Of a DNA stretch of 63,807 nucleotides, positions 1-63,807 are shown piece by piece. Source of the stretch: Solirubrobacteraceae bacterium (GTDB lineage: Bacteria > Actinomycetota > Thermoleophilia > Solirubrobacterales > Solirubrobacteraceae); assembly GCA_025934395.1 (NCBI GenBank), contig JAICYC010000011.1, positions 1 to 63,807 on the forward strand. The letters are read 5' to 3'. The notes beneath the pieces were generated by a model. The model made no database searches. It was not told the DNA's origin and was given only the letters and a program-made list of their open reading frames with translations. Numbering within the stretch: the stretch's first letter is position 1; every line of letters begins with the position of its first letter. The position numbers and the translations under genes are program-made.

Positions 1-146
1 ACCTTCAAGCATTGCGTCGTTCGAACCTCTGTCGCTATCGAGGGAGCGCAGATTGCCGGGCACGGCAAAGGAGCCCGGCGTCCGTGCCTTGCCCTCTGGT
101 GATCGGCAGCCGCGATGGCGACTTGAGGCGTGGCGCGCGGGCTGCA

Positions 147-1155
147 GCCCGGCTAGATGATTGATTCCACGGCGGGGGCCGTGAATGCGGGGGGTTTTTG
201 AGCAGCAGGGTCGAAGTCGGCGGTGCTAACCCGCATCGCCGACCGAAGGGGGCCTCGATGGACGCCGACCTCGACCTGCTGCTCACTGCCGTTTTCGTGA
301 CGGCTGACGATCTCCTGCCTGACCGGCCGGGGAACGCTAGACGGAGGATCACAGACCCGGAGGTCGTCACGCTCTGTGTCGCCCAGGCGATCATGGGGAT
401 ACCCTCCGACAGGCGTTTCTTGAGGGTTGCTCGCAAGCATCTGCGCGACCTGTTCCCGACGCTCCCAGGGCAGGCCGGGTACTTCAAGCGCCGCCGCCGG
501 CTCGCCGACACATTGGAGTGGCTGATGAGCGTGTTCGCGAGCCAGAGCCCCGGGTTCTACGACGATCTGCTGTTGGTCGACTCCACGCCCGTGGAGTGCG
601 CCAGAAGCCGCGAGACCGTCAAGCGTTCCGCTCTCGCGGACGCCGCCGACTACGGCTACTGCCGCAGCCACTCCCGTTTCTTCTGGGGTTTCCGGCTGCA
701 CGGCATCTTCGCGCCGGACGGCACGCCCCGCGCGGTGACCGTCGCCTCGCCCAAACGCGACGAGCGCGACGTCGCCCTGGAACTGCTCCAACGAACCCGC
801 CGAGCGGGTGGCGAGACGCTGATCGGCGACAAGGGCTACGCCGGGAAAGCATTCGCGCAGGCCGTTAGCGAACTCGACGCGACGATCCTCAGACCCCGCC
901 GCAAAGACGAACCCGGCCGCGGCCCCCACCTGGCACCAATCCGCCAACGCATCGAGTCGATCTTCTGGACCTGCAAGGGCACCCTCACCCTCGAGCGCCA
1001 CGGAGCACGAACCCTCCAAGGCCTCAGAGAGCGCATCCTGCAACGCCTGCTCACCCTCGCTGCCGCGATCACCCTCAACCACCAGCTCGGCCGCCCCAGC
1101 CGCGCACTCGCCGACTACTGCGCCTAAAACCGTGGAATCAATCATCTAGCCGGGC
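147..1155 (+). mobile_element. IS982-family insertion sequence, apparently complete
   Basis: The element is bounded by perfect 26-base terminal inverted repeats at 147-172 and 1130-1155 that flank a single transposase gene. The repeat perfection and the unbroken transposase suggest a recent or still functional copy. No convincing direct target duplication is visible just outside the repeats (141-146 versus 1156-1161), so the exact outer ends could be a few bases further in. The first 146 bases of the window, before the element, hold no gene I can support; they contain only a short GGCACGG/CCGTGCC stem near 58-95. Confidence 0.85.
258..1127 (+). CDS. IS982-family DDE transposase
   Basis: This 289-residue protein catalyses cut-and-paste movement of the surrounding insertion sequence. 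The acidic-residue motifs are in the expected order: LLVDSTPVE (first Asp, near residue 107), LIGDKGYAG (second Asp), and RIESIFWTCKG (Glu) near the C-terminus. The segment YGYCRSHSRFFWG is typical of actinobacterial IS982 proteins. ATG 258 was chosen over an in-frame opening 60 bases upstream because it gives the family's usual MDADLDLLL start. The gene fills the space between the inverted repeats and is not frameshifted. Family assignment is by recalled sequence pattern, and an IS5-like relative would be the alternative. Confidence 0.85.
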   Translation: MDADLDLLLTAVFVTADDLLPDRPGNARRRITDPEVVTLCVAQAIMGIPSDRRFLRVARKHLRDLFPTLPGQAGYFKRRRRLADTLEWLMSVFASQSPGFYDDLLLVDSTPVECARSRETVKRSALADAADYGYCRSHSRFFWGFRLHGIFAPDGTPRAVTVASPKRDERDVALELLQRTRRAGGETLIGDKGYAGKAFAQAVSELDATILRPRRKDEPGRGPHLAPIRQRIESIFWTCKGTLTLERHGARTLQGLRERILQRLLTLAAAITLNHQLGRPSRALADYCA

Positions 1156-1202
1156 GCACGCACATCCGCCGCATCGCGGTGCGGCGAGGCGCCCCGCCAG
1201 GA

Positions 1203-1928
1203 CTAGAGCGCGATCGGACCCGCCACGAGCACGTCGGGGTCGTGGCCCGGGAGCACGCTGACACCGGAGTCTCGCAGCGCGCGCAGGCGGTCGGCGGACC
1301 GACCCTGCTCGGCGAAGTCGTCGGCGAACGCCGGGAAGCGGTGATCGTCGAGCGTGCTCGCGAAGTGGCCCACGTCGACGCCGATCACGAGGCTCTCCCC
1401 CACCCGCACCGACATGTGCCCGGGCGTGTGGCCGGGTGTCAGCAGCAGCTCGATCGAGCCGTCACCGAGCAGGTCGTGGTCGCCGTCGATCAGCACGAGC
1501 TCGCGCTCGTCGAGCGCGTAGTCGCGCGGGTAGAAGAAGTTCCGCTCGATCGCCGCGCGTTCGGCGCCCGCCTCCCATTCGCGACGCTGCACGACGATCG
1601 GGATCGACGCCGGCAGCAGCCCGAGCCCGCCCGCGTGGTCGAAGTGCAGGTGGGTGAGCACGATCCGCGTGAGCGTGCTCGTGTCGACGAGCTCGCCGAT
1701 GTGCTGCTCGAGCTCGAGCTCGAACGCGCCCGCTTCGGGCCGGTAGTAGCTCGCGGGGTCAGCGATCGCGTCGGGGTGCAGGCCGGCGTCCACGAGGATC
1801 CGCTCGGAGTCCGTCTCGATCAGGAACGCGGGAACGGGGAACCGCAGGCGTCGCTCGGGATCATCCCCCTGACGCCAGACCGCAGCCGACGAGGCGATCC
1901 ATCCGACGTTGAGCATCTCGACCTTCAT
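1203..1928 (-). CDS. MBL-fold hydrolase, N-acyl-homoserine-lactonase-like
   Basis: A 241-residue metallo-beta-lactamase-fold hydrolase. The dinuclear zinc motif HLHFDH is at residues 93-98, with further ligands in TPGHTPGH (near 175), GVDVGH and LPGHDP. The layout, with an N-terminal FPVPAFLIET strand and a YYRPEAG loop, resembles AttM/AiiA lactonases that open acyl-homoserine lactones. Substrate cannot be told from sequence, and other lactones or esters are possible. The start at 1928 is preceded by GGGGAGGG, a strong ribosome binding site. The gene is transcribed away from a TetR gene starting 107 bases away, so control by that regulator is likely. Confidence 0.8.
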   Translation of the reverse strand: MKVEMLNVGWIASSAAVWRQGDDPERRLRFPVPAFLIETDSERILVDAGLHPDAIADPASYYRPEAGAFELELEQHIGELVDTSTLTRIVLTHLHFDHAGGLGLLPASIPIVVQRREWEAGAERAAIERNFFYPRDYALDERELVLIDGDHDLLGDGSIELLLTPGHTPGHMSVRVGESLVIGVDVGHFASTLDDHRFPAFADDFAEQGRSADRLRALRDSGVSVLPGHDPDVLVAGPIAL

Positions 1929-2008
1929 CGCCCTCCCCTTCTCTCCGTTCACGACGCTCGACCGCGCCTCCGCGGACGGGCTCGCCGCACGCAGGCGCAA
2001 CATATCAG

Positions 2009-2028
2009 ACCGTCAGTCGGTTTATAAT
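2009..2028 (+). promoter_or_regulatory. tetR promoter with putative TetR operator
   Basis: A TATAAT hexamer at 2023-2028 lies exactly 6 bases before the tetR ATG at 2035, so the transcript should begin at or within a base or two of the start codon. Immediately upstream, 2009-2021 is an imperfect palindrome with ACCG/CGGT half sites, well placed for an operator that represses tetR and perhaps the divergent hydrolase gene. Binding is inferred. Confidence 0.65.
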
Positions 2029-2034
2029 GTGGGG

Positions 2035-2673
2035 ATGAGCGATGGCCGCATCCTGCGGGGCGAAGCAACGCGCGAACGGCTGCTCGCCGCGGCGCGGGAG
2101 CTGTTCGGCGCGCACGGCTACGAGGCCACCTCGATCGAGAGCGTGCTCGCGGCGTCGGGGGTGGCGCGCGGCGCGCTCTACCACCACTTCGCGAGCAAGG
2201 CGGAGCTGTTCGACGCCGTCGCGGTGGAGGTGTTCGTGGAGATCGCCGACCGCACGTGGGAGGCGGCCCGCGGGCGCCGCACGCCGCGCGAGCGTCTGCG
2301 CGCCGGCTCGCACGCGTGGCTCGGGCTCGCGCGCGACCCCGCGGTGCAGCGGATCGCGCTGCTGGATCCGCAGACGGCGCTCGGATGGCGGCGCTGGCGC
2401 GACCTGGACGAGCGCTACTCGCTCGGCGCCCTGCGCGCGGCGTTCGCGCGCCTCGCCGAGGAGGGCGCCGTGCCCCCGGCGCAGGCGGACGTGCTCGCCA
2501 ACGTGTGGCTGGCCGCGCTCAACGAGGCCGCGCTGCTGATCGCCGATGCCGAGGACGAGCAGGCGGCGCACGCGCAGGCGGTGGCCGCCGTCGACACGCT
2601 GCTCGACCGGCTCACCGGCAAGGCCGCTCGACCCGCGCGCGCCTCACGCCGCGCCCCTGCGGCCGCGGCGTAG
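2035..2673 (+). CDS. TetR/AcrR-family transcriptional regulator
   Basis: A 212-residue repressor. Residues 7-55 form the TetR DNA-binding domain, with the characteristic GATRERLLAAARELFGAHGY opening and the recognition helix VARGALYHHFASKAELF. The remainder is an all-helical ligand domain with no recognisable inducer signature. The C-terminal tail is Ala/Arg-rich. ATG 2035 was chosen because a TATAAT box lies 6 bases upstream; a longer reading frame upstream would run through the promoter. It probably regulates itself and the divergent lactonase-like hydrolase at 1203-1928. Confidence 0.9.
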   Translation: MSDGRILRGEATRERLLAAARELFGAHGYEATSIESVLAASGVARGALYHHFASKAELFDAVAVEVFVEIADRTWEAARGRRTPRERLRAGSHAWLGLARDPAVQRIALLDPQTALGWRRWRDLDERYSLGALRAAFARLAEEGAVPPAQADVLANVWLAALNEAALLIADAEDEQAAHAQAVAAVDTLLDRLTGKAARPARASRRAPAAAA

Positions 2674-2689
2674 GCGGGCCCCACGGCGC

Positions 2690-3820
2690 TCAGGCGCCGA
2701 ACCAGCGCGCGCGGCGGGTGGAGCCGAAGCGTTCCTTCTCGGCGACGAGCGCAGCGCTCGGGGCGTGGAACGTTCCCGTTTTCTCGGGCCCGGACAGGAA
2801 GTCGATGTCCACGCTGCCGACCCGGCCCGCGCCGAACTCGATGTAGCACGTGCCCTGCCCGAGATGGCGCGCGCTCGCGTCCTCGCCCCGCGCCCTTGCG
2901 ATCAGCGCCTGCGCGACCACCCGCGCGGCCCCCTCCGCGAACACGCCGGCCTTCGGAACGCCCGCGGTGGCGACGTCGCCGACCGCGTACACGTCGGGGT
3001 AGGCCGTCTGCAGCGTGGCGGGGTCGACGGGTATGTAGCCGTCCTCGGTCATGCCGCTCTCGATCACCACGTCTGGGGCGCGGTGCTTGGGGACGCCGAG
3101 GAACAGGTCATAGGAGAGCTCGGTCCCGTCGTCGAGCGTGGTGCGCCCGGCCGCAGGGTCCACGGAGGCGATCCTCCTTCCGGTCATCAGGGTGATGCCG
3201 CGCTCGGCGAACGCCGCTTCCAGCGCCTCGGATGTCTCGGGCGACGGCGGCACCGGCCGGCCCAGCGGGATCACGAACGTGATCTCGCACGCCTCTCGCG
3301 CGCCGCGGCGCACGAGCTCGTCGTGGAGCAGCAGCGCGCACTCGCTCGGTGCGGGCGGGCACTTGAACGGGGCGCCGCACACGCCGATCACCGCGTGACC
3401 CTGCGCGAACGTCGGGATGATGCCCGCGAGCCGCGCCGCGCCCGCAACCGAGTAGAACTCGTTCGCGCCCGCCAGTCCGGGCGTCGCGTCGAAGTCGTAG
3501 TCGGCGCCGAGCGCGACCACGAGGGTGTCCGCCTCGTGGACGCCCGCGTCCGTTGTCACGCGCTTGGCCTGCGGGTCGATCGCGGTGATCGTCTCGCGCA
3601 GCAGCTGCACGCTCGGCTTCGCGATGTCGGTGTAGCGCAGACGCACCGACTCCGCGGTCGCGTGGCCGAACATCACGTCGAGCTTGGAGAACCCGAACAC
3701 GAACGAGTCGCTGCGGTCGATCACCGTCACCTGCACCCGGTCGCCGAGCTCCTCCGAGAGCGTGCTCGCGAGCTCCAGCCCGCCGAAGCCCGCGCCGAGC
3801 ACCAGCACCCGTTCGCTCAC
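2690..3820 (-). CDS. NAD(P)/FAD-dependent oxidoreductase, SQR/NDH-2-like
   Basis: A 376-residue flavoprotein of the sulfide:quinone reductase and type II NADH dehydrogenase superfamily. The N-terminal FAD-binding motif is VLGAGFGGLELA (residues 6-17). A second Rossmann region lies around ITFVIP, and the C-terminal FAD motif is YPDVYAVGDVA. A Cys in GAPFKCPPAPSE resembles the active-site region of SQR-like proteins, and the C-terminal part may associate with the membrane. Start GTG 3820 is preceded by GGGAGGG. It converges with tetR, 16 bases apart. Substrate (sulfide, NADH or another donor) is not decidable here. Confidence 0.8.
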   Translation of the reverse strand: MSERVLVLGAGFGGLELASTLSEELGDRVQVTVIDRSDSFVFGFSKLDVMFGHATAESVRLRYTDIAKPSVQLLRETITAIDPQAKRVTTDAGVHEADTLVVALGADYDFDATPGLAGANEFYSVAGAARLAGIIPTFAQGHAVIGVCGAPFKCPPAPSECALLLHDELVRRGAREACEITFVIPLGRPVPPSPETSEALEAAFAERGITLMTGRRIASVDPAAGRTTLDDGTELSYDLFLGVPKHRAPDVVIESGMTEDGYIPVDPATLQTAYPDVYAVGDVATAGVPKAGVFAEGAARVVAQALIARARGEDASARHLGQGTCYIEFGAGRVGSVDIDFLSGPEKTGTFHAPSAALVAEKERFGSTRRARWFGA

Positions 3821-3921
3821 CGCATCCCTCCCCTTTCGACCGGCGCGGCGTCTCGCCGCCGCACTCGGGCGCAAGCCTACCGGCGCCCGCCGGGGCGTGA
3901 GCCCGAGGCGGGGGCGCCAGG

Positions 3922-4923
3922 TCAGGGCGCGAGCTGCTCCAGGGCGGAGGCGGCGGACAGGACGTCGCCGAGCCGCGTGACCGTCTCCCCGGCGTACAGG
4001 GCGCAGCGATCGACGCTCGCCTCGGGCATCCCGGCGAGGGGCACGGCGGGCGTGAACAGGGGGAGCGCCGGACGTTGGAGCGCCGCGAGCCCGCTCATCG
4101 CGCGGAGCGGCGTCAGCCGGCCGAGCGGCGCGCTGAGCCGCAGCGCCGCGCGCAACGGCGCCGGCCCGTGCGGATCGCGCTCGCACCAGCGCTCGGTCGC
4201 GGCGTTGGCGATCACGCGATGGCGCAGCGGCCACCCGACGCCGAAGAGGTCCGTCGCGATCGTGCTGCGCGCGGAGGCGACGCGCCGCTTGTACTCGTCG
4301 TTCGCCGCGGACTCCTCGGTGAGCAGGAAGCGGGTGCCCGCCACCACCGCCGCCGCGCCCTGCGCGAGCAGCCGCGCGACGTCGTGCGCGTGGGCGACGC
4401 CGCCCGCCGCCAGCACGGGGGCGTCGCCGGCGGCGGCGAGGATCCGCGGCAGCGCTCGCTCGATCGGCTCCACCCCCAGCAGGTGCCCTCCGGCCTCGTC
4501 GCCCTGCGCCACGACGCCGCTCGCGCCCGCGGCGAGCGCCTGCTCCGCCTCGCGCTGAGTGCCGACGGTGACCAGCACGTGCAGCCCGCGCTCCCGCAGC
4601 CTGGCGATCCACCGGCGCCCGAGGCCGCCGTGGAGCACGACGAGCGCAGCACGCTCGTCGGCGCACGCGCGCACGTGGGCCTCGCGGACGAACGGGACGA
4701 GCAGGTTCGCGGCGACGGGCCGATCTCCGGCGAGGCGCCTGGCAAGCGCGAGCGCCGCCGCGAACACGGGCGGCGCCATGATCCCGACCGTCCCCAGCCC
4801 GCCCGCTCGCGAGACGGCGCCGGCGAGCGCGCCTCCCGCCACCCCGCCGCCCATCCCGGCCTGCACTACGGGCGTCTGGAGGCGCAGCTGGGTGGCCAGC
4901 TCACCGGCGGTCAACGGTCTCAT
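3922..4923 (-). CDS. nitronate monooxygenase-family flavin oxidoreductase
   Basis: A 333-residue TIM-barrel FMN protein of the nitronate monooxygenase (2-nitropropane dioxygenase) family. Signatures are QAGMGGGVAGG at the N-terminus, VAQGDEAGGHLLG in the centre (the His is the usual catalytic position) and LAAGGVAHAHDVARLLAQGA for phosphate binding. Members oxidise alkyl nitronates or reduce quinones; the substrate here is unknown. ATG 4923 is preferred over ATG 4935 because a TAATGT box (4937-4932) sits 8 bases ahead of it and the upstream ATG lies inside that box. It is divergent from the ArsC-like gene and shares a short promoter region with it. Confidence 0.85.
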   Translation of the reverse strand: MRPLTAGELATQLRLQTPVVQAGMGGGVAGGALAGAVSRAGGLGTVGIMAPPVFAAALALARRLAGDRPVAANLLVPFVREAHVRACADERAALVVLHGGLGRRWIARLRERGLHVLVTVGTQREAEQALAAGASGVVAQGDEAGGHLLGVEPIERALPRILAAAGDAPVLAAGGVAHAHDVARLLAQGAAAVVAGTRFLLTEESAANDEYKRRVASARSTIATDLFGVGWPLRHRVIANAATERWCERDPHGPAPLRAALRLSAPLGRLTPLRAMSGLAALQRPALPLFTPAVPLAGMPEASVDRCALYAGETVTRLGDVLSAASALEQLAP

Positions 4924-4931
4924 CGCCGCGC

Positions 4932-4951
4932 ACATTACGCGCGGCTAGGAT
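4932..4951. promoter_or_regulatory. back-to-back -10 elements for two divergent genes
   Basis: On the minus strand TAATGT (4937-4932) lies 8 bases before ATG 4923. On the plus strand TAGGAT (4946-4951) lies 9 bases before ATG 4961. The two -10 boxes are only 8 bases apart, so the RNA polymerases would compete and each transcript would be nearly leaderless. Confidence 0.5.
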
Positions 4952-4960
4952 CGGGCGGCG

Positions 4961-5311
4961 ATGGCAACGCTCACCGTCTACGAAAAGCCCACGTGCAGCA
5001 CGTGCGTGAGGCTGCGTGCGCTGCTCGACGATCGGCACGTGGACTACGAGTCGATCGACTACCACGCGACGGGCCTCGACGAGGGCGAGCTGCGCGGTCT
5101 GCTCGCCAAGATCGGCTGCGGGCCGCGCGAGGTGCTGCGCACCCGGGAGCCGCTCGTGGCGGAGCTCGGCCTCGAAGACGAGGGGATCTCCGACGACGAG
5201 CTGATCGCCCACATGATCGCCAACCCCGCGCTGGTGCAACGCCCGATCGTGGTGCGTGGCGAGCGGGCGCTGCTCGCGCGCCCCGTCGAGCGCGCGCTCG
5301 AGCTGCTCTGA
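4961..5311 (+). CDS. ArsC/Spx-family thioredoxin-fold protein
   Basis: A 116-residue protein of the ArsC/YffB/Spx family. The N-terminus reads MATLTVYEKPTCSTCVRLR, with the redox CSTC motif at residues 12-15. The typical later elements are LREVL-type (here PREVLRTREP) and RPIVVRGERALLARP near the end. The family includes glutaredoxin-coupled arsenate reductases, but many genomic members have no proven arsenate activity and no ars operon is nearby. Start ATG 4961 follows a TAGGAT box by 9 bases and has no clear Shine-Dalgarno sequence. Confidence 0.85.
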   Translation: MATLTVYEKPTCSTCVRLRALLDDRHVDYESIDYHATGLDEGELRGLLAKIGCGPREVLRTREPLVAELGLEDEGISDDELIAHMIANPALVQRPIVVRGERALLARPVERALELL

Positions 5312-5413
5312 GGCCCGCCCTCCCTCACGCTCGGCAGGAGGCGGAACGCGCGGCGGAGCCGCAAGGTGGAGACTGACGCGGGCACAGCACCCGGCGTCGA
5401 CCCAGGAGGCAAC

Positions 5414-6412
5414 ATGCGCTACCGCAAGCTCGGAAGCTCCGACCTCGAGGTTTCGGAGATCTCGCTCGGATCGTGGTTGACGTACTCGGGCGGGATCGAG
5501 GCAGAGCAGACCCGCGCGTGCACCGACGCAGCGTTCGACGCCGGCATCAACTTCTTCGACACCGCCAACGTGTACGGACGCGGCGCTGCGGAGACCGCGT
5601 GGGGCGAGATCCTCTCCGGCCGCCCGCGCGACTCCTACATCCTCGCCACCAAGGTCTGGGGGCAGATGTCCGACGACCCCGATGACCGTGGCCTGTCGGC
5701 TCCGCAGATCGCCAAGCAGATCGATGCCTCGCTGCGAAGGCTGCAGACCGACCACGTCGACCTCTACCAGGCGCACCGCTTCGATCCCGACGTCCCGATC
5801 GAGGAGACCGTCGAGGCGCTGCAGCGCGTGGTGAGCGAAGGCAAGGCGCGCTATCTCGGCTTCAGCGAGTGGACCCCAGAGCAGATCGAGGCCGCGCTCG
5901 CGATCGCCGGCCCTGACCTGTTCGTCTCATCCCAGCCGCAGTACTCGATGCTGTGGCGCGCACCCGAGCCCGAGCTGTTCGGACTGTGCGCCGCCAACGA
6001 CATCTCACAGATCGTCTGGTCGCCGCTGGCCCAGGGCGTGCTCACGGGCAAGTACACCCCCGGCGCTCCGCCGCCCGCCGGCTCGCGCGCGGCGGACGAG
6101 TCGATGGGCACGTTCATCGCCGCCCTGATGGCCGACCCGATCCTCGAAGCCGTCGAACGGCTGCGCCCGATCGCCGACGGCGCCGGGCTGAGCATGGCGG
6201 AGATGGCGCTCGCCTGGGTGCTGCGGCGCGGCGAGCTCGCGTCGGCGATCGTCGGCGCCTCGCGCCCGGAGCAGGTGCACGCGAACGCCGCAGCCTCGGG
6301 AATCGACCTTAGCGAGGACACGCTCGCCGCGATCGACGGCGCCCTCGCGGACGTGGCGATCACGCGGCCGCTGCTCGCTCCGCTCGCGCGCGAGGGCGTG
6401 CTGCACAGGTAG
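5414..6412 (+). CDS. aldo/keto reductase, potassium-channel beta-subunit-like
   Basis: A 332-residue NADPH-dependent TIM-barrel oxidoreductase. The opening MRYRKLGSSDLEVSEISLGS, FFDTANVYGRG (catalytic Asp and Tyr), the catalytic Lys in ILATKVWG, YQAHRFD (His) and IVGASRPEQV (NADPH site) are all present. The closest recalled group is the KvBeta/YghZ type. ATG 5414 follows an AGGAGG ribosome binding site, so the in-frame open stretch upstream is not used. The NhaA gene follows in the same direction with a short gap, so they may be co-transcribed. Confidence 0.9.
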   Translation: MRYRKLGSSDLEVSEISLGSWLTYSGGIEAEQTRACTDAAFDAGINFFDTANVYGRGAAETAWGEILSGRPRDSYILATKVWGQMSDDPDDRGLSAPQIAKQIDASLRRLQTDHVDLYQAHRFDPDVPIEETVEALQRVVSEGKARYLGFSEWTPEQIEAALAIAGPDLFVSSQPQYSMLWRAPEPELFGLCAANDISQIVWSPLAQGVLTGKYTPGAPPPAGSRAADESMGTFIAALMADPILEAVERLRPIADGAGLSMAEMALAWVLRRGELASAIVGASRPEQVHANAAASGIDLSEDTLAAIDGALADVAITRPLLAPLAREGVLHR

Positions 6413-6492
6413 GGAGCAGCGAGCTGGCCACCGAGAGGGAAGCGGCGCAGTCGTCGGGCGCCACCGCGTGGGGCCGCAACCTCGCTGCGCCC

Positions 6493-8319
6493 GTGCGCTC
6501 GTTCCTGAGCGCAGAGACGGGCGGCGGGGCGGTCATGCTCGCGATGACCGTGGTCGCGCTCGTGTGGGCGAACGCGGCGCTGCACTCCTACGACTCGACC
6601 TGGTCGACGCTCCTGTCGGTGCGGATCGGGAGCACCGGCATCGCGATGGACCTGCGCCATTGGACCAACGAGGGCCTGATGACGTTGTTCTTCCTCGTGA
6701 TCGGGCTCGAGGCCAAGCGCGAGATCGACCTCGGCGAGCTCCGCGAGCGCCGCAGGATCGCGATCCCCGTGGCTGCTGCTGCAGGCGGGATCGCAGTCCC
6801 GATCCTCCTGTTCCTCGTGTTCAACGCGGGGCGCTCCAGCGCACAAGGGTGGGGCGCGGCGATGTCCACCGACACCGCGTTCGCGATGGGGACGCTCGCG
6901 CTGCTCACGCCGCGGGCGGCGACGCGGATGCGGATCTTCCTGCTCACGCTCGCCGTGTTCGACGACCTCGCCGCGCTGGTCGTGATCGCGATCGCCTACA
7001 CCGGGTCGATCGACGGCGTCGCGCTCGCGGTCGCCGCGGGCCTGTTCGCGCTGCTGGTGTCGCTGCGCTTCCTGCCCGTCGCGCGCACGCCCGCGTCGAT
7101 CGCCGTGGCGATCGCGCTGTGGGTGGCGGTGTTCGAAGCCGGGATCGACCCGGTCGTCTCGGGGCTCGCATTCGGCCTGGTGACCTCCGCCTACCCGCCC
7201 GCCCGCGACGACCTCGAGCAGGCGAGCGCGTTGTCGCGCTCGTTCCGCGAGCAGCCCACGCCCGAGCTGGCGCGATCGCTGCGCCGCAGCGTGACGTCTG
7301 CGATCTCCGCGAACGAACGCCTCCAGTACCAGCTGCACCCGTGGGTGAGCTACGGGGTGCTGCCCCTGTTCGCGCTCGCCAACGCGGGCGTGCACGTGAC
7401 CGGCTCGCTGCTCGAAACCGCGATCGGCTCGCCGGTGTTCCTCGGGATCGCGATCGGCTACCTCGCGGGCAAGCCGATCGGGATCTCCGCCGGCGCGTGG
7501 TTCGCAACGCGCCCGATGCTGCGCGGCCCGCGCGCGCTGATCAGCGGACCGATCCTCGCCGCGGCGGGCGCGTGCGCGGGGGTCGGCTTCACGGTCTCGC
7601 TGCTGATCTCCACGCTCGCGTTCAAGGGCATCGTGCTGAGCGAGGCGAAGCTCGCCGCGCTCAGCACGATCGTGCTCGCCCCGGTGCTCACCAAGCTGGT
7701 GCTGATGGTCGTGCGCCGCCTGCCGCGCCAGCTGCGCGACCGCCAGATCGGGGCCACCGCCGAGGACATCCCGGACCTGGTCGACGACGTCGATCCCGAG
7801 CACGACCACATCCGCGGGCCCGACGACGCGCCCGTGACCCTGCTCGAGTACGGCGACTTCGAGTGCCCTTACTGCGGCCAGGCCGAGCACGCGATCCGGG
7901 AGCTGCTCCTGTCGGTCGGCAGCGACGTGCGCTACGTGTGGCGCCATCTCCCCCTCAACGACGTGCATCCGTCCGCGCAGACCGCTGCCGAAGCGGCCGA
8001 GGCCGCCGCCGCGCAGGACAGGTTCTGGGAGATGCACGACGTGCTGCTCGAGAACCAGGACGCGCTCGACCCGGGCGAGCTTCGCCGCTACGCGGCCGAC
8101 CTCGGGCTCGACCTCGATCGCTTCGACTCCGACCTGCGCCGTCACGCGCACGCCGACAGGATCCTCACGGATGTCGCCAGCGCCGACGAAAGCGGCGTCG
8201 CGGGCACGCCCACGTTCTTCATCAACGGGCGGCGTCACTACGGCGTCTACGACCTGGACACGCTCACCGAAGCGGTGCGCTCGGCCAAGCGCCGGGCGAC
8301 GCTGCCGACCCCCGCGTGA
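6493..8319 (+). CDS. NhaA sodium/proton antiporter fused to DsbA-like thioredoxin domain
   Basis: A 608-residue fusion. Residues 1 to about 395 are an NhaA antiporter with 10 or more hydrophobic helices. The paired Asp of the ion site is in AVFDDLAALVVIA, and WANAALHSYD and ALANAGVHV are also NhaA-like. Residues about 430-600 are a DsbA-type thioredoxin fold with CPYC in YGDFECPYCGQAEH and a cis-Pro loop GVAGTPTFFING. Linked domains of this kind are known in actinobacteria. GTG 6493 lacks a ribosome binding site. A CTG at 6424, preceded by AGGGAG, opens the same frame and adds 23 residues, so the true start may be there. Confidence 0.85.
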   Translation: MRSFLSAETGGGAVMLAMTVVALVWANAALHSYDSTWSTLLSVRIGSTGIAMDLRHWTNEGLMTLFFLVIGLEAKREIDLGELRERRRIAIPVAAAAGGIAVPILLFLVFNAGRSSAQGWGAAMSTDTAFAMGTLALLTPRAATRMRIFLLTLAVFDDLAALVVIAIAYTGSIDGVALAVAAGLFALLVSLRFLPVARTPASIAVAIALWVAVFEAGIDPVVSGLAFGLVTSAYPPARDDLEQASALSRSFREQPTPELARSLRRSVTSAISANERLQYQLHPWVSYGVLPLFALANAGVHVTGSLLETAIGSPVFLGIAIGYLAGKPIGISAGAWFATRPMLRGPRALISGPILAAAGACAGVGFTVSLLISTLAFKGIVLSEAKLAALSTIVLAPVLTKLVLMVVRRLPRQLRDRQIGATAEDIPDLVDDVDPEHDHIRGPDDAPVTLLEYGDFECPYCGQAEHAIRELLLSVGSDVRYVWRHLPLNDVHPSAQTAAEAAEAAAAQDRFWEMHDVLLENQDALDPGELRRYAADLGLDLDRFDSDLRRHAHADRILTDVASADESGVAGTPTFFINGRRHYGVYDLDTLTEAVRSAKRRATLPTPA

Positions 8320-8339
8320 GCACCTGGCGCACGATCCGT

Positions 8340-8345
8340 TAGGTT
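8340..8345 (+). promoter_or_regulatory. -10 element for peroxiredoxin-like gene
   Basis: TAGGTT ends 6 bases before GTG 8352 and there is no Shine-Dalgarno sequence, which suggests a leaderless transcript starting at the GTG. Confidence 0.45.
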
Positions 8346-8351
8346 CGGCGC

Positions 8352-8939
8352 GTGGACCCGCGCACGTTCCTCAGGCCGCCCGCGCTCCCCACCGCGGACG
8401 CGCCCGCGGAGGGCGAGCGCTCGCGCGAGCTGCCGCTGGCGCCGGCGCCGGGGCGCGCGACGATCGTGGCGTTCCTGCGCCACACCGGCTGCCCCTTCGC
8501 AGAGCGCACGATGCAGATGCTGCGCGAGGGCGCTGCGCGGCGCAGCGACGTCGGGTGGGTCGCGATCAGCCACGCCACAGCCGCCGACACCGAGCGCTGG
8601 TGCGCGGCGATCGGGGGCACGGGCGGCGTGCGGGTTGCAAGCGACGCCTCTCGCCGCGCCTATGCGGCGTGGGGGCTCGGCCGGACGAGCCTCGCGCACT
8701 TCCTCGGCCGGCGATCGCTCGGCGCGGTCGCGGAGCTCGCCCGCGCGGGGATCCGCAACCGCCACCCCGACGGGACGCGTTGGCAGTCGGCAGGGACCTT
8801 CGCGATCGATCGCGAGGGGATCGTCCGCTGGCGCTCGCTCCCCGCGCACGCGGGCGAGCTCCCGGACCTCGACGCGGCGCTCTCCGCGCTGGACGGCGCG
8901 GGAGACGCGGGGGCTAGCGCTGGACCGTCACGCGCATGA
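8352..8939 (+). CDS. peroxiredoxin-like (AhpC/TSA-type) protein
   Basis: A 195-residue thioredoxin-fold protein. The motif FLRHTGCPFAERTMQML matches the peroxiredoxin-like 2 group, in which a Cys sits at the position of the peroxidatic residue. The later segments ASDASRRAYAAWGLGRTS and TFAIDREGIVRWR are typical of that group. No second resolving Cys is evident. Start GTG 8352 follows TAGGTT by 6 bases. The last 26 bases overlap the end of the convergent methyltransferase gene. Peroxidase activity is inferred from family only. Confidence 0.75.
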   Translation: MDPRTFLRPPALPTADAPAEGERSRELPLAPAPGRATIVAFLRHTGCPFAERTMQMLREGAARRSDVGWVAISHATAADTERWCAAIGGTGGVRVASDASRRAYAAWGLGRTSLAHFLGRRSLGAVAELARAGIRNRHPDGTRWQSAGTFAIDREGIVRWRSLPAHAGELPDLDAALSALDGAGDAGASAGPSRA

Positions 8940-9720
8940 ACGCCGCCGTGATCGACGTCCCGCTCGCCGCGGTGTTGTGCTCGTTGAACAGCGCGTCGAG
9001 CTCCGCCTGGAGGTCGCCCTCGCGGCCCTCGGCGCGGGCGGCCTCGAACGCGTTCATCGTCGGGCCGTAGTAGTCCCTGAACGCGGCTAGGAACTCCGAC
9101 GGCGTGCCGGGCGAGAGGAACGTGAACATGTCCCTCTCGCAGGAGATCTGCTCGCGCGCGAGCCCCGCAGCAGCGAAGCGCTCCACCACCTCGTCCTCGA
9201 CGCCCCACGTCATCGGGCTGATGAACCCCTCCGGCGGCGGCGGTGAGTAGGCGGAGCTGATCCGCAGGAGCTGGGCGACGAGCGTCGGGTCACCGGGGAT
9301 CCAGTTGCCCATCACGACCCGGCCGCCGGGACGCGTCACCCGTACGAGCTGCTTCGCGACGTCCACCGGACGCGGCGCGAACATCGCCCCGAAGATGCTC
9401 ATCACGAGATCGAAGCGCTCGTCCTCGATGCCCTCGAGCGTCGAGGCGTCTCCCTCCCGGGCGCGGCAGTTCTCCAGCCCGAGCTCGCTCGCGCGGGCGT
9501 TGCACGCGTCGACGAGCTTCGCGGAGATGTCCACCCCCACCACCTGAGCGCCGAGCTGCGCCGACGGGATCGCGGTCGTCCCGTCGCCGCATCCCACGTC
9601 TAGCACCTGCATCCCTCCCGTGACGCCGATGTCCCGCACGAGCGCCTCTCCGCTCTCGCGCATCGTCGCGGCGATCCGTGTGAAGTCGCCCTTTTCCCAG
9701 AGCGCTCTGTTCGCGTTCAT
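8914..9720 (-). CDS. class I SAM-dependent methyltransferase (UbiE-like)
   Basis: A 268-residue methyltransferase. The SAM-binding motif I is VLDVGCGDGTTAIP (near residue 40), followed by VVGVDIS, AREGDAS and FDLVMSIFGAMFAPRP. The C-terminal part, with PPPEGFISPMTWGVED, looks like the lid of small-molecule methyltransferases; the substrate is unknown. ATG 9720 has an excellent GGAGGAGG ribosome binding site 5 to 6 bases upstream. The reading frame stays open for more than 1.5 kb upstream, but that part is antisense to the CocE gene. Its 3' end overlaps the peroxiredoxin-like gene tail to tail. Confidence 0.9.
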   Translation of the reverse strand: MNANRALWEKGDFTRIAATMRESGEALVRDIGVTGGMQVLDVGCGDGTTAIPSAQLGAQVVGVDISAKLVDACNARASELGLENCRAREGDASTLEGIEDERFDLVMSIFGAMFAPRPVDVAKQLVRVTRPGGRVVMGNWIPGDPTLVAQLLRISSAYSPPPPEGFISPMTWGVEDEVVERFAAAGLAREQISCERDMFTFLSPGTPSEFLAAFRDYYGPTMNAFEAARAEGREGDLQAELDALFNEHNTAASGTSITAAFMRVTVQR

Positions 9721-10059
9721 CTGTCCTCCTCCGATTGTCAGGGGCGCGCCCCGCCGCCTCGGGAGCGCACTGCCCCCGCGCCGGCATCTCGAACTCTCGC
9801 GTGTCAGTGTGCGCCGGTGTGTGAGCGTGGTCAAACGAGCCCACCTCGCGCCGCGACCGAAGGGCGCACGGGGACGCTGCCCGAAGGCTCGCAGCTCGAT
9901 CCTCGCGGCGCGTCGCGTCTGCAGGCTGGACAGATCCGGCGGGTCGTGTTTTAGAGCCCGCGCGCGTGGGTAGCTATGCGCACGTTCGGGTGCCGGCCGG
10001 ATGGAGCCGCACCATGGGGCCGATGCACTGCGCGCAGGCGCAGGTCTGGGGGCAGTTTG
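9721..10059. other. intergenic region without recognised gene
   Basis: 339 bases between the divergently transcribed methyltransferase and secreted hydrolase genes. It contains the ribosome binding site of the former at 9722-9730 and a GGGGG stretch just before 10060 that could serve the latter. I see no RNA gene, repeat or convincing promoter hexamer. Confidence 0.4.
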
Positions 10060-12429
10060 ATGCGGATGCGGACTGATCGTGTGTTGCAGGCGTCCACGCG
10101 TGGACGCCGTGTACGGGTGGGCTTGGCGGCGACGCTCGCCGCGCTCCTCGCGCTGCTGGCGACGGCGGCGGGCGCCTCGGCGTTCGACGCCCAGGGCAGC
10201 GCCGGGCAGGCGTATGCCACGGGGCTCGCGCCGAACGCACAGGTGTCGCTGCTGAAAACGACCGGCGCGACGGTGAGCACCCAGTCCGCCGACGCCCAGG
10301 GCGGCGTGCTGTTCCGCAACGTGAAACCCGGCAAGTACCGCGTTAGCTCCGGCAGCGAAACGTCGGGCGTCGTCGAAGTCCACTCGAACGCGTCTGCGCC
10401 GTGGGACCCGAGCGTCTACGAACAGGAAATCCCCGACAACGGCTACACGTACCTGACCACGCGCGACGGCACCAAGCTGGCGATCGACGTGCACCCGCCC
10501 ACGAGCCCCGCGGGCGAGCCGGGCGTGCCGTCGGAAATCCACCTGCCCACGCTCCCGATCCCGGGCGTGCCGACGCCGAGCTACACCCCGCCGTACCCGA
10601 CGCTGATCGAGTACTCCGGCTACGGCTACGCGAACCCGAAAGGCCCCGAAAACGGGATCGCGGTGATCGCGAACCTGATGGGCTTCGCGGTCGTGGACGT
10701 GAACATGCGCGGCACGGGCTGCTCCGGCGGCGCCTTCGACTTCTTCGAACACAACCAGAACCTCGACGGCTATGACGTGATCGAAACGATCGCCAAACAG
10801 CCGTGGGTGGCGAACCACAAGGTCGGCATGATGGGCATCTCCTACGGCGGCATCAGCCAGCTGTTCACGGCTCAGACCCAGCCGGCCGGCCTCGCCGCGA
10901 TCGCGCCCCTGTCGGTGATCGACGCGACGGCCACCACGCTCTACCCGGGAGGCATCCTCAACGACGGCTTCGCGGTGGCATGGGGCGAACAGCGCCAGCA
11001 GAACGCCGAACCCGCATCGCCCGGCCACGGCCAGGCGTGGGCCACCGAACAGATCGAAAAAGGCGACACGACGTGCGCGGCCAACCAGGCGCTGCACGGC
11101 GAGGCGGCCAACCTGCTGCAGAAGATCAACGAAAACTCGACCTACAACCCGAAGGTCGCCGACGAACTCGACCCGGACACGTTCGTCAACAAGATCAACG
11201 TGCCCACGTTCCTGGCGTGCCAGTGGGAGGACGAGCAGACGGGCGGTCACTGCGCCAACCTCGTCCAGCACTTCACGGGGACCGCGAAGAAGTGGTTCAC
11301 GTTCACCAACGGAGCGCACATCGACTCGCTCGATCCAGCGACGATCGACCGGATGTACGACTTCCTGGAGCTGTACGTGGCGCATCAGGCGCCGTTGATC
11401 AACTCCGCGGTGATACAGGCGGCGTCACCCGTGCTCTACGACGAAGCGATGGGGCTCCCGAAGGAAGACGTCGTCACGCTTCCGCTGGATCCGATCCAGC
11501 TGCAGCCGACGTACGAATCGGCGCTCGCCGAATTCGAAAAACTCCCAGAGGTCCGCGTGATGTTCGACAACGGTGCGGGCGCTTCGCCGCTGGGCACCAC
11601 CACGGCCGGCAATCCGTACGCCGGCTTCGAAGCGACGTTCCCGTCGATTCCGGTGCCCGGCACGACGGCCCGCGCGTGGTACCTCGGGCCGCACGGCAGC
11701 CTCACCGAATCGCCCACCTCGACGAAAGGCGAAGACTCCTACACCTCCGACGCGAGCGCGCTGCCACCGAACGACTACATCGGCAACACCGGCACCGGCG
11801 GGCTGTGGGGCAACGCGTCCCAGTGGACCTACAACTGGCAGCAGAACCCCGCGGGCTCCGCGGTGTCCTATGTCTCGGAACCGCTCACCGAAACCGCAAC
11901 CGTGGTCGGGCAGGGCGCCGTGTACGCGTGGGTCAAGTCCTCCACGCCCGACGTCGACCTCCAGGCGACGATCAGCGAAGTCCGTCCGGACGGCAACGAG
12001 ACGTTCGTGCAGGACGGCTGGCTGCGGGCGAGCGAGCGGGCGCTGGCGACGACCGCGAACAACATGTTCAAGCAGGAACCGACGGAACTGGCACCGATCC
12101 CCTCGTTCCGCACGAAGCGGGCGATGCCGACCGGGTTCGCCAAAGTGGCGATCCCGCTCTACTTCGAGGGACACGCCTACCGTGCGGGCTCGCGCATCAG
12201 GCTCACGATCGCCGCACCGAACGGCACCCAGCCGATCTGGTCCTCGACGCATACGGAGCCCGAAGGCGGAACCGCGAACGTGTCGGTCAAGTTCTCGCCG
12301 ACGCAGGCGTCCAAGCTGGTGCTCCCGGTCGTCCCGGGGGTGAGCGTCTCGACGGCGCTGCCGGCCTGCCCGAGCCTGCGCAACGAGCCCTGCAGGCCCT
12401 ATCAGGCGTTCACGAACGAAGGGTCCTGA
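10060..12429 (+). CDS. secreted CocE/NonD-family hydrolase (X-Pro dipeptidyl-peptidase-like)
   Basis: A 789-residue exported hydrolase. The N-terminus has Arg-rich residues followed by a hydrophobic core and an ASA cleavage site near residue 42. An acyl-hydrolase domain follows: YTYLTTRDGTKLAIDVH, NMRGTGCSGG, and the nucleophile Ser261 in GISYGG. A C-terminal jelly-roll ends with GHAYRAGSRIRLTIAAPNG, as in the X-Pro peptidase C domain. Substrates of this family range from proline peptides to cocaine-like esters. ATG 10060 (or 10066) was chosen because it gives a normal signal peptide. Glu is mostly GAA here, unlike neighbouring cytosolic genes. Confidence 0.85.
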   Translation: MRMRTDRVLQASTRGRRVRVGLAATLAALLALLATAAGASAFDAQGSAGQAYATGLAPNAQVSLLKTTGATVSTQSADAQGGVLFRNVKPGKYRVSSGSETSGVVEVHSNASAPWDPSVYEQEIPDNGYTYLTTRDGTKLAIDVHPPTSPAGEPGVPSEIHLPTLPIPGVPTPSYTPPYPTLIEYSGYGYANPKGPENGIAVIANLMGFAVVDVNMRGTGCSGGAFDFFEHNQNLDGYDVIETIAKQPWVANHKVGMMGISYGGISQLFTAQTQPAGLAAIAPLSVIDATATTLYPGGILNDGFAVAWGEQRQQNAEPASPGHGQAWATEQIEKGDTTCAANQALHGEAANLLQKINENSTYNPKVADELDPDTFVNKINVPTFLACQWEDEQTGGHCANLVQHFTGTAKKWFTFTNGAHIDSLDPATIDRMYDFLELYVAHQAPLINSAVIQAASPVLYDEAMGLPKEDVVTLPLDPIQLQPTYESALAEFEKLPEVRVMFDNGAGASPLGTTTAGNPYAGFEATFPSIPVPGTTARAWYLGPHGSLTESPTSTKGEDSYTSDASALPPNDYIGNTGTGGLWGNASQWTYNWQQNPAGSAVSYVSEPLTETATVVGQGAVYAWVKSSTPDVDLQATISEVRPDGNETFVQDGWLRASERALATTANNMFKQEPTELAPIPSFRTKRAMPTGFAKVAIPLYFEGHAYRAGSRIRLTIAAPNGTQPIWSSTHTEPEGGTANVSVKFSPTQASKLVLPVVPGVSVSTALPACPSLRNEPCRPYQAFTNEGS

Positions 12430-12501
12430 TCGCGACGCGACATGCCTGAGCGAAGCAGCCCGAGGAAGGGCGCAACGCCCGCGCCTCGCCCGCGGCACCG
12501 A

Positions 12502-12507
12502 TAAGGT
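12502..12507 (+). promoter_or_regulatory. -10 element for ridA-like gene
   Basis: TAAGGT is 7 bases before GTG 12515 and overlaps the alternative GTG at 12506. The spacing therefore favours translation from 12515. Confidence 0.4.
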
Positions 12508-12514
12508 GTCGCGG

Positions 12515-12910
12515 GTGAGGGAGGCTCGCAACCCGGGGTCGATCCACGCGCCGTTCGGCGCCTACAGCCACCAGATCGAGCTGCGCGGCGAGGATCGCAT
12601 GCTGGTGCTCGCCGGTCAGGTCGGAGTCGCGCCGGACGGGCACATGCCCGAGGACGTCGCCGAGCAGTTCGACCTGGCGCTGGCGAACGTGCTGCGCAAC
12701 CTCGAGGCCGCCTCGATGGACGTGGGCGACCTGATCAAGATGACGCTCTACTTCACCGAGCCGGTCGATGCGGACCGGCGCCGCGCGATCCTTGCCGGGC
12801 GGCTCGGGCACCACGAACCCTGCATGACGCTTCTGTACGTCGCCGGGCTCGCCGCGCCCTCGATCAAGGCCGAGGTCGACGCGTGGGCGAGCGCCGCCGG
12901 CCCGGCGTAG
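12515..12910 (+). CDS. RidA/YjgF-family protein
   Basis: A 131-residue RidA-fold protein. Members deaminate reactive enamine/imine intermediates released by PLP enzymes, although several subgroups lack the catalytic Arg and have other roles. Visible signatures are GAYSHQIELRGEDRMLVLAGQVG near the N-terminus, LRNLEAASMDVGDLIKMTLYFT in the middle and EVDAWAS at the C-terminus. The usual catalytic Arg would lie in the LYFTEPVDADRRRA to ALL(Y)VAGLA region and is not clearly conserved (YVAGLAAPSIKAE). An alternative GTG lies at 12506. Function beyond the fold is unproven. Confidence 0.8.
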   Translation: MREARNPGSIHAPFGAYSHQIELRGEDRMLVLAGQVGVAPDGHMPEDVAEQFDLALANVLRNLEAASMDVGDLIKMTLYFTEPVDADRRRAILAGRLGHHEPCMTLLYVAGLAAPSIKAEVDAWASAAGPA

Positions 12911-12948
12911 GCCCGAAGGCCGGTCGAAGGTCAGAGCCGGGGGCCGCG

Positions 12949-13479
12949 CTAGAGCGGCGGCACCTGGTTGTTGACCTGCGAGCCGTGGTAGAGGCGTCGC
13001 TGGTCCTTGCAGGCCGCAGGGAAGAAGAACTGCACGCTGTCGCTGCGCACCCCGTTGTAGCTGGCGTAGAGCGTCGCGCGGCCGGGGGTGCCGACGGCGC
13101 AATGCGGGTCCGTGCTGCGGGTCACCCGGAACCGGATCTTCATGATGTTCCCCGGGTACCCCCACATCATCGCGAAGTGGGAGTGGTAGCCGAGGTGGTG
13201 CGCGACCGCCATGATGATCGTGCCGGCACGGTCCTGCTGGCACATCACCCCGGAGACGGTGTTCGCGCCGAGGTCGATGTTGCCGTGGCCCTTGGCGAAG
13301 CTGCTTTCGCCGGTGTAGCTGCCGGTGTGAAAGCCCCACGGGGGGATCCCGTACACGGTGGGGACCTGCGAGCACGAGGTCGCAGCGCCCGCCGTGCCCG
13401 TCAGCGCCGGCAGCGCGAGCAGCACCGCCAGGGCGGCGAGCACGAGCCCGGCGCGCCGTGTGTGTCGCAGCGTCGGCAT
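12949..13479 (-). CDS. secreted protein of unknown function
   Basis: A 176-residue protein not recognised as any family. It has a classic signal peptide: RHTRR, a hydrophobic stretch GLVLAALAVLLALPALTG, and an AGAA cleavage region near residue 33. The mature part contains four Cys (ATSCSQ, VMCQQD, PHCAVG, AACKDQ), enough for two disulfides, and His/Tyr-rich stretches (AVAHHLGYHSHFAMMWGYPG). It ends in NNQVPPL. A TATAGT box (13494-13489) lies 9 bases ahead of ATG 13479. It converges with ridA at 39 bases and stands alone. Confidence 0.75.
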   Translation of the reverse strand: MPTLRHTRRAGLVLAALAVLLALPALTGTAGAATSCSQVPTVYGIPPWGFHTGSYTGESSFAKGHGNIDLGANTVSGVMCQQDRAGTIIMAVAHHLGYHSHFAMMWGYPGNIMKIRFRVTRSTDPHCAVGTPGRATLYASYNGVRSDSVQFFFPAACKDQRRLYHGSQVNNQVPPL

Positions 13480-13488
13480 CCACGCTCG

Positions 13489-13494
13489 ACTATA
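13489..13494 (-). promoter_or_regulatory. -10 element for secreted protein gene
   Basis: TATAGT on the minus strand, 9 bases upstream of ATG 13479, gives a predicted leader of only 2 to 3 bases. Confidence 0.45.
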
Positions 13495-13559
13495 GGCGCG
13501 CGCCGGGCCGTGCCGTCACCGGCGGACGAACGGTCGGTTCGAGCGTCCGCCGGCGCGCG

Positions 13560-14060
13560 TCACTCCGGGATGCCGGGGGGCCCGAGGATCTCCATGTCGT
13601 AGCTCGCCGCGGTCGCAACGAGCACGTCGAGGTCGGGTGGCTCGGACGCCGGAGCGGGGATCTCGAGCCGCTGCGCGGGGGTTGAGAGCGCGAGCACGAA
13701 GTCCTCGAACCCGGCCGGCTCGGTCACGAGCAGGAAGCGCGCCTGCTCGGAGCTGACCACGAACGTGTGCGGTACGTCGCGCGCGCCGTAGACGAAGGAG
13801 CCGGCGGGCGCGACGATCGTCTCGCCGCCCACCCACAGCGTGAGCTCGCCCTCGATCACGTAGAACCACTCGTCCTCGCGATGGTGGACGTGCAACGGCG
13901 ACCCCGCGCCGCGCGGCATCAGGCTCTCGGTGACGGCGACGCGACCCGCGGTCTGCGCGCCCGTCGCCTTGATCGTCGTGAGCCCACCGAAGAACCAGCG
14001 CGCGTCGCCCTCGCCGGGGCCGAGCGCAACCGGGACGGGTGCTGCGATCTGCGTTGTCAT
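13560..14060 (-). CDS. cupin-domain protein (cassette A)
   Basis: A 166-residue single-domain cupin. Motif 1 is PLHVHHREDEWFYVIEGELTL (metal-binding His/Glu) and motif 2 is the weaker VPHTFVVSSEQARFL. Such proteins may be dioxygenases, isomerases or binding proteins; nothing here chooses among them. ATG 14060 is preceded by TAGGAGG. It is divergent from the LuxR-type gene at 14180. A homologous cupin lies next to a homologous LuxR gene at 17501-19228, so regulator and cupin appear to form a repeated functional pair. Confidence 0.85.
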   Translation of the reverse strand: MTTQIAAPVPVALGPGEGDARWFFGGLTTIKATGAQTAGRVAVTESLMPRGAGSPLHVHHREDEWFYVIEGELTLWVGGETIVAPAGSFVYGARDVPHTFVVSSEQARFLLVTEPAGFEDFVLALSTPAQRLEIPAPASEPPDLDVLVATAASYDMEILGPPGIPE

Positions 14061-14167
14061 GCGTTGCCTCCTACTGGTCGGAATCGGAACGACCCGATCC
14101 TCCCGGGCGGAGCCGCGCGCCACCATCCCCCGCATCCGGGGATATTTCGTGCTCGCCGCGCTAGCGG

Positions 14168-14173
14168 TACCGT
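14168..14173 (+). promoter_or_regulatory. -10 element for LuxR-type gene A
   Basis: TACCGT lies 6 bases before ATG 14180 with no ribosome binding site, which suggests a leaderless mRNA. Confidence 0.45.
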
Positions 14174-14179
14174 GGAGCG

Positions 14180-15316
14180 ATGTCCCAGCGCGTGCTCGAC
14201 GAGATCGCGATCGTCGCCTCGCGCGGGCTGCCGCCGGAGCAGCTGTTCGCGGAGCTCGCACCGCGGTTGCGCAAGGTGATCGACAGCGACGCGAGCTGCT
14301 GGCACACGCTCGACCCCTTCACGCGCCTGATGACCACCGACGCGCCCGCCGAGCTGATCGAGCGAGGCGTGTTCACGGCACAGGGCGCCGCAGTCGCGGG
14401 CGAGCGCATGGTCCGCAGCGAGTACCTGATCGAGGACTTCAACACGTTCGCCGGCCTCGCCGGAAAGCGGGTTCCGGTCGGCTCGCTGGAGCAGGCCACG
14501 CGCGGCCGGCCGGAGCGCAGCGCCCGCTACCGCGAGCTGCTCGTTCCCGCGGGGATCCCGCACGAGCTTCGTGCTGCGTTCGTCCTGCGCGGGCGTGCCT
14601 GGGGCGCGGTGCACATCGCGCGCCGCGCCTCCTCGGCCGCGTTCAGCGACGCGGACGCCGCCATGCTCGCTCGTGTCGCAGGCTCGATCGCACAGGCGAT
14701 CCGCGCGTCGCTGCGAATCGATGCGGCACGCCGGGGCGACCATGCGGAGGCGCCCGGGATGATCCTCCTGGACGCGGCCAACGAGGTGGAGCTCGCCACG
14801 CCCCCCGCCCGCGAGCTGATCGCGGCGATGCGCTCTGACGCGGGTGTGTACCCCGACCTGCTGCCGCCCGCCCCCGTCCTCGGGCTCGCCGCGTTCGCCC
14901 GCAGGGAGGGACACGCGGGAGCCCTGGTCAACCAGGTCACCGTCCCCAGCGCGCTCGGCTGGATCACGCTGCACGCCTCGCTCCCCGACGGCGCGCGGGC
15001 GGGGCGCGTCGCGATCGTGCTGGAACGTGCCACCGGGCCGCAGTCGGCGACGCTTCGCCTGGAGGTGAACGGCGTGACCGCCAGGGAGCGGGAGGTCGCC
15101 ACGCTGCTCGCACGTGGGCTCAGCAGCGCGGAGGTCGCCGACGCGCTCGTGCTCTCGCCCTACACCGTCCAGGACCACATCAAGAGCCTCTACGAGAAGC
15201 TCGGGGTCGGCTCGCGCCAGGAGCTCGTCGCGCGCGTGTTCCTGGACGAGTACCTGCCCGACGTCGTCGTGCACACGCCGATCACCTCCAAGGGACGCTT
15301 CCAGACGCACGGCTGA
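14180..15316 (+). CDS. LuxR-type regulator with GAF-like sensor domain (cassette A)
   Basis: A 378-residue regulator. Residues about 20-190 look like a GAF-type sensory domain (DSDASCWHTLDPFTRLMTTD, then LRAAFVLRGRAWGAVHIARR). A linker follows. Residues about 310-365 are a LuxR/FixJ helix-turn-helix (VTAREREVATLLARGLSSAEVA, YTVQDHIKSLYEKLGV). It is clearly paralogous to the protein at 18023-19228: both share SCWHTLDP-type and HIKS(L/I)-type segments and the same domain order. It probably controls the divergent cupin gene at 13560-14060. The ligand is unknown. Confidence 0.85.
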   Translation: MSQRVLDEIAIVASRGLPPEQLFAELAPRLRKVIDSDASCWHTLDPFTRLMTTDAPAELIERGVFTAQGAAVAGERMVRSEYLIEDFNTFAGLAGKRVPVGSLEQATRGRPERSARYRELLVPAGIPHELRAAFVLRGRAWGAVHIARRASSAAFSDADAAMLARVAGSIAQAIRASLRIDAARRGDHAEAPGMILLDAANEVELATPPARELIAAMRSDAGVYPDLLPPAPVLGLAAFARREGHAGALVNQVTVPSALGWITLHASLPDGARAGRVAIVLERATGPQSATLRLEVNGVTAREREVATLLARGLSSAEVADALVLSPYTVQDHIKSLYEKLGVGSRQELVARVFLDEYLPDVVVHTPITSKGRFQTHG

Positions 15317-15356
15317 GCGCTCGGCGCAAGGCGCTAGGCGCTCGCCGCGTCACCGC

Positions 15357-15785
15357 TCACCGCTCACCGATGTCGGCGCTGAGGACCGGCTTGACGTCGA
15401 GGACCGGGGTGCCGTCGATCGCCTCGAGGCCGAGCACCCGCATCCGGCTGCCGTCGAGCGCGTCCACCTTGACCCGGTGGAGCCCGATCGGGTTCGGCCG
15501 GGCAGGGGAGCGCGTGCTGAACACCCCCTGCCGGGGCCGGGACTCATCGCCGCGCGGATGCACCCGCAGGACGTCGCGGCTTACGCGGTCGAGCCAGGTG
15601 AGCAGGATGACCTCGTCTCCCGGCCGGATGCCGTCGAGCGCGCCGATGACGCCCCGCTCGAACACGATCCACGCCGGCGGGGCGCCCTCGTCACCCTGAT
15701 TCGGGGCCGAGTCGAGATCGGCGAGCGGCGACTGGACCATCGCGACGGGCGTGAGCTCGAACTGCGGCTGCTGGGGGCCGGACAC
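15357..15785 (-). CDS. trmO: TrmO-type tRNA (t6A37-N6) methyltransferase
   Basis: A 142-residue TrmO/YaeB-fold protein. TrmO uses SAM to methylate N6-threonylcarbamoyladenosine at position 37 of tRNA-Thr. The signature GVFSTRSPARPNPIGLHRV (SAM-binding beta-barrel) is present, with the expected FELTPVAMVQSPLADLDSAP start and DGTPVLDVKPVL end. The C-terminal extension found in E. coli TrmO is absent, as in many short homologues. GTG 15785 was selected because TACACT (15798-15793) lies 7 bases before it, and it leaves a normal N-terminus. ATG further inside would cut the first strand. Confidence 0.85.
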   Translation of the reverse strand: MSGPQQPQFELTPVAMVQSPLADLDSAPNQGDEGAPPAWIVFERGVIGALDGIRPGDEVILLTWLDRVSRDVLRVHPRGDESRPRQGVFSTRSPARPNPIGLHRVKVDALDGSRMRVLGLEAIDGTPVLDVKPVLSADIGER

Positions 15786-15792
15786 AGCCGCG

Positions 15793-15798
15793 AGTGTA
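15793..15798 (-). promoter_or_regulatory. -10 element deciding the trmO start
   Basis: TACACT on the minus strand, 7 bases before GTG 15785, implies a leaderless message and supports that start. Confidence 0.45.
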
Positions 15799-15954
15799 TG
15801 GCCGCTCGAAGGGCGCGGCGGGGTCGAAGGAGCAGGACCGAAGCTCGGGCGCTGGACGGGTGTCGCGCATCCGTTCTGGCAGCGGCGTAGAGTTTCGCTC
15901 CCACGTCGGGGCCGTCGGAGCCCCGCGTTCCCTTCCACGGAGCAGGAGAGACAT

Positions 15955-17046
15955 TTGAGCGGTCCCGACGAACACACCGCGGGCGGATACGGAGCGGTTG
16001 CGCCCACCGCGTCCTGCGAGGTCCCGGGCGACCCGCAGGCCCCGCCAGACCTCTCACGCTGGCAGCGCGAGCTCGCACCGTACGCGAAACCCAGCCTGCC
16101 CCTGGCCATGTCGAGCATCGCCACCTCGGTGCTGCCGTACCTCGCGCTCTCGATCGCGATGTGGCAGCTCCTCCACGTCTCGCTCGTGCTGGTGCTGGCG
16201 CTCGCCGTTCCCGCGGCCGGGTTCCTCGTTCGCACCTTCATCGTCTTCCACGACTGCTCGCACGGATCGTTCCTGGCGTCACGGCGATGGAACGCCAGGC
16301 TGGGCATTGCCACCGGGCTGCTGCTCTACTCGCCGTTCCTGCGCTGGCGCCACGATCACGCGATCCATCACGCGACCTCGGGCGACCTCGAGCGGCGCGG
16401 CACCGGGGACGTTCCCACGCTCACCCTCAAGGAGTACAGGGCCAGGGATCGGCGTGGCCGCGCGGCCTACCGGCTGTACCGCAATCCCTTCGTGATGTTC
16501 GGGCTGGGCCCGCTGATCGCGATGGTCATCGGTCCGCGGATCGTGGCGAAGGACGCGCGCCCTCGGATGCGCCGCAGCGTGCTCGGGACCAACGCGGCGC
16601 TGGCCGCGCTCGTGGGCCTTGCCTGTTGGCTGATGGGCGTGACCGGCTACCTCCTCGTGTTCGGCCCTGCGGCGATGCTCGCCGGCTCCGCCGGGATCTG
16701 GCTGTTCTACGTGCAGCACCAGTTCGAGGACGCCTACTGGGCCGCCTCGGGGAGCTGGACCTACGCCGACGCCGCCCTTCACGGCAGCTCGTATCTGAAG
16801 CTTCCGCCGGTGCTTCGCTTCTTCACGGGCAACATCGGCTACCACCACGTGCACCACCTCAACGCGCGGATCCCGAGCTACAACCTCAAGCGGGCGCACG
16901 ACGAGAACGAGATCTTCCACACGGTGCCCACGCTGAGCCTCTGGGCCGGGCTGCGCGCCACGCGGCTGAAGCTCTGGGACGAGGACGGTCGCCGGCTCGT
17001 CACGTTCGCCGCCGCGCGACGTGCAGCCGATTCCGCAAACGCGTAG
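15955..17046 (+). CDS. membrane fatty acid desaturase
   Basis: A 363-residue integral membrane diiron desaturase. The three histidine boxes are HDCSH (in IVFHDCSHGSF), HDHAIHH (in RWRHDHAIHHATSGD) and HHVHH (in GYHHVHHLNARIP), in the canonical order between about four hydrophobic segments. The boxes most resemble acyl-lipid omega-3/omega-6 or Delta12-type desaturases. Start TTG 15955 is chosen because AGGAGA precedes it by 5 bases and no ATG is better placed. It probably introduces a double bond into membrane lipid acyl chains. Electron donors are not encoded nearby. Confidence 0.9.
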   Translation: MSGPDEHTAGGYGAVAPTASCEVPGDPQAPPDLSRWQRELAPYAKPSLPLAMSSIATSVLPYLALSIAMWQLLHVSLVLVLALAVPAAGFLVRTFIVFHDCSHGSFLASRRWNARLGIATGLLLYSPFLRWRHDHAIHHATSGDLERRGTGDVPTLTLKEYRARDRRGRAAYRLYRNPFVMFGLGPLIAMVIGPRIVAKDARPRMRRSVLGTNAALAALVGLACWLMGVTGYLLVFGPAAMLAGSAGIWLFYVQHQFEDAYWAASGSWTYADAALHGSSYLKLPPVLRFFTGNIGYHHVHHLNARIPSYNLKRAHDENEIFHTVPTLSLWAGLRATRLKLWDEDGRRLVTFAAARRAADSANA

Positions 17047-17090
17047 GAGCCGCTCGTGCGGTGCCCGACTCCTGAGGGCCGCGGGCGCCG

Positions 17091-17096
17091 TAGGAT
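17091..17096 (+). promoter_or_regulatory. -10 element for small cupin gene
   Basis: TAGGAT ends exactly 6 bases before GTG 17103, predicting a leaderless transcript. Confidence 0.45.
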
Positions 17097-17102
17097 CGAG
17101 CC

Positions 17103-17504
17103 GTGCCGTTCACGCACCGGAACCTGAAAGAGGACCTGGAGGACCTCGGAGGCAACTTCGACGGCGCGCCGGATCTCGAGTTCCGCTCGGCGAACAAGGC
17201 GCTGGAGCTCGAGCGATCGGGCCTCTGCTACCAGCGCGTCCCGCCGGGCTACCGCTTTCCGTACGGCCACACCCACTTCGAGCAGGAGGAGGTGTTCGTG
17301 GTCGTGGGCGGCAGCGGCCGGATGAAGCTCGACGACGAGGTGATCGACGTGAAGGAGTGGGATGCGGTGCGCGTCCCACCCGGGACCTGGCGCGGCTACG
17401 AGGCGGGGCCCGAGGGCCTCGAGATCCTCGTGATCGGTGCGCCCCACCTCGGCGCGAACCCGCGCGACGACGTCGAGGGCGAACGCGACTGGTGGGCCGG
17501 CTAG
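17103..17504 (+). CDS. small cupin-domain protein
   Basis: A 133-residue single cupin. The metal-binding strand pair reads FPYGHTHFEQEEVFVVVGG, followed by GRMKLDDEVIDVKEWDAVRVPP and the C-terminal strand LEILVIGAPHLGANP. Function is unknown, and no catalytic partner is adjacent. The GTG start sits 6 bases after TAGGAT. Its TAG stop at 17502-17504 shares the palindrome CTAG with the stop codon of the convergent cupin gene, so the two genes overlap by 4 bases tail to tail. Confidence 0.85.
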   Translation: MPFTHRNLKEDLEDLGGNFDGAPDLEFRSANKALELERSGLCYQRVPPGYRFPYGHTHFEQEEVFVVVGGSGRMKLDDEVIDVKEWDAVRVPPGTWRGYEAGPEGLEILVIGAPHLGANPRDDVEGERDWWAG

Positions 17505-18013
17505 CCCTCCTGCGGGGGAGGCGGCCCGTGGCGCACCACTCCGAGCTCCCGCTCGACCGCCTCCAGGCGATCCGGCGCCACCCGCGGCCCATCGGCGGGC
17601 GGCTGCAGCCACGGCCAGCGCGCCGGCTCGGCCAACGCTCGCACGAAGTCCTCGATCCCCGCGGGCGTGCTGAGCGTGAGCACCCTCGCCGTGTCGGACT
17701 CCACGCGGAACGTATGTGGCGTTCCACCTGACGCGTACACCACCGCGCCCGGCGTGCAGCGCTGCGCGCAGCTCTCGAGCCAGGCGGACGGGTCCGTGCC
17801 CTCGCGGCCGAGCAGATCGGGGTCGACGATCCAGGCCGTCAGCTCACCGTCGAGCAGGCAGATCGTCTCGTCCTGCGGGTGCGAGTGAAGCGGCGGCGCA
17901 GCCCCTCGCGGGTAGAGGATCTCGAAGGCGCTCAGGCGCCCGGCGGTCTCACGGCCGTCGAGCTTGATCCGGACGAGCGTGCCCAGGAACCAGAGGTCCT
18001 CGCCGTCTGCCAT
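17501..18013 (-). CDS. cupin-domain protein (cassette B)
   Basis: A 170-residue cupin paralogous to the one at 13560-14060: both open with LWFLG/RWFFGG-type strands, contain GRETAGRLS/GAQTAGRVA, and carry the motif PPLHSHPQDETICLLDGELTA. It ends with the same TPAGIEDFVRALAEP-type helix. ATG 18013 lies 9 bases after the stop of the LuxR-type gene at 18023, so the two are translated from one message. That strengthens the view that LuxR regulator and cupin act together. Substrate unknown. Confidence 0.85.
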   Translation of the reverse strand: MADGEDLWFLGTLVRIKLDGRETAGRLSAFEILYPRGAAPPLHSHPQDETICLLDGELTAWIVDPDLLGREGTDPSAWLESCAQRCTPGAVVYASGGTPHTFRVESDTARVLTLSTPAGIEDFVRALAEPARWPWLQPPADGPRVAPDRLEAVERELGVVRHGPPPPQEG

Positions 18014-18022
18014 GTCAGAGCG

Positions 18023-19228
18023 CTACCCCGGATGCCCGGCGGCAGCGCCCTCGTGCGCCCAATCCACGTCCTGCGCGCCGCGCGGCCGCGGCGCGTCGAT
18101 GAACGAGGCGTCGTCGCCGATCGGGACGGCCCGCTGGATCCGGGGCAGATGCTCGCCGAAGAAGACCTTCGCCGAGAGCTCGCCCCGGGTGCGCGCATCC
18201 GTCTTCTCGAAGATCGACTTCAGGTGGTCGGCGACGGTGTGCGGGGATATCGCGAGCGCCGCAGCGCACTGCGCGGTCGTCGCGCCACGCAACAAGAGCT
18301 GCGCAACCTGATGCTCCCGGGGGGTCAGGCCGTACGCCTCCAGCAGCAACGGGGCGATCACGGTTGGGTGCGCCCGTTGGATGAACACGGCCACCTCGCC
18401 CCGGGAGGACTCGCCGTGCAGGGCGCCGTGCAGGACCAGCCAGCTCCCCGCGGCGCTCCTGACGGCCGCACTCGGCATGGTCCGCCCGCCGAGCGGCGCG
18501 CCCGAGGTGACGATGTCCCGGGTTGCGCTCGCGACGGCGTGAACCACGGGGGCGCGGGCGCCCGCCCCGGGCGTCGTCCCTGACAGCTCCGCCAGCAGCG
18601 GCTCGGCGGAGGAGGAGGCACGAAGGACCTCGCCCGCCGCGTCGAGCTCGATCACGCCGGGGGCGTCCGCCACGTGCACCGAGCCCGAGCAGGCCTCGAC
18701 GACCAGCCCGCGACGAACCGCGCGCGCGAAGACGGCGGACGCACGGTCGAGCAGGCGCACGTCCTCGGAGCCGAACTCGGGCGCCCCGGCCCGCCGGACG
18801 AGGATCAGGGCGCCCCACGCCGCGCCGTCGCACACGAACGCGCTGCGCAGCTCGGGACCCAGTCCCGCCGGGGTGAGGAGGTCACGGAACCGAGGACTGC
18901 GGTCAGGACGTCCTTCGGTCGCCTCGGTGAGCGTCGCGGCCTTGCAGCGGGCGTGAGCGAGCTGCTCGAACTTGTTCACGTCCTGCGTGGCGTACTCGTT
19001 GTCGGCGAGGACCGGAAACCGGTCGGGAAGATCCTGAAGCCGGTGCTGGGTGATGAGGTCGGAACCCGGGTCCAGCGTGTGCCAGCAGGCGCCGTCGAAG
19101 GGCAGCGCGCGCTTCAGGCGCGCAGCCGCCTCGTCGAAGAACTCGGCCCGGCTCGGAGCGCGCAGCGCGAGGCGCTCGATGTCCTCGAGCACCGCCTCCG
19201 CCTCCTGCCGCTCGCGGCTTGCGCTCAT
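18023..19228 (-). CDS. LuxR-type regulator with GAF-like sensor domain (cassette B)
   Basis: A 401-residue regulator with the same architecture as the one at 14180: an N-terminal GAF-like region (FDGACWHTLDPGSDLITQH, then LRSAFVCDGAAWGALILVRR), a variable linker, and a C-terminal LuxR helix-turn-helix (LTPREHQVAQLLLRGATTAQCA, HTVADHLKSIFEKTD). ATG 19228 was chosen; a TAGCCT box lies 10 bases upstream at 19244-19239. It heads a two-gene unit with the cupin at 17501. Unlike copy A it is co-directional with its cupin, so the duplicated cassette was rearranged. Confidence 0.85.
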   Translation of the reverse strand: MSASRERQEAEAVLEDIERLALRAPSRAEFFDEAAARLKRALPFDGACWHTLDPGSDLITQHRLQDLPDRFPVLADNEYATQDVNKFEQLAHARCKAATLTEATEGRPDRSPRFRDLLTPAGLGPELRSAFVCDGAAWGALILVRRAGAPEFGSEDVRLLDRASAVFARAVRRGLVVEACSGSVHVADAPGVIELDAAGEVLRASSSAEPLLAELSGTTPGAGARAPVVHAVASATRDIVTSGAPLGGRTMPSAAVRSAAGSWLVLHGALHGESSRGEVAVFIQRAHPTVIAPLLLEAYGLTPREHQVAQLLLRGATTAQCAAALAISPHTVADHLKSIFEKTDARTRGELSAKVFFGEHLPRIQRAVPIGDDASFIDAPRPRGAQDVDWAHEGAAAGHPG

Positions 19229-19317
19229 GCTCGAGACAAGGCTACCCCCACACATTGGGGATGGCGCGGGGAGCAGTACGCGCAGATCATCGGCCCACCA
19301 CCAATCGAGGAGGAACG

Positions 19318-20193
19318 ATGACCATCACCGACGAGCTCACCTACACGATCCGACCCGCCGCGGCCGACGACGCCGAGCGGCTCGGCGAGATCTTCTACGA
19401 CGCGTTCGAGTCGATCGCCGACGCACACAGCTTCCCCAACGAGCCTGGATCGCGGGAGTTCACGCAGTGGAAGGTCGCGAGCATGCTCGCGGCCGACGGG
19501 CCTGCGGCCCTCGTCGCCGAACGGGCCGGCGCGGTGCTCGGGAGCGCGTTCATCGACGAGCGGGACGCGGTTGCGGGGATAGGACCGGTGACGGTTGCGC
19601 CCGCGGCCCAGGACGCAGGCGTGGGCCGCGCGTTGATGGAGGCCGCCCTCGCGCGGCAGGCGGACCGCCGCGCGCACGCGATCAGGCTCGTGCAGACCTC
19701 CTACCACTACCGATCCCTGTCGTTGTACGCGAAGCTCGGGTTCGTGGTGCGCGAGCCGCTGTCGGTGCTGAACGGGCCCCCGGTGTCGTCGAGCATCCCC
19801 GGGATCGGCGTTCGACCTGCCCGGCCCGAGGACATCCCGATGTGCAACGAGCTCTGCGCGCGCGTGCACGGCCACGATCGCGGCGGGGAGCTGGCGGAGG
19901 CGGTCGCCTTCGGCACCGCTCGCGTCGCCGAGCGTCCGGAGCGCATCAGCGGTTACGCGACCGGGTTCGGGTACGGCTGGCACGCGGTGGCCGAGACCGA
20001 CGAGGACCTGATCGCACTGCTCGGCTCGGCCGACTCGTTCATCGGCCTCGGCATCCTCGTCCCGTCGCGCAACGCGCCCCTGCTGAGGTGGTGCCTGGAC
20101 AACGGACTGCGGCTCGTCCAGCAGAGCAACCTGATGACGATCGGCCTCTACAACGAGCCGTCGGGGGCTTACCTGCCGTCGATCGTCTACTGA
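19318..20193 (+). CDS. GNAT-family N-acetyltransferase (tandem GNAT)
   Basis: A 291-residue protein. The N-terminal half is a clear GNAT fold (YTIRPAAADDAERLGEIFYDAF, then the acetyl-CoA loop VTVAPAAQDAGVGRALMEAAL and the final LYAKLGFV). The C-terminal half starts a second GNAT-like module (IGVRPARPEDIPMCNELCARVHG) that ends with LLRWCLDNGLRLVQQSNLMTIGLY, resembling an acetyltransferase domain without a clean Q/RxxGxG loop. ATG 19318 follows GGAGGAACG. Substrate is not predictable. It is divergent from the LuxR-type gene B. Confidence 0.85.
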   Translation: MTITDELTYTIRPAAADDAERLGEIFYDAFESIADAHSFPNEPGSREFTQWKVASMLAADGPAALVAERAGAVLGSAFIDERDAVAGIGPVTVAPAAQDAGVGRALMEAALARQADRRAHAIRLVQTSYHYRSLSLYAKLGFVVREPLSVLNGPPVSSSIPGIGVRPARPEDIPMCNELCARVHGHDRGGELAEAVAFGTARVAERPERISGYATGFGYGWHAVAETDEDLIALLGSADSFIGLGILVPSRNAPLLRWCLDNGLRLVQQSNLMTIGLYNEPSGAYLPSIVY

Positions 20194-20280
20194 CCTCCAG
20201 CGTCTCGTCCCGGGGCCTCCACCGAGCAGCGCGCTCGCCCCCCTCACCCCCTCTGGCCCGGCGGCGCGCCGGACCGGCGC

Positions 20281-20286
20281 TATCTT
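20281..20286 (+). promoter_or_regulatory. -10 element for RibD-C-like gene
   Basis: TATCTT lies 8 bases before GTG 20295 with no ribosome binding site between. Confidence 0.35.
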
Positions 20287-20294
20287 CCCTGCCA

Positions 20295-20864
20295 GTGGAC
20301 GACCCGGGCAGCGGACGTGGCAAGGTCGTGGTGAACAGGTGCATGTCGCTCGACGGGTTCATCGCGGCCCCCGGCCACGCGATGGACTGGGGCGGCGACC
20401 GCCGGCTCGCCGACTTCGTCGACGCTGAGGACTTCCGGGGGGTCGCCGCTGCGACGGGTGCGATGCTGGTGGGCCGGCGGACCTCGGACGTGGGCGCGAG
20501 GATGGCGGCTGAGGACCCGGCGAGCGTCGACTACCCGTTCGCGGGGCCCGTGTTCGTGCTCACGCATCGACCGCCGGAGGCCCCGGCTCCGGGGGTCACC
20601 TACCTGAGCGGCGACATCGGCGACGCGGTCGCGACCGCGCGCCACGCGGCGGGAAGCAGGAACGTGGAGGTCCTCGGCGCCGACGTCGCGGGCCAGTGCC
20701 TGATGCGGGGGCTCGTCGATGAGATCCTGGTCTACGTGCTGCCGGTGCTGCTGGGCGCCGGCGTTCCGTTCTCGGCGCCCGGGCTGCCCAGGATCGACCT
20801 GGAGCCGCTCAGCACCGCGCGGTCGGGCGATGCGACGTTGATGCGCTTCCGCCCGCTCACCTAG
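20295..20864 (+). CDS. dihydrofolate reductase-family protein (RibD C-terminal-like)
   Basis: A 189-residue protein with the RibD reductase/DHFR-like fold. The N-terminus reads VVVNRCMSLDGFIAAPGHAMDWG, followed by TGAMLVGRRTSDVG and the nucleotide-binding stretch VEVLGADVAGQCLMRGLVDEILVYVLPVLLGAG. Similar stand-alone proteins are abundant in actinobacteria and are annotated as dihydrofolate reductases without proof. GTG 20295 is 8 bases after TATCTT. A second RibD-type reductase lies at 26608-27300 beside ribA; this one is separate and has no riboflavin gene next to it. Confidence 0.8.
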   Translation: MDDPGSGRGKVVVNRCMSLDGFIAAPGHAMDWGGDRRLADFVDAEDFRGVAAATGAMLVGRRTSDVGARMAAEDPASVDYPFAGPVFVLTHRPPEAPAPGVTYLSGDIGDAVATARHAAGSRNVEVLGADVAGQCLMRGLVDEILVYVLPVLLGAGVPFSAPGLPRIDLEPLSTARSGDATLMRFRPLT

Positions 20865-20893
20865 GACTGGCGAGCGGCGGTTCGCCTGCCTCG

Positions 20894-21169
20894 CTAGGGC
20901 GTGATCAGGTCCTCGAGCTCATAGGTGGTGACCTCGGCGCTCGAGGAAGCGCCCACCGCCTGGATGATCGGGGCGAGAAGCTCCTCATCGAAGCGCTGTG
21001 CGTACTCCTCGGAGTCCCATATCTGCGCAACCTGCACCCTGCCGTCCTTCTCGCTGACCCCGTGCATGATCAGCCCCAGCGGATGTTCACGATCGAGATG
21101 CAGCCTCGCGCGCATCACGTCGTAGGTCTCCCTGTCCAAGCCTCGGCTGACGATCCTCAGGATGGCCAT
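20894..21169 (-). CDS. small dimeric alpha/beta-barrel-like protein
   Basis: A 91-residue protein, likely a ferredoxin-like dimeric alpha/beta barrel of the antibiotic-biosynthesis-monooxygenase or stress-response type: MAILRIVSRGLDRETYDVMRA, LGLIMHGVSEKDGRVQVAQIWDS, YAQRFDEELLAPIIQAV. Proteins of this shape range from monooxygenases to structural subunits; no catalytic signature separates them. ATG 21169 follows AAAGGGGAGCG. It converges with the RibD-C-like gene and is divergent from the SRPBCC gene at 21252. Confidence 0.7.
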   Translation of the reverse strand: MAILRIVSRGLDRETYDVMRARLHLDREHPLGLIMHGVSEKDGRVQVAQIWDSEEYAQRFDEELLAPIIQAVGASSSAEVTTYELEDLITP

Positions 21170-21251
21170 CGCTCCCCTTTTTCTCCGTGGTCCGGCGTTC
21201 AGACTACGCCGATGACGATCCGCGCAAGGTTTTGCCCTCGCAGGCGTCTCA

Positions 21252-21785
21252 ATGGGCATGAACAGGGGATCGGAGACCCTCACCCGAGCGCGAAGCGGGC
21301 GACCGCAGGCACGAGCGTTGTCGTTCAGCACCGAGAGCCGTGTGACGATCGCGGCCGACGTGTCCGACGTATGGGCGTATCTGTGCGACGTCCGGCGCTG
21401 GCCCGAGTGGGCACCGACCGTGCTCGAGTGCTCGGTTCGCGGAGGAGCTCCGCTGCAGCCGGGATCGCGGGTGGACCAGCGGGCGAAGGCTGTCCTCGGG
21501 TTCAGCCGCGGCCGCAGCCAGGAGGTCACTCTCCTGCAGGCGCCACACAGCATGGCGTTCGCCGGGCCGATGGGGACCTCCGCGGCGCGCTGGGGAATGG
21601 AGCTCGAGCCGCTGCAGGAGGGGCAGACCGACGCCCTGATGTGGATCGAGGTCGAGCTCGGCGGCATCATGCGCGCGATCCCCGCCGGCCTCCTCCAAGG
21701 CAGGATCCAGCGAGTCAGCGATCGCGAGATGGTGGCGATCAGGTCTGCCGTCGAGTCCGAGACGGCCGGCGGCGCCGGTTCGTGA
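21252..21785 (+). CDS. SRPBCC-family polyketide cyclase/dehydrase-like protein
   Basis: A protein of up to 177 residues with the START/SRPBCC helix-grip fold: SFSTESRVTIAADVSDVWAY, LCDVRRWPEWAPTVLECSV, then alternating strands ending with IQRVSDREMVAIRSAVE. Such proteins bind hydrophobic ligands or catalyse cyclisation; no ligand is predictable. The first 24 residues look dispensable, and starts at ATG 21258 or TTG near 21321 are possible. Its TGA overlaps the ATG of the next gene by one base (TGATG), so the two are translationally coupled. Confidence 0.75.
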   Translation: MGMNRGSETLTRARSGRPQARALSFSTESRVTIAADVSDVWAYLCDVRRWPEWAPTVLECSVRGGAPLQPGSRVDQRAKAVLGFSRGRSQEVTLLQAPHSMAFAGPMGTSAARWGMELEPLQEGQTDALMWIEVELGGIMRAIPAGLLQGRIQRVSDREMVAIRSAVESETAGGAGS

Positions 21786-22576
21786 TGGAGGGGTTGGGCG
21801 CGGCCGCGCCGCGATACCGTCGCGGTCGAACGGCGCCGGCGGGCAAGGTCGACGGGACGCGCGAGCGACTGATCGAGACCTACCGCAGGAAAGCGAAGCG
21901 CTACGACGTCACGTCCCGGCTCTACCCGGTGCCGGGCTATCCGCAGCGGGGACAACGCCTGCGCGCCGTCGGCGCCCTCGGCCTGCGCCCGGGCGACACG
22001 GTGGTCGACGTCGCATGCGGCACCGGTCTTAACTTCGCGCTGATCGAGCGGGCGATCGGCCCCGACGGCACGATCGTCGGCGTGGATCTGACCGACGCGA
22101 TGCTCGCCCAGGCCCAGGCCCGGGTCGAGCGGCACGGCTGGGCCAACGTGAGCCTCGTCCAATCCGACGCGGCCGAGTTCGAGTTCCCGGGTGAGCTCGA
22201 CGCGATCGTCTCGACGTACGCCCTGTCGCAGGTGCCGGAGTGCGCGAACGTCATCGCGCGCGGCGCCGCTGCGCTCTCGCGAGGGGGACGCTGGGCCGTG
22301 CTCGACCTGAAGGTGCCCGCCAGGACGCCCGGGTGGGTCGCCCGTCTCGGCACGGCGAGCGTGCGGCCGTTCGCATCCATCGAGGAGTGGGTCGGGCGCC
22401 GTCCATGGGAGGCGATTCGCGCAGCGATGCAATCAGAGCTGGAAGATCTCTCCTGGACCGAGCTGTGCCTCGGGAGCGCGTTCCTCGTCGCCGGCACCCG
22501 CGGAGCCCAGACGGGGGAGCCATCACCGGTCCACAGCGAGCGCGGCACAGCGAGAGGCGCGACGCCGCAGCGCTAG
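21785..22576 (+). CDS. class I SAM-dependent methyltransferase
   Basis: A 263-residue methyltransferase. Motif I is VVDVACGTGLNFALIERAIG, motif II is IVGVDLTDAMLAQAQ, then SDAAEFEF and LSQVPECANVI. The upstream helix YRRKAKRYDVTSRLYPVPGY resembles UbiE-like and sterol/phospholipid methyltransferases. The start codon overlaps the stop of the SRPBCC gene. The acidic and Ser/Thr-rich tail (about 20 residues) looks unstructured. Acceptor unknown. It lies 92 bases before the dehydrogenase that opens the pterin-like cluster and may be functionally part of it. Confidence 0.85.
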   Translation: MEGLGAAAPRYRRGRTAPAGKVDGTRERLIETYRRKAKRYDVTSRLYPVPGYPQRGQRLRAVGALGLRPGDTVVDVACGTGLNFALIERAIGPDGTIVGVDLTDAMLAQAQARVERHGWANVSLVQSDAAEFEFPGELDAIVSTYALSQVPECANVIARGAAALSRGGRWAVLDLKVPARTPGWVARLGTASVRPFASIEEWVGRRPWEAIRAAMQSELEDLSWTELCLGSAFLVAGTRGAQTGEPSPVHSERGTARGATPQR

Positions 22577-22668
22577 CAGGCACGTAGGATGAGCACCTGG
22601 AGACGGCAGGGAGCTCGTTTCACGAGAGGGCGAGCCGCCCGAGAGCGGGCCACCCGAGGTTCGGAGCG

Positions 22669-23664
22669 ATGACGTCCGGGCAACTCGACACCCACGCGCA
22701 CGCGTACTGGCTGCGCTCCCCCGGCTGCGGCGAGATCCGGCCGGCCGAGCTCCAGGAGCCCGGGCCGGAGGACGTTCTGGTCCGCACGGTGTGCTCCGGC
22801 GTCAGCCGCGGCACCGAGACCTTGGTGTTCCGGGGCGGCGTGCCGCCGGGCCAGTACGCCGAGATGCGCGCCCCCTTCCAGGAGGGGGACCTTCCAGGCC
22901 CGGTCAAGTACGGCTACCTCAACGTCGGCGCGGTCGAGCGGGGGCCCGCGGAGCTGTGCGGCCGCATGGTCTTCTGCCTGTACCCGCACCAGACCGCCTA
23001 CGTCGTCCCGGCGAGCGCGGTGACGCTCGTGCCCGAGGACGTCCCGCCCGCCCGGGCCGTCCTCGCCGGCACCGTGGAGACCGCCGTCAACGCCCTGTGG
23101 GATGCCGGACCGCTCCTGGGCGACCGGGTGGCGGTCGTGGGTGCGGGGATGGTCGGATGCTGCGTGGCTCGCCTGCTGAGCGGCTTCCCCGCGACGCGGG
23201 TCACGCTCGTGGACGTCGACGCCGCCCGGGCCGAGGTCGCGGCCGCGCTGGGCGTCGACTTCTCGCTGCCCGACGAGGCGGCCGGCGGCCGCGACCTGGT
23301 CGTGCACGCGAGCGCGACCTCAGCCGGACTCCAGCGCTCGCTCGAGCTGCTCGCGCCGGAGGGCACCGTGATCGACCTCAGCTGGTACGGGGACGCAGAG
23401 GTCCGGCTGTCGCTCGGCGGCTCGTTTCACTCCGGCCGCCTGGGGATCCGCGCCAGCCAGGTGGGCACGCTGTCCCCCGCGCGCGCCGGACGGCGCACCA
23501 CCGCGGAGCGATTGGCGCTCGCGCTCGAGCTGCTGCGCGACCCCGCCTTCGACGCGCTCCTCTCGGGGCGGTCCCGGTTCCGCGAGCTGCCGGACGTGAT
23601 GGCCCGCCTCGCCGCGGGCCGCCTGCCGGCGCTCTGCCACACGATCACCTACGACGGGGAGTGA
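22669..23664 (+). CDS. zinc-type alcohol dehydrogenase-like oxidoreductase of the pterin-like cluster
   Basis: A 331-residue medium-chain dehydrogenase/reductase. The N-terminal GroES-like part contains [21 protein letters not shown], and the Rossmann motif is [19 protein letters not shown] near residue 150. The usual catalytic zinc ligands are not all evident, so zinc dependence is uncertain. A TAGGAT box at 22585-22590 would give a leader of about 70 bases. Its TGA overlaps the GTG of the PTPS-like gene (GTGA), so this heads a tightly coupled four-gene operon: dehydrogenase, PTPS-like, glycosyltransferase, methyltransferase. Confidence 0.8.
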
Positions 23665-24065
23665 CCGTGTTCAGCGTGAACGTGCGCGACCACATGATGA
23701 TCGCCCACAGCTTCAGCGGCGAGGTCTTCGGGCCCGCGCAGCGCCTGCACGGCGCGACCTATGTCGTCGACGCCACGTTCCGCCGCGCATCCCTCGATCC
23801 GGACGGGATCGTGGTCGACATCGGCCGTGCAGCGACAGAGCTGCACGCCGTGCTGGCCGAGCTCAACTACCGCAACCTCGACGACGAGCCCGCCCTGGCG
23901 GGGGTGAACACGACGACCGAGGCGCTCGCGCGGGTGGTCGCAGACCGCCTCGCCGAGCGGGTGCACGCGGGTGCGCTGGGCGAGCATGCGCGCGGGCTCG
24001 ACGGCCTGTCGGTCACCCTGCACGAGTCGCACATCGCCTGGGCGAGCTACGAGCGGCCGCTGTGA
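23661..24065 (+). CDS. degenerate 6-pyruvoyl-tetrahydropterin synthase/QueD-like protein
   Basis: A 134-residue T-fold protein. It opens [15 protein letters not shown] and aligns along its length with PTPS/QueD. By eye alignment several key residues are altered: zinc ligands His16 and His30 are kept but the third (HGH) is Ala32; the catalytic Cys position is Ala26; the LDH catalytic pair is Asn69-Tyr70. The final Glu (LHESHIAW) is kept. It may have a different chemistry or only bind a pterin-like molecule. GTG 23661 overlaps the previous stop, and GTG 23667 is an alternative. Its TGA overlaps the next GTG. Confidence 0.7.
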
Positions 24066-25120
24066 GGGCGGTCCATGTCGTGGTGCCCGACGGCATCGAC
24101 GACCCGGCCCGGCCAAGCGGCGGCAACACCTACGACCGGCATCTCTGCCGCGAGCTCGGATCGGTCGGCTGGGCGACTCACGCGCACGCCGTCCCCGGCT
24201 TCTGGGGCCCTCCCGGCGGAGAGTCCTTCGCCGCGCTCGAGGCTGCCGTGCAGCAGATTCCCGACGACGCGATCGTGCTGCTCGACGGGCTGATCGCCTC
24301 GACCGCTCCGGAGGTGCTCGTGCCGCAGGCGCGGAGGCTGCGCCTCGTCGTGCTGGTGCACATGCCGCTGGGGCACCGACCGCTCGACGAGGCGGCCCGG
24401 CGCCGAGAGGGCGCGGTCCTCGCCGCCGCCGCCGCCGTCGTGACGACGAGCGCGTGGGCGCGCCGCCGGCTGCTGGAGCTCTACGGGCTGTGCAGCCGGC
24501 TGGTGCAGGTCGCCGAGCCGGGCGTCGAGGCCGCCGAGCTCGCGCCCGGGACCGCGGCCGGTGGCGCGCTGCTCTGCGTGGGCGTGGTGACCTTCGAGAA
24601 GGGCCAGGACGTTCTGCTCGACGCGCTCGAGACCGTCTCGGGCCCGTCCTGGAGCTGTACGTGCGTGGGCAGCCTCGATTCCGATCCGGAGTTCGTCGAG
24701 GACCTCCGCAGGCGCTTGCGGGACGCCGGGCTGGGCGACCGCGTGTCGTTCACGGGAACGCGCACCGGAGACGATCTCGGCCGCTGCTACGCGTCGGCGG
24801 ACCTGCTGGTGGCGGCATCGCGCGCCGAGACGTACGGCCTGGTCCTCACCGAGGCGCTCGCGCGGGGGCTGCCGGTCCTCGCAGCCGACGTCGGCGGGGT
24901 GGCAGAGGCGCTCGGGCACGGCGCAGCCGGGGACCCACCCGGGTTGCTCGTCGCACCCGAGGACCCGGTGGCGCTCGGCGCGGCGCTGCGCCGCTGGCTG
25001 TCCGATGCGGGGCTGAGGGCCCACCTCCGCCGGGCCGCCCGCGAGCGGCGGGAGTCGCTCCCCCGCTGGTCGACCACAGCATCCGATGTTGCGCGCGTGC
25101 TGGCCGCGGCGGGGCCATGA
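24062..25120 (+). CDS. GT-B glycosyltransferase (family 4 type)
   Basis: A 352-residue glycosyltransferase. The N-terminal acceptor domain has [18 protein letters not shown]. The C-terminal donor domain contains [39 protein letters not shown] and the retaining E-x7-E motif ETYGLVLTE, followed by [16 protein letters not shown]. The sugar donor is unknown. GTG 24062 overlaps the stop of the PTPS-like gene, and its own TGA overlaps the ATG of the methyltransferase (ATGA). It presumably glycosylates the product of, or an intermediate in, this cluster. Confidence 0.85.
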
Positions 25121-25938
25121 ACGCGGGCGTGATCCGCGTCAGTCCGCGGTGGCTCGCGCTGCGGGAGCCTGCCGATGCGGAGGCTCGCGCACGCGATCTC
25201 GTGGAACGCCTCGGGCGAGTGCTCCCGCCGACCGGCCGCCGGGTGATCCACGACCTCGGCTGCGGGACCGGCGCGATGGGCCGCTGGCTGGCGCCGCTGC
25301 TCGCGGGAGAGCAGCACTGGGTCCTGCACGACCGGGACGCCGACCTGCTGGCGCTCGCCGCCGCCGGGCGGCCCCGGGCCGCCGCAGACGGCGCGCCGGT
25401 CACGGTGGAGGCGAGGCGCACCGACCTCGCGGCGGTGCAGGCGCGTGACCTCACCGGGGCGAGCCTGATCACGGCCTCGGCGCTGCTGGACCTGCTCACC
25501 GAGCACGAGCTGGACCGGCTTGCGGGGTTGTGCGCCGCAGCCGGCTGCCCGGCCCTGCTGACCCTGTCGGTCACCGGCCGCGTCGAGATCGCCCCCGCCT
25601 CCCCCCTGGACGGCTGCGTGGCAGCCGCGTTCGATGCCCATCAACGCCGCGCGACGGAGCGCGGGCGGCTGCTCGGGCCCGACGCCGTCGAGTTCGCCGC
25701 GCGTGCGTTGCGCAGTCTCGGCGCGGAGGTCCTCGTGAGGCCCAGCCCCTGGCGCCTCGGACGCGAGCACGGCGGCCTGACCGCGGAGTGGTTCACCGGC
25801 TGGGTCGGTGCAGCGTGCGAGCAGGAGATCGAGCTGTCGGGCCGCTGCGAGCCGTATGCGCGCGAGCGCGTGCGGAAGGCGCGCGCGGGCGAGCTCGAGG
25901 TCGTGGTGGGTCACGCCGACCTGCTGGTGCTCCCGTGA
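25117..25938 (+). CDS. SAM-dependent methyltransferase of the pterin-like cluster
   Basis: A 273-residue protein. The SAM motif is RVIHDLGCGTGAMGRWLAPLL, with DRDADLLAL after it and LITASALLDLLTEHELDRL at the motif IV position. The C-terminal part (PWRLGREHGGLTAEWFTGWV) is distinctive but unknown to me. It is the last gene of the forward operon and overlaps the glycosyltransferase by 4 bases. It ends 10 bases before the stop of ribA on the other strand, so the two operons meet tail to tail. Confidence 0.85.
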   Translation: MNAGVIRVSPRWLALREPADAEARARDLVERLGRVLPPTGRRVIHDLGCGTGAMGRWLAPLLAGEQHWVLHDRDADLLALAAAGRPRAAADGAPVTVEARRTDLAAVQARDLTGASLITASALLDLLTEHELDRLAGLCAAAGCPALLTLSVTGRVEIAPASPLDGCVAAAFDAHQRRATERGRLLGPDAVEFAARALRSLGAEVLVRPSPWRLGREHGGLTAEWFTGWVGAACEQEIELSGRCEPYARERVRKARAGELEVVVGHADLLVLP

Positions 25939-25948
25939 GCCCCCAGCC

Positions 25949-26596
25949 CTACCCCGCTTGCAGCGGGATGTCCAGCGTGTGCGCTCCGCGCTGCACCTTC
26001 GTCGCCAGATAGCGGGCGTTCGCGTCGGACAGGTGCACGCCGGTGGGCACCCGTGCGCTCACGGCGACGCCGTAGCGCCCGAGCTGCCTGGCCTTGTCGG
26101 GGTTGTTCGAGAGCAGCGCGACGCGTGGGACTCCCAGCGCGCGCAGCATCTGCGCGGCGACGAGGTAGCTGCGCTCGTCCTCGCGGTGACCGAGCGCGAG
26201 GTTGGCCTCGTAGGTGTCCAGCCCGGTGTCCTGGAGCGCGTACGCGTCGAGCTTGGCGTAGAGGCCGATGCCCCGCCCCTCCTGCCGCAGATACAGCAGG
26301 AACCCGCCGCGCTCGGCGATCCGCTCGACGGCCTCGCGCAGCTGGGCGCCGCAGTCGCAGCGTTGGCTCCCGAACACGTCGCCGGTGAGGCACTCGCTGT
26401 GGGGCCGGACGAGCGGCTCGCCCAGGCGCCCTGCGGACGCCACCGGGGCGGCGCGGTCACCGAGACCGAAGGCGACGTGCTCCCGGCCGTCGACGAGGCC
26501 GTCGAAGGTGAACACACGGGCGATCGTGGCGTACCCGTCCGAGAAGCGCAGCGGGGCCGAGACCTGCGTGCGGATGGTCGCGTCGAGCGCCGGCAT
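25949..26596 (-). CDS. ribA: GTP cyclohydrolase II
   Basis: A 215-residue GTP cyclohydrolase II, the enzyme that opens GTP to 2,5-diamino-6-ribosylamino-4(3H)-pyrimidinone 5'-phosphate. The zinc motif SECLTGDVFGSQRCDCGAQL and the catalytic stretch LRQEGRGIGLYAKL are intact. YEANLALGHREDERSYLVAAQML and LLSNNPDKARQL complete the fold. It stands alone, without the DHBP synthase domain of bifunctional RibBA. ATG 26596 lies 11 bases after the stop of the RibD-type reductase gene. No ribE/ribH is adjacent, so it may serve a special pathway rather than riboflavin synthesis. Confidence 0.9.
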   Translation of the reverse strand: MPALDATIRTQVSAPLRFSDGYATIARVFTFDGLVDGREHVAFGLGDRAAPVASAGRLGEPLVRPHSECLTGDVFGSQRCDCGAQLREAVERIAERGGFLLYLRQEGRGIGLYAKLDAYALQDTGLDTYEANLALGHREDERSYLVAAQMLRALGVPRVALLSNNPDKARQLGRYGVAVSARVPTGVHLSDANARYLATKVQRGAHTLDIPLQAG

Positions 26597-26607
26597 CGTC
26601 GTGTGGG

Positions 26608-27300
26608 TCAGCGGGCTTCGAACCGCGCCGAGAGGGCGTAGCGCAGCAGCACCACGTCGCCGATCTGCCGCACCTCGGCGAGCTTCGCGCGCCGACCGGG
26701 ATTCCACGGGAAGTGGCCGTCGCTCACGAAGCGCGTGGCTCGGGAGTCGCCGACGAACACGGGAGCGACGACGAGCTGCAGCTCGTCCACGAGGTCGTCG
26801 GCGAGGAACTGGGTGTGGACCGTGCCCCCGCCCTCGACCATCAGCTGCCCCACGCCGCGCTCACCGAGGTCCTCGGTGAGGCGACGCATCTTCACGGTTC
26901 GGCCGCCGTCGACGACGGTCGCCACGGTGCCGAGTCGCGAGCGGGCCTCGACCACGCGCGGGGTCGCGCAGTAGACGAGCTTCTCGCTGTCGCCGGCGGT
27001 GAAGAAGTCGGCCCCGGAGTCGAGCTCCATCCTCTCGGTCACGGTGACCTTCATCGGGGATGGCGGGAGGCCACGCGCGGCGCGCGCGTCGCGCCGTTCC
27101 TGCGAACGCACCAGCAGCCGCGGGTTGTCGATCCGGACCGTCGCCGCCCCCACCAGGATCGCGTCGGAGGACGCGCGCACCGCGTCGACCCTGTCGAAGT
27201 CCGCGTCGTTCGACAGCTCCAGGCGTCGCGGCGCGGCGCTGCCGAGGTAGCCGTCGATCGACATGCCGCAGCTCAACAGAACGTAGGGACGATCAGGCAT
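26608..27300 (-). CDS. RibD-type reductase domain protein
   Basis: A 230-residue RibD C-terminal (pyrimidine reductase/DHFR-like) protein. It opens with PYVLLSCGMSIDGYLGSAAP, has AILVGAATVRIDNPRLLVR and VGQLMVEGGGTVHTQFLADDLVDEL, and ends with GDVVLLRYAL. The deaminase half of RibD is absent. In riboflavin synthesis the reductase acts on the product made from RibA's product by the deaminase. ATG 27300 has GGGAGGG 8 bases upstream; the in-frame GTG 27309 is too close to it. It overlaps the end of the membrane-protein gene by 8 bases and precedes ribA, so all are co-transcribed. Confidence 0.85.
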   Translation of the reverse strand: MPDRPYVLLSCGMSIDGYLGSAAPRRLELSNDADFDRVDAVRASSDAILVGAATVRIDNPRLLVRSQERRDARAARGLPPSPMKVTVTERMELDSGADFFTAGDSEKLVYCATPRVVEARSRLGTVATVVDGGRTVKMRRLTEDLGERGVGQLMVEGGGTVHTQFLADDLVDELQLVVAPVFVGDSRATRFVSDGHFPWNPGRRAKLAEVRQIGDVVLLRYALSARFEAR

Positions 27301-28249
27301 GGGTCGCACCCTCCCGGAGAGCCGGCGGCTTGCGCGCGGCGGCGCGGCCGCCGCGGAGCCATGCGACGAGCAGGAGGGCGGCGCCCGGGAGGCTCGCGAC
27401 GAGCACCATCACGCCGTAGACGACCGCGGTCGCGACGCCTCGCCCGGCACCGAGGCCGGCCGCAGCGAACACCCATGCCGCCACACCCTCGCGCGGCCCC
27501 CAGCCGCCGACGTTGGGGAGCACCATCGCCATCACTGCGAGCAACGCTATCGGCAGCAGCCGCAACAGCGGTGCGGTGGTCCCTGCGCTCCGCGCGGCGA
27601 CGATGAACGTGATCGCGTAGCCGGCGACGACGAGCGCGGACACGAGCGAGATCCCCAGCCACGCCCGGCGGGCGAGCAGCGCGTCTCGGATGTCGGAGCC
27701 CGCCGCGCTGCGCGCGCGCCCCCACGCAGACCTCGCATCGGGCCGCAACCTCGTCAGGAGCACGATCGCGACGGTCGCGACGGCGAGCGCGATCGCCACC
27801 GGCGGCATCGCCGACTGCAGCGGCGACGGCAGGGCGAGGAGCACGACCACCGTGAGCAGGACCTGCACCACCTGGCCGGCCGCCCGCTCCCAGACTACGG
27901 ACCGCAGTCCACGCCCCACATCCCGCATGGCGCGGCCGTGGCTCACCCCGCGGTGGACGTCCCCGACGATTCCGCCGGGCAGCGTGACGTTGAGGAACAG
28001 CGAGCGGTAGTAGGCGCCCACGGCGCTCGGCAGCGAGAGCTCCACGCCGAGGCCACGGGCGACGACCGTCCACCTCCACGCGCAGCCCAGCGTGGTGAGC
28101 GCCACGATGCCCGTCCCCACGGCGAGCGCCCGGCCGTCGACCGAGCGGACCCCGTCGAGGAACGGGCCGGTGCCCAGGCGCCAGACGAGGGCGCCGAGGA
28201 CGATGGCGGGCGCCAGGACGCGACCGTATGTCCACAGCGACCTGGTCAC
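27293..28249 (-). CDS. UPF0104/lysylphosphatidylglycerol synthase-type membrane protein
   Basis: A 318-residue protein with about eight hydrophobic helices. It carries the family's marks AYYRSLFLNVTLPGGIVGDVHRGV near residue 90 and AMVLPNVGGWGPREGVAAWVF near 250. Related membrane domains flip or transfer lipid head groups (MprF N-terminal domain) and are often adjacent to glycosyltransferases. GTG 28249 lies 19 bases after the fused phosphatidyltransferase gene. It is the middle gene of the reverse operon and suggests that the pathway product is lipid linked or exported. Confidence 0.8.
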   Translation of the reverse strand: MTRSLWTYGRVLAPAIVLGALVWRLGTGPFLDGVRSVDGRALAVGTGIVALTTLGCAWRWTVVARGLGVELSLPSAVGAYYRSLFLNVTLPGGIVGDVHRGVSHGRAMRDVGRGLRSVVWERAAGQVVQVLLTVVVLLALPSPLQSAMPPVAIALAVATVAIVLLTRLRPDARSAWGRARSAAGSDIRDALLARRAWLGISLVSALVVAGYAITFIVAARSAGTTAPLLRLLPIALLAVMAMVLPNVGGWGPREGVAAWVFAAAGLGAGRGVATAVVYGVMVLVASLPGAALLLVAWLRGGRAAARKPPALREGATHA

Positions 28250-28268
28250 ACCCGCACGAGCTCCATCG

Positions 28269-30686
28269 CTAGCGCCCCGCCGGCTTCGAGTCGAACGCGG
28301 TCAGGAACCCGTCGCGAAAATCGCTCGCCCGCATGACGGGGGCCTGCGGGCTGGGAAGCAGGCCCTTCTCCCAGCCCCAGCCGCTGATCCGCTTGAAGAC
28401 GGATGGGTCGTGGGCGATGATCGAGATCGGCACGTCGCGGTTCGCCTTCGTCCCGCTCACGATCGACAGCGGCTGCTCGTCTCCGACCACGATCAGCACG
28501 AGGTTCTTCCTGCCGTAGTGCTGCACGTAGGAGATCAGCACGTTCAGCGAGTATTCGAGGGACCGGGCGTAGGCCGCCTTCACCTGGTCGGGATGCCACC
28601 AGAACGAGCTCGGCCTGGCGTACACGGGCAGCCGGTTGTAGATCGAGCCGTTGCCGACCTCGCTCCACGGGATCTGCTCCGGGATGCGGTTCCACGGCAT
28701 GTGGCTGGAGACCGTGTCCACCTCCGCGAACAGGGGGCGGTGCGGCTTGGAGAGCTCGAGTCGCTGCAGCGCCGAGAACATGTACTGGTCGGGCATCGGC
28801 GCGTAGTTGAAACCGGGGCCGCGATACCCCAGCGCGCGACGTTCGTAGAGCTTGTCGTAGTGGTAGAACGAGGACCCTTCGGGCCAGTCCCGGTCGTCGG
28901 CGGGAGCGAAGTTGATCGTCCGCCACCCCGCCCGGTTGAACGCGTCGGTGAGGTTGAAGCGGTTGCTGGCGACCAGCTGGTGGTAGCGCCGCTCGTTGTT
29001 GGCCCAGACCCCTGACTGCAGCGTCGAGTGCCCCAGCCAGCTCATACCGCCGAACCCCGGTGCGTCCACGAACGCGCTGCGGGCCGAGAAGCCAGCCGTC
29101 TGCAGCTGCCTGGTTCCCTTCTCGAGCAGCGTGTCGATCGCCGGCGAGAAGGAGGAGCCCTGCACCGACACCTGACCGTAGGACTCCACGAAGGTCAGCA
29201 GAACATCCTTGCCGCGCAGCCCGGTCAGCAGTTGGCTGCCCGGGGTGAAGCGGAAGCGGTCGGCGCGGATCTGCTTCGCGAACACCCCCTCGTCGTGGAC
29301 GGCCGCCTCCACCGTGCGGACCTCGTAGGCGACGTAGCCGGCGGTGCTCGTCGAAGCGATCGGGGAGCCGGACAGGAGCTGGGCACCGGAGAGCGCGAGC
29401 ACCAGCCACGACGCCCCGAGCCCCGCGACCACCTTCAGCGACCCGCCACGATGCTCGGCGGCGACGCGCAGCAGCCGGAACGTCGACAGGGTCGTGAGCA
29501 CGAGCACGGCCACGATCAGCGCGACGCCGCCGGCGATCAGGAGGTTGGCCTCGCTGCGGCCGAGCGCGTCGCGCAGGGTTTCCACGCCCGACCCGATGTC
29601 GCCGAGATCGCCGATCGGTTCGAACGCCCGGTTGAAGGTCGAGAAGAACCCGATGTCGAGGACCTTCAGCACCACCACCAAGCCGAGCAGCGGCCCGGCG
29701 ATCGCGGCCAGGATCCGCCGCATCGCCTTCGGCAGCAGGATCGCCACGGCGATCAGCGCGAGGCCGTCGAGCGGGACCCGCAGGAAGGCCGCCGGCGTGA
29801 GGTCTTCGGGCCGATCGGGCGCGACGAGGGCCGCCCACACGATCAGCAGCGCGAGGACGGTGAGCGTGGTGGCGATACGTGCACGGAGTCGGGCGGATAC
29901 CGGACCTCGGAGAGCGCGGGTCTCGTTCCGGACCTCGGACCCGTGGAGCGCTCCCCCTCGGTGCATCCACAGCCACAACACGTCGCGACCGAACGACTCT
30001 GCAACCAGCAGGAGTGCCACGAGGAGCCCGGCGCGCGCCACCGACCCCGGCAGGACGGCTGCGGCCGCGACCGTGAGCACGATCCCCAGCGTCGCGGTGA
30101 CGACCTTGCGCCAGTCGCGCGCAGGAAGCGGCGCCCGCATCCACGAGAGCCTCCATCCGGCTGCGAGGAACACGTAGCGCGCAGCGCCGATCGCCAGCAC
30201 CCACGCACCCAGCGAGCGGGCGACGTACACGCTGAGGACGAGGATCAGGAACGCATCGACCTCGCCGTCGAACTGCGCGCCGAGCGTCGCCGAGGTACTG
30301 GTGCGTCGGGCGACGTAGCCATCCACGTAGTCGAGGGCGAGCGCGAGCGCGCTGATTCCCACCAGCAGGGCGACCGGGATCGGCCGCGCGACCGAGTCCG
30401 CAACGAGAGCGCCGGCTGCGACGGCGAACGACGCGCGCGTCAGGGTGACCGCGTTGGCGGCGCCCAGGCCCTCGCATCGATGGCGCCACAGGCCTCCTGC
30501 GAGCACCAGGTTCACGAGCATCGCACCGGCCAGCCCTGCCACCCAGCCCCCGGCGCCGAGGCCGACGGTTGCGGCGATCCCGGCCAGCAGCAGCACCTGG
30601 GCGGCCAGCCCGACCGCGGGACCTGCTGCAACCGCCCTCCTCGCGCGCCGGCGGGGCTGGCGCAGCGATTGCGCGCTCACTGCCAT
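28269..30686 (-). CDS. CDP-alcohol phosphatidyltransferase fused to sulfatase/LTA-synthase-like domain
   Basis: An 805-residue membrane protein. Residues about 60-230 form a CDP-alcohol phosphatidyltransferase domain with the full catalytic signature D-x2-DG-x2-AR-x8-G-x3-D-x3-D in DYVDGYVARRTSTSATLGAQ and the following FDGEVDA. Several more helices follow to about residue 450. Residues about 480-800 look like an alkaline-phosphatase-superfamily sulfatase/lipoteichoic-acid-synthase domain (LLTFVESYGQVSVQG, EVDTVSSHMPWNR, LVLIVVGDEQPLSIVSG). It could both make a phosphodiester lipid head and transfer or cleave it outside the membrane. It heads the reverse operon. Confidence 0.8.
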   Translation of the reverse strand: MAVSAQSLRQPRRRARRAVAAGPAVGLAAQVLLLAGIAATVGLGAGGWVAGLAGAMLVNLVLAGGLWRHRCEGLGAANAVTLTRASFAVAAGALVADSVARPIPVALLVGISALALALDYVDGYVARRTSTSATLGAQFDGEVDAFLILVLSVYVARSLGAWVLAIGAARYVFLAAGWRLSWMRAPLPARDWRKVVTATLGIVLTVAAAAVLPGSVARAGLLVALLLVAESFGRDVLWLWMHRGGALHGSEVRNETRALRGPVSARLRARIATTLTVLALLIVWAALVAPDRPEDLTPAAFLRVPLDGLALIAVAILLPKAMRRILAAIAGPLLGLVVVLKVLDIGFFSTFNRAFEPIGDLGDIGSGVETLRDALGRSEANLLIAGGVALIVAVLVLTTLSTFRLLRVAAEHRGGSLKVVAGLGASWLVLALSGAQLLSGSPIASTSTAGYVAYEVRTVEAAVHDEGVFAKQIRADRFRFTPGSQLLTGLRGKDVLLTFVESYGQVSVQGSSFSPAIDTLLEKGTRQLQTAGFSARSAFVDAPGFGGMSWLGHSTLQSGVWANNERRYHQLVASNRFNLTDAFNRAGWRTINFAPADDRDWPEGSSFYHYDKLYERRALGYRGPGFNYAPMPDQYMFSALQRLELSKPHRPLFAEVDTVSSHMPWNRIPEQIPWSEVGNGSIYNRLPVYARPSSFWWHPDQVKAAYARSLEYSLNVLISYVQHYGRKNLVLIVVGDEQPLSIVSGTKANRDVPISIIAHDPSVFKRISGWGWEKGLLPSPQAPVMRASDFRDGFLTAFDSKPAGR

Positions 30687-30798
30687 ATCCCTCTATGACG
30701 CTGGGGGGATGGGAAGCCTTCCCATCGCAAAGCTGACAACCTGGGCGCATGGACGGCGGCGCCGAGGCAGCGGTGGGTGGCCGCCGCGCGGAGCGGCG

Positions 30799-31560
30799 GT
30801 GAAGCAGGACGAGCGCGCTCCGTTCGTGCGGGCCCTGCAGCGAGCCCGCGTCTCGGCGTTTCCGCGCGGCGAGTTCGTCGATCAGGAGGGGTTCATGGAT
30901 GCCGGAGAGATCCGGGCGCTCGCCGAGCGCGCGGGGATCGCCGCCGGCGTTGCGGTGCTGGACCTGTGCTGCGGGATCGGGGGGCCGGGTCGCTTCCTCA
31001 CCCGGGAGTGGGGCTGCAGCTACCTCGGGATCGACTACAGCGCCAGCGCCATCCAGATCGCACGGCGGAGCGCCGGCGAGCTTCCATGTCGCTTCGAGGT
31101 CGCGCGGATCCCTCCGGTCCCGCCGGGCCCGTTCGAGGTGGTGCTGCTGCTCGAGACCATGCTGGCCTTCCCCGAGAAGGAGTCGCTGCTCGGCGAGATC
31201 TCCCACGCGCTCTCAACCGGCGGGAGGTTCGCGTGCACCGTCGAAGCCGGCGAGCCGCTCACCGATGCGGAGCGACGCGAGATGCCCGACGCCGACACCG
31301 TGTGGCTCGTTCCGATGGCCGCGATGCTCGCGCACCTGGAGGCCGTCGGGCTAGAGGTCCGCTGGGAGCAGGACTGCACCGCCTCCCACATGGCCAGGGC
31401 GCAGTCGCTGACCGAGGCCTTCGCCGCCGACGCCGCGCAGATCACCGCGCAGATCGGCGACCGGGCTCTGGAGGAGCTGCTCCGCGCCCATCGGCTCTGG
31501 GTCGACTGGCTGGGGACCGGACGCGTGCGCAAGGTCGCGCTGGTCGCGGAGAAGGCGTAG
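30799..31560 (+). CDS. class I SAM-dependent methyltransferase
   Basis: A 253-residue methyltransferase. Motif I is VAVLDLCCGIGGPGRFLTREWG, followed by CSYLGIDYSASAIQIARRSA, VVLLLETMLAFPEKESLLGE and GGRFACTVEAGEPLT. The GIGGPGR form of the loop recalls sterol/tocopherol-type and glycine/sarcosine methyltransferases. GTG 30799 follows GGAGCGGCG, a plausible ribosome binding site. The gene is divergent from the phosphatidyltransferase fusion, 112 bases away, and is the third methyltransferase bordering this cluster. Its participation is likely but inferred. Confidence 0.8.
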   Translation: MKQDERAPFVRALQRARVSAFPRGEFVDQEGFMDAGEIRALAERAGIAAGVAVLDLCCGIGGPGRFLTREWGCSYLGIDYSASAIQIARRSAGELPCRFEVARIPPVPPGPFEVVLLLETMLAFPEKESLLGEISHALSTGGRFACTVEAGEPLTDAERREMPDADTVWLVPMAAMLAHLEAVGLEVRWEQDCTASHMARAQSLTEAFAADAAQITAQIGDRALEELLRAHRLWVDWLGTGRVRKVALVAEKA

Positions 31561-31583
31561 GCCGCGATCGAGCGCGCGGTCGC

Positions 31584-31991
31584 TCACTCCGGGGCGGAGC
31601 CCCGATACTGCTCGTCCGTGACGTGCTCACCCCACGAGACAGGGCTCCCGCTCTCGTCGTTCTGCTGCATGGCGATGTGGACCATGAGGCGGTTGGGTGC
31701 AGCCCCGTGCCAGTGGCTCTCACCGGGTTCGAAGAACACCCGGTCTCCGGGGCGGATCACCTCGACCCGACCGCCCTCGCACTGACACAGGCCGGAGCCC
31801 TCCGTGACGAAGATCGTCTGGCCGTGCGGATGGGTGTGCCACGCCGTGCGGGCGCCCGGCGTGAAGTGCACGTACGCCGCCGAGAACGTCGAGGTCGCCT
31901 CCGGGACGGCGATGGGGTCGAGGTACACGTCGCCGGTGAACCAGTCGGGGGGACCGTTGTTGGTGTCCTGCGAATTGCGCGTGACCTTCAT
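31584..31991 (-). CDS. cupin-domain protein (quercetinase-like small cupin)
   Basis: A 135-residue single cupin. Motif 1 is RTAWHTHPHGQTIFVTEGSGL and motif 2 is VIRPGDRVFFEPGESHWHGAAP. It resembles the carboxymuconolactone-associated and mandelonitrile-lyase-like cupins that bind Mn or Fe. The start at ATG 31991 is followed by the typical MKVTRNSQDTNNGPPDWFTG. It sits tail to tail with the methyltransferase at 30799, and its promoter side faces the R2lox-like gene. Substrate is unknown. Confidence 0.85.
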   Translation of the reverse strand: MKVTRNSQDTNNGPPDWFTGDVYLDPIAVPEATSTFSAAYVHFTPGARTAWHTHPHGQTIFVTEGSGLCQCEGGRVEVIRPGDRVFFEPGESHWHGAAPNRLMVHIAMQQNDESGSPVSWGEHVTDEQYRGSAPE

Positions 31992-32076
31992 TCGAGACAC
32001 CCTACGGCACGGACGAAGGTCAAACCCTCGGGCCCGGGTGGGGGCTCTGCCGCGGGCGCGGTTCGAGAACGCCGCA

Positions 32077-32925
32077 TCAGCCCTGAAGCGACGCCAACGG
32101 CACCCCGATGATGTCGAGTCGGCGGGTGAGACCGCCGAGCGCGAACTCGCGAATTGCCTCGGTGGTCGCCCCGATCGCCCCGAAGCCGTGGTCTGAGCCC
32201 GTGTCCGGCGGTGCGAGGGACGCGGCGACCGAGGGCAGCAGATCGCGCAGGGCCTGACGGAGCACCTCCGCGGTTTCCGGCATCGCCTTGACCGTTTCGC
32301 GCAGGAACCAGACGCCATAGCCGATGTGCCGTGTCTCGTCGTGGTGGATCTTCGAGTAGCCCTCGACGAAACCCGGAAGCAGCTGCTCGGCGCTGAGGTG
32401 GTCGGTCGTGAACTTGAAGGTGGTCAGGCCGAGGGTTCCCTCCAGGATCAGGTGGTAGATCGTGACGAAGCGGACCTTCGTGGCGAGGTTCGCGGGTTCG
32501 GCGAGAAGCTGCTCGTGGGCTTGGACGAGCTGCTCGTCGAAGATGTGGCGGAAGGCGTCCGAGACGTTCTCACGGGCGCGCTCCACGTGGGCCGCGATCA
32601 GGTCGGGGGCAGCGACGACCTCGTCCTGGAAGCGCGCGTAGAACTGCATGTGCCGGGCCTCGTCGACCTGCTGCGTGGAGAGGAACGTCGCCTCCTCCTC
32701 GCTTCCGTGGGCACCGACGAGGCCGCTGAACTTCGTCGTGATGCGCTCCTCGGCGACCATCAGCGAGGACAGCACGTAGAAGATCAGGTCGCGGTCCTCA
32801 CCGCTCATCGCCGCCCACTGCTCTCGGTCGCGGTCGAGGTCGATCAGGAACGGCGACCACTGCGACTCCTCCCAGCGCCGGTAGAGCGTCTGGGGGTCGT
32901 TGAGCTGGATGTCGTGGTCGCTCAT
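32077..32925 (-). CDS. R2-like ligand-binding oxidase / RNR small-subunit-like protein
   Basis: A 282-residue ferritin-like diiron protein. The six expected metal ligands can be read as Glu in VAEERIT (59 or 60), Glu89 and His92 (VDEARH), Glu162 (LILEG), Glu197 and His200 (DETRH). Tyr157 lies five residues before Glu162, which matches the spacing of the crosslinked Tyr in R2lox, while the matching Val position appears to be Ile or Thr; this needs structural alignment. No large ribonucleotide reductase subunit is nearby, favouring an oxidase or R2lox role over ribonucleotide reduction. Confidence 0.8.
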   Translation of the reverse strand: MSDHDIQLNDPQTLYRRWEESQWSPFLIDLDRDREQWAAMSGEDRDLIFYVLSSLMVAEERITTKFSGLVGAHGSEEEATFLSTQQVDEARHMQFYARFQDEVVAAPDLIAAHVERARENVSDAFRHIFDEQLVQAHEQLLAEPANLATKVRFVTIYHLILEGTLGLTTFKFTTDHLSAEQLLPGFVEGYSKIHHDETRHIGYGVWFLRETVKAMPETAEVLRQALRDLLPSVAASLAPPDTGSDHGFGAIGATTEAIREFALGGLTRRLDIIGVPLASLQG

Positions 32926-32975
32926 CGGGCGTCGAGGGTCCTCGTCGGGGGCGCAGCAGGCGGTGGGGCCCCGGG

Positions 32976-34514
32976 CTACTTGAGCGAGAACCTCACCTTG
33001 ACGACCCTCCCGAGAGCCTTGCCCGCCAAGGTCGTCTCTCGCACGACGACCAGGTAGGTGCCGGGCTTGACGCTCGCGGGGAGCTGGATATCGATCGTGC
33101 CGTGGCCGCCGTGCCTGCGCTTGATCGTCAGGCGTCCCGTCGCAAGCACCCTGTGTCCCTTCAGCGGCAGGATCTTGGCGACGAACTTCCGGGGCTTGGA
33201 GGTCGCCACGACGACGGGGACGAAGCGAGCGCTCCTGCCGGTGACCGTGACGACCTTGTAGATCGTCGCCGTCGCACCCCCGAGGTTGGCCTTGACCGCG
33301 TTCGAGCCGGTGGGCGGGCCGGGCGGCGGCGCGCCGCCGGCCGTGGCGGGCGGCGCGGTGGAGGCGATCGGGCCGGGCGGCGGGGTGCTCGGCGGCGTGG
33401 GGATCGTGTTGGCCGCCGCAGTGATCGCAAGCGCTCCGCTTTCGCCGCCCACCGCTGCATGCTGGGCGTCGTAGGCGGCCTCTGCGCGCCAGTTCTCGGT
33501 GGCCAGCGCCCCTTCGGCCGGCTGGTCGTAGAAGTTGGTGCCGTCGACCGACGTGAAGATCTCGCCGCCGCTGCCGGCCGTCACCTCCGCCCCGCCCTGG
33601 GAGCTGATGTCGTACAGGTCCCCTTTGACCGCCGCGTCGTTCGGAAACGAGGCAGCGGCGGCGAACGTGCCCCCGTCGGTCGAGCGCTCCAGACAGAGCG
33701 TCCCGCAGCCGAACCCGTCGACGGTGTTGCCCACCACCCAGATCCGGTTCGGGCTGAGGGGGTCCTGGGCGATGCGGGGCGTGCCGTTGAAGCTGTTGAC
33801 CGTGTCGCTGTTGACCAGCGAGCCGCTCGGTGAGCCTTCGGCGACGGCATCGTCGCTTGCGTAGAGCCGCCCGAAGTTGCGGGCGACGAACACGGCGTGA
33901 TCGGGGTTCGCGGGGAGGAAGCTCGCATCGGTCATGTCCTGCGCGGACGCCTCGCCCTGCATTGCGCAGGTCACGCTGTTCTTGTTGATCTCGGTGAACG
34001 TCGCGCCGGCGTTGGTCGAGCGCAGGATCGTCGAGTTGTCCCCGAGCAGGAACACGTCCGATTCGCCGGCCCACTGGACGGCGTTGAGCTCCGTCTCGGC
34101 GACGGGGGTCGACGCGACGGAGCATTCGGTTCGGGTCGTCGGCGATCCGATTTTGCTCCAATTCACGCCGCCGTCGGTCGAGCGCCAGACGTGCCCGTTG
34201 TGGGTGACGGCGAAGCCGACGAGCCCTACCGTCCCGGGGCCGCCTGGTTTGGAGACGGGCTGGAACGCCATGTCGACGATTTCCTCGCCGGCTTCGATGC
34301 CGGTGGCGTTCGTGAACCCTGCGCCGTTGAAGTACGCGACCGTGCCTGCGCTCGTGGCGTACCAGAAGCGGGTGGGCGATTGGTAGACGATCGAGGTGAT
34401 CGTGGCCGCGGTGCCGCTGTTGAGCGGCGTCCAGATGCTCGCCGCCTGGGCCGTTGCCGATCCCGCGCCGAGCACAACCGCCGTGGTGATGACTAGCGCG
34501 ATCCTGCGGAGCAC
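32976..34514 (-). CDS. secreted beta-propeller (BNR/Ycf48-like) protein
   Basis: A 512-residue exported protein. The signal peptide is LRRIALVITTAVVLGAGSAT with cleavage after AQA. Residues about 26-370 contain repeated propeller motifs (VWRSTDGGVNWSKI, LRSTNAGATFTEI, LERSTDGGTFAAA, IFTSVDGTNFYDQ). A Pro/Gly-rich linker at about 385-425 leads to a C-terminal beta domain (FVAKILPLKGHRVLATGRL, VKPGTYLVVVRET) that may bind cell wall. GTG 34514 was chosen for its GGGGGA ribosome binding site. The frame stays open upstream but would bury the signal peptide. Confidence 0.8.
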   Translation of the reverse strand: MLRRIALVITTAVVLGAGSATAQAASIWTPLNSGTAATITSIVYQSPTRFWYATSAGTVAYFNGAGFTNATGIEAGEEIVDMAFQPVSKPGGPGTVGLVGFAVTHNGHVWRSTDGGVNWSKIGSPTTRTECSVASTPVAETELNAVQWAGESDVFLLGDNSTILRSTNAGATFTEINKNSVTCAMQGEASAQDMTDASFLPANPDHAVFVARNFGRLYASDDAVAEGSPSGSLVNSDTVNSFNGTPRIAQDPLSPNRIWVVGNTVDGFGCGTLCLERSTDGGTFAAAASFPNDAAVKGDLYDISSQGGAEVTAGSGGEIFTSVDGTNFYDQPAEGALATENWRAEAAYDAQHAAVGGESGALAITAAANTIPTPPSTPPPGPIASTAPPATAGGAPPPGPPTGSNAVKANLGGATATIYKVVTVTGRSARFVPVVVATSKPRKFVAKILPLKGHRVLATGRLTIKRRHGGHGTIDIQLPASVKPGTYLVVVRETTLAGKALGRVVKVRFSLK

Positions 34515-34820
34515 GGCCGTCCCCCTTACCCGGTGTTCGATGTGGGCCTGGTCGGCCGTCAGCGAGTCAGGGTAGCCGGAGCGCCGGACCTGTGATGCAG
34601 TGGAGACTTCCGGCAAACCTCTCAACGCAGCCCGCGATCTGAAGGCCGGGATCACCGAGTCCGTCGAGTCGACCACCGTCCCTTCCAGGTCCGACAGGAT
34701 CGCCAGCTGCGCCGGCAGATCCATGTGGGGACCGTACCAGGGCCGCGAACTGCGAGCCGGCGCGCCGAAGCTCGCTGCCTTTTCGGACGGCCGCGCGGCT
34801 ATGGAGTCGGGGGGCGAACG
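34515..34820. other. intergenic region with possible HAD-hydrolase remnant
   Basis: On the minus strand, 34724-34623 can be read as LSDLEGTVVDST followed by DSVIPAFRSRAALRGLPEVS, which looks like the N-terminus of a HAD phosphatase with the second Asp changed to Glu. It runs in frame into the secreted protein gene, so it is either a decayed fragment or chance. No other gene is seen in these 306 bases. Confidence 0.3.
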
Positions 34821-35873
34821 ATGGGACGCCACGACACCTGTCCCCTTCCTGACGACCCCTCGCTGGCAGCGATCGCGCGAGCGCTCAACGACGCGGGTTA
34901 CTGGGCGATCATCGTCGATCCCCACTGGCGCAGCCTCTACATGACCGATGCGCAGCGCGTTAGCGAAGCGGGCATGGTCGCGCTCGCGCCCTTCCCGGTC
35001 GGAGTGCATCTCTACAGCTCAGAATCGCTCGATGCGCTACTTGCCGGCCGCGGTCGTCTGAACAACATCGAGCTCATGCGGGAAAGGTTCGAGGCCGGCG
35101 GCGGCTATGTGCTCGCCGCGACGCAGGGTGGACGAGAGGAACTGCGCGAGCTCGTCGATCGGAGGCTCCACGACATCGTCGATCGACTGTCGCCGGTCGA
35201 GCTGGTCGACGCCGAGTCGATGCTCACTCCGGGATACGGATCGGGCATGTCGGTGGAGATCCAGATCACGCTGGTGCCCGTCAGGAGCAGCGACGGCAAG
35301 CTCATCGGGACCGTGATCCTGAGCAAACCCGCGCCGAGCATGGCTGTGCTCGCCGCGATGGCGGCCGGCGGCGACCTCGGCACCGACGGGTGCGTCGTGG
35401 ACCTCGGCGGGCTCGTCGGCCGCCACGTCGGCGATGGGGCCGTTGCGTTCTTCCTCGCCGACACGGTCGGCTCGGAGTCTGCGGCAGCGCGTGCCTGCAT
35501 ACAGGCGGCGCGCGACATCAGGAGCGCGATGACCGAGGTCGCCGCTCGCAGCGATCTCGCGCCCGCGGATCTCCTCATGCGCTTCGGGCTGCACTGGGGC
35601 GCGACGCTCTACGTGGGGCAGATCACCACCAGAGCGCGCGCGGAGGTGACCGCGCTCGGTGACGAGGTCAACGAGGGCGCGCGCATCGAGGCATGCGCGA
35701 CGGGCGGGCGCACGCTGGCCTCCAAGGATCTGCTGGAGCGCCTGCGAGGCGAAGACGCTGCTGCACTTGACCTGGACCCCGCCCGACTGGGGTACACCCA
35801 GCTCGCGGAGCTGCCCACCGCGACAGAGAAGGCGCGTCGCGATGCGCCCTCGATCGCGGTCTGCGAGGTGTAA
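34821..35873 (+). CDS. class III nucleotide-cyclase-like protein with PAS-like region
   Basis: A 350-residue protein. Residues about 20-180 resemble a PAS or sensory region (YWAIIVDPHWRSLYMTDAQR). Residues about 190-335 match the C-terminal two thirds of a class III cyclase homology domain: VGDGAVAFF, LLMRFGLHWGATLYVGQIT, TALGDEVNEGARIEACATGG. The N-terminal strand with the metal-binding Asp (normally FTDLVGST) is missing or replaced by a short GCVVDLGGLVGRH, so catalysis is doubtful. ATG 34821 follows GGGGGCGA. It converges with the hydrolase-cyclase fusion gene. Confidence 0.7.
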   Translation: MGRHDTCPLPDDPSLAAIARALNDAGYWAIIVDPHWRSLYMTDAQRVSEAGMVALAPFPVGVHLYSSESLDALLAGRGRLNNIELMRERFEAGGGYVLAATQGGREELRELVDRRLHDIVDRLSPVELVDAESMLTPGYGSGMSVEIQITLVPVRSSDGKLIGTVILSKPAPSMAVLAAMAAGGDLGTDGCVVDLGGLVGRHVGDGAVAFFLADTVGSESAAARACIQAARDIRSAMTEVAARSDLAPADLLMRFGLHWGATLYVGQITTRARAEVTALGDEVNEGARIEACATGGRTLASKDLLERLRGEDAAALDLDPARLGYTQLAELPTATEKARRDAPSIAVCEV

Positions 35874-35927
35874 GCCGGCCCCGCTGACGTCGCCCCATCA
35901 ACCCCGGCGTGAGGAGGTCAAACAAGC

Positions 35928-37253
35928 TCAGGCGAGCGCGTAGAGCTGCCACTCTTCGGGGATCCCCTTGAGGCTGTGGGCGCCCCGGTCCTCGAACCGC
36001 AGCCCCGAGCCCGCTGTCAGGTCGCGCACCGTCCGTGAAACGAGCACCTCGTCCGCCTGCGCCGCTCCCATGATCCGGGCCGCCACATGGACGGCGAGCC
36101 CGGCGATGTCCTCACCTTGGAGCTCGATCTCGCCGACGTGGACGCCGGCACGAGCATGGAGGTCCTCCGTGGGCAACGCCTCCACGATCCAGCGCGCCGC
36201 CTCCGTCGCGCGGGCAGGGCCCGAAAAGACGGCGAGAGCGCCGTCTCCGGTGGACTTGACGAGACGGCCATCGAAACGCTCGAGGCCTTCGCGGACGATG
36301 CGGGCATGGCGCTCGAGCCGAGTCGCCCACGCCCTGTCTCCGATCCTCGCTAGCTGGTCGGTCGACCCGACCAGGTCGGTGAACAGAATCGTCGCGAGCA
36401 CCCGATCGGTGCGGCCGGCCGGCGCCGGCGCTCCGACGAACGCCCGCAGGTGAGCGATGATCTCGGTCGTGTCGCCGAACCACGGGAGGTGCTCGGCGCC
36501 CGGCAGTTCGACGATGCTGGCGCCAGGGATCCGCTGAGCGGCGACACGGGCAGCCTTGATCGGGATCACGTGATCATCGACCCGCTGCACGACGAGCGTG
36601 GGCTGATGGATGGCGGGCAACGCGTCCCACGCGGTGAGCCCGTCCGCCCAGGAGTCGTAGTACCCCCGCGCGACGGCGGGGGACGCACAGGCGCGCTGCA
36701 GGAGACCCCACGCGGCGTCAGCCTCCCGAACGCCGGCAAGCCAAGTATCTCCGTCACGCCCTTCGCCCCAGGTCTCCGCCGTGCGCCGGATCAAGTCGCG
36801 CCAAGCCGTGAACTCCTCGTCGCTCATCTCCCCCTTGGCGCGGGTGTCGAACAGACCAGCGGTCGCGTCCAACATGACCAGGCGCTCAACCCGCTCGGGC
36901 CGAGCGGCAGCCGCCAGACATGCGGTTACGCCGCCCTCCGAGACACCGATCACCGTCGGATGGCTCAAGCCTGCCGCATCCATCACGCGCACGAGCTGAT
37001 CGACCCGCACCTCCACCGGGGGCGCCTCCTTGACGGGATCGGACGCGCCCGTACCTGGCTTGTCGTACACCGCAACGCGGGCGAACGCAGCCAATGCCGT
37101 GAAGAACTCGCGCGGCTGCGGGTACTGCCAGAAGAGGTCGACGTTCGAGACCCAGCCCGGGACGAACAGCATCTCGGCCGGGCCGTCGCCGAAGACCTGC
37201 CAGGCGATCTTGACGCCGTCGTACTCGACATATTGGGTACGCGGGGTCTCCAC
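35928..37253 (-). CDS. alpha/beta-hydrolase fused to class III adenylate/guanylate cyclase domain
   Basis: A 441-residue fusion. Residues 1 to about 265 are an alpha/beta hydrolase with nucleophile Ser in VIGVSEGGVTACLAAAARPE, acid in VVQRVDDHVIP and His in LPGAEHLPWFG. Residues about 280-441 are a complete class III cyclase homology domain: TILFTDLVGSTDQLARIGD, LVKSTGDGALAVFSGPARA, ARAGVHVGEIELQGEDIAGL, AHSLKGIPEEWQLY. Fusions of this order are common in actinobacteria and are thought to link substrate hydrolysis to cyclic nucleotide signalling. Start GTG 37253 follows a TAGAAC box by 6 bases. Confidence 0.85.
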   Translation of the reverse strand: METPRTQYVEYDGVKIAWQVFGDGPAEMLFVPGWVSNVDLFWQYPQPREFFTALAAFARVAVYDKPGTGASDPVKEAPPVEVRVDQLVRVMDAAGLSHPTVIGVSEGGVTACLAAAARPERVERLVMLDATAGLFDTRAKGEMSDEEFTAWRDLIRRTAETWGEGRDGDTWLAGVREADAAWGLLQRACASPAVARGYYDSWADGLTAWDALPAIHQPTLVVQRVDDHVIPIKAARVAAQRIPGASIVELPGAEHLPWFGDTTEIIAHLRAFVGAPAPAGRTDRVLATILFTDLVGSTDQLARIGDRAWATRLERHARIVREGLERFDGRLVKSTGDGALAVFSGPARATEAARWIVEALPTEDLHARAGVHVGEIELQGEDIAGLAVHVAARIMGAAQADEVLVSRTVRDLTAGSGLRFEDRGAHSLKGIPEEWQLYALA

Positions 37254-37364
37254 AGCCAGGTTCTACCTGACCGGAGAGCGAGGGGTCGGATCAACGCTCC
37301 CTGCAGTGACGACCGACCCCTGGCGGCGGCAGACCTTGGCTTCGCAAAGTCAAAATCTCGGGGG

Positions 37365-37380
37365 CAGTGGAGACGGTGGG
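37365..37380. repeat. att-like copy of the ssrA 3' end (distal)
   Basis: 16 bases identical, on the plus strand, to 44755-44770, which is the end of the tmRNA gene. It also shares TGCGAG just downstream with the copy at 42173. It is taken as the left attachment site of an integrated element; no recombinase gene is seen nearby. Confidence 0.65.
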
Positions 37381-37530
37381 GTGCGAGGGGTGCAAAGTCA
37401 CGCACCAGAACGGCATCGCAGAGCCGGCGTATGGAGCGACGTCGGCGCTGCCTACGCACGCGTGCGTACGTCGGTGCCCGGATGCGGCGCGGCGGGCTGG
37501 CCGGCCCGCCGCGCAAGCCTCACTCGAGTG

Positions 37531-39645
37531 CTACGGACCGGTGAAGCTCCCCGCGAAGCATGGCCCGTTGTTGCAGTTGTCGGCCCTCGGGATCGCTCCT
37601 TCGAAGAAGTCGGAGACGGCCTGCTGCTCGGCGGGCGCTGCGCGCGGCGCGCTATGCGGGTCTTGGCCTTCGCGGTTCGGAAGGTTTTCATAGGGCGGCG
37701 GTGCGACCCCTATGACGTTTCCGGAGCCGACGGGCGATTCGCGGATCGGGCCGATGTCCCAGTAGTAGATCGCCGAGCCGGTGAACGGCCGCGCGCTGAT
37801 CGCCGGGACGTTCCAGAGCACTTCGGTGTTCGGCCAGCGCCCTTCGAACAGAACCGGCTTGTGCGCACGGGCGCCGATCGTCCGCGCCTCAACATCGGCT
37901 TGGTAGTCAGTGACCTGATGGTCGCCGAAGGCGACATCCATCAGCACTTGGTGCGCGGGCGTGTCCGGCAGCGGGTTGGTGGTCATCCGCTCCGCGTAGC
38001 CGTTGGGCTCACCACGATCCCACAGCATCTGCATGAGATCGAGCACGAGTGGCCGCGCCGTTTCGTTCGGGTAGGACGGATAGAGAATCCCGGCGAACGG
38101 GTCGAAATCGACGGAGCGCGGCAGCAGCACCGAGTAGTTCATCGCCGGCACGCCGAGCGATGCCCGCGTGAAGTCGGGCGAGACCGCTGTCAGCGCTCCG
38201 CCCATGATCCCGCCCTGGCTGTTGCCGTTGTAGTACAGATGGCTTGTGTTGAGCACCGAGCCGGTTTCGAGCGTGCCGTTCTGGTGGAAGGCGGGCGCGG
38301 TCGTGAATCCGGACGGGCTGATCATCGCCCGACCGAGGTAGAGCTCGTCGAGCAGGCCCTGCTGCAGCCGGTCAGGGAGCTTCGGGAACAGCGAGAGGTT
38401 CTGCAGCGCGGCCACTGCGACGGGCACATCCGATTCGGCCATCCCGATCTCGTCGGTGGCGCACTGCACGATCTTGTGTGCCTGCGAGAGGCTGCGCTGC
38501 GGACTCGATGCGACCTCGGAAGCCTTGCCGAACAGGCCGTGCCCGTATAGCGACGGTCGTCCCGCTTCGGCGGGTCCGCCGGTCACTGACGCGGGGATGA
38601 TGCAGTCGAAGTTGGCGGTCCAGGTCCCGTTCTGGATCGGCGCCCCAGTGGCGTCGAGCTGGAGGTTCCCGCCCGGAGCGCAGCTCGGGAACAGGAAGCA
38701 GGGGACCTGGAACGTGCCCTTGACCCGGCGCGCAATCTCGCCCGGGTCAGGTTCGCTTTCGACGCTCGTGACGGCGAAGCTCGGGGAGACGCCTTCGACT
38801 ATCCCGTCCGCAAGGTCGCTGTCGCCGAGCTGTCCGAACGCGTCGTTTCGCATTGCGAGCTCGCGGCCGGTGTTGTTGGCATCGCTGGCGACGGTGAAGT
38901 CCCACGCCAGGTAGAGGTCGCTTCGCTTGATGCCCGCGCCGGCGAGCCGCGCGAAGATTTCTTCGTAGTGGCCGCGGCGCGCGTTGATCGCTTCCTGTTC
39001 AGACGGCACGCGGTCGCGGTAGTAGCGGAAGGCCACCGGGGCTTCGAGATGTTCACCGGCCGCGTTGTGGAGGTGGCGGATGGCGACGATGTATCGGTGG
39101 CCGGAGGTGAAGTTGACCGCCGGGTGGATCTCCAGAACCCTCTTCGATGGGTCCGAGACGGTCGAGTCGATCTCCGCCCAGATCGGCCAGCGCGTGCCGG
39201 TTTGCGCGTCGATCACCACGATCGGCGTGCTGCTCACGGTGTACGCGGCAAGGTGGTTGATCGGCACCGCGCCCGTGGCGCTCACGTCTGCGGTCGTTTC
39301 GATGCCGGGGATCTTGAGAACGATCACCGAGCCGGGGCTGAACCCGTCGGATGCGTTGTACGGGGCCGCTTCGATGTGGACGTTGTGGGCGTTCGCGGGC
39401 ATCGCTTCGGTCTGGAAGTTGATGCGACGACCGGTCGCGCTGGTCGCATCGGGAGCCGTGTAGTAGTCGTCAGGGAAGGGCTCCATGCAGACCGTATTGC
39501 CGGGCTGGGCGATGAAGTCGCAGCGTTCGGCTTCGCTCGTGTCGATCGGCGGGAGCGTCTCGCGTGCGCTCGCGAGCGCAGGGAGCACGCCGAGCAGCAG
39601 GAGACCGACGATCGCGGCGAGGACGTATAGCCGGGTCCGCATCAT
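37531..39645 (-). CDS. secreted lipase/esterase-like alpha/beta hydrolase
   Basis: A 704-residue exported protein. The signal peptide is MMRTRLYVLAAIVGLLLLGV followed by LPALASA. Much of the N-terminal half is beta-rich and resembles the bacterial virulence-factor lipase N-terminal domain. The C-terminal half has a GNSQGG nucleophile elbow (YYNGNSQGGIMGG) near residue 470. Two Cys pairs are likely structural (CDFIAQPGNTVC, PCFLFPSCAPG). ATG 39645 has GGAGG five bases upstream; TAGAGT at 39721-39716 is a possible -10. Glu is mostly GAA, as in the other big exported hydrolases. Confidence 0.8.
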   Translation of the reverse strand: MMRTRLYVLAAIVGLLLLGVLPALASARETLPPIDTSEAERCDFIAQPGNTVCMEPFPDDYYTAPDATSATGRRINFQTEAMPANAHNVHIEAAPYNASDGFSPGSVIVLKIPGIETTADVSATGAVPINHLAAYTVSSTPIVVIDAQTGTRWPIWAEIDSTVSDPSKRVLEIHPAVNFTSGHRYIVAIRHLHNAAGEHLEAPVAFRYYRDRVPSEQEAINARRGHYEEIFARLAGAGIKRSDLYLAWDFTVASDANNTGRELAMRNDAFGQLGDSDLADGIVEGVSPSFAVTSVESEPDPGEIARRVKGTFQVPCFLFPSCAPGGNLQLDATGAPIQNGTWTANFDCIIPASVTGGPAEAGRPSLYGHGLFGKASEVASSPQRSLSQAHKIVQCATDEIGMAESDVPVAVAALQNLSLFPKLPDRLQQGLLDELYLGRAMISPSGFTTAPAFHQNGTLETGSVLNTSHLYYNGNSQGGIMGGALTAVSPDFTRASLGVPAMNYSVLLPRSVDFDPFAGILYPSYPNETARPLVLDLMQMLWDRGEPNGYAERMTTNPLPDTPAHQVLMDVAFGDHQVTDYQADVEARTIGARAHKPVLFEGRWPNTEVLWNVPAISARPFTGSAIYYWDIGPIRESPVGSGNVIGVAPPPYENLPNREGQDPHSAPRAAPAEQQAVSDFFEGAIPRADNCNNGPCFAGSFTGP

Positions 39646-40110
39646 GCACCTCCGGGGGGTAGCCATTCAGACCCCGGCGGGCGCAGCGCCCGTCGCGGGA
39701 GCCTGCTCGGGCACGACTCTAACGCCGCGCCGCCTCGTCCGTCAACGAGGGCGGCGTGGCCGCTCGCCCGAGACGTACCGCGAGGGACCGTGGCGTCCTC
39801 CGAAACAACCGTGCCCCCGATGTCGCCCGGAGTTCCGCGTCGCGCGCGGTGTCAGCGCCCAGCCCCCGGCGAGGGCCCATCCCTAACCAGAACATCCTGC
39901 AGCAACGTCGCGCTTCCCTGCGCGTGCGAGCACGAGAAGAACTTTGGCTCTGCGGAGCCGAGGTTTTATGGAGACTAGGGGAAGAAGATCAAACCCCGAT
40001 GGCCGCGTCACGGCGCTCCGACGGGCACTACCTGGACGCGTTCTCGGTGGCGAATCCTGAGCGCCCGGGTCGTCGACATGACAGCAGCCACGTGCAGACC
40101 GGGATACTGG
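39646..40110. other. intergenic region with degenerate att-like copy
   Basis: 465 bases without a supported gene. It contains a stem around 39729-39755 (GCCGCCTCGT paired with ACGAGGGCGGC, one bulge) and, at 39967-39981, a weak partial match to the att core (TATGGAGAC then TAGGGG). That match is preceded by a GGCTC/GAGCC hairpin like those near the other two copies. The partial match could be chance. Confidence 0.3.
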
Positions 40111-41088
<978 letters not shown>

Positions 41089-41206
41089 GGAGTGCTCCTG
41101 TCTCGAATCTCGGGTGCTGCTGACAGCGAATCACCGTTGAGCCAGGAGTGAGAGTCCTTGTTGATCCAGGTACTGGCGGGACCTCCCAGGGCCATGCCTG
41201 CGGGCG

Positions 41207-41212
41207 TAACCT
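41207..41212 (+). promoter_or_regulatory. -10 element for MmyB-type regulator
   Basis: TAACCT lies exactly 6 bases before ATG 41219; no ribosome binding site is present, so the mRNA is probably leaderless. Confidence 0.45.
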
Positions 41213-41218
41213 GACCGC

Positions 41219-42088
41219 ATGGATGCAAAAAGCGAGACCCGGGAGTTCTTGACCTCGCGCCGAGCCAGGCTCACGCCGGACCAGGTGGGCCTGCCCATCT
41301 ACGGAGACAACCGACGCGTGCCGGGACTCCGGCGTGAGGAGGTCGCGCTCCTTGCCGGAGTCAGCGTCGACTACTACACGCGCCTCGAGCGCGGGAACCT
41401 GAGCGGCGTCTCAGAGAGCGTGCTCGAGTCGCTGGCCCGTGGGCTGCAACTGGACGAGGCTGAGCGATCCCATCTGTTCGACCTCGCACGCGCAGCCCAG
41501 CCAACGAGGACGACTCGCCGCCGTCGTGCGGCGAAGCACCGGATACGCCCCGGTGTGCAACGGGTTCTCGACTCCATGACTGCGGCACCGGCGTTCGTGC
41601 GCAACGGTCGTCTGGACATCCTCGCCGCCAATCGGCTCGGCTACGCCCTCTACGCGATCTGCGCCTCCCCGGGTCAACCGTCCAACACGGCCCGATTCGT
41701 GTTCTTGGACCCCCGCGCCAGAGGCTTCTACCCCGATTGGGACCTCGTGGCCAACGAGGTCGTGGCCGTTCTGCGGTCGGAAGCCGGTCGCGACCCGCAC
41801 GACCGCGAACTTTCGGACTTGGTCGGCGAACTGTCGACGCAGAGCGAGATCTTCCGCACGAAGTGGGCCGCGCACAACGTCCGATTCCACGACACCGGCA
41901 TCAAGCGCATGCACCACCCGATTGTCGGCGAGCTCGAGCTGAGCTACGAGACGATGGAGCTCTCTGGCGACACCGGACTGACGATGTTCGCCTTTACCGC
42001 CGAGGCGGGTTCAGCCTCCGCACAGGCGCTGAACCTCCTGGCAAGCTGGGCCGCAACGCCCGAACGGGTCGAGGCTGCCGACCTCTAA
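41219..42088 (+). CDS. XRE-family regulator with MmyB-type ligand domain
   Basis: A 289-residue regulator. Residues about 8-80 are a helix-turn-helix of the XRE type (PGLRREEVALLAGVSVDYYTRLERG, then VLESLARGLQLDEAER). Residues about 105-280 are the MmyB-like ligand-binding domain (AAPAFVRNGRLDILAANRLG, FVFLDPRARGFYPDWDLVA, TGIKRMHHPIVGELELSYE). Such proteins are typical partners of a divergent oxidoreductase gene. The starting ATG lies 6 bases after TAACCT. It is expected to repress or activate the aldo/keto reductase gene. Confidence 0.9.
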   Translation: MDAKSETREFLTSRRARLTPDQVGLPIYGDNRRVPGLRREEVALLAGVSVDYYTRLERGNLSGVSESVLESLARGLQLDEAERSHLFDLARAAQPTRTTRRRRAAKHRIRPGVQRVLDSMTAAPAFVRNGRLDILAANRLGYALYAICASPGQPSNTARFVFLDPRARGFYPDWDLVANEVVAVLRSEAGRDPHDRELSDLVGELSTQSEIFRTKWAAHNVRFHDTGIKRMHHPIVGELELSYETMELSGDTGLTMFAFTAEAGSASAQALNLLASWAATPERVEAADL

Positions 42089-42538
42089 AGTCGCCGACCG
42101 AATGAACGGTCACGTGCGGGCGACGCGTTCGCTGCAACATTTCGGCTTTCCCGAGCCAAATTCGGGCCGTAATGGAGACGGTGGGTGCGAGAGGCCCGAA
42201 CAGATGACCGGTTGCCGCGTCCTAAAGCGGATTTGCGACGGATGAGCACACCGGCCTGCGTCCGCTAGAGCGTACGCACGGTCACGCGACGCCGCTCACG
42301 CCAGCCAGGCGCATGCGGCGACCAGACGGCTCCGGTGAGCTCCTCGTTGCTGTGGGCCTGTGCCGTCGCCCGCGATGATGGAAGCACGAGCGAAGTCCCG
42401 CCCGTCACCCTCGAGCGCCGTCGGCGACGGTGCGCGGCAGGCGATCCCTAGGCGCTGCTGGGGTCGCGTGGGCAACCACACTCCGCGGCGGGGGCGCGCC
42501 GGCGAGCGCCTGCGTTTTAGCTGGCGCCCTGTACGACG
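42089..42538. other. intergenic region between island cassettes
   Basis: 450 bases without a supported gene apart from the att-like copy at 42173-42185. A GGCTTTCCCGAGCC stem lies just before that copy. I see no integrase, tRNA or promoter with confidence. Confidence 0.35.
42173..42185. repeat. att-like copy of the ssrA 3' end (proximal)
   Basis: Thirteen bases identical to the core of the ssrA end (44758-44770), followed by TGCGAG as in the copy at 37365. It divides the island into separate cassettes. Confidence 0.6.
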
Positions 42539-43027
42539 TTAGGTGCCGACCCGCGCGCCCTGTGTGGGCGCTCTGCGTGCACGCCATGACTCCAACAGCG
42601 AGCAGAACTCACGCAGGAATCCGTCGGTCGTTCCCCACGACTTTGGGAATTTTCCGCTTAGAGCGTGGCACTCGATTCGCCTGTCGGTCTTCAATCGAAC
42701 CACCACGATCGGTATCCCGTAGTACCCGGCGCCCACCTCAAAGGCGGATACATCATCCCACTTGACTTCGTATCTTCGCACAGGATTCTGTACCGTAAAG
42801 GTGTCCGCGCCCGGAGTGACCAGAACTCGGCACCGGAACCCTGTGGCGAGCGCGTACAACGACGCTGCGAGGCCTAACACGAACAGGATCCAAAGGGCGA
42901 CCGCCTTTCCGCCGTGTGCCTCGGCGACGCCCGGCGCCGCAGTGACAAGGCCACCGATCACGATGAGAGACACGAGGACGCCCCCGAGCGGAATCCCGCG
43001 ATTCCGGTAAACATCAGGGGCTTTCAC
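42539..43027 (-). CDS. membrane protein with PH-like domain
   Basis: A 162-residue protein. The N-terminal 65 residues hold two hydrophobic helices (VLVSLIVIGGLVTAA and ALWILFVLGLAASLYALATG). A bacterial PH-like domain follows (CRVLVTPGADTFTVQNPVRR, VKWDDVSAFEVGAGYYGIP). No catalytic motif is visible. GTG 43027 is preceded by GAGGAG. It lies 46 bases after the end of a truncated gene on the same strand (43074-43322). As a small membrane protein it could be an immunity-type partner of that lost protein, which is speculation. Confidence 0.65.
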   Translation of the reverse strand: MKAPDVYRNRGIPLGGVLVSLIVIGGLVTAAPGVAEAHGGKAVALWILFVLGLAASLYALATGFRCRVLVTPGADTFTVQNPVRRYEVKWDDVSAFEVGAGYYGIPIVVVRLKTDRRIECHALSGKFPKSWGTTDGFLREFCSLLESWRARRAPTQGARVGT

Positions 43028-43073
43028 CGCGATGGACGCTCCTCGTCAGTCTCTCGATGTACCGCACGGCCCA

Positions 43074-43322
43074 CTAGCACTTGCGCCCGCCTAACAGTGC
43101 CCCGCCACACTGCATGATGCCTTCTCCGGCTTCGCGGATCAACTGGATGCCGCCCTCGACACCACCTGCAATTCCGCCGCCAGCGTTGCTAATGAGGTCT
43201 ACTGGGTCTTTTAGCAAGAACGGCAGGTTGATACCAGCACGAGCGAGGAAGCGTTGCCAGCCGTTGTTCGTGTATCCGCTAATCGGTCCCGCCTCGTTAA
43301 GTATGATGCCCGGCTCCAGCGG
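43074..43322 (-). pseudogene. 3' fragment of an unknown gene, truncated
   Basis: This open frame encodes 82 residues with clear protein-like composition (GYTNNGWQRFLARAGINLPF, then a Gly-rich helix NAGGGIAGGVEGGIQLIREA and the end GGALLGGRKC). It has no proper start codon: the frame is blocked by TGA at 43325-43323 and contains only one internal ATG. The IS3-type element begins roughly 100 bases upstream, so the 5' part was probably lost or displaced. The family is not recognised; a polymorphic-toxin C-terminus is one possibility. Confidence 0.4.
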
Positions 43323-43455
43323 TCAGTCCAGTTGCTGTGAGAGTGTGAGTCGTTGTTGATGTGAATGTGTGAGTGCTCTCCCTCTCGATTCCTAGCGTGG
43401 AGTGAATCGAAGGGCCGCGGGGCCGTCGGTCCACGGGCATCGAGGGCAGTGGCTC

Positions 43456-44307
43456 TCATCGGCTGCCAACTGTACTCGCTTCATAGAACGCGACTGGGGT
43501 CTTGTAGCCGAGGCCGCGGTGCGGGCGCAGCGTGTTGTATTCGCGCACCCAGTTGGCGATCATGACCCGCGCCTCGAGCGGGCTGTCGAAGTGCTCGCCG
43601 TTGAGCAGCTCGTCGCGCATCGTGCCGTTGAACCGCTCGACGTAGGGGTTCTGCTGCGGGGAGCCGCGCTCGATGAAGATCGGCTGGACACCCTGCGCGG
43701 CGAGCCACGCCCTGGTGCTCTCGGCGATGAACTCGCGGCCGTTGTCCGAGCGGATGAACGCCGGCTTGCCATGCTTCTTGAAGAGCGTCTTGAGCTCGGC
43801 CACGACGTCGCGGGCACCGATGTGCCGCTCGACACGGCAGCCGAGCGCGCGCCGCGTGTACTCATCGACGACGTTCAAGACCCGCAGCGGACCGCCGTCC
43901 TGGGTCCTGGTCGAGACGAAGTCATAGGACCACACGTGGTTCGGCGCGGCCGCCGGCGTATTCCAAGCGGCTCCGAGCGCCGTCCCGCGGGCTTTCTCGC
44001 CGTGTTTCTTGCGCTGAGGCGGCACCCGGTGGCCCTCAAGGCGCCACAGCCGCTCGATCCGCTTGCGGTTCACGACCCACCCCTCCTGGCGAAGGAGCGC
44101 CCAGATCCGCCGGTAGCCATACCGCGGGTGGCGATCGGCGAGCTCGTTGATCCGGCGCACGAGCCGCAACTCGAACTCGCCCGGCTCGATCACATAGCGC
44201 TACGTGGAGCGGTGCTGGCCGACCAGCTGGCACGCCCGGCGCTCAGAGACCGGGAAGCGGTGCATCAGATGCGCCACCGCCGCCCGCCTCCGGACCGGGC
44301 TCACCAT
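43456..44307 (-). pseudogene. IS3-family transposase orfB with premature amber codon
   Basis: An IS3 integrase-type DDE transposase: YDFVSTRTQDG (first Asp), FIRSDNGREF (second Asp) and YVERFNGTMRDELL (Glu). The frame can be followed from ATG 44307, overlapping the end of orfA, but a TAG at 44202-44200 interrupts it after STRST-like residue 34, where relatives have a Gln (QHRSTQRY). Downstream of the TAG the frame resumes intact to 43456. Translation from GTG 44193 would give a 245-residue product lacking the first region. A sequencing error at this base is possible. Confidence 0.7.
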
Positions 44308-44579
44308 TTTGAGCGCTGCAAGTCCTTCAGCATCGAGATATCCAGCGCCTGCTCGGCAACGATCTTCTTCAGCCGGCTGTTCTCCTGCTCAAGCGCCTTC
44401 AGCCGCTGCGCCTCGTCCTCCTTCAAAGCCCCGTACTTGATCCGCCAGCGAAAGAACGTCTGGTCACTGATCCCCAGCCGCTTGCAGCGCTGTGCGACCG
44501 TGAAACCCTGCGCCTCGAGCTTCTCCGCCTCCCTCAGCTTCGCGACGATCTGCTCGACCGAATACCGCTTTCTGGCCAT
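44301..44579 (-). CDS. IS3-family transposase orfA (helix-turn-helix subunit)
   Basis: A 92-residue protein: MARKRYSVEQIVAKLREAEK, a helix-turn-helix GFTVAQRCKRLGISDQTFFRW, and a leucine-rich coiled coil EDEAQRLKALEQENSRLKKI. It is the DNA-binding partner of the orfB transposase, normally fused to it by programmed -1 frameshifting; the AAAAT near its end (TCAAAATGG) would be the slippery site. It looks intact. Confidence 0.85.
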   Translation of the reverse strand: MARKRYSVEQIVAKLREAEKLEAQGFTVAQRCKRLGISDQTFFRWRIKYGALKEDEAQRLKALEQENSRLKKIVAEQALDISMLKDLQRSKW

Positions 44580-44716
44580 CCCGAACCTCCATTCGGACTC
44601 TCAACACCCGAACCAACGACATTCAAGATGGACCGGTACACAGGGGGCCGGACACCCGCAAATTGGGGCTATAGGCTTCGCAGCGTTCGCAGACAGAGCG
44701 ACGCACAAACCCCTGC

Positions 44717-44747
44717 AAGGGGCGAAGTTCGCTCTACTTCGCCCCTT
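44717..44747 (-). terminator. hairpin downstream of ssrA
   Basis: A perfect 11-base stem (44717-44727 with 44737-44747, AAGGGGCGAAG) with a 9-base loop, starting 11 bases beyond the 3' end of the tmRNA gene. The stem ends in CCCCTT without a long U run, so it is an intrinsic terminator or 3' processing element of a GC-rich type. Confidence 0.55.
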
Positions 44748-44754
44748 CCTGCAC

Positions 44755-44770
44755 CAGTGGAGACGGTGGG
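44755..44770. repeat. 3' end of ssrA acting as attachment site
   Basis: The 16 bases (T-arm 3' side plus acceptor strand of the tmRNA) that recur at 37365-37380 and, as a 13-base core, at 42173-42185. tmRNA 3' ends are frequent targets of tyrosine-recombinase elements, which regenerate the gene end on insertion. Confidence 0.65.
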
Positions 44771-45119
44771 AATCGAACCCACGTCCGCGATCGCGTGCGA
44801 ATGGCTTCTACGAGCGTAGCCGGCGCTCTGATCTCGTTCCCCGCTCGCCTCGCCGGCGGGGTTGCGGGGAACCAGCCTCCTTGAGTTTCCCCGGCTTGCC
44901 GGAGGCGCCTCGCGCCGGGTGAGCCCGCTTTCTGATCCCGGCCTTCCCCGCCGCGGGCGAGCGGGGCCCGAGACCTCACGGCTTAGCTATTGACTAAGCG
45001 GCGAGGGCGTACTCGTGAGAGTCCGCACTTATTGTTTTCCCGGGTGTTTTACGAGGCCGCCCGGGACCTCGACTCGCAACCACCCCCACGAGCCGACCAC
45101 GTCGAAACCTGTCGTCCCC
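44758..45119 (-). ncRNA. ssrA: transfer-messenger RNA (tmRNA)
   Basis: A 362-nt tmRNA. The 5' end GGGGACGACAGGTTTCGAC has the conserved GGTTTCGAC block. The 3' end has the T-arm GTGGGTTCGATTCCCAC and acceptor strand CGTCTCC, which pairs with GGGGACG through seven pairs including one G-U. The discriminator is A at 44758 and the CCA tail is not encoded. It rescues stalled ribosomes together with SmpB (46360-46842). The tag reading frame lies inside (44994-45026), and a TACATT -10 box lies 7 bases upstream of the 5' end. Confidence 0.95.
44994..45026 (-). other. tmRNA proteolysis-tag reading frame
   Basis: The resume codon is GCG at 45026-45024, followed by codons for DSHEYALAA and a TAG stop, giving the encoded tag ADSHEYALAA. 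It ends in the ALAA degron recognised by ClpXP/Lon and Tsp-type proteases. It is similar to the mycobacterial tag ADSHQRDYALAA but shorter by two residues. Confidence 0.9.
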
Positions 45120-45126
45120 GGGAATG

Positions 45127-45132
45127 AATGTA
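45127..45132 (-). promoter_or_regulatory. -10 element of ssrA
   Basis: TACATT on the minus strand, 7 bases upstream of the mature 5' end at 45119. A -35 element is not obvious. The next 300 bases up to the M50 gene (45133-45434) contain no gene I can support. Confidence 0.55.
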
Positions 45133-45434
45133 GGACCGATCCTAACGCGCGCGAGAGCCGCAGCCGGCGAACCGGGCGCTGAACGAAAGCGACGCGGATC
45201 CAAGCCGCTCGAGGAACCCGCTCGTCGTGCCCGGGGGCTCGACTCGCTGGGGTGGCGCGGCCTCACACCTCGGTGGCCTCGCTCTTTCGCGGCTCGGTTC
45301 CGCGTCTGCGGGGAACCTAGACCGCCCTGCACCTCCGAGCAAGGGGGTCCCGCGCGGCGATCCTGCATCCTGCGCGAAAAAGCGCCGCGAGCGGCGCGGC
45401 GCGTGCAGCGTTAGGTGCCGCTTAGCGGCGCTGC

Positions 45435-45440
45435 CACAAT
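45435..45440 (+). promoter_or_regulatory. -10-like element for M50 protease gene
   Basis: CACAAT lies 6 bases before GTG 45447 with no ribosome binding site; it is less canonical than the TANNNT boxes elsewhere. Confidence 0.3.
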
Positions 45441-45446
45441 GAGGGT

Positions 45447-46352
45447 GTGGAGAACCAGGAGCTCTCCTATCCAAGCGCAGCTGCTGCGCTGCACCCGTCG
45501 CCGGCAGCGCCCGAGGGGCCTGAGAACCCGTTCGAGGAGCGCCCGCAGGGGGCTCTCGCGCGCATGCGCGGGCGGATCGGGAGCGCGCTCGCGGCGATCG
45601 TCGCGCTGGTTGCGAAGTTCTTCGCTGCGATCAAGGGCGCCGTGCTCCTGCTCCCGAAGCTGAAGCTGATCGCCGCCGCTGGCACCGCGCTCGTGTCGGT
45701 GGCCGCGTACAGCCTGTTCTGGGGCTGGACCTTCGCGCTCGGGTTCGTGGTGCTGCTGTTCGTGCACGAGATGGGACACGTGTGGCAGCTGCGGCGCGAG
45801 GGGCTGGAGGCCAGCCATCCCAAATTCATCCCGTTCCTCGGCGCGTTCATCACCGCGCGGACGTTCGGCGACAACGCGCTCGCCGAGGCCCGCGTGGGCC
45901 TCGCGGGCCCGGTGCTCGGGACGGTCGGCTCGGCGGCGTGCCTCCTGATCGCGGAAGTCACCAACAGCGATCTGTTCCGCGCGCTCGCCTACATCGGGTT
46001 CTTCCTGAACCTGTTCAACCTGCTGCCGATCGTCCCGCTCGACGGCGGACGCGCGATGGCGGCGCTCTCGCCCGTGATGTGGTTCCTCGGGTTCGGCGTG
46101 CTCGTCGCGCTCGACTTCCTCTACCCGAACTTCATCCTGCTGTTCATCACGTTCTTCGCGGGGCTCGAGCTGTACCGCCGCTGGGAGGCACGGAGATCGC
46201 CGTCGCTCGCGCAGGCCGCGTACTACCGCGTGTCCCCGCGCAACCGGGTGCTCGTCGGGCTCGTCTACATCGGGCTGATCGCCCTGCTCGCGGTGGGCAT
46301 GTCCGAGACGCACATCCTCAGCTCGGGCGGGCACAGCTTCAGGAACCTGTAG
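45447..46352 (+). CDS. site-2 protease-family (M50) membrane metalloprotease
   Basis: A 301-residue membrane protease. The zinc motif HEMGH is in VLLFVHEMGHVWQL near residue 112 and the third ligand motif is LLPIVPLDGGRAMAAL. The region between them (HPKFIPFLGAFITARTFGDN) is typical of the YdjX/SpoIVFB-like M50B group. About six hydrophobic helices are visible, and the N-terminal 40 residues are Pro/Ala-rich and cytosolic. No PDZ domain is present. Substrates might be anti-sigma factors or signal peptides; unknown. It lies between ssrA and smpB on the opposite strand. Confidence 0.85.
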   Translation: MENQELSYPSAAAALHPSPAAPEGPENPFEERPQGALARMRGRIGSALAAIVALVAKFFAAIKGAVLLLPKLKLIAAAGTALVSVAAYSLFWGWTFALGFVVLLFVHEMGHVWQLRREGLEASHPKFIPFLGAFITARTFGDNALAEARVGLAGPVLGTVGSAACLLIAEVTNSDLFRALAYIGFFLNLFNLLPIVPLDGGRAMAALSPVMWFLGFGVLVALDFLYPNFILLFITFFAGLELYRRWEARRSPSLAQAAYYRVSPRNRVLVGLVYIGLIALLAVGMSETHILSSGGHSFRNL

Positions 46353-46359
46353 GGCGCGC

Positions 46360-46842
46360 TCAGCGCCTCGCTTCGCGGATCCCGCGTTCGATGTCGCGCT
46401 TGGTCTCGCGCTCACGGATCGTCTGGCGCTTGTCGTAGAGGTCCTTGCCGCGGGCGAGCGCGAGCTCGACCTTCGCGTGCGCCCCCGAGAAGTACATGCG
46501 CGTGGGAACCAGCGTGAGGCCGCGCTCGCTCACGCGTGCAGCGAGGTGCGCGAGCTCGCGCCGGTGCACCAGCAGCTTGCGCGGACGCTCGGGGTCGTGG
46601 TTCTCGCGGGAGGCGGGGCCGTAGGGCGGGATGTGCACCGAGTGCAGCCACAGCTCGCCGTCGCGCTCGGCGGCGTACCCGTCCTTCAGCTGCGCTCCCG
46701 ACGTGCGCAGCGCCTTGACCTCGGTGCCCTCCAGCGCGATCCCGCACTCCAACCGCTCGATCAGCTCGTAGCGGTGCGAGGCATAGCGGTTGGACGCCAC
46801 GTCGCCCGCGCCCACCTTGCGCTTTCCCTTGCCCTTCGCCAT
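46360..46842 (-). CDS. smpB: SsrA-binding protein SmpB
   Basis: A 160-residue SmpB. The OB-fold core contains NRYASHRYELIERLECGIALEG, TEVKALRTSGAQLKDGYAA and PRKLLVHRRELAHLAARV, ending in the Lys/Arg-rich tail DKRQTIRERETKRDIERG that enters the mRNA channel. It carries tmRNA to stalled ribosomes. TAGGCT (46854-46849) lies 6 bases before ATG 46842, and its first three bases are the stop codon of rnr, so smpB may have its own leaderless promoter as well as read-through from rnr. Confidence 0.95.
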   Translation of the reverse strand: MAKGKGKRKVGAGDVASNRYASHRYELIERLECGIALEGTEVKALRTSGAQLKDGYAAERDGELWLHSVHIPPYGPASRENHDPERPRKLLVHRRELAHLAARVSERGLTLVPTRMYFSGAHAKVELALARGKDLYDKRQTIRERETKRDIERGIREARR

Positions 46843-46848
46843 CGACCG

Positions 46849-46854
46849 AGCCTA
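46849..46854 (-). promoter_or_regulatory. -10 element of smpB overlapping the rnr stop codon
   Basis: TAGGCT, 6 bases before ATG 46842. The TAG at 46854-46852 is also the rnr stop codon. Confidence 0.45.
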
Positions 46855-48720
46855 GCCTGCGGGCAGCAGGTCCACGCGCCCGCGCACCGCATCGATCCGT
46901 CCGACCCGCACCGCGAGCGGATCGCCGAGCCGGATCGTCGTACCCGTGCGCTCCCCGCGGAGGATCGTTCCCTCATCGTTGAGCTCGAACCAGTCGCGCC
47001 CACCGCCGGGCGCGCCGAGCCGTCTCACCGGGAGCATCCCCTCATACGGCGGAGCATTGCCCACCTCGGGCTGGGTTCCGAACGCGATGAACGCGCCCGC
47101 GGAGATCACGCCGGTGACCTCGCCCCGGAACTCTCGGTCCAGGCCTCCGGCGCCGAGCGCACGCTCCAGGGCGAAGCAGCGCGCGACGTCGTCGCCGTCG
47201 CGCTCGAGCAGCATCGAGTCGCGCTCGCGTTCGGAGGTCCACGCACCGAGCTCGCTGAGCTCCGAGGACGGGTGCGCCCGCTCTCCCTCGCCGAGCGCCT
47301 CGAGCAGCGCGCGGTGGCACACGAGGTCCGGGTAGCGGCGGATCGGAGAGGTGAAGTGGCAGTACGCGCTCGAGTGCAGGCCCGCGTGGCCGAGGTTCAC
47401 GGGCGAGTAGTACGCCTGCTTGAGCGAGCGCAGCACGAGCCCGCCGAGCGCGAGCCCGCCGTGCCCCGCGCGCGCCACGTGGCGCTCGACGGCAACCGAC
47501 ATCGCCCCGAGCAGATCGGCGGCCTGGGTGGATGACATCGGCTCCGGCAGCGGCGGCGTGGGCACCTCCAGCGTGGCGAGCTGATCCGCCAGCCGTCGCA
47601 CCCGGTCGGGCTCGGGGCGCTCGTGCACGCGGTACAGGCACGGCACGCCGCGCCGCTGGAGCAGCTCCGCCACGGCCTCGTTGGCGGCGATCATCAGGTG
47701 CTCGATCAGGCGGTGCGATTCGGTCTGGCTGCGCGCGTTCACCGCGACCACGTCGCCGCGTTCGTCGAACTGGAACTCCGGCTCGGCGGACTCGATCGCG
47801 AGCGCGCCGCTGCGCTCCCGCCGCTCGCCGAGCGCGCTGGCAACCTCGCGCGCGATCCGCAGCGGCCCTGCCCACGGCTCGCGCGCGCTCTCGGCGCCCG
47901 CGAAGATGCGGTCGACCTGCTCGTAGTCGAGGCGCACGTCGGAGCGGACGAGCGAGCGGTGGAAGGCGGAGCGTCGCACGCGCTCGCCGTCCACCTCCAG
48001 CTCGACGGTGACCGCGGCGCGATCGACGCCCGGCTGCAGCGAGCATGCTTCGCTGGAGAGGGCGTGCGGCAGCATCGGCTCCACCGCCCCGGGCACGTAC
48101 ACGCTCGTGGCGCGGCTTCGCGCCTCGCGGTCGACGTGCGAGCCGTCGGTCACGTGCGCGGCCACATCGGCGATGTGCACCCAGATCCGTGCGCGACCGT
48201 CGCCCAGCGCTTCGGCGGAGATCGCGTCGTCGAAGTCGCGGGCGCTCGCGGGATCGATCGTGAACGTGGGCAGCTCGCGCAGGTCCCGGCGCGCACCGGG
48301 CTCGGCGCGCACGCGCTCGGCGGCAGCGCGCGCGTCGCGCTCCACCGCGTCGGTGAAGCGTCGCCGCAGGCCGCGGTCGAGCATCAGCGCCTCGATCACG
48401 TCGCGTGCCACATGCGGGCGGCCGATCACGCGCAGCACGCGGGCCGGCTGGGAGCGAGCTGCTGCTGAGACGAGCACGAGGTCGCCCGCCCGCGCGCTGT
48501 TCGGTCCCGACCGGTCCACGCGCACGGTGATCTGCCCGCGCCCGCGCCCGCCGCCCCCGGTGCGCGGGCGCTCCCGGCCGGAGTCCGCACGCGAGGGGAA
48601 CAGCGGCTCGGCGATCATGAAGCGCCCACGGCGCTCCAGCACGGCGACGAGGGGCGGGGCCGCCCCCCGGGGCGGGCGCTGTCTCCCGTCGCCGCCGCGC
48701 TGCGCGCGCGGCGGGCTCAC
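46852..48720 (-). CDS. rnr: RNase R / RNase II-family 3'-5' exoribonuclease
   Basis: A 622-residue exoribonuclease. The RNB catalytic domain has FTIDPASARDFDDAISAE (the Asp cluster), HIADVAAHV, and YCHFTSPIRRYPDLVCHRAL near the end. A C-terminal S1-like region (FRGEVTGVISAGAFIAFG) follows. The N-terminal cold-shock part is short and Arg/Gly-rich, so it is smaller than E. coli RNase R (813 residues). It degrades structured and nonstop mRNA and partners with SmpB/tmRNA. GTG 48720 overlaps the ctpA stop (GTGA). Confidence 0.9.
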   Translation of the reverse strand: MSPPRAQRGGDGRQRPPRGAAPPLVAVLERRGRFMIAEPLFPSRADSGRERPRTGGGGRGRGQITVRVDRSGPNSARAGDLVLVSAAARSQPARVLRVIGRPHVARDVIEALMLDRGLRRRFTDAVERDARAAAERVRAEPGARRDLRELPTFTIDPASARDFDDAISAEALGDGRARIWVHIADVAAHVTDGSHVDREARSRATSVYVPGAVEPMLPHALSSEACSLQPGVDRAAVTVELEVDGERVRRSAFHRSLVRSDVRLDYEQVDRIFAGAESAREPWAGPLRIAREVASALGERRERSGALAIESAEPEFQFDERGDVVAVNARSQTESHRLIEHLMIAANEAVAELLQRRGVPCLYRVHERPEPDRVRRLADQLATLEVPTPPLPEPMSSTQAADLLGAMSVAVERHVARAGHGGLALGGLVLRSLKQAYYSPVNLGHAGLHSSAYCHFTSPIRRYPDLVCHRALLEALGEGERAHPSSELSELGAWTSERERDSMLLERDGDDVARCFALERALGAGGLDREFRGEVTGVISAGAFIAFGTQPEVGNAPPYEGMLPVRRLGAPGGGRDWFELNDEGTILRGERTGTTIRLGDPLAVRVGRIDAVRGRVDLLPAG

Positions 48721-49916
48721 CGAGCCTTCGCGGCGAGCGTGCGCAGCGCCACGTCGAGCCCCTTGGGCGTGTCCACTGCCGTCTTGGGCACCGTCACTTC
48801 GGGCGTGATCCCCGCGCCCTGCTTGACGCCGCCGCCGCCGAGATTGCGCCCGTTCGGCGTGAAGTACTCACCCACGGTGATGTCCAGCGCGCCCCCGTTG
48901 GACAGCGGCTCCTCCTCCTGGAAGACGCCCTTGCCGAACGTGTGCGTGCCCACCACCGTCGCGCGCCGGTGGTCCTGCAGCGCAGCGGTGACGATCTCCG
49001 CAGCCGATGCGGTGCTGCTGTCGACGAGCACCACCATCGGCACCGTTTCGGGGATCGCCTGGCCGAGCGCGAGCAGCGTCTGGCTCGGCTGCGTGCGGCC
49101 GCGCGTGCTGACGACCGTGCCCTTCTCGATGAAGATGCTCGCGATCAGCTGGGCCTCCTCGACGAGCCCCCCGCCGTTGCCGCGCAGGTCGAACACGATG
49201 CCGCGCGCGCCCCCGTGGCGCACGCGTTCGACCGCTTCACGGACTTCGCCGTGTGCGCCGGGGCTGAACGTGGCCAGCGCAACCACGCCGAGCTTCACGC
49301 CGCGCACGGTGCGGACGACCGATGCCACCACCGGCTCCGCGACGGTTGCGCGCGTGATGCGCACGGTGTGCACGGGTGCATGGAGCCCCGCGCCGAGGTG
49401 CCCGATCGTCACGTCGGTGCCCGGCCGCCCCCTGATCAGTTCCGCTGCAGCGTCCGCGGAGACGCCGGCCAGCTTGCGGCCGTTGACCGCGACGATCACT
49501 TCGCCCGCCTTCAACCCGGCGCGCCGCGCCGGCGAGGCGTCGTAGACGTGCTCGATCAACAGCCCGCGCTTGTCCGGCACGACGCTCACGCCGATGCCGG
49601 TGAAGTGAGGCGGGCTGCTGAATTCGCGGAATTCGTCGGGCGAGAGGTAGTGGGAGAAGCGGTCCTTGAGGCTCGACACCGCCCCCGAGATCGATGCGTC
49701 CGAGAGCGCCCCGCTCGAGACGGGGCGGTAGTAGTCGCGCGAGATCCGCTCGATCGCTTCGTCGACGACACGTGTCTGCTGGTTGGCGACGAACGCTTCC
49801 CGCAGGAACGTCGGGAGGTGGTTGGGATGGCCGCCGAGCCACAGCCCTGCGACGAGCAGCACCGGGAGCAGGAGCGCCAGGAGCGGCGTGCGCAGCTTGG
49901 GGAGCGAGGGGCGCAT
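48717..49916 (-). CDS. carboxy-terminal processing protease (S41 family)
   Basis: A 399-residue S41 peptidase of the CtpA/Prc family. It begins with a signal anchor (LRTPLLALLLPVLLVAGLWL), has a PDZ domain (GVSVVPDKRGLLIEHVYDAS, RRAGLKAGEVIVAVNG), and the Ser-Lys dyad in LVDSSTASAAEIVTAAL and THTFGKGVFQEEEPL. It cleaves C-terminal tails, including ssrA-type tags, outside the membrane. ATG 49916 lies 11 bases after a TACGCT box (49933-49928). It is upstream of, and overlaps, rnr. Confidence 0.9.
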   Translation of the reverse strand: MRPSLPKLRTPLLALLLPVLLVAGLWLGGHPNHLPTFLREAFVANQQTRVVDEAIERISRDYYRPVSSGALSDASISGAVSSLKDRFSHYLSPDEFREFSSPPHFTGIGVSVVPDKRGLLIEHVYDASPARRAGLKAGEVIVAVNGRKLAGVSADAAAELIRGRPGTDVTIGHLGAGLHAPVHTVRITRATVAEPVVASVVRTVRGVKLGVVALATFSPGAHGEVREAVERVRHGGARGIVFDLRGNGGGLVEEAQLIASIFIEKGTVVSTRGRTQPSQTLLALGQAIPETVPMVVLVDSSTASAAEIVTAALQDHRRATVVGTHTFGKGVFQEEEPLSNGGALDITVGEYFTPNGRNLGGGGVKQGAGITPEVTVPKTAVDTPKGLDVALRTLAAKAR

Positions 49917-49927
49917 CGGCGGAGGCA

Positions 49928-49979
49928 AGCGTAGAGCAGCCGACGGCCCTCCCGGGGCATCGGCCCGACGTTCTAGGGT
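49928..49979. promoter_or_regulatory. divergent -10 elements of ctpA-like and M16 genes
   Basis: TACGCT on the minus strand (49933-49928) precedes ATG 49916 by 11 bases. TAGGGT on the plus strand (49974-49979) precedes ATG 49987 by 7 bases. Both predicted leaders are only a few bases. Confidence 0.4.
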
Positions 49980-49986
49980 GGGTGCG

Positions 49987-51237
49987 ATGGCCAACGTGAG
50001 CACCACCACGGTGGCGGCCAACGGCCTCCCGGTCCACCGCATCGAGCTTCCCGGCACGCGCGCGCTCACGGTGCTGGTCGCGTTCGACGCGGGTGCGCGC
50101 AGCGAGCGTCCCGAGGAGAACGGGATGGCGCACTTCCTCGAGCACCTCGTGTTCAAGGGCGGGGAGAAGTACCCCACCTACACCGACGTCAATGAGACCG
50201 CCGAGCGCCTCGGCGGAGTCCTGAACGCCTACACGAGCCACGACCTGGTCGCGTTCCACATCACCGTTCGGGCGGAGGCGGCGCCGCAGGCGATCGATCT
50301 GCTCACCGACTTCGTCGGGCGCCCGCGCGTGGACGGCGAGGAGCTCGACCGCGAGCGCGGCGTGGTGATCCAGGAGATCAACCGCGCCTACGACCAGCCC
50401 TCGATGGTGGCCGAGTACCTGATCGACCGCGCCGCGTTCGGCGAGCACCCGCTGGGACGCACGGTGCTCGGCCCCGAGGAGAACCTCCGCAGCTTCACCC
50501 GTGAGGGGATCCTCGCGTTCCGCGAGCGCCGCTGGGCGGGCGCCCGCGGCGGCGCCTTCCTCGTCGGCAACATCGACAGCCTTCCCGGCGATGCGCAGCT
50601 GCACGAGGCGTTCGCACGCTTCCCCTCGCTGCCGGAGCCCGCGCCGTTCGAGCCCGCGCCCGGCTTCGCGCCCGAGAAGGTCGTAGAGGAGCGCGACACC
50701 AACCAGTCGCACCTGCGCATGATCTACAGGCCCGAGGTGTCGACGACGAGCCTGCCCGAGCGCGCTGCGCTCTCGATCTACGCAACGCTGCTCGGCGGCT
50801 CGATGGGCTCGCGCCTGTTCGACGAGATCCGCGAGAAACGCGGCCTCTGCTACTCGGTCTACGCCGCCGATCACGCATTTGCAGACGTTCCGGTGCTGCA
50901 GCTCGGATCGGGTCTGGATTCCAGCAAGACGATCGAGGCCTACACGCGTATGCGCGAGATCGTCACCGAGCTGCGCGACGCCGGGCCCACCCAGGAGGAG
51001 GTCGAGCGAGCGCGTGCCTACGCGGCCGGCCGCCTCGTGCTGGCGTTCGAGAACACCAACGCGGTGGCGCGCTTCGCGGCGAACCGCAGCGTGGTGTTCA
51101 GCGAGCCGATCGACCCGGACGAGGCGATCGCCGTGCTCGATGCGGTCACCTTCGAGCAGGTGCGCGAGGTCGCCGCTGGTGTTGCCGACGAGCTCGCGGT
51201 GGCGTGCGTCGGACCCCACACCGCCGACGAGTTCTAG
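49987..51237 (+). CDS. M16-family zinc peptidase
   Basis: A 416-residue M16B/pitrilysin-type peptidase. The inverted zinc motif HxxEH is in MAHFLEHLVFKGGEKYPTYT (near residue 50), with the third ligand Glu in DRERGVVIQEINRAYDQPS. The C-terminal half repeats the fold with LLGGSMGSRLFDEIREKRGL, typical of the substrate-binding lobe. It probably processes oligopeptides or leader peptides. TAGGGT lies 7 bases before ATG 49987. Its TAG shares CTAG with the stop of the convergent nucleotidyltransferase gene. Confidence 0.9.
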   Translation: MANVSTTTVAANGLPVHRIELPGTRALTVLVAFDAGARSERPEENGMAHFLEHLVFKGGEKYPTYTDVNETAERLGGVLNAYTSHDLVAFHITVRAEAAPQAIDLLTDFVGRPRVDGEELDRERGVVIQEINRAYDQPSMVAEYLIDRAAFGEHPLGRTVLGPEENLRSFTREGILAFRERRWAGARGGAFLVGNIDSLPGDAQLHEAFARFPSLPEPAPFEPAPGFAPEKVVEERDTNQSHLRMIYRPEVSTTSLPERAALSIYATLLGGSMGSRLFDEIREKRGLCYSVYAADHAFADVPVLQLGSGLDSSKTIEAYTRMREIVTELRDAGPTQEEVERARAYAAGRLVLAFENTNAVARFAANRSVVFSEPIDPDEAIAVLDAVTFEQVREVAAGVADELAVACVGPHTADEF

Positions 51238-51767
51238 CGGCGCAGCTCCTCGAGCTTCGCTGCGCGCCGGTCCTCGCCGACCATCTCGATCACCCAGCGC
51301 TTGGCCTCGTCGAGGTCCAGCGCGCGCGCCTCGACCATCGCTTCGATGTCGACCCAGTCGCGGGGCCGGGCGAACATCGCCTTGAAGACCGCGAGCGCGG
51401 TGCAGCTCAGAACCGGGATCGTCCGATCGCCGAAGGAGACCCGTCGCACGTTGCGCTCCACGTCGTCGTGGAACGGCAGCACGCTGAAGAACAGGTCGAT
51501 CGGGGTTTGCTCCCACAGGAGGCGGACCTGGCCGTCACGTTCTGCGCGTTCGAGCGCGCGTCCTCCGGTCTCGATCTCCCGTGGAAGCACGTCGAACACC
51601 TCGCGTGTGCGCCACGGTTCCACGAACACGTTCACGTCGACGTCCTGCGTCGCCCGCGCTTCCAGCACGCAATAGCCGAGCGCGAGCGCCCCGCCGATCG
51701 CGTGGGGGAAGGTGCCCGCATCCAGTGCGTCGTGCACCGCCAGCATCTTTTCGACGAGCCCCGTCAC
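51234..51767 (-). CDS. nucleotidyltransferase-like toxin of an Xre/NTase pair
   Basis: A 177-residue protein with a minimal nucleotidyltransferase signature: GGALALGYCVLEARATQDVDVNVFV, where the GG and DxD residues bind nucleotide and metal (AbiEii/DUF6036-like). The remainder (LFFSVLPFHDDVERNVRRV, VLSCTALAVFKAMFARPRDWVDIEAM) matches that group. GTG 51767 overlaps the stop of the XRE gene (GTGA), so the two are coupled in antitoxin-toxin order. Toxicity is inferred from the pair arrangement only. It overlaps the M16 gene end by 4 bases tail to tail. Confidence 0.75.
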   Translation of the reverse strand: MTGLVEKMLAVHDALDAGTFPHAIGGALALGYCVLEARATQDVDVNVFVEPWRTREVFDVLPREIETGGRALERAERDGQVRLLWEQTPIDLFFSVLPFHDDVERNVRRVSFGDRTIPVLSCTALAVFKAMFARPRDWVDIEAMVEARALDLDEAKRWVIEMVGEDRRAAKLEELRR

Positions 51768-52096
51768 GACGCGAGCCGTATGAGCGCTGGATACGCGAGC
51801 TCACCACGCGGTCGCGACGGCATGCGGTCCGCTACCCCGAGCACGTCGATCAGCACTTTGCCGGCTCGATCGAGCGACTCCCGATCCGAGAGCGGCGAGA
51901 TTTCGAGTTCCAGGCCGGCGGCGCGCGCGATGCGGGCCAACGCGGAGACCGAAGGCTGGCGTCGCCCGTGCTCATACGCACTCAACACCGACGGCTGGAT
52001 GCCGGACCGACGCGCAAGCTCCGCTTTGCTGAGCCCGGAGGTACGTCGGATCTCGGCGAGAAGCTCGCCCGCTACATGGTCGTTCGTGACGAACAT
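51764..52096 (-). CDS. XRE-family antitoxin-like regulator
   Basis: A 110-residue protein. Residues about 8-65 are an XRE helix-turn-helix (AEIRRTSGLSKAELARRSGI, QPSVLSAYEHGRRQPSVSAL). The C-terminal part, GVADRMPSRPRGELAYPALI, probably contacts the toxin. TAACAT (52109-52104) lies 7 bases before ATG 52096 and is embedded in two palindromes, so self-repression is likely. This promoter region is strikingly AT-rich in an otherwise GC-rich window. The next gene starts within its stop codon. Confidence 0.85.
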   Translation of the reverse strand: MFVTNDHVAGELLAEIRRTSGLSKAELARRSGIQPSVLSAYEHGRRQPSVSALARIARAAGLELEISPLSDRESLDRAGKVLIDVLGVADRMPSRPRGELAYPALIRLAS

Positions 52097-52147
52097 GGTA
52101 CAGATGTTACCATATTCGCTTACTGCTATCGCGATCTATAAGCGAAT
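52095..52147 (-). promoter_or_regulatory. AT-rich promoter/operator of the Xre/NTase pair
   Basis: Two inverted repeats: ATGGTA/TACCAT at 52095-52100 and 52108-52113, overlapping the start codon, and ATTCGCTTA/TAAGCGAAT at 52114-52122 and 52139-52147. The -10 TAACAT (52109-52104) lies inside the first. These are good candidates for antitoxin binding sites. Confidence 0.6.
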
Positions 52148-52150
52148 ACG

Positions 52151-53209
52151 CTAACTACCGATTGCGACCATCCGGTCGATCGGCACCCGCGCCCGCTCGG
52201 CGACCTCCGGCGGGACGCGCACCTCGAACTGCATGTCGCGCAGCGCGTCGCGGAGCTTCGGGAGCGTGATCATCTTCATGAACCGGCACGAGGCCTCGGC
52301 GTTGGCGGGAATGAACTCCACCTCGGGGGCTGCCATCTGCAGCGGGTAGAGCATCCCCACCTCGGTGGCCACCACCGCCTGGCGGGCCTGCGCGCGCGCG
52401 GCCGGCCCGCGGGACGCGCCGCCGGCGACGCCCGCCTCCACCTCGCGCGCGTACTTGAGCATGCCGCCGGTGGAGAGCATGTGCACGCCCTCCGGGTCGA
52501 CATCGCCCGCTGCGACGTACTCCATCACGCTCGTGGAGCACCCGCACTCGGGGTGGATCAGGAAGTCCGCGTCGGGGTGCGCAGCGCGCGTGGCTTCGAT
52601 GTCCGCCGGGCGGATCCCCGCGTGGACGTGGCACTCCCCGTCCCACACGTGCATGCGCCGCCCGAGCTCCTTCTCCACGTACGCGCCGAGCCACATGTCG
52701 GGTCCGAACAGGATCTCCGTGTCCGGGCCGTGGGTGTCGTAGATGTGGCGGACCACCTCGACGGCGTTCGCCGAGGTGCAGCAGTAGTCGGTGAGCGCCT
52801 TCACCTCGGCGGTGGTGTTGACGTACATCACCACGACCCCCTCGGGGTAGCTGGCGCGCCACTCGGCGAGCTGCCCCGCGTCGATCGAGGCGGCGAGCGA
52901 GCAGCCGGCGTCGAGGTCCGGGATCAGCACGGTCTTCTGGGGGCACAGGATCGACGCGGTCTCGGCCATGAAGTGCACGCCGCAGAACACGATCACCTCG
53001 CCCTCGGCTCCGGCAGCCACCCGCGAGAGCCCGAGCGAATCGCCGACGTAGTGCGCCACGTCCTGGACCTCCGGCACCTGGTAGTTGTGCGCGAGGATCA
53101 CCGCGTTGCGCTCGGAGGCGAGCGCACGCACCTCGTCCTTCATCTGCGCGATCTCCTCGGGGGAGAGCATGCCGGGTTGGCTCTGGGCGGGCGCCATCGG
53201 GAGGTTCAT
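52151..53209 (-). CDS. nadA: quinolinate synthase
   Basis: A 352-residue quinolinate synthase, which condenses iminoaspartate with dihydroxyacetone phosphate in NAD synthesis. Three Cys that hold the 4Fe-4S cluster are visible: CGVHFMAETASILCP, DYCCTSANAVEVV and HPECGCSTSVMEYV. ATG 53209 has GGGGGTG upstream. It follows nadC in the same direction with a 52-base gap. The third gene of the pathway, nadB (L-aspartate oxidase), is not in this window; its role may be filled elsewhere. Confidence 0.95.
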   Translation of the reverse strand: MNLPMAPAQSQPGMLSPEEIAQMKDEVRALASERNAVILAHNYQVPEVQDVAHYVGDSLGLSRVAAGAEGEVIVFCGVHFMAETASILCPQKTVLIPDLDAGCSLAASIDAGQLAEWRASYPEGVVVMYVNTTAEVKALTDYCCTSANAVEVVRHIYDTHGPDTEILFGPDMWLGAYVEKELGRRMHVWDGECHVHAGIRPADIEATRAAHPDADFLIHPECGCSTSVMEYVAAGDVDPEGVHMLSTGGMLKYAREVEAGVAGGASRGPAARAQARQAVVATEVGMLYPLQMAAPEVEFIPANAEASCRFMKMITLPKLRDALRDMQFEVRVPPEVAERARVPIDRMVAIGS

Positions 53210-53261
53210 CGCGCACCCCCGGTGGACGCTGCGCAGCTGCCGCGGCGGGCGAGGATGTGGG

Positions 53262-54095
53262 TCATGGCGAGACCTCCAGGAGCAAGGACAGGTCAAGTGC
53301 GGCGGCGGAGTGAGTGATCCCTCCGATCGAGATCCATTCTACCCCCGTACTCGCCACCGCCCCGAGCGTCGCAAGCGTCACTCGCCCGCTCGCCTCGAGC
53401 TCGGCACGTCCGGCGACCTGCTCCACGGCCGCGCGCAGCTGCGGCTCGTCCATGTTGTCGAGCAGCAGGCGCGGCGCGCCCGCCGCGAGCGCCTCCTCGA
53501 TCTCGGCGGGGTTGCGCACCTCGACCTCGAGCGTGTCCGCCAGCTCCGGCGCGGCCTCGCGCGCGCTCGTCACAGCCGCGGTGATCCCACCCGCGGCGGC
53601 AATGTGGTTCTCCTTGATCAGGATCGCGTCGTAGAGCCCTGCGCGGTGGTTCACCGCTCCCCCCGCCGCCACCGCGGCCTTCTCGAGCGCGCGGAGCCCG
53701 GGCGTGGTCTTGCGCGTGTCGAGCACCCGCGCGCCCGTGCCCTCGACTGCGCGCGCCGCCAGCGCGGCCGCGGTGGCCACCCCCGAGAGGCGGGCGAGGA
53801 AGTTCAGCGCCGTGCGCTCGCCGGTCAGCAGCGCGCGCGCCCGGCCCTCGACCGACAGCACGTCGCCCCCGTCGCGCCACACCCCCTCGGGTGCGAGTCG
53901 CCCCACGCGGACGTCGGGATCGAGCATCTCGAACACCAGCTCGGCGGCCTCGAGGCCGTAGATCACGCCCGCCTGCTTCTGACGGATCACGCCCTGGGCA
54001 CGCGCATCCTCGGCAACCGTCGCAGCGCTCGTGACGTCGCCGCTGCCCACGTCCTCGGCGAGCGCGCGCGAGACCAGCTCGTGCAGGTCCGACAC
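53262..54095 (-). CDS. nadC: nicotinate-nucleotide pyrophosphorylase (carboxylating)
   Basis: A 277-residue quinolinate phosphoribosyltransferase, which converts quinolinate and PRPP to nicotinate mononucleotide. Typical motifs are AEDVGSGDVTSAATV, ERTALNFLARLSGVATA, VLDTRKTTPGLRALEKAAV, GGAVNHRAGLYDAILIKENHI and LEVEVRNPAEIEEAL. GTG 54095 starts one base after the prfB stop, so it is translationally coupled to prfB and followed by nadA. Confidence 0.95.
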   Translation of the reverse strand: MSDLHELVSRALAEDVGSGDVTSAATVAEDARAQGVIRQKQAGVIYGLEAAELVFEMLDPDVRVGRLAPEGVWRDGGDVLSVEGRARALLTGERTALNFLARLSGVATAAALAARAVEGTGARVLDTRKTTPGLRALEKAAVAAGGAVNHRAGLYDAILIKENHIAAAGGITAAVTSAREAAPELADTLEVEVRNPAEIEEALAAGAPRLLLDNMDEPQLRAAVEQVAGRAELEASGRVTLATLGAVASTGVEWISIGGITHSAAALDLSLLLEVSP

Positions 54096-54096
54096 G

Positions 54097-55216
54097 CTAC
54101 CCGCCGCCCCGCCCGGCGCTGCGCAGCAGGTAGGCGCGAACGAACTCGTCGAGGTCGCCGTCGAGCACGCGCTGCACGTCGCCCATCTCGTGCGAGGTGC
54201 GGTGGTCCTTGACCATCGTGTAGGGGTGCAGGACGTAGGAGCGGATCTGCGAGCCGAAGTTGACGTCCTGCGCCTCGCCCTTCTCCCGCGCGATCTCCTC
54301 CTGGCGTTCGCGCTCCTGGCGCTCCACGAGCTTGGCGCGCAGCATCGCCATCGCGGTGGCGCGGTTGGACGACTGCGAGCGCTCGTTCTGGCACTGCACG
54401 ACGATCCCGGTGGGGCGGTGCGTGATCCGCACCGCGGAGTCCGTCTTGTTGACGTGCTGGCCACCCGCTCCGGAGGCGCGGTAGGTGTCCACCTGGAGGT
54501 CGTCCTCGATGATCTCCACAGCCTCGGTGTCGGGCACCACCGGCGCCACCTCCACGCCCGCGAAGCTCGTCTGCCGCCGGTGCGCGGAGTCGAACGGCGA
54601 CAGCCGTACGAGCCGGTGGACACCACGCTCCGCGCCGAACAGCCCGTAGGCGTTCTCCCCCGCAGCCCTGAACGTCGCCGACTTGATGCCCGCTTCCTCG
54701 CCGGGCGAGACCTCGAGCAGCTCCACCTGGAAGCCGCGGCGCTCTGCCCAGCGCATCTCCATCCGCAGCACCATCTCCGCCCAGTCCTGCGCGTCGGTCC
54801 CCCCCGCGCCCGCGTTCACGCTCACGAGCGCGTCGCCTGCGTCATAGGGCCCGCTGAACAGCCGCTGCTCCTCCAGCGCCGCCAGCCGGCCCTCCACCGA
54901 TGTGATCTGCTCGAGCACCTCCTCCTCGAGCGTCGCGTCCTCGGCGGCCATCTCCACGAGCCCGTCGAGGTCCTCCACGTCGGCAGCCAGCCCGCGGTAC
55001 TCCTGCAGCCGCCGCGTTGCACGCGCGTGGCGTGCGGAGACCTCCGCTGCGCGCTCGGCGTCATCCCAGAAGCCGGCCGCCCCCATCTCCTCCTCCAGCG
55101 AGGCGAGGAGGCTCTCGAGCCCCGCAGGGTCAAAGATAGTCCGCGAGCAGTGACATCTGCTCACGGATCGCGGCCAGGCGCTGCGGAGTGGACTCGCTCG
55201 GGGCGGCGGTGGCCAT
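54097..55216 (-). CDS. prfB: peptide chain release factor 2 (programmed +1 frameshift)
   Basis: A 372-residue RF2 made from two frames. ATG 55216 starts MATAAPSESTPQRLAAIREQ and runs to CTT TGA C at 55135-55129, where ribosomes slip +1 to read GAC and continue as DPAGLESLLASLEEEM. The SPF tripeptide (RLSPFDSAHRRQ) that reads UGA/UAA and the GGQ catalytic loop (ASGAGGQHVNKTDSAVRI) are intact. TAGCGT (55228-55223) is 6 bases before the ATG. RF2 thus represses its own synthesis. nadC follows with one base between. Confidence 0.95.
55129..55135 (-). promoter_or_regulatory. prfB programmed frameshift site
   Basis: CTT TGA C: the CUU codon, an in-frame UGA and the first base of the resumed GAC. 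Upstream, GCGGACTAT replaces the E. coli AGGGGGTAT, so the anti-Shine-Dalgarno stimulator is weak or absent here. Confidence 0.9.
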
Positions 55217-55222
55217 GGGCTC

Positions 55223-55268
55223 ACGCTATCAGCGCGACGTGCCGCCACCGCGCGCCGCGCACTATCGT
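55223..55268. promoter_or_regulatory. divergent -10 elements of prfB and SnoaL-like gene
   Basis: TAGCGT on the minus strand (55228-55223) lies 6 bases before the prfB ATG. TATCGT on the plus strand (55263-55268) lies 9 bases before ATG 55278. Both suggest leaderless or nearly leaderless mRNAs. Confidence 0.4.
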
Positions 55269-55277
55269 GCGCGGCCG

Positions 55278-55655
55278 ATGCTCCTCGACGCGCCCGACAC
55301 GCTCGCCGCGAGGTTCGCCGCCGCGGTGACCGCAGGCGACGTCGACGGCGCGCTCGACCTGTGGATCGAGGACGCAACGCTCGTGCAGGTCACGGGCGAG
55401 ACGGTACGGGGCAGGGCCGAGATGGAGCCGGTCGTGCGGGCGCTCGTCGAGCACGACGTCACGCTCGAAGCCGAGCTGCACGCGCTCTACCGCGCCCCCG
55501 GGGTCGCGCTCGGGACGGGCACCCTCACGATGAGCGGCAGCGACGCCGAGGGCAACCCCTACTCGTCGCAGAGCACCTCGCTCGTGGTCTACCTGGAGAC
55601 CGAAGCGGGCTGGCGGATCGCGATCGACGCCCCGTGGGGGCTACCCGCCGGCTAG
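55278..55655 (+). CDS. SnoaL/NTF2-like protein
   Basis: A 125-residue protein with the cone-shaped NTF2/SnoaL-like fold: MLLDAPDTLAARFAAAVTAG, DVDGALDLWIEDATLVQVTG, RAEMEPVVRALVEHDVTLEA, then strands ending in LVVYLETEAGWRIAIDAPWG. Such proteins bind small ligands or act as isomerases/cyclases; no catalytic residues are obvious. It is divergent from prfB and converges on secA, and seems not to be part of an operon. Confidence 0.75.
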   Translation: MLLDAPDTLAARFAAAVTAGDVDGALDLWIEDATLVQVTGETVRGRAEMEPVVRALVEHDVTLEAELHALYRAPGVALGTGTLTMSGSDAEGNPYSSQSTSLVVYLETEAGWRIAIDAPWGLPAG

Positions 55656-55700
55656 GGCGCAGCGAGCGAGGACGCCGCTATGCGGCGAGCCCACGGGCCT

Positions 55701-58571
<2,871 letters not shown>

Positions 58572-58577
58572 GGGCCA

Positions 58578-58583
58578 AGGATA
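58578..58583 (-). promoter_or_regulatory. -10 element of secA
   Basis: TATCCT on the minus strand, exactly 6 bases before ATG 58571, with no ribosome binding site: a leaderless secA mRNA is predicted. Confidence 0.45.
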
Positions 58584-58619
58584 GCCGTCGGCGCCGGCCC
58601 CGCTATGCGCCTGCGGGCC

Positions 58620-60926
58620 CTACCCGAACGTGTGGCTGCGCGAGCCGCCGCCGGGGCAATCGGTCAGCGTCACGCGCAGCGGCCCGTCGGTCGTGACCGC
58701 GAGCGTGGCGCTGCAGTCCACGCGCGCCCGCGTCGCGTCGACGCTCACCTTCGAGACGTTGGTGGCGTTGATCACGAGCCCGTCCTGCGCGGGTTCGGCC
58801 GGCGCTGCGCCCCACGCCTTCGCCTGGCTGGTGAACGGGATCGCGGGGATCGTGCCGCCGGTCAGGACGCCCGCCCCGTGGGTCGTTTCGCCCACGGTGG
58901 GGTCGCCCTGCCCGAAGCCCTGAGAGCGAACGTCGACGGTGCCGAGCGGGGTGCTGCCCGCAGATTCGCGCAGCGTGACCCCGTACACCCAGTAGGCGTG
59001 CCCAGCCGTGGTGCCGTCGGCGGGGAAGTCCATCGTCGGGTTGTAGACGTATGTCACGTGTGAGGGGTTGCGCGAGACCGTTTCGGTACCCAGGAACGCC
59101 GCGGCGGGCGCGTATTCGTCGTTGATCGCCAGCGTGAGGTGATCGCCCGCGTCGAACTGGTCGAATTCGTAGCGGTAGCCGAGCGAGTCGAACTTCGCCA
59201 CCTGTTCGAGCACGCCCGCGATCGGCACGAGCTCGTCGGTCGTCTCGTCCCAGATCAGGAACGGCACGTTGCGCACCGACCCGAGCATCCGCTGGGTCAG
59301 CGACTGGGTGCCCCCGGTCGGTTCGGCGGGCGGGACCCACACACCCAGCGCGGGCGGGCCCACGGTCGGCTGGGCGCGTGCGAACAGGTCCGGGAACTGG
59401 CTGGTGAACTTGTAGGTCCCGTAGCCGCCCATCGAGTAGCCCGTGATGTCTGTGAACGCCGGGTTGAGGTGGTAGTGGGCTGCAGCGTCCGCCCACACTT
59501 CGAAGGTGTCGGCCCCCGCGCGGTCGTAGTACCAGCCGTCGGGGCCGCGGCCGGACGGCGTGATCACGATCGAGCCTTCGCCACGGCCGGCGAACTGCGA
59601 CTGGTTGCGCGAGCCCTCGAACTGGTTGTAGTTGGCCGACAGCGAGTGCAGCAGGAGCGTCAATCCCCACCCGTTCGCGGGCTGGGAGCCGGAGGGCACG
59701 TAGATCGCGTAGGGCAGCAGCTGCCCGCGGAGCGCGCCGTCGCACCCCGAGGAGCTGCCGCAGCCGCCCGTCGCGTAGTCGGCGCCCTCGCCGTCGGTGA
59801 AGTGCGAGGCGAGGATCCGGTCGAACGCGCCGCTCACCGGCACGCCGGTGGGCTGGCCGTCCATGTCGTCGTTGGTGCGCGCCTTGAGCTTCGCGAAGTC
59901 GACTTCGGCGAAGAAGCTCGAGATGTCACCGCCCGCGAGCGCCGCGGCCTGGGCGGATTCGCGCCACCACGCGGGGTTGGCCTCGCTCGTCGCGCTGGGA
60001 GTCCCGGGAAGCGGCTCCTGAGCGTTGTAGCGGAAGGCCACGTCGAAGAACGCGGGCGGGGTCGTGTCGGCCCCCGCGCCGCCGGGCTGCGTTTCGCTGG
60101 CGATCGCACCGGGGAGCAGATAGGTCCCGGCTGCTTCGTTCCAGAGCCCCACCCCGGCTGCGAGCCGGACCTTGGAGGTGCCCGGGTTCCAGTCCTGGTG
60201 GGGCACGTCGACAGTGATCTGGCGGTGTGCGAGGTCCACGTCGACGGTCGGTTCGGGGCCCGGGACGACCGCGCCCGTCACCGCGTCCGTGAGCACCGCC
60301 GTGCTGCCGTGCACGGTGAGGAAGTACTGCGCGGGCGCGCTCACGTTCGCGCCGAACGGGAAGGGGTGCGTGACACCCGGCGTCCCGCCGATCGCGATCG
60401 CAGTGGCCACGAGGCCCGGGTTCTCGAGCGTGTTGAGCGTGATCCGGAAGGCGGTCGCGGTGGTGAGCGGCTTGACGCGCAGCTCCACGAGGTTGGCGGC
60501 GTTCTCGTCGTAGCCGGCGCCGGTGGGGTACGTGTAGGTCCCGTTCGGTTCGGAGAAGATGTCCCCGCCCGACGGATCGCCGCCCGGCGAGTCCATGGGG
60601 TTCGTGGGGTCGGGCACCTCTTTGGCGCCGTGATCGTCGTACAGGTAGCCCTGGTAGAGGAACTCGCCTTTGCGGTATGCGCTCGCGCCGGAGACGAGGA
60701 TCGGGGGGGCGGTCCAGCCGGAGCCTTTGACGTTTTCGAGCTGGGGCGCGTGCGCGAGCGGTTGGTAGAGCACGGCGGGGCCCGGCCGCGGGCCGGGGCC
60801 TTCTTTCGCCGGCAGCGAGGGGTTGACGGCAGCGCCCGCAGAGGCAGCACCCGCGAATGACGCGGCGCATGCGAGCGACGCGACGCACGGCACGAGCATC
60901 GAAAGACCGCGGAACCTCTTTGGCAC
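58620..60926 (-). CDS. secreted esterase/depolymerase-like protein
   Basis: A 768-residue exported protein. The signal peptide MPKRFRGLSMLVPCVASLAC ends near AGAAS. Residues about 80-290 are beta-rich and similar to the glucodextranase-associated C-terminal module (FLYQGYLYDDHGAKEVPDPT, LVELRVKPL). Residues about 400-640 form an alpha/beta hydrolase with the Ser elbow GYSMGGYGTYKF, resembling polyhydroxyalkanoate-depolymerase-type esterases, and FDAGDHLTLAIND for the catalytic His. A small beta domain ends it. Glu is mostly GAA, like the two other exported hydrolases. Confidence 0.75.
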   Translation of the reverse strand: MPKRFRGLSMLVPCVASLACAASFAGAASAGAAVNPSLPAKEGPGPRPGPAVLYQPLAHAPQLENVKGSGWTAPPILVSGASAYRKGEFLYQGYLYDDHGAKEVPDPTNPMDSPGGDPSGGDIFSEPNGTYTYPTGAGYDENAANLVELRVKPLTTATAFRITLNTLENPGLVATAIAIGGTPGVTHPFPFGANVSAPAQYFLTVHGSTAVLTDAVTGAVVPGPEPTVDVDLAHRQITVDVPHQDWNPGTSKVRLAAGVGLWNEAAGTYLLPGAIASETQPGGAGADTTPPAFFDVAFRYNAQEPLPGTPSATSEANPAWWRESAQAAALAGGDISSFFAEVDFAKLKARTNDDMDGQPTGVPVSGAFDRILASHFTDGEGADYATGGCGSSSGCDGALRGQLLPYAIYVPSGSQPANGWGLTLLLHSLSANYNQFEGSRNQSQFAGRGEGSIVITPSGRGPDGWYYDRAGADTFEVWADAAAHYHLNPAFTDITGYSMGGYGTYKFTSQFPDLFARAQPTVGPPALGVWVPPAEPTGGTQSLTQRMLGSVRNVPFLIWDETTDELVPIAGVLEQVAKFDSLGYRYEFDQFDAGDHLTLAINDEYAPAAAFLGTETVSRNPSHVTYVYNPTMDFPADGTTAGHAYWVYGVTLRESAGSTPLGTVDVRSQGFGQGDPTVGETTHGAGVLTGGTIPAIPFTSQAKAWGAAPAEPAQDGLVINATNVSKVSVDATRARVDCSATLAVTTDGPLRVTLTDCPGGGSRSHTFG

Positions 60927-61062
60927 GCTCTAACCCCTCCCCGTTTGCGACTGATGCAGGCCAATGCCTCATACCCGCGCGCGCGAGATCTCAAACTCCA
61001 CGCGTGGCGGGCGCCGCGTGCGGGGCGGCGGCTCGGGTGCTGCGAGAGCTGTGCCCGGCGCC

Positions 61063-61449
61063 TTACAGGGTGGGGTACACCGCCTCCCCGGCAGCTCCCT
61101 CTGCGATCGCCGCGGCCGCTGCGAACTGCGCAGTCTCGACGCGGTCGCGACGCCGTCGAAGTTTGTCGCGGTGACGCTTGACCTGGCGCGCGAGCTCGTC
61201 GACGACCAGGTTCAGCGAGTGCATCATCTCCGGGGTGGCGTCGCGCGCTCGCAGCGTCACACCCTTCAGATACAGCGTCGCCTCAGCCACCTGGCAGTCG
61301 GACACGCGCGGATTCGGCTCCTTCCTGAGCTCGATCTCGAGACGTGCGAGATCGGAGACCTGCCGCGCGACCTTGTCGAACCGGCGTTCCGCGTGGAGGC
61401 GGAGCTCGTCGGTGACGGGGACGTTGCGGCCCTTGATGTCGATTTGCAT
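61063..61449 (-). CDS. hpf: short ribosome hibernation promoting factor
   Basis: A 128-residue HPF/YfiA-type protein: MQIDIKGRNVPVTDELRLHA, RRFDKVARQVSDLARLEIEL, ATLYLKGVTLRARDATPEMM and LARQVKRHRDKLRRRRDR. It binds the 30S subunit and arrests translation in stationary phase. The long C-terminal dimerisation domain of long HPF is absent; instead there is a short Ala-rich tail. ATG 61449 is preceded by AGGGAG. The 136 bases before it (60927-61062) show no gene. Confidence 0.85.
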   Translation of the reverse strand: MQIDIKGRNVPVTDELRLHAERRFDKVARQVSDLARLEIELRKEPNPRVSDCQVAEATLYLKGVTLRARDATPEMMHSLNLVVDELARQVKRHRDKLRRRRDRVETAQFAAAAAIAEGAAGEAVYPTL

Positions 61450-61583
61450 CGACGTCTCCCTTCGGTCGAGCTATGTCCTGGCACCGATGGTAGGGCTCGC
61501 CGAGGCGGATGTAAACACGCTGGACGGATGGAGCCGGCCCGTAAGGGACCGCTCCGCTCGCCCGGTGCGAGAATGGCGGGCGG

Positions 61584-62399
61584 ATGAGCCCCGACCTGTC
61601 CTGGTCGTTCAGCCCCGGCGTCCTGATCGCAGCGGCGCTGGTGACGTTCCTCTACGTGTGCCGCTGGCGCGCGGTGCGGCGCACGGCGGGCTCACGGCGC
61701 TCGAGCGAGGCGCCCGTGTGGAGGCTCGGATGCTTCCTCGCGTCGGTGCTGACGGCCCTCGCAGCGCTCCTCTCGCCCCTCGACGCGCTCGCCGACCAGC
61801 TGTTCTTCGCCCACATGGTCCAGCACGTGCTCCTGCTCGACGTGGCACCGATCCTCGGCATCCTCGGCTTGACGAAGGTGATCCTGCGTCCGCTCACGCG
61901 TGCGGTCGCCGAGCTCGAGCGCCGCGCGGGAGCGCTCGCGCACCCCGCGTTCGCGGTGGTGCTCTACGTGGGCGTGATCTGGGCGTGGCACGTTCCCGCG
62001 GCGTATGACTTCGCCGTCCGGCACAGCACGGTCCACGTGCTCGAGCACCTGACCTTCTTCCTGGCGGGGTCGCTCTACTGGTGGCACCTGCTCTCGCCGA
62101 TCCGCGCGCGGATGCGGCTCGGCGGGCTGGGCCCGGTCGCCTACATGGTCAGCACGAAGCTGTTCGTGGGGGCGCTCGGCATGGGGCTCGCGTTCGCGCC
62201 GTCCACGCTCTACCCCTACTACGAGCACCAGGCCCGGGTGTGGGGCATCTCCGCGCTCAGCGACCAGGCGATCGCGGGCCTGACCATGGCTGTGGAGCAG
62301 TCGCTGATCATGGGCGGCGCGCTCGTGCTGCTGTTCGTGCGCGCGCTCACGGAGTCAGAGCGCGCGCAGCAGCGCGCCGAACGGCTGGAGGCCGCGTAG
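61584..62399 (+). CDS. ctaG: CtaG-type cytochrome c oxidase assembly membrane protein
   Basis: A 271-residue protein with seven hydrophobic helices of the caa3-type CtaG family: AHMVQHVLLLDVAPILGILG (conserved His), VIWAWHVPAAYDFAVRHSTV, HVLEHLTFFLAGSLYWWHLL, VSTKLFVGALGMGLAFAP and DQAIAGLTMAVEQSLIMG. Members help copper delivery or assembly of cytochrome oxidase. It is not the soluble Cox11-type CtaG. ATG 61584 lies 9 bases after GAGAAT, a weaker box. No oxidase subunits are in the window. Confidence 0.85.
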   Translation: MSPDLSWSFSPGVLIAAALVTFLYVCRWRAVRRTAGSRRSSEAPVWRLGCFLASVLTALAALLSPLDALADQLFFAHMVQHVLLLDVAPILGILGLTKVILRPLTRAVAELERRAGALAHPAFAVVLYVGVIWAWHVPAAYDFAVRHSTVHVLEHLTFFLAGSLYWWHLLSPIRARMRLGGLGPVAYMVSTKLFVGALGMGLAFAPSTLYPYYEHQARVWGISALSDQAIAGLTMAVEQSLIMGGALVLLFVRALTESERAQQRAERLEAA

Positions 62400-62424
62400 A
62401 GCGGCGGTCCCGCCCGCGGCGGGG

Positions 62425-63414
62425 TCAGCCCCGCCGGCGCAGGCTCTCGAGGATCCCGCCGTGCCCCGCGATCGCGCCGATCAGGATCGACTTCGCGGCG
62501 ACCTCCGTGCCGGGGAACACGATGCTCTCGCGCAGCTGCGCACCTGCTCCGACACGCGCGCCGTCGCCGAGCACGACCGGCCCCATCAGCCGCACCCCCT
62601 CGCCCAGGGTGACGCCCTCCCCGATCCAGATCGGGCCTTCGACCTCCGTGTCCTCGCGCAGCGGCGAGCCGCCCACGACCCTCACGCCCGGGGCGAACTC
62701 CGTGCCCTCCACCTGCAGGTGCAGCTCCCCGGCGAGCGCGTCGAAGGTCCCCTGGCGCAGCTCCGCGAGCGAGCCCACGTCGTTCCAGTACTCCTCGATC
62801 TCGTGGATGTGGAACGGCACGTCGTTCTCCAGCAGCGCCGGGTAGACGTCGTGTGCCCAGTCCGCGAAGGGCCGATCGGGGAAGTAGTCGAAGATCTCCG
62901 GCTCGAACATGTAGATGCCGCAGTTGCCGAGGTCCGACAGCGCCTCCTCCGGCGCGGGCTTCTCCTGGAAGCCCGTGATGCGCCCCTCGCGATCGTGCAG
63001 CACCACGCCGTACTCGCGCGTGTCCGTCACCCGCTTGACCGCGAGCGTCGCCACTCCCCCGCTCTGCTCGTGTCGCTCCGCGAACCGCGTCAGGTCGATG
63101 TCCGTCAGCGCGTCGCCCGAGATCACGAGGAACGTCTCGCCGCCGAAGAAGTCGGCGCACGCGCGCACGCCGCCGGCGGTCCCCAGCAGCTCCTCCTCGT
63201 AGCGGTAGGAGAGCCGATCGCCGAAGTGCTCCCTGATCGAGTCCGGGAAGTAGTGCAGGTTGGCGATCACCCTCTCGTAGCCGTGCTTGTCGAGCAGGTC
63301 CACGATGTGCTCCATGACCGGCCGGTCCAGCACCGGCACCATCGGCTTGGTGATCTCGTAGGTGAGCGGTCGCAGCCGGGTCCCCAACCCAGCTGCGAGC
63401 ACCATCGCCCTCAT
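62425..63414 (-). CDS. NDP-sugar pyrophosphorylase (GCD1-type)
   Basis: A 329-residue nucleotidyltransferase. The N-terminus MRAMVLAAGLGTRLRPLTYE carries the nucleotide-binding signature, followed by PVLDRPVMEHIVDLL, the catalytic region VISGDALTDIDLTRFAE, and GYMFEPE-like sequence. The C-terminal 80 residues form left-handed beta-helix repeats (VEGPIWIGEGVTLGEGVRLM, VVLGDGARVGAGAQLRESIV). It makes an NDP-hexose (GDP-mannose or ADP/dTDP-glucose-type); the sugar cannot be told. ATG 63414 follows GGGAG, which lies inside a long hairpin. Confidence 0.85.
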   Translation of the reverse strand: MRAMVLAAGLGTRLRPLTYEITKPMVPVLDRPVMEHIVDLLDKHGYERVIANLHYFPDSIREHFGDRLSYRYEEELLGTAGGVRACADFFGGETFLVISGDALTDIDLTRFAERHEQSGGVATLAVKRVTDTREYGVVLHDREGRITGFQEKPAPEEALSDLGNCGIYMFEPEIFDYFPDRPFADWAHDVYPALLENDVPFHIHEIEEYWNDVGSLAELRQGTFDALAGELHLQVEGTEFAPGVRVVGGSPLREDTEVEGPIWIGEGVTLGEGVRLMGPVVLGDGARVGAGAQLRESIVFPGTEVAAKSILIGAIAGHGGILESLRRRG

Positions 63415-63518
63415 CTGGAGGCTCCCTGACCGGCGCGGGGCGGCGTCCTCAGTCGCTCGCGTGCAAAGCACGCGACGCTCCTTGCGTCCTTGCCCCGCTT
63501 GGTCAGCGAGCCTCCAGA
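63414..63518 (-). promoter_or_regulatory. long imperfect hairpin covering the sugar-gene ribosome binding site
   Basis: A 105-nt region folds back on itself: 63414-63424 pairs with 63508-63518 (11), 63426-63431 with 63501-63506 (6), 63435-63441 with 63492-63498 (7), and 63457-63464 with 63468-63475 (8), closed by an AAA triloop on the plus strand (TTT on the transcript). It lies between the stop of ahcY and the ATG of the NDP-sugar gene, on the minus strand. It could terminate, attenuate or mask the start. Confidence 0.6.
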
Positions 63519-63538
63519 AGCCATGTGCAGGCTCGCGC

Positions 63539-63807
63539 CTAGTAGCGGTAGTGGTCCGACTTGTAGGGTCCCTCGACGGGCACGCCGATGTAGGCGGCCT
63601 GGTCCTCGGAGAGCTTCGTGAGCTTCACGCCGAGCGCGTCGAGGTGCAGCCGGGCGACCTTCTCGTCGAGGCGCTTGGGCAGCACGTAGACCTTCTTCTC
63701 GTACTCGCTGTTCTTGGTGAACAGCTCGATCTGCGCGATCGTCTGGTTGGAGAACGAGCTGCTCATCACGAAGCTCGGGTGGCCGGTGGCGTTCCCGAGG
63801 TTCAGCA
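63539..63807 (-). CDS. ahcY: adenosylhomocysteinase, 3' end only
   Basis: The last 89 codons of S-adenosylhomocysteine hydrolase, cut by the window edge. Visible are [40 protein letters not shown] and the conserved C-terminal tail YKSDHYRY, whose Lys and Tyr contact NAD of the partner subunit. The enzyme hydrolyses S-adenosylhomocysteine to adenosine and homocysteine in the methyl cycle, which suits a neighbourhood rich in methyltransferases. Confidence 0.95.

Follow-up and report, generated by a model that had tools for sequence, protein, structure and literature searches.

The window, that is, the whole analysed stretch of 63,807 nucleotides of a Solirubrobacteraceae genome, contains eight genes arranged in two converging operons, with ends and frames that agree, in the ORF list and the Pfam domains, with those given in the preliminary description. 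They are listed here together with the neighbouring genes that may be accessory members.

21252..21785, + strand: polyketide_cyc2/SRPBCC protein (PF10604, 1.3e-15), possible accessory member; cassette-adjoining relative only in locus L052, none in L142
21863..22576 (start approximate), + strand: UbiE-like methyltransferase, possible accessory member; cassette-adjoining relative only in L052, none in L142
22669..23664, + strand: MDR-fold dehydrogenase, core gene 1; ADH_zinc_N match under the cut-off, relatives annotated 'zinc-binding alcohol dehydrogenase'
23661..24065, + strand: PTPS-like protein, SCO6650 ortholog, core gene 2 (PF01242, 5e-24; PDB 3d7j, that is SCO6650, E 1.2e-62 in a sequence search)
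24062..25120, + strand: GT4 glycosyltransferase, core gene 3 (PF00534, 5e-31)
25117..25938, + strand: class I SAM methyltransferase, core gene 4 (Methyltransf_25, 26.7 bits, cut-off 27)
25949..26596, - strand: second GTP cyclohydrolase II (RibA) of the genome, Tyr105-type (GTP_cyclohydro2, PF00925, 6.5e-54)
26608..27309, - strand: stand-alone RibD_C reductase, archaeal ArfC-like, without a deaminase domain (PF01872, 2.6e-40)
27293..28249, - strand: LPG_synthase_TM/UPF0104 flippase-like membrane protein (PF03706, 1.5e-27)
28269..30686, - strand: fusion of CDP-OH_P_transf (approximately aa 1-250) with a membrane sulfatase-like part (approximately aa 250-805; Sulfatase E 0.003, under the cut-off)
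30781..31560 (start approximate), + strand: second SAM methyltransferase (Pfam), probable accessory member in the nearest loci; cassette-adjoining relatives in L034, L052, and L142

The four-base stop/start overlaps claimed for the forward operon are present at three junctions, reading GTGA, GTGA, and ATGA, and the phosphatidyltransferase–sulfatase fusion is likewise borne out, both domains lying in one ORF, the sulfatase part with a match below cut-off. The reductase gene starts within the final 17 bases of the UPF0104 gene, and the ends of the converging operons are 10 bases apart. The starts of the PTPS-like gene (23661), the methyltransferase gene (25117), and ribA (26596) were chosen by overlaps and alignments, the ORF list having longer frames.

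A gene-neighbourhood comparison, suggested earlier as a check, showed that these families co-occur and that their grouping goes far beyond chance. In the 80 closest named loci, which are all from actinobacteria, the PTPS-like gene is accompanied by the dehydrogenase gene in 80, GT4 in 79, UPF0104 in 78, the methyltransferase in 74, ribA in 72, a creatininase-family gene in 48, and ribD in 32, with dehydrogenase, PTPS, and GT4 contiguous in 76. In a deep branch, f18, all 20 loci have the reductase and dehydrogenase genes no more than about 1.5 kb from the PTPS-like gene, and 19 of the 20 have GT4 there too. The cassette is also found on plasmids of proteobacteria and haloarchaea; 18 plasmid loci were read out of 29 plasmid records with a match, and the dehydrogenase gene precedes that of the PTPS-like protein in all 18 (in one with a small gene between them). 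Control loci around PTPS genes with the catalytic Cys had the dehydrogenase, GT4, CDP-alcohol phosphotransferase, and UPF0104 in 0/20 cases, while the two members of the control set (n = 22) without this Cys proved to be cassettes themselves.

The RibA protein of the window retains the Cys cluster, Tyr105, and the Asp-x-Arg motif (DER) in the alignment to 2bz0; the Cys cluster, Tyr, and Asp/Arg are presumably the metal ligands and catalytic residues. It scores 185.9 bits against TIGR00505, below the cut-off of 205.85. A creatininase-family gene adjoins ribA in 49/49 rows in which Met, His, Cys, or Leu takes the place of Tyr105, and in 0/28 rows of the Tyr type; the exception is the RibA of L047, with Ser and no creatininase. 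On the RibA tree the association forms a single clade, i.e., it represents one evolutionary event. In NCBIfam the creatininase is nearer to MftE than to ArfB, under every cut-off. In three Haloarcula plasmids (L144–L146) the operon contains no ribA but an archaeal GTP cyclohydrolase III, identified on L144 by PF05165 (3.4e-81), which belongs to another family than the RibA whose place it takes. The Tyr105/creatininase pattern and this exchange of RibA for GTP cyclohydrolase III point, at the level of sequence, to GTP-ring opening as the entry step of the cassette, an assignment we regard as well supported. RibA–reductase fusions occur in L046, L047, L069, L112, and L153. RibA is absent from 8 of the 80 named loci, some of them short contigs, and present in only 4 of the 18 plasmid loci, so that in these places the product of ring opening, 2,5-diamino-6-ribosylamino-4(3H)-pyrimidinone 5′-phosphate (DARPP), would need to be supplied by enzymes of housekeeping type.

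A complete ribD–ribE–ribBA–ribH operon is located on contig C150 (L118) of the source genome, which makes the ribA and reductase genes of the cassette extra copies and speaks against riboflavin supply as its role. The absence of ribE and ribH noted in the preliminary description thus holds for the window but not for the genome. Of GTP cyclohydrolase I proper, as distinct from FolE2, the genome has only a partial match on contig C118, spanning profile positions 131–177 of 179. The cassette ribA is therefore not the sole GTP cyclohydrolase II gene, and the accompanying set is conserved; the dedicated GTP-derived pathway proposed earlier survives, and its distinctness from riboflavin synthesis is well supported. 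The reductase differs from the bacterial RibD architecture of deaminase plus reductase, having PF01872 only, while both domains are present in the housekeeping protein of C150. The best matches of its family profile are 6p8c, named a DARPP reductase, and 2azn; the family also strongly matches ordinary RibD, and the window protein reaches 139.1 bits against TIGR01508, the DARPP-reductase equivalog, under the cut-off of 186.45.

The PTPS-like protein stays below the equivalog cut-off of the QueD NCBIfam profile (37.2 versus 89.25 bits). Aligned to rat PTPS and to relatives, it has substitutions of the Cys and of the Asp–His pair, and an incomplete zinc site, the second His of HGH being Ala; we take the Cys, the Asp–His pair, and the three aligned His of PTPS to be the catalytic and zinc residues. 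On the evidence of these residues, it is no functional PTPS. The preliminary description found a PTPS beside GTP cyclohydrolase II odd, and this oddity is eased, since the residues argue against PTPS activity and the subfamily travels with GTP cyclohydrolase II/III-type enzymes. The Glu that we take to be the pterin anchor is kept in 28/28 aligned PTPS rows, and the dehydrogenase and PTPS trees show the same three deep groups; the invariant Glu and this tight pairing hint at a ligand of pterin type and at participation in catalysis.

In fold searches the dehydrogenase resembles TarJ and polyol dehydrogenases no more closely than it does many other MDR enzymes; no BchC structure is among the best 50 matches listed in each search, a listing uninformative on BchC. 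The GT4 family profile matches Tll1590 best, followed by MshA- and PimB/PimA-type enzymes. From gene content, methyl and glycosyl transfer are likely parts of the pathway. The CDP-alcohol phosphotransferase contains the motif DGxxARx8GxxxDxxxD, with D119, D122-G, A126-R, G136, D140, and D144 invariant in 13/13 rows. It is common, not universal (67/80 named and 11/18 plasmid loci), and its absence from 7 of the 66 loci with long flanks indicates that a lipid link is optional. The fusion with the sulfatase is shared with L034 and L052, and one ORF of L142 matches both families. The sulfatase-like domain, found in 13/80 named loci and 12/66 long-flank loci (Actinomycetota), matches 4uop weakly in the LtaS-type comparison (E 0.0027), and its structure model (pLDDT 48.8) is unusable.

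On balance, and with a modest lean in its favour, we regard the eight genes as one instance of a cassette that is widespread, lies on plasmids in some cases, and leads from GTP through DARPP to a pterin-like, decorated, and often lipid-joined product. RibA would open the guanine ring of GTP to give DARPP, a well-supported step, for which other lineages would use a FAPy-forming cyclohydrolase with a creatininase-family deformylase, or the archaeal GTP cyclohydrolase III. The stand-alone reductase would then, as is likely, convert DARPP to the ribitylamino compound. The dehydrogenase may oxidise a hydroxyl of its ribityl chain, and the PTPS-like protein, with its T-fold, may bind the product through the conserved Glu and aid its closure or rearrangement to a pterin. 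Reducing C1′ and then oxidising C2′ would be tantamount to the Amadori step in GTP cyclohydrolase I, and the set could thus yield a dihydroneopterin-type phosphate in the absence of that enzyme. Decoration of the pterin-like compound would fall to the methyltransferase and GT4. In most lineages read, the CDP-alcohol phosphotransferase would couple it to a CDP-lipid, with the UPF0104 protein as the flippase of the lipid-linked compound; the sulfatase-like domain, in loci that have one, would then process the exposed phospho-head group. The product foreseen in the preliminary description was GTP-derived, methylated, glycosylated, and perhaps lipid-linked; the first attribute is well supported and the next two are likely, while the lipid link, like the pterin-like nature, is what we infer. 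A bolder and rather doubtful extension is a GTP cyclohydrolase I-independent pterin route common to bacteria and haloarchaea, in which a dihydropterin would be made by GTP cyclohydrolase II (or III with a deformylase) together with an ArfC-like reductase, a dehydrogenase of polyol type, and a T-fold protein devoid of the PTPS catalytic residues. Methylated, glycosylated, and mounted on a phospholipid, this dihydropterin would be flipped outward and serve as a membrane-anchored redox cofactor; three proteobacterial cassette loci (L114, L116, and L130) also have a cytochrome b561 gene.

The product might instead stay a ribityl-diaminopyrimidine, with no pterin ring formed and the PTPS-like protein only binding or shaping it, decoration and lipid transfer being unchanged, as a toxoflavin-type diversion. 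RibA and the ArfC-like reductase are indeed the only cassette enzymes of established chemistry, and the loss of catalytic residues from the PTPS-like protein fits such a role; the invariant Glu and the co-grouping of dehydrogenase and PTPS speak for a pterin-like ligand and catalysis, and we consider the ring-less product unlikely, though a serious contender. Chance juxtaposition, or assembly in a mobile island, of two unrelated sets, one for phospholipid head groups and the other for a GTP-derived small molecule, would explain the long-flank loci devoid of the CDP-alcohol phosphotransferase and the f18 locus L133, which even with longer flanks has the reductase, dehydrogenase, PTPS, and GT4 only. 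However, besides Actinomycetota, the CDP-alcohol phosphotransferase and a sulfatase-type protein accompany the core in Agrobacterium, Peteryoungia, and Thiodictyon, in different gene orders, and in Haloarcula, where the sulfatase match is weaker and the order differs again; we consider the juxtaposition of unrelated sets improbable.

Flavin is the remaining candidate product, RibA and the RibD-type reductase both being of riboflavin-pathway families; the cassette would then be an additional source of riboflavin, or of flavin for secretion, comparable to Sinorhizobium RibBA, for which a role in flavin supply or secretion was proposed (PMC9478397). RibB, RibE, RibH, and the deaminase are, however, all missing among the eight genes, a full housekeeping operon lies elsewhere in the genome, and the PTPS-like protein, GT4, and CDP-alcohol phosphotransferase are not known to take part in flavin synthesis, all of which renders this explanation highly improbable.

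The pterin-like reading can be set against several known systems. In Streptomyces coelicolor, the ortholog SCO6650 reportedly lacks zinc and PTPS activity, and SCO6655, which we take to be an odd GTP cyclohydrolase, reportedly has Met and yields a formylated FAPy product (cf. Spoonamore et al. 2006). Unlike SCO6655, the window RibA has Tyr, adjoins a RibD-type reductase, and has no creatininase neighbour. The archaeal ArfA–ArfB–ArfC route proceeds through FAPy, deformylation, DARPP, and reduction ahead of any deamination. In bacteria, deformylation is served by the creatininase-family protein BrbF, two more distant homologs of which failed to complement (PMC9478397). These systems share with the proposed pathway the early intermediates FAPy and DARPP; however, they feed flavins or F420, whereas the neighbours of the cassette enzymes are genes for a dehydrogenase, a PTPS-like protein, a GT4, a methyltransferase, and lipid steps. 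Canonical PTPS/QueD proteins, COG0720, comprise PTPS-I, II, and III (PMC5041015). The cassette protein has the T-fold family and the Glu anchor in common with them, but differs in its missing catalytic Cys and Asp–His, incomplete zinc site, and GTP cyclohydrolase II/III-type partners. In toxoflavin-type pathways RibA/RibD-like enzymes are diverted from riboflavin, as in the cassette, but we know of no PTPS-like, CDP-alcohol phosphotransferase, or flippase genes in them. If correct, the proposed pathway would provide a function for the orphans SCO6650, a protein of solved structure and no known role, and SCO6655, and would reveal a metabolite common to bacteria and archaea, with the PTPS-like gene as its marker; the Tyr/creatininase and RibA/GTP cyclohydrolase III substitutions open the entry chemistry to direct testing.

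No description of the cassette was found in the literature searched, and restricted unsupervised clustering of its extra neighbours yielded little. A link to phages was sought in 47 pattern-matching stretches of viral contigs, none of which encodes a relative. The PTPS-like gene is absent from 23/23 other genomes of the source genus, several of them incomplete, and present in 1/16 relatives from the order, which indicates recent gain or patchy loss. Contamination of the assembly by a foreign contig is unsupported, as the window protein at 32080–33000 has 80% and 78% matches in two genomes of the same genus. Of 101 genomes sampled from a single large genus of actinobacteria, which is probably Streptomyces, 41 have the PTPS-like gene, and in the Streptomyces loci read the cassette comprises a non-Tyr, mostly Met, RibA together with a creatininase gene.

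The cassette consists of two converging operons, as the preliminary description had it; their genes and the overlaps joining those of the forward operon (GTGA, GTGA, and ATGA, in this order) were found in the window, and 10 bases separate the last stop codon of one operon from that of the other:
22669–25938, + strand, forward operon: MDR-type dehydrogenase, 6-pyruvoyltetrahydropterin synthase (PTPS)-like protein, GT4 glycosyltransferase, and class I methyltransferase
30686–25949, − strand, reverse operon: CDP-alcohol phosphotransferase–membrane sulfatase-like fusion, UPF0104 flippase-like protein, stand-alone RibD-type reductase, and GTP cyclohydrolase II (RibA)
A further RibD_C/DHFR-fold protein (PF01872, 1.1e-13) is encoded a few genes 5' of the cassette (20244–20861, + strand) and shows no sign of belonging to it.

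The broad interpretation proposed earlier, that of a GTP-derived pathway, is well founded. Its separation from riboflavin synthesis is likewise well supported, because a second GTP cyclohydrolase II is encoded elsewhere in the genome, within a complete ribD–ribE–ribBA–ribH operon (contig C150), and a domain search found no deaminase domain in the window RibD-type reductase; the complete operon speaks against a riboflavin role for the window genes. There are six RibD_C matches across the genome, and GTP cyclohydrolase I is represented by a partial match on contig C118 alone (profile positions 131–177 of 179). Full-text searches of an open-literature library gave no description of the cassette; subscription papers on SCO6650 and SCO6655, the PTPS-like protein and the Met-type GTP cyclohydrolase of Streptomyces coelicolor, may mention the gene neighbourhood.

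A scan with one genome per species gave at least 439 relatives among at least 590 pattern matches. The best 80 of these relatives, all actinobacterial by record title and, being chosen as nearest to the window, non-independent, were examined with 10-kb flanks where the contig permitted, using family profiles derived from the matches of the window queries and plasmid genes in these same loci. The gene counts, with those for the 66 loci whose two flanks each reach 6.5 kb or more in brackets, were: dehydrogenase 80 (66), GT4 79 (66), UPF0104 78 (66), methyltransferase 74 (64), RibA 72 (61), CDP-alcohol phosphotransferase 67 (59), creatininase 48 (44), RibD-type 32 (23), and sulfatase 13 (12); the phosphotransferase is thus missing from seven and RibA from five of the long-flank loci. 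In the deep-branching family f18 the PTPS gene occurs in 25 of 39 genomes, and the reductase and dehydrogenase lie within ca. 1.5 kb of it in 20/20 loci, GT4 in 19/20. The gene is also found in 41 of 101 genomes of a large-genome genus (g50) that is probably Streptomyces.

The cassette extends to plasmids and other phyla. A protein search matched 29 plasmid records, of which 18 were examined, with families assigned by profile. The dehydrogenase is 5' of the PTPS gene in all 18 (with a small intervening gene in L149), a methyltransferase, by annotation or profile, lies 3' in 17, GT4 is immediately downstream in 12, the CDP-alcohol phosphotransferase is present in 11, and RibA in four. The hosts comprise Streptomyces, Microbacterium, Arthrobacter, Methylosinus, Agrobacterium, Neorhizobium, Peteryoungia, Palleronia, a Rhodobacteraceae strain, and Thiodictyon, as well as four haloarchaeal genera with eight plasmids (Haloarcula, Halomicrococcus, Halobellus, Natronorubrum). 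At three proteobacterial loci, in Thiodictyon, Agrobacterium, and Peteryoungia, a cytochrome b561 gene lies beside the cassette, a hint that the product may act in redox chemistry; in order of locus number these genes are L114 12528–13085, L116 13014–13547, and L130 13058–13585. Three deep groups recur in both the dehydrogenase and the PTPS tree of 42 loci, though the PTPS tree joins long branches and comes with a warning.

The window PTPS-like protein is an ortholog of SCO6650 (solved structure 3d7j, E 1.2e-62) and falls far below the QueD cut-off. Alignment to rat PTPS shows other residues in place of the catalytic Cys, of both members of the Asp-His pair, and of one zinc-binding His out of three. 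In an alignment of 26 cassette members and two outsiders, the Cys is absent from all the former and kept in both the latter; among the members the HxH zinc pair is kept only in a haloarchaeal row (L131) and an f18 row (L133). The pterin-anchoring Glu of the PTPS fold is present in 28/28 rows. As a control, 22 other PTPS loci were hand-picked among weaker search matches (flanks mostly 6 kb). Cys and HGH are retained in 20, within whose flanks no dehydrogenase, GT4, CDP-alcohol phosphotransferase, or UPF0104 gene was found; in three of them (L158–L160, family f46) RibA lies ca. 4.6 kb from the PTPS gene, the other cassette genes being absent. The two Cys-less loci, L153 and L169, turned out to be cassettes, so within this sample Cys loss marks the cassette subfamily. 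L153 (family f8) is a deep-branching cassette with an HHH motif and a fused RibA–RibD with Tyr.

The residue at the E. coli Tyr105 position was scored in 78 RibA rows. It is Tyr in 28 (27 cassette rows and the genome's own housekeeping RibBA), none accompanied by a creatininase gene, and Met (38), His (9), Cys (1), or Leu (1) in 49, all accompanied by one; the single Ser row, L047, has none. As all 49 rows form a single clade, the association amounts to one event, without statistical weight alone. With Met at this position the S. coelicolor enzyme reportedly goes no further than FAPy, which still bears the formyl group; a member of the creatininase family could then remove that group. Such deformylation of FAPy by a creatininase-family enzyme is established in Sinorhizobium and Brucella (PMC9478397); the same paper reports that two distant BrbF homologs did not complement, which counts against this reading, as does the Streptomyces creatininase scoring below both the ArfB and MftE cut-offs. 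The window RibA is of the Tyr type and no creatininase was found among the window genes examined, which fits a one-enzyme route to 2,5-diamino-6-ribosylamino-4(3H)-pyrimidinone 5'-phosphate. Independent support for the entry step comes from Haloarcula plasmids L144, L145, and L146, in which GTP cyclohydrolase III, a family distinct from RibA, occupies the operon slot 5' of the dehydrogenase (PF05165, 3.4e-81 in L144; the others by annotation and 85–98% identity to L144). Two other Haloarcula plasmids, L131 and L148, which share one layout, encode near the cassette a creatininase as well as a protein whose sulfatase-domain match is weak.

For the late steps, the best match of GT4 is Tll1590, followed by MshA- and PimB/PimA-type enzymes. 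The CDP-alcohol phosphotransferase motif is unbroken in 13/13 rows, one of them archaeal, and the nearest solved relatives act on CDP-lipids or CDP-choline; the GTP-derived product is a plausible head group. The phosphotransferase–sulfatase fusion occurs in the window, L034, and L052, and one ORF of L142 matches both families.

The PTPS-like gene is present in none of 23 other genomes of the genus and in one of 16 order relatives, whose locus, L142, is colinear with 22.7–31.6 kb of the window, a second methyltransferase included. The protein encoded at 32080–33000 (− strand) has matches in 35 of 41 genomes, its own included, with 80% and 78% identity to the best two of the same genus, which speaks for a native contig.
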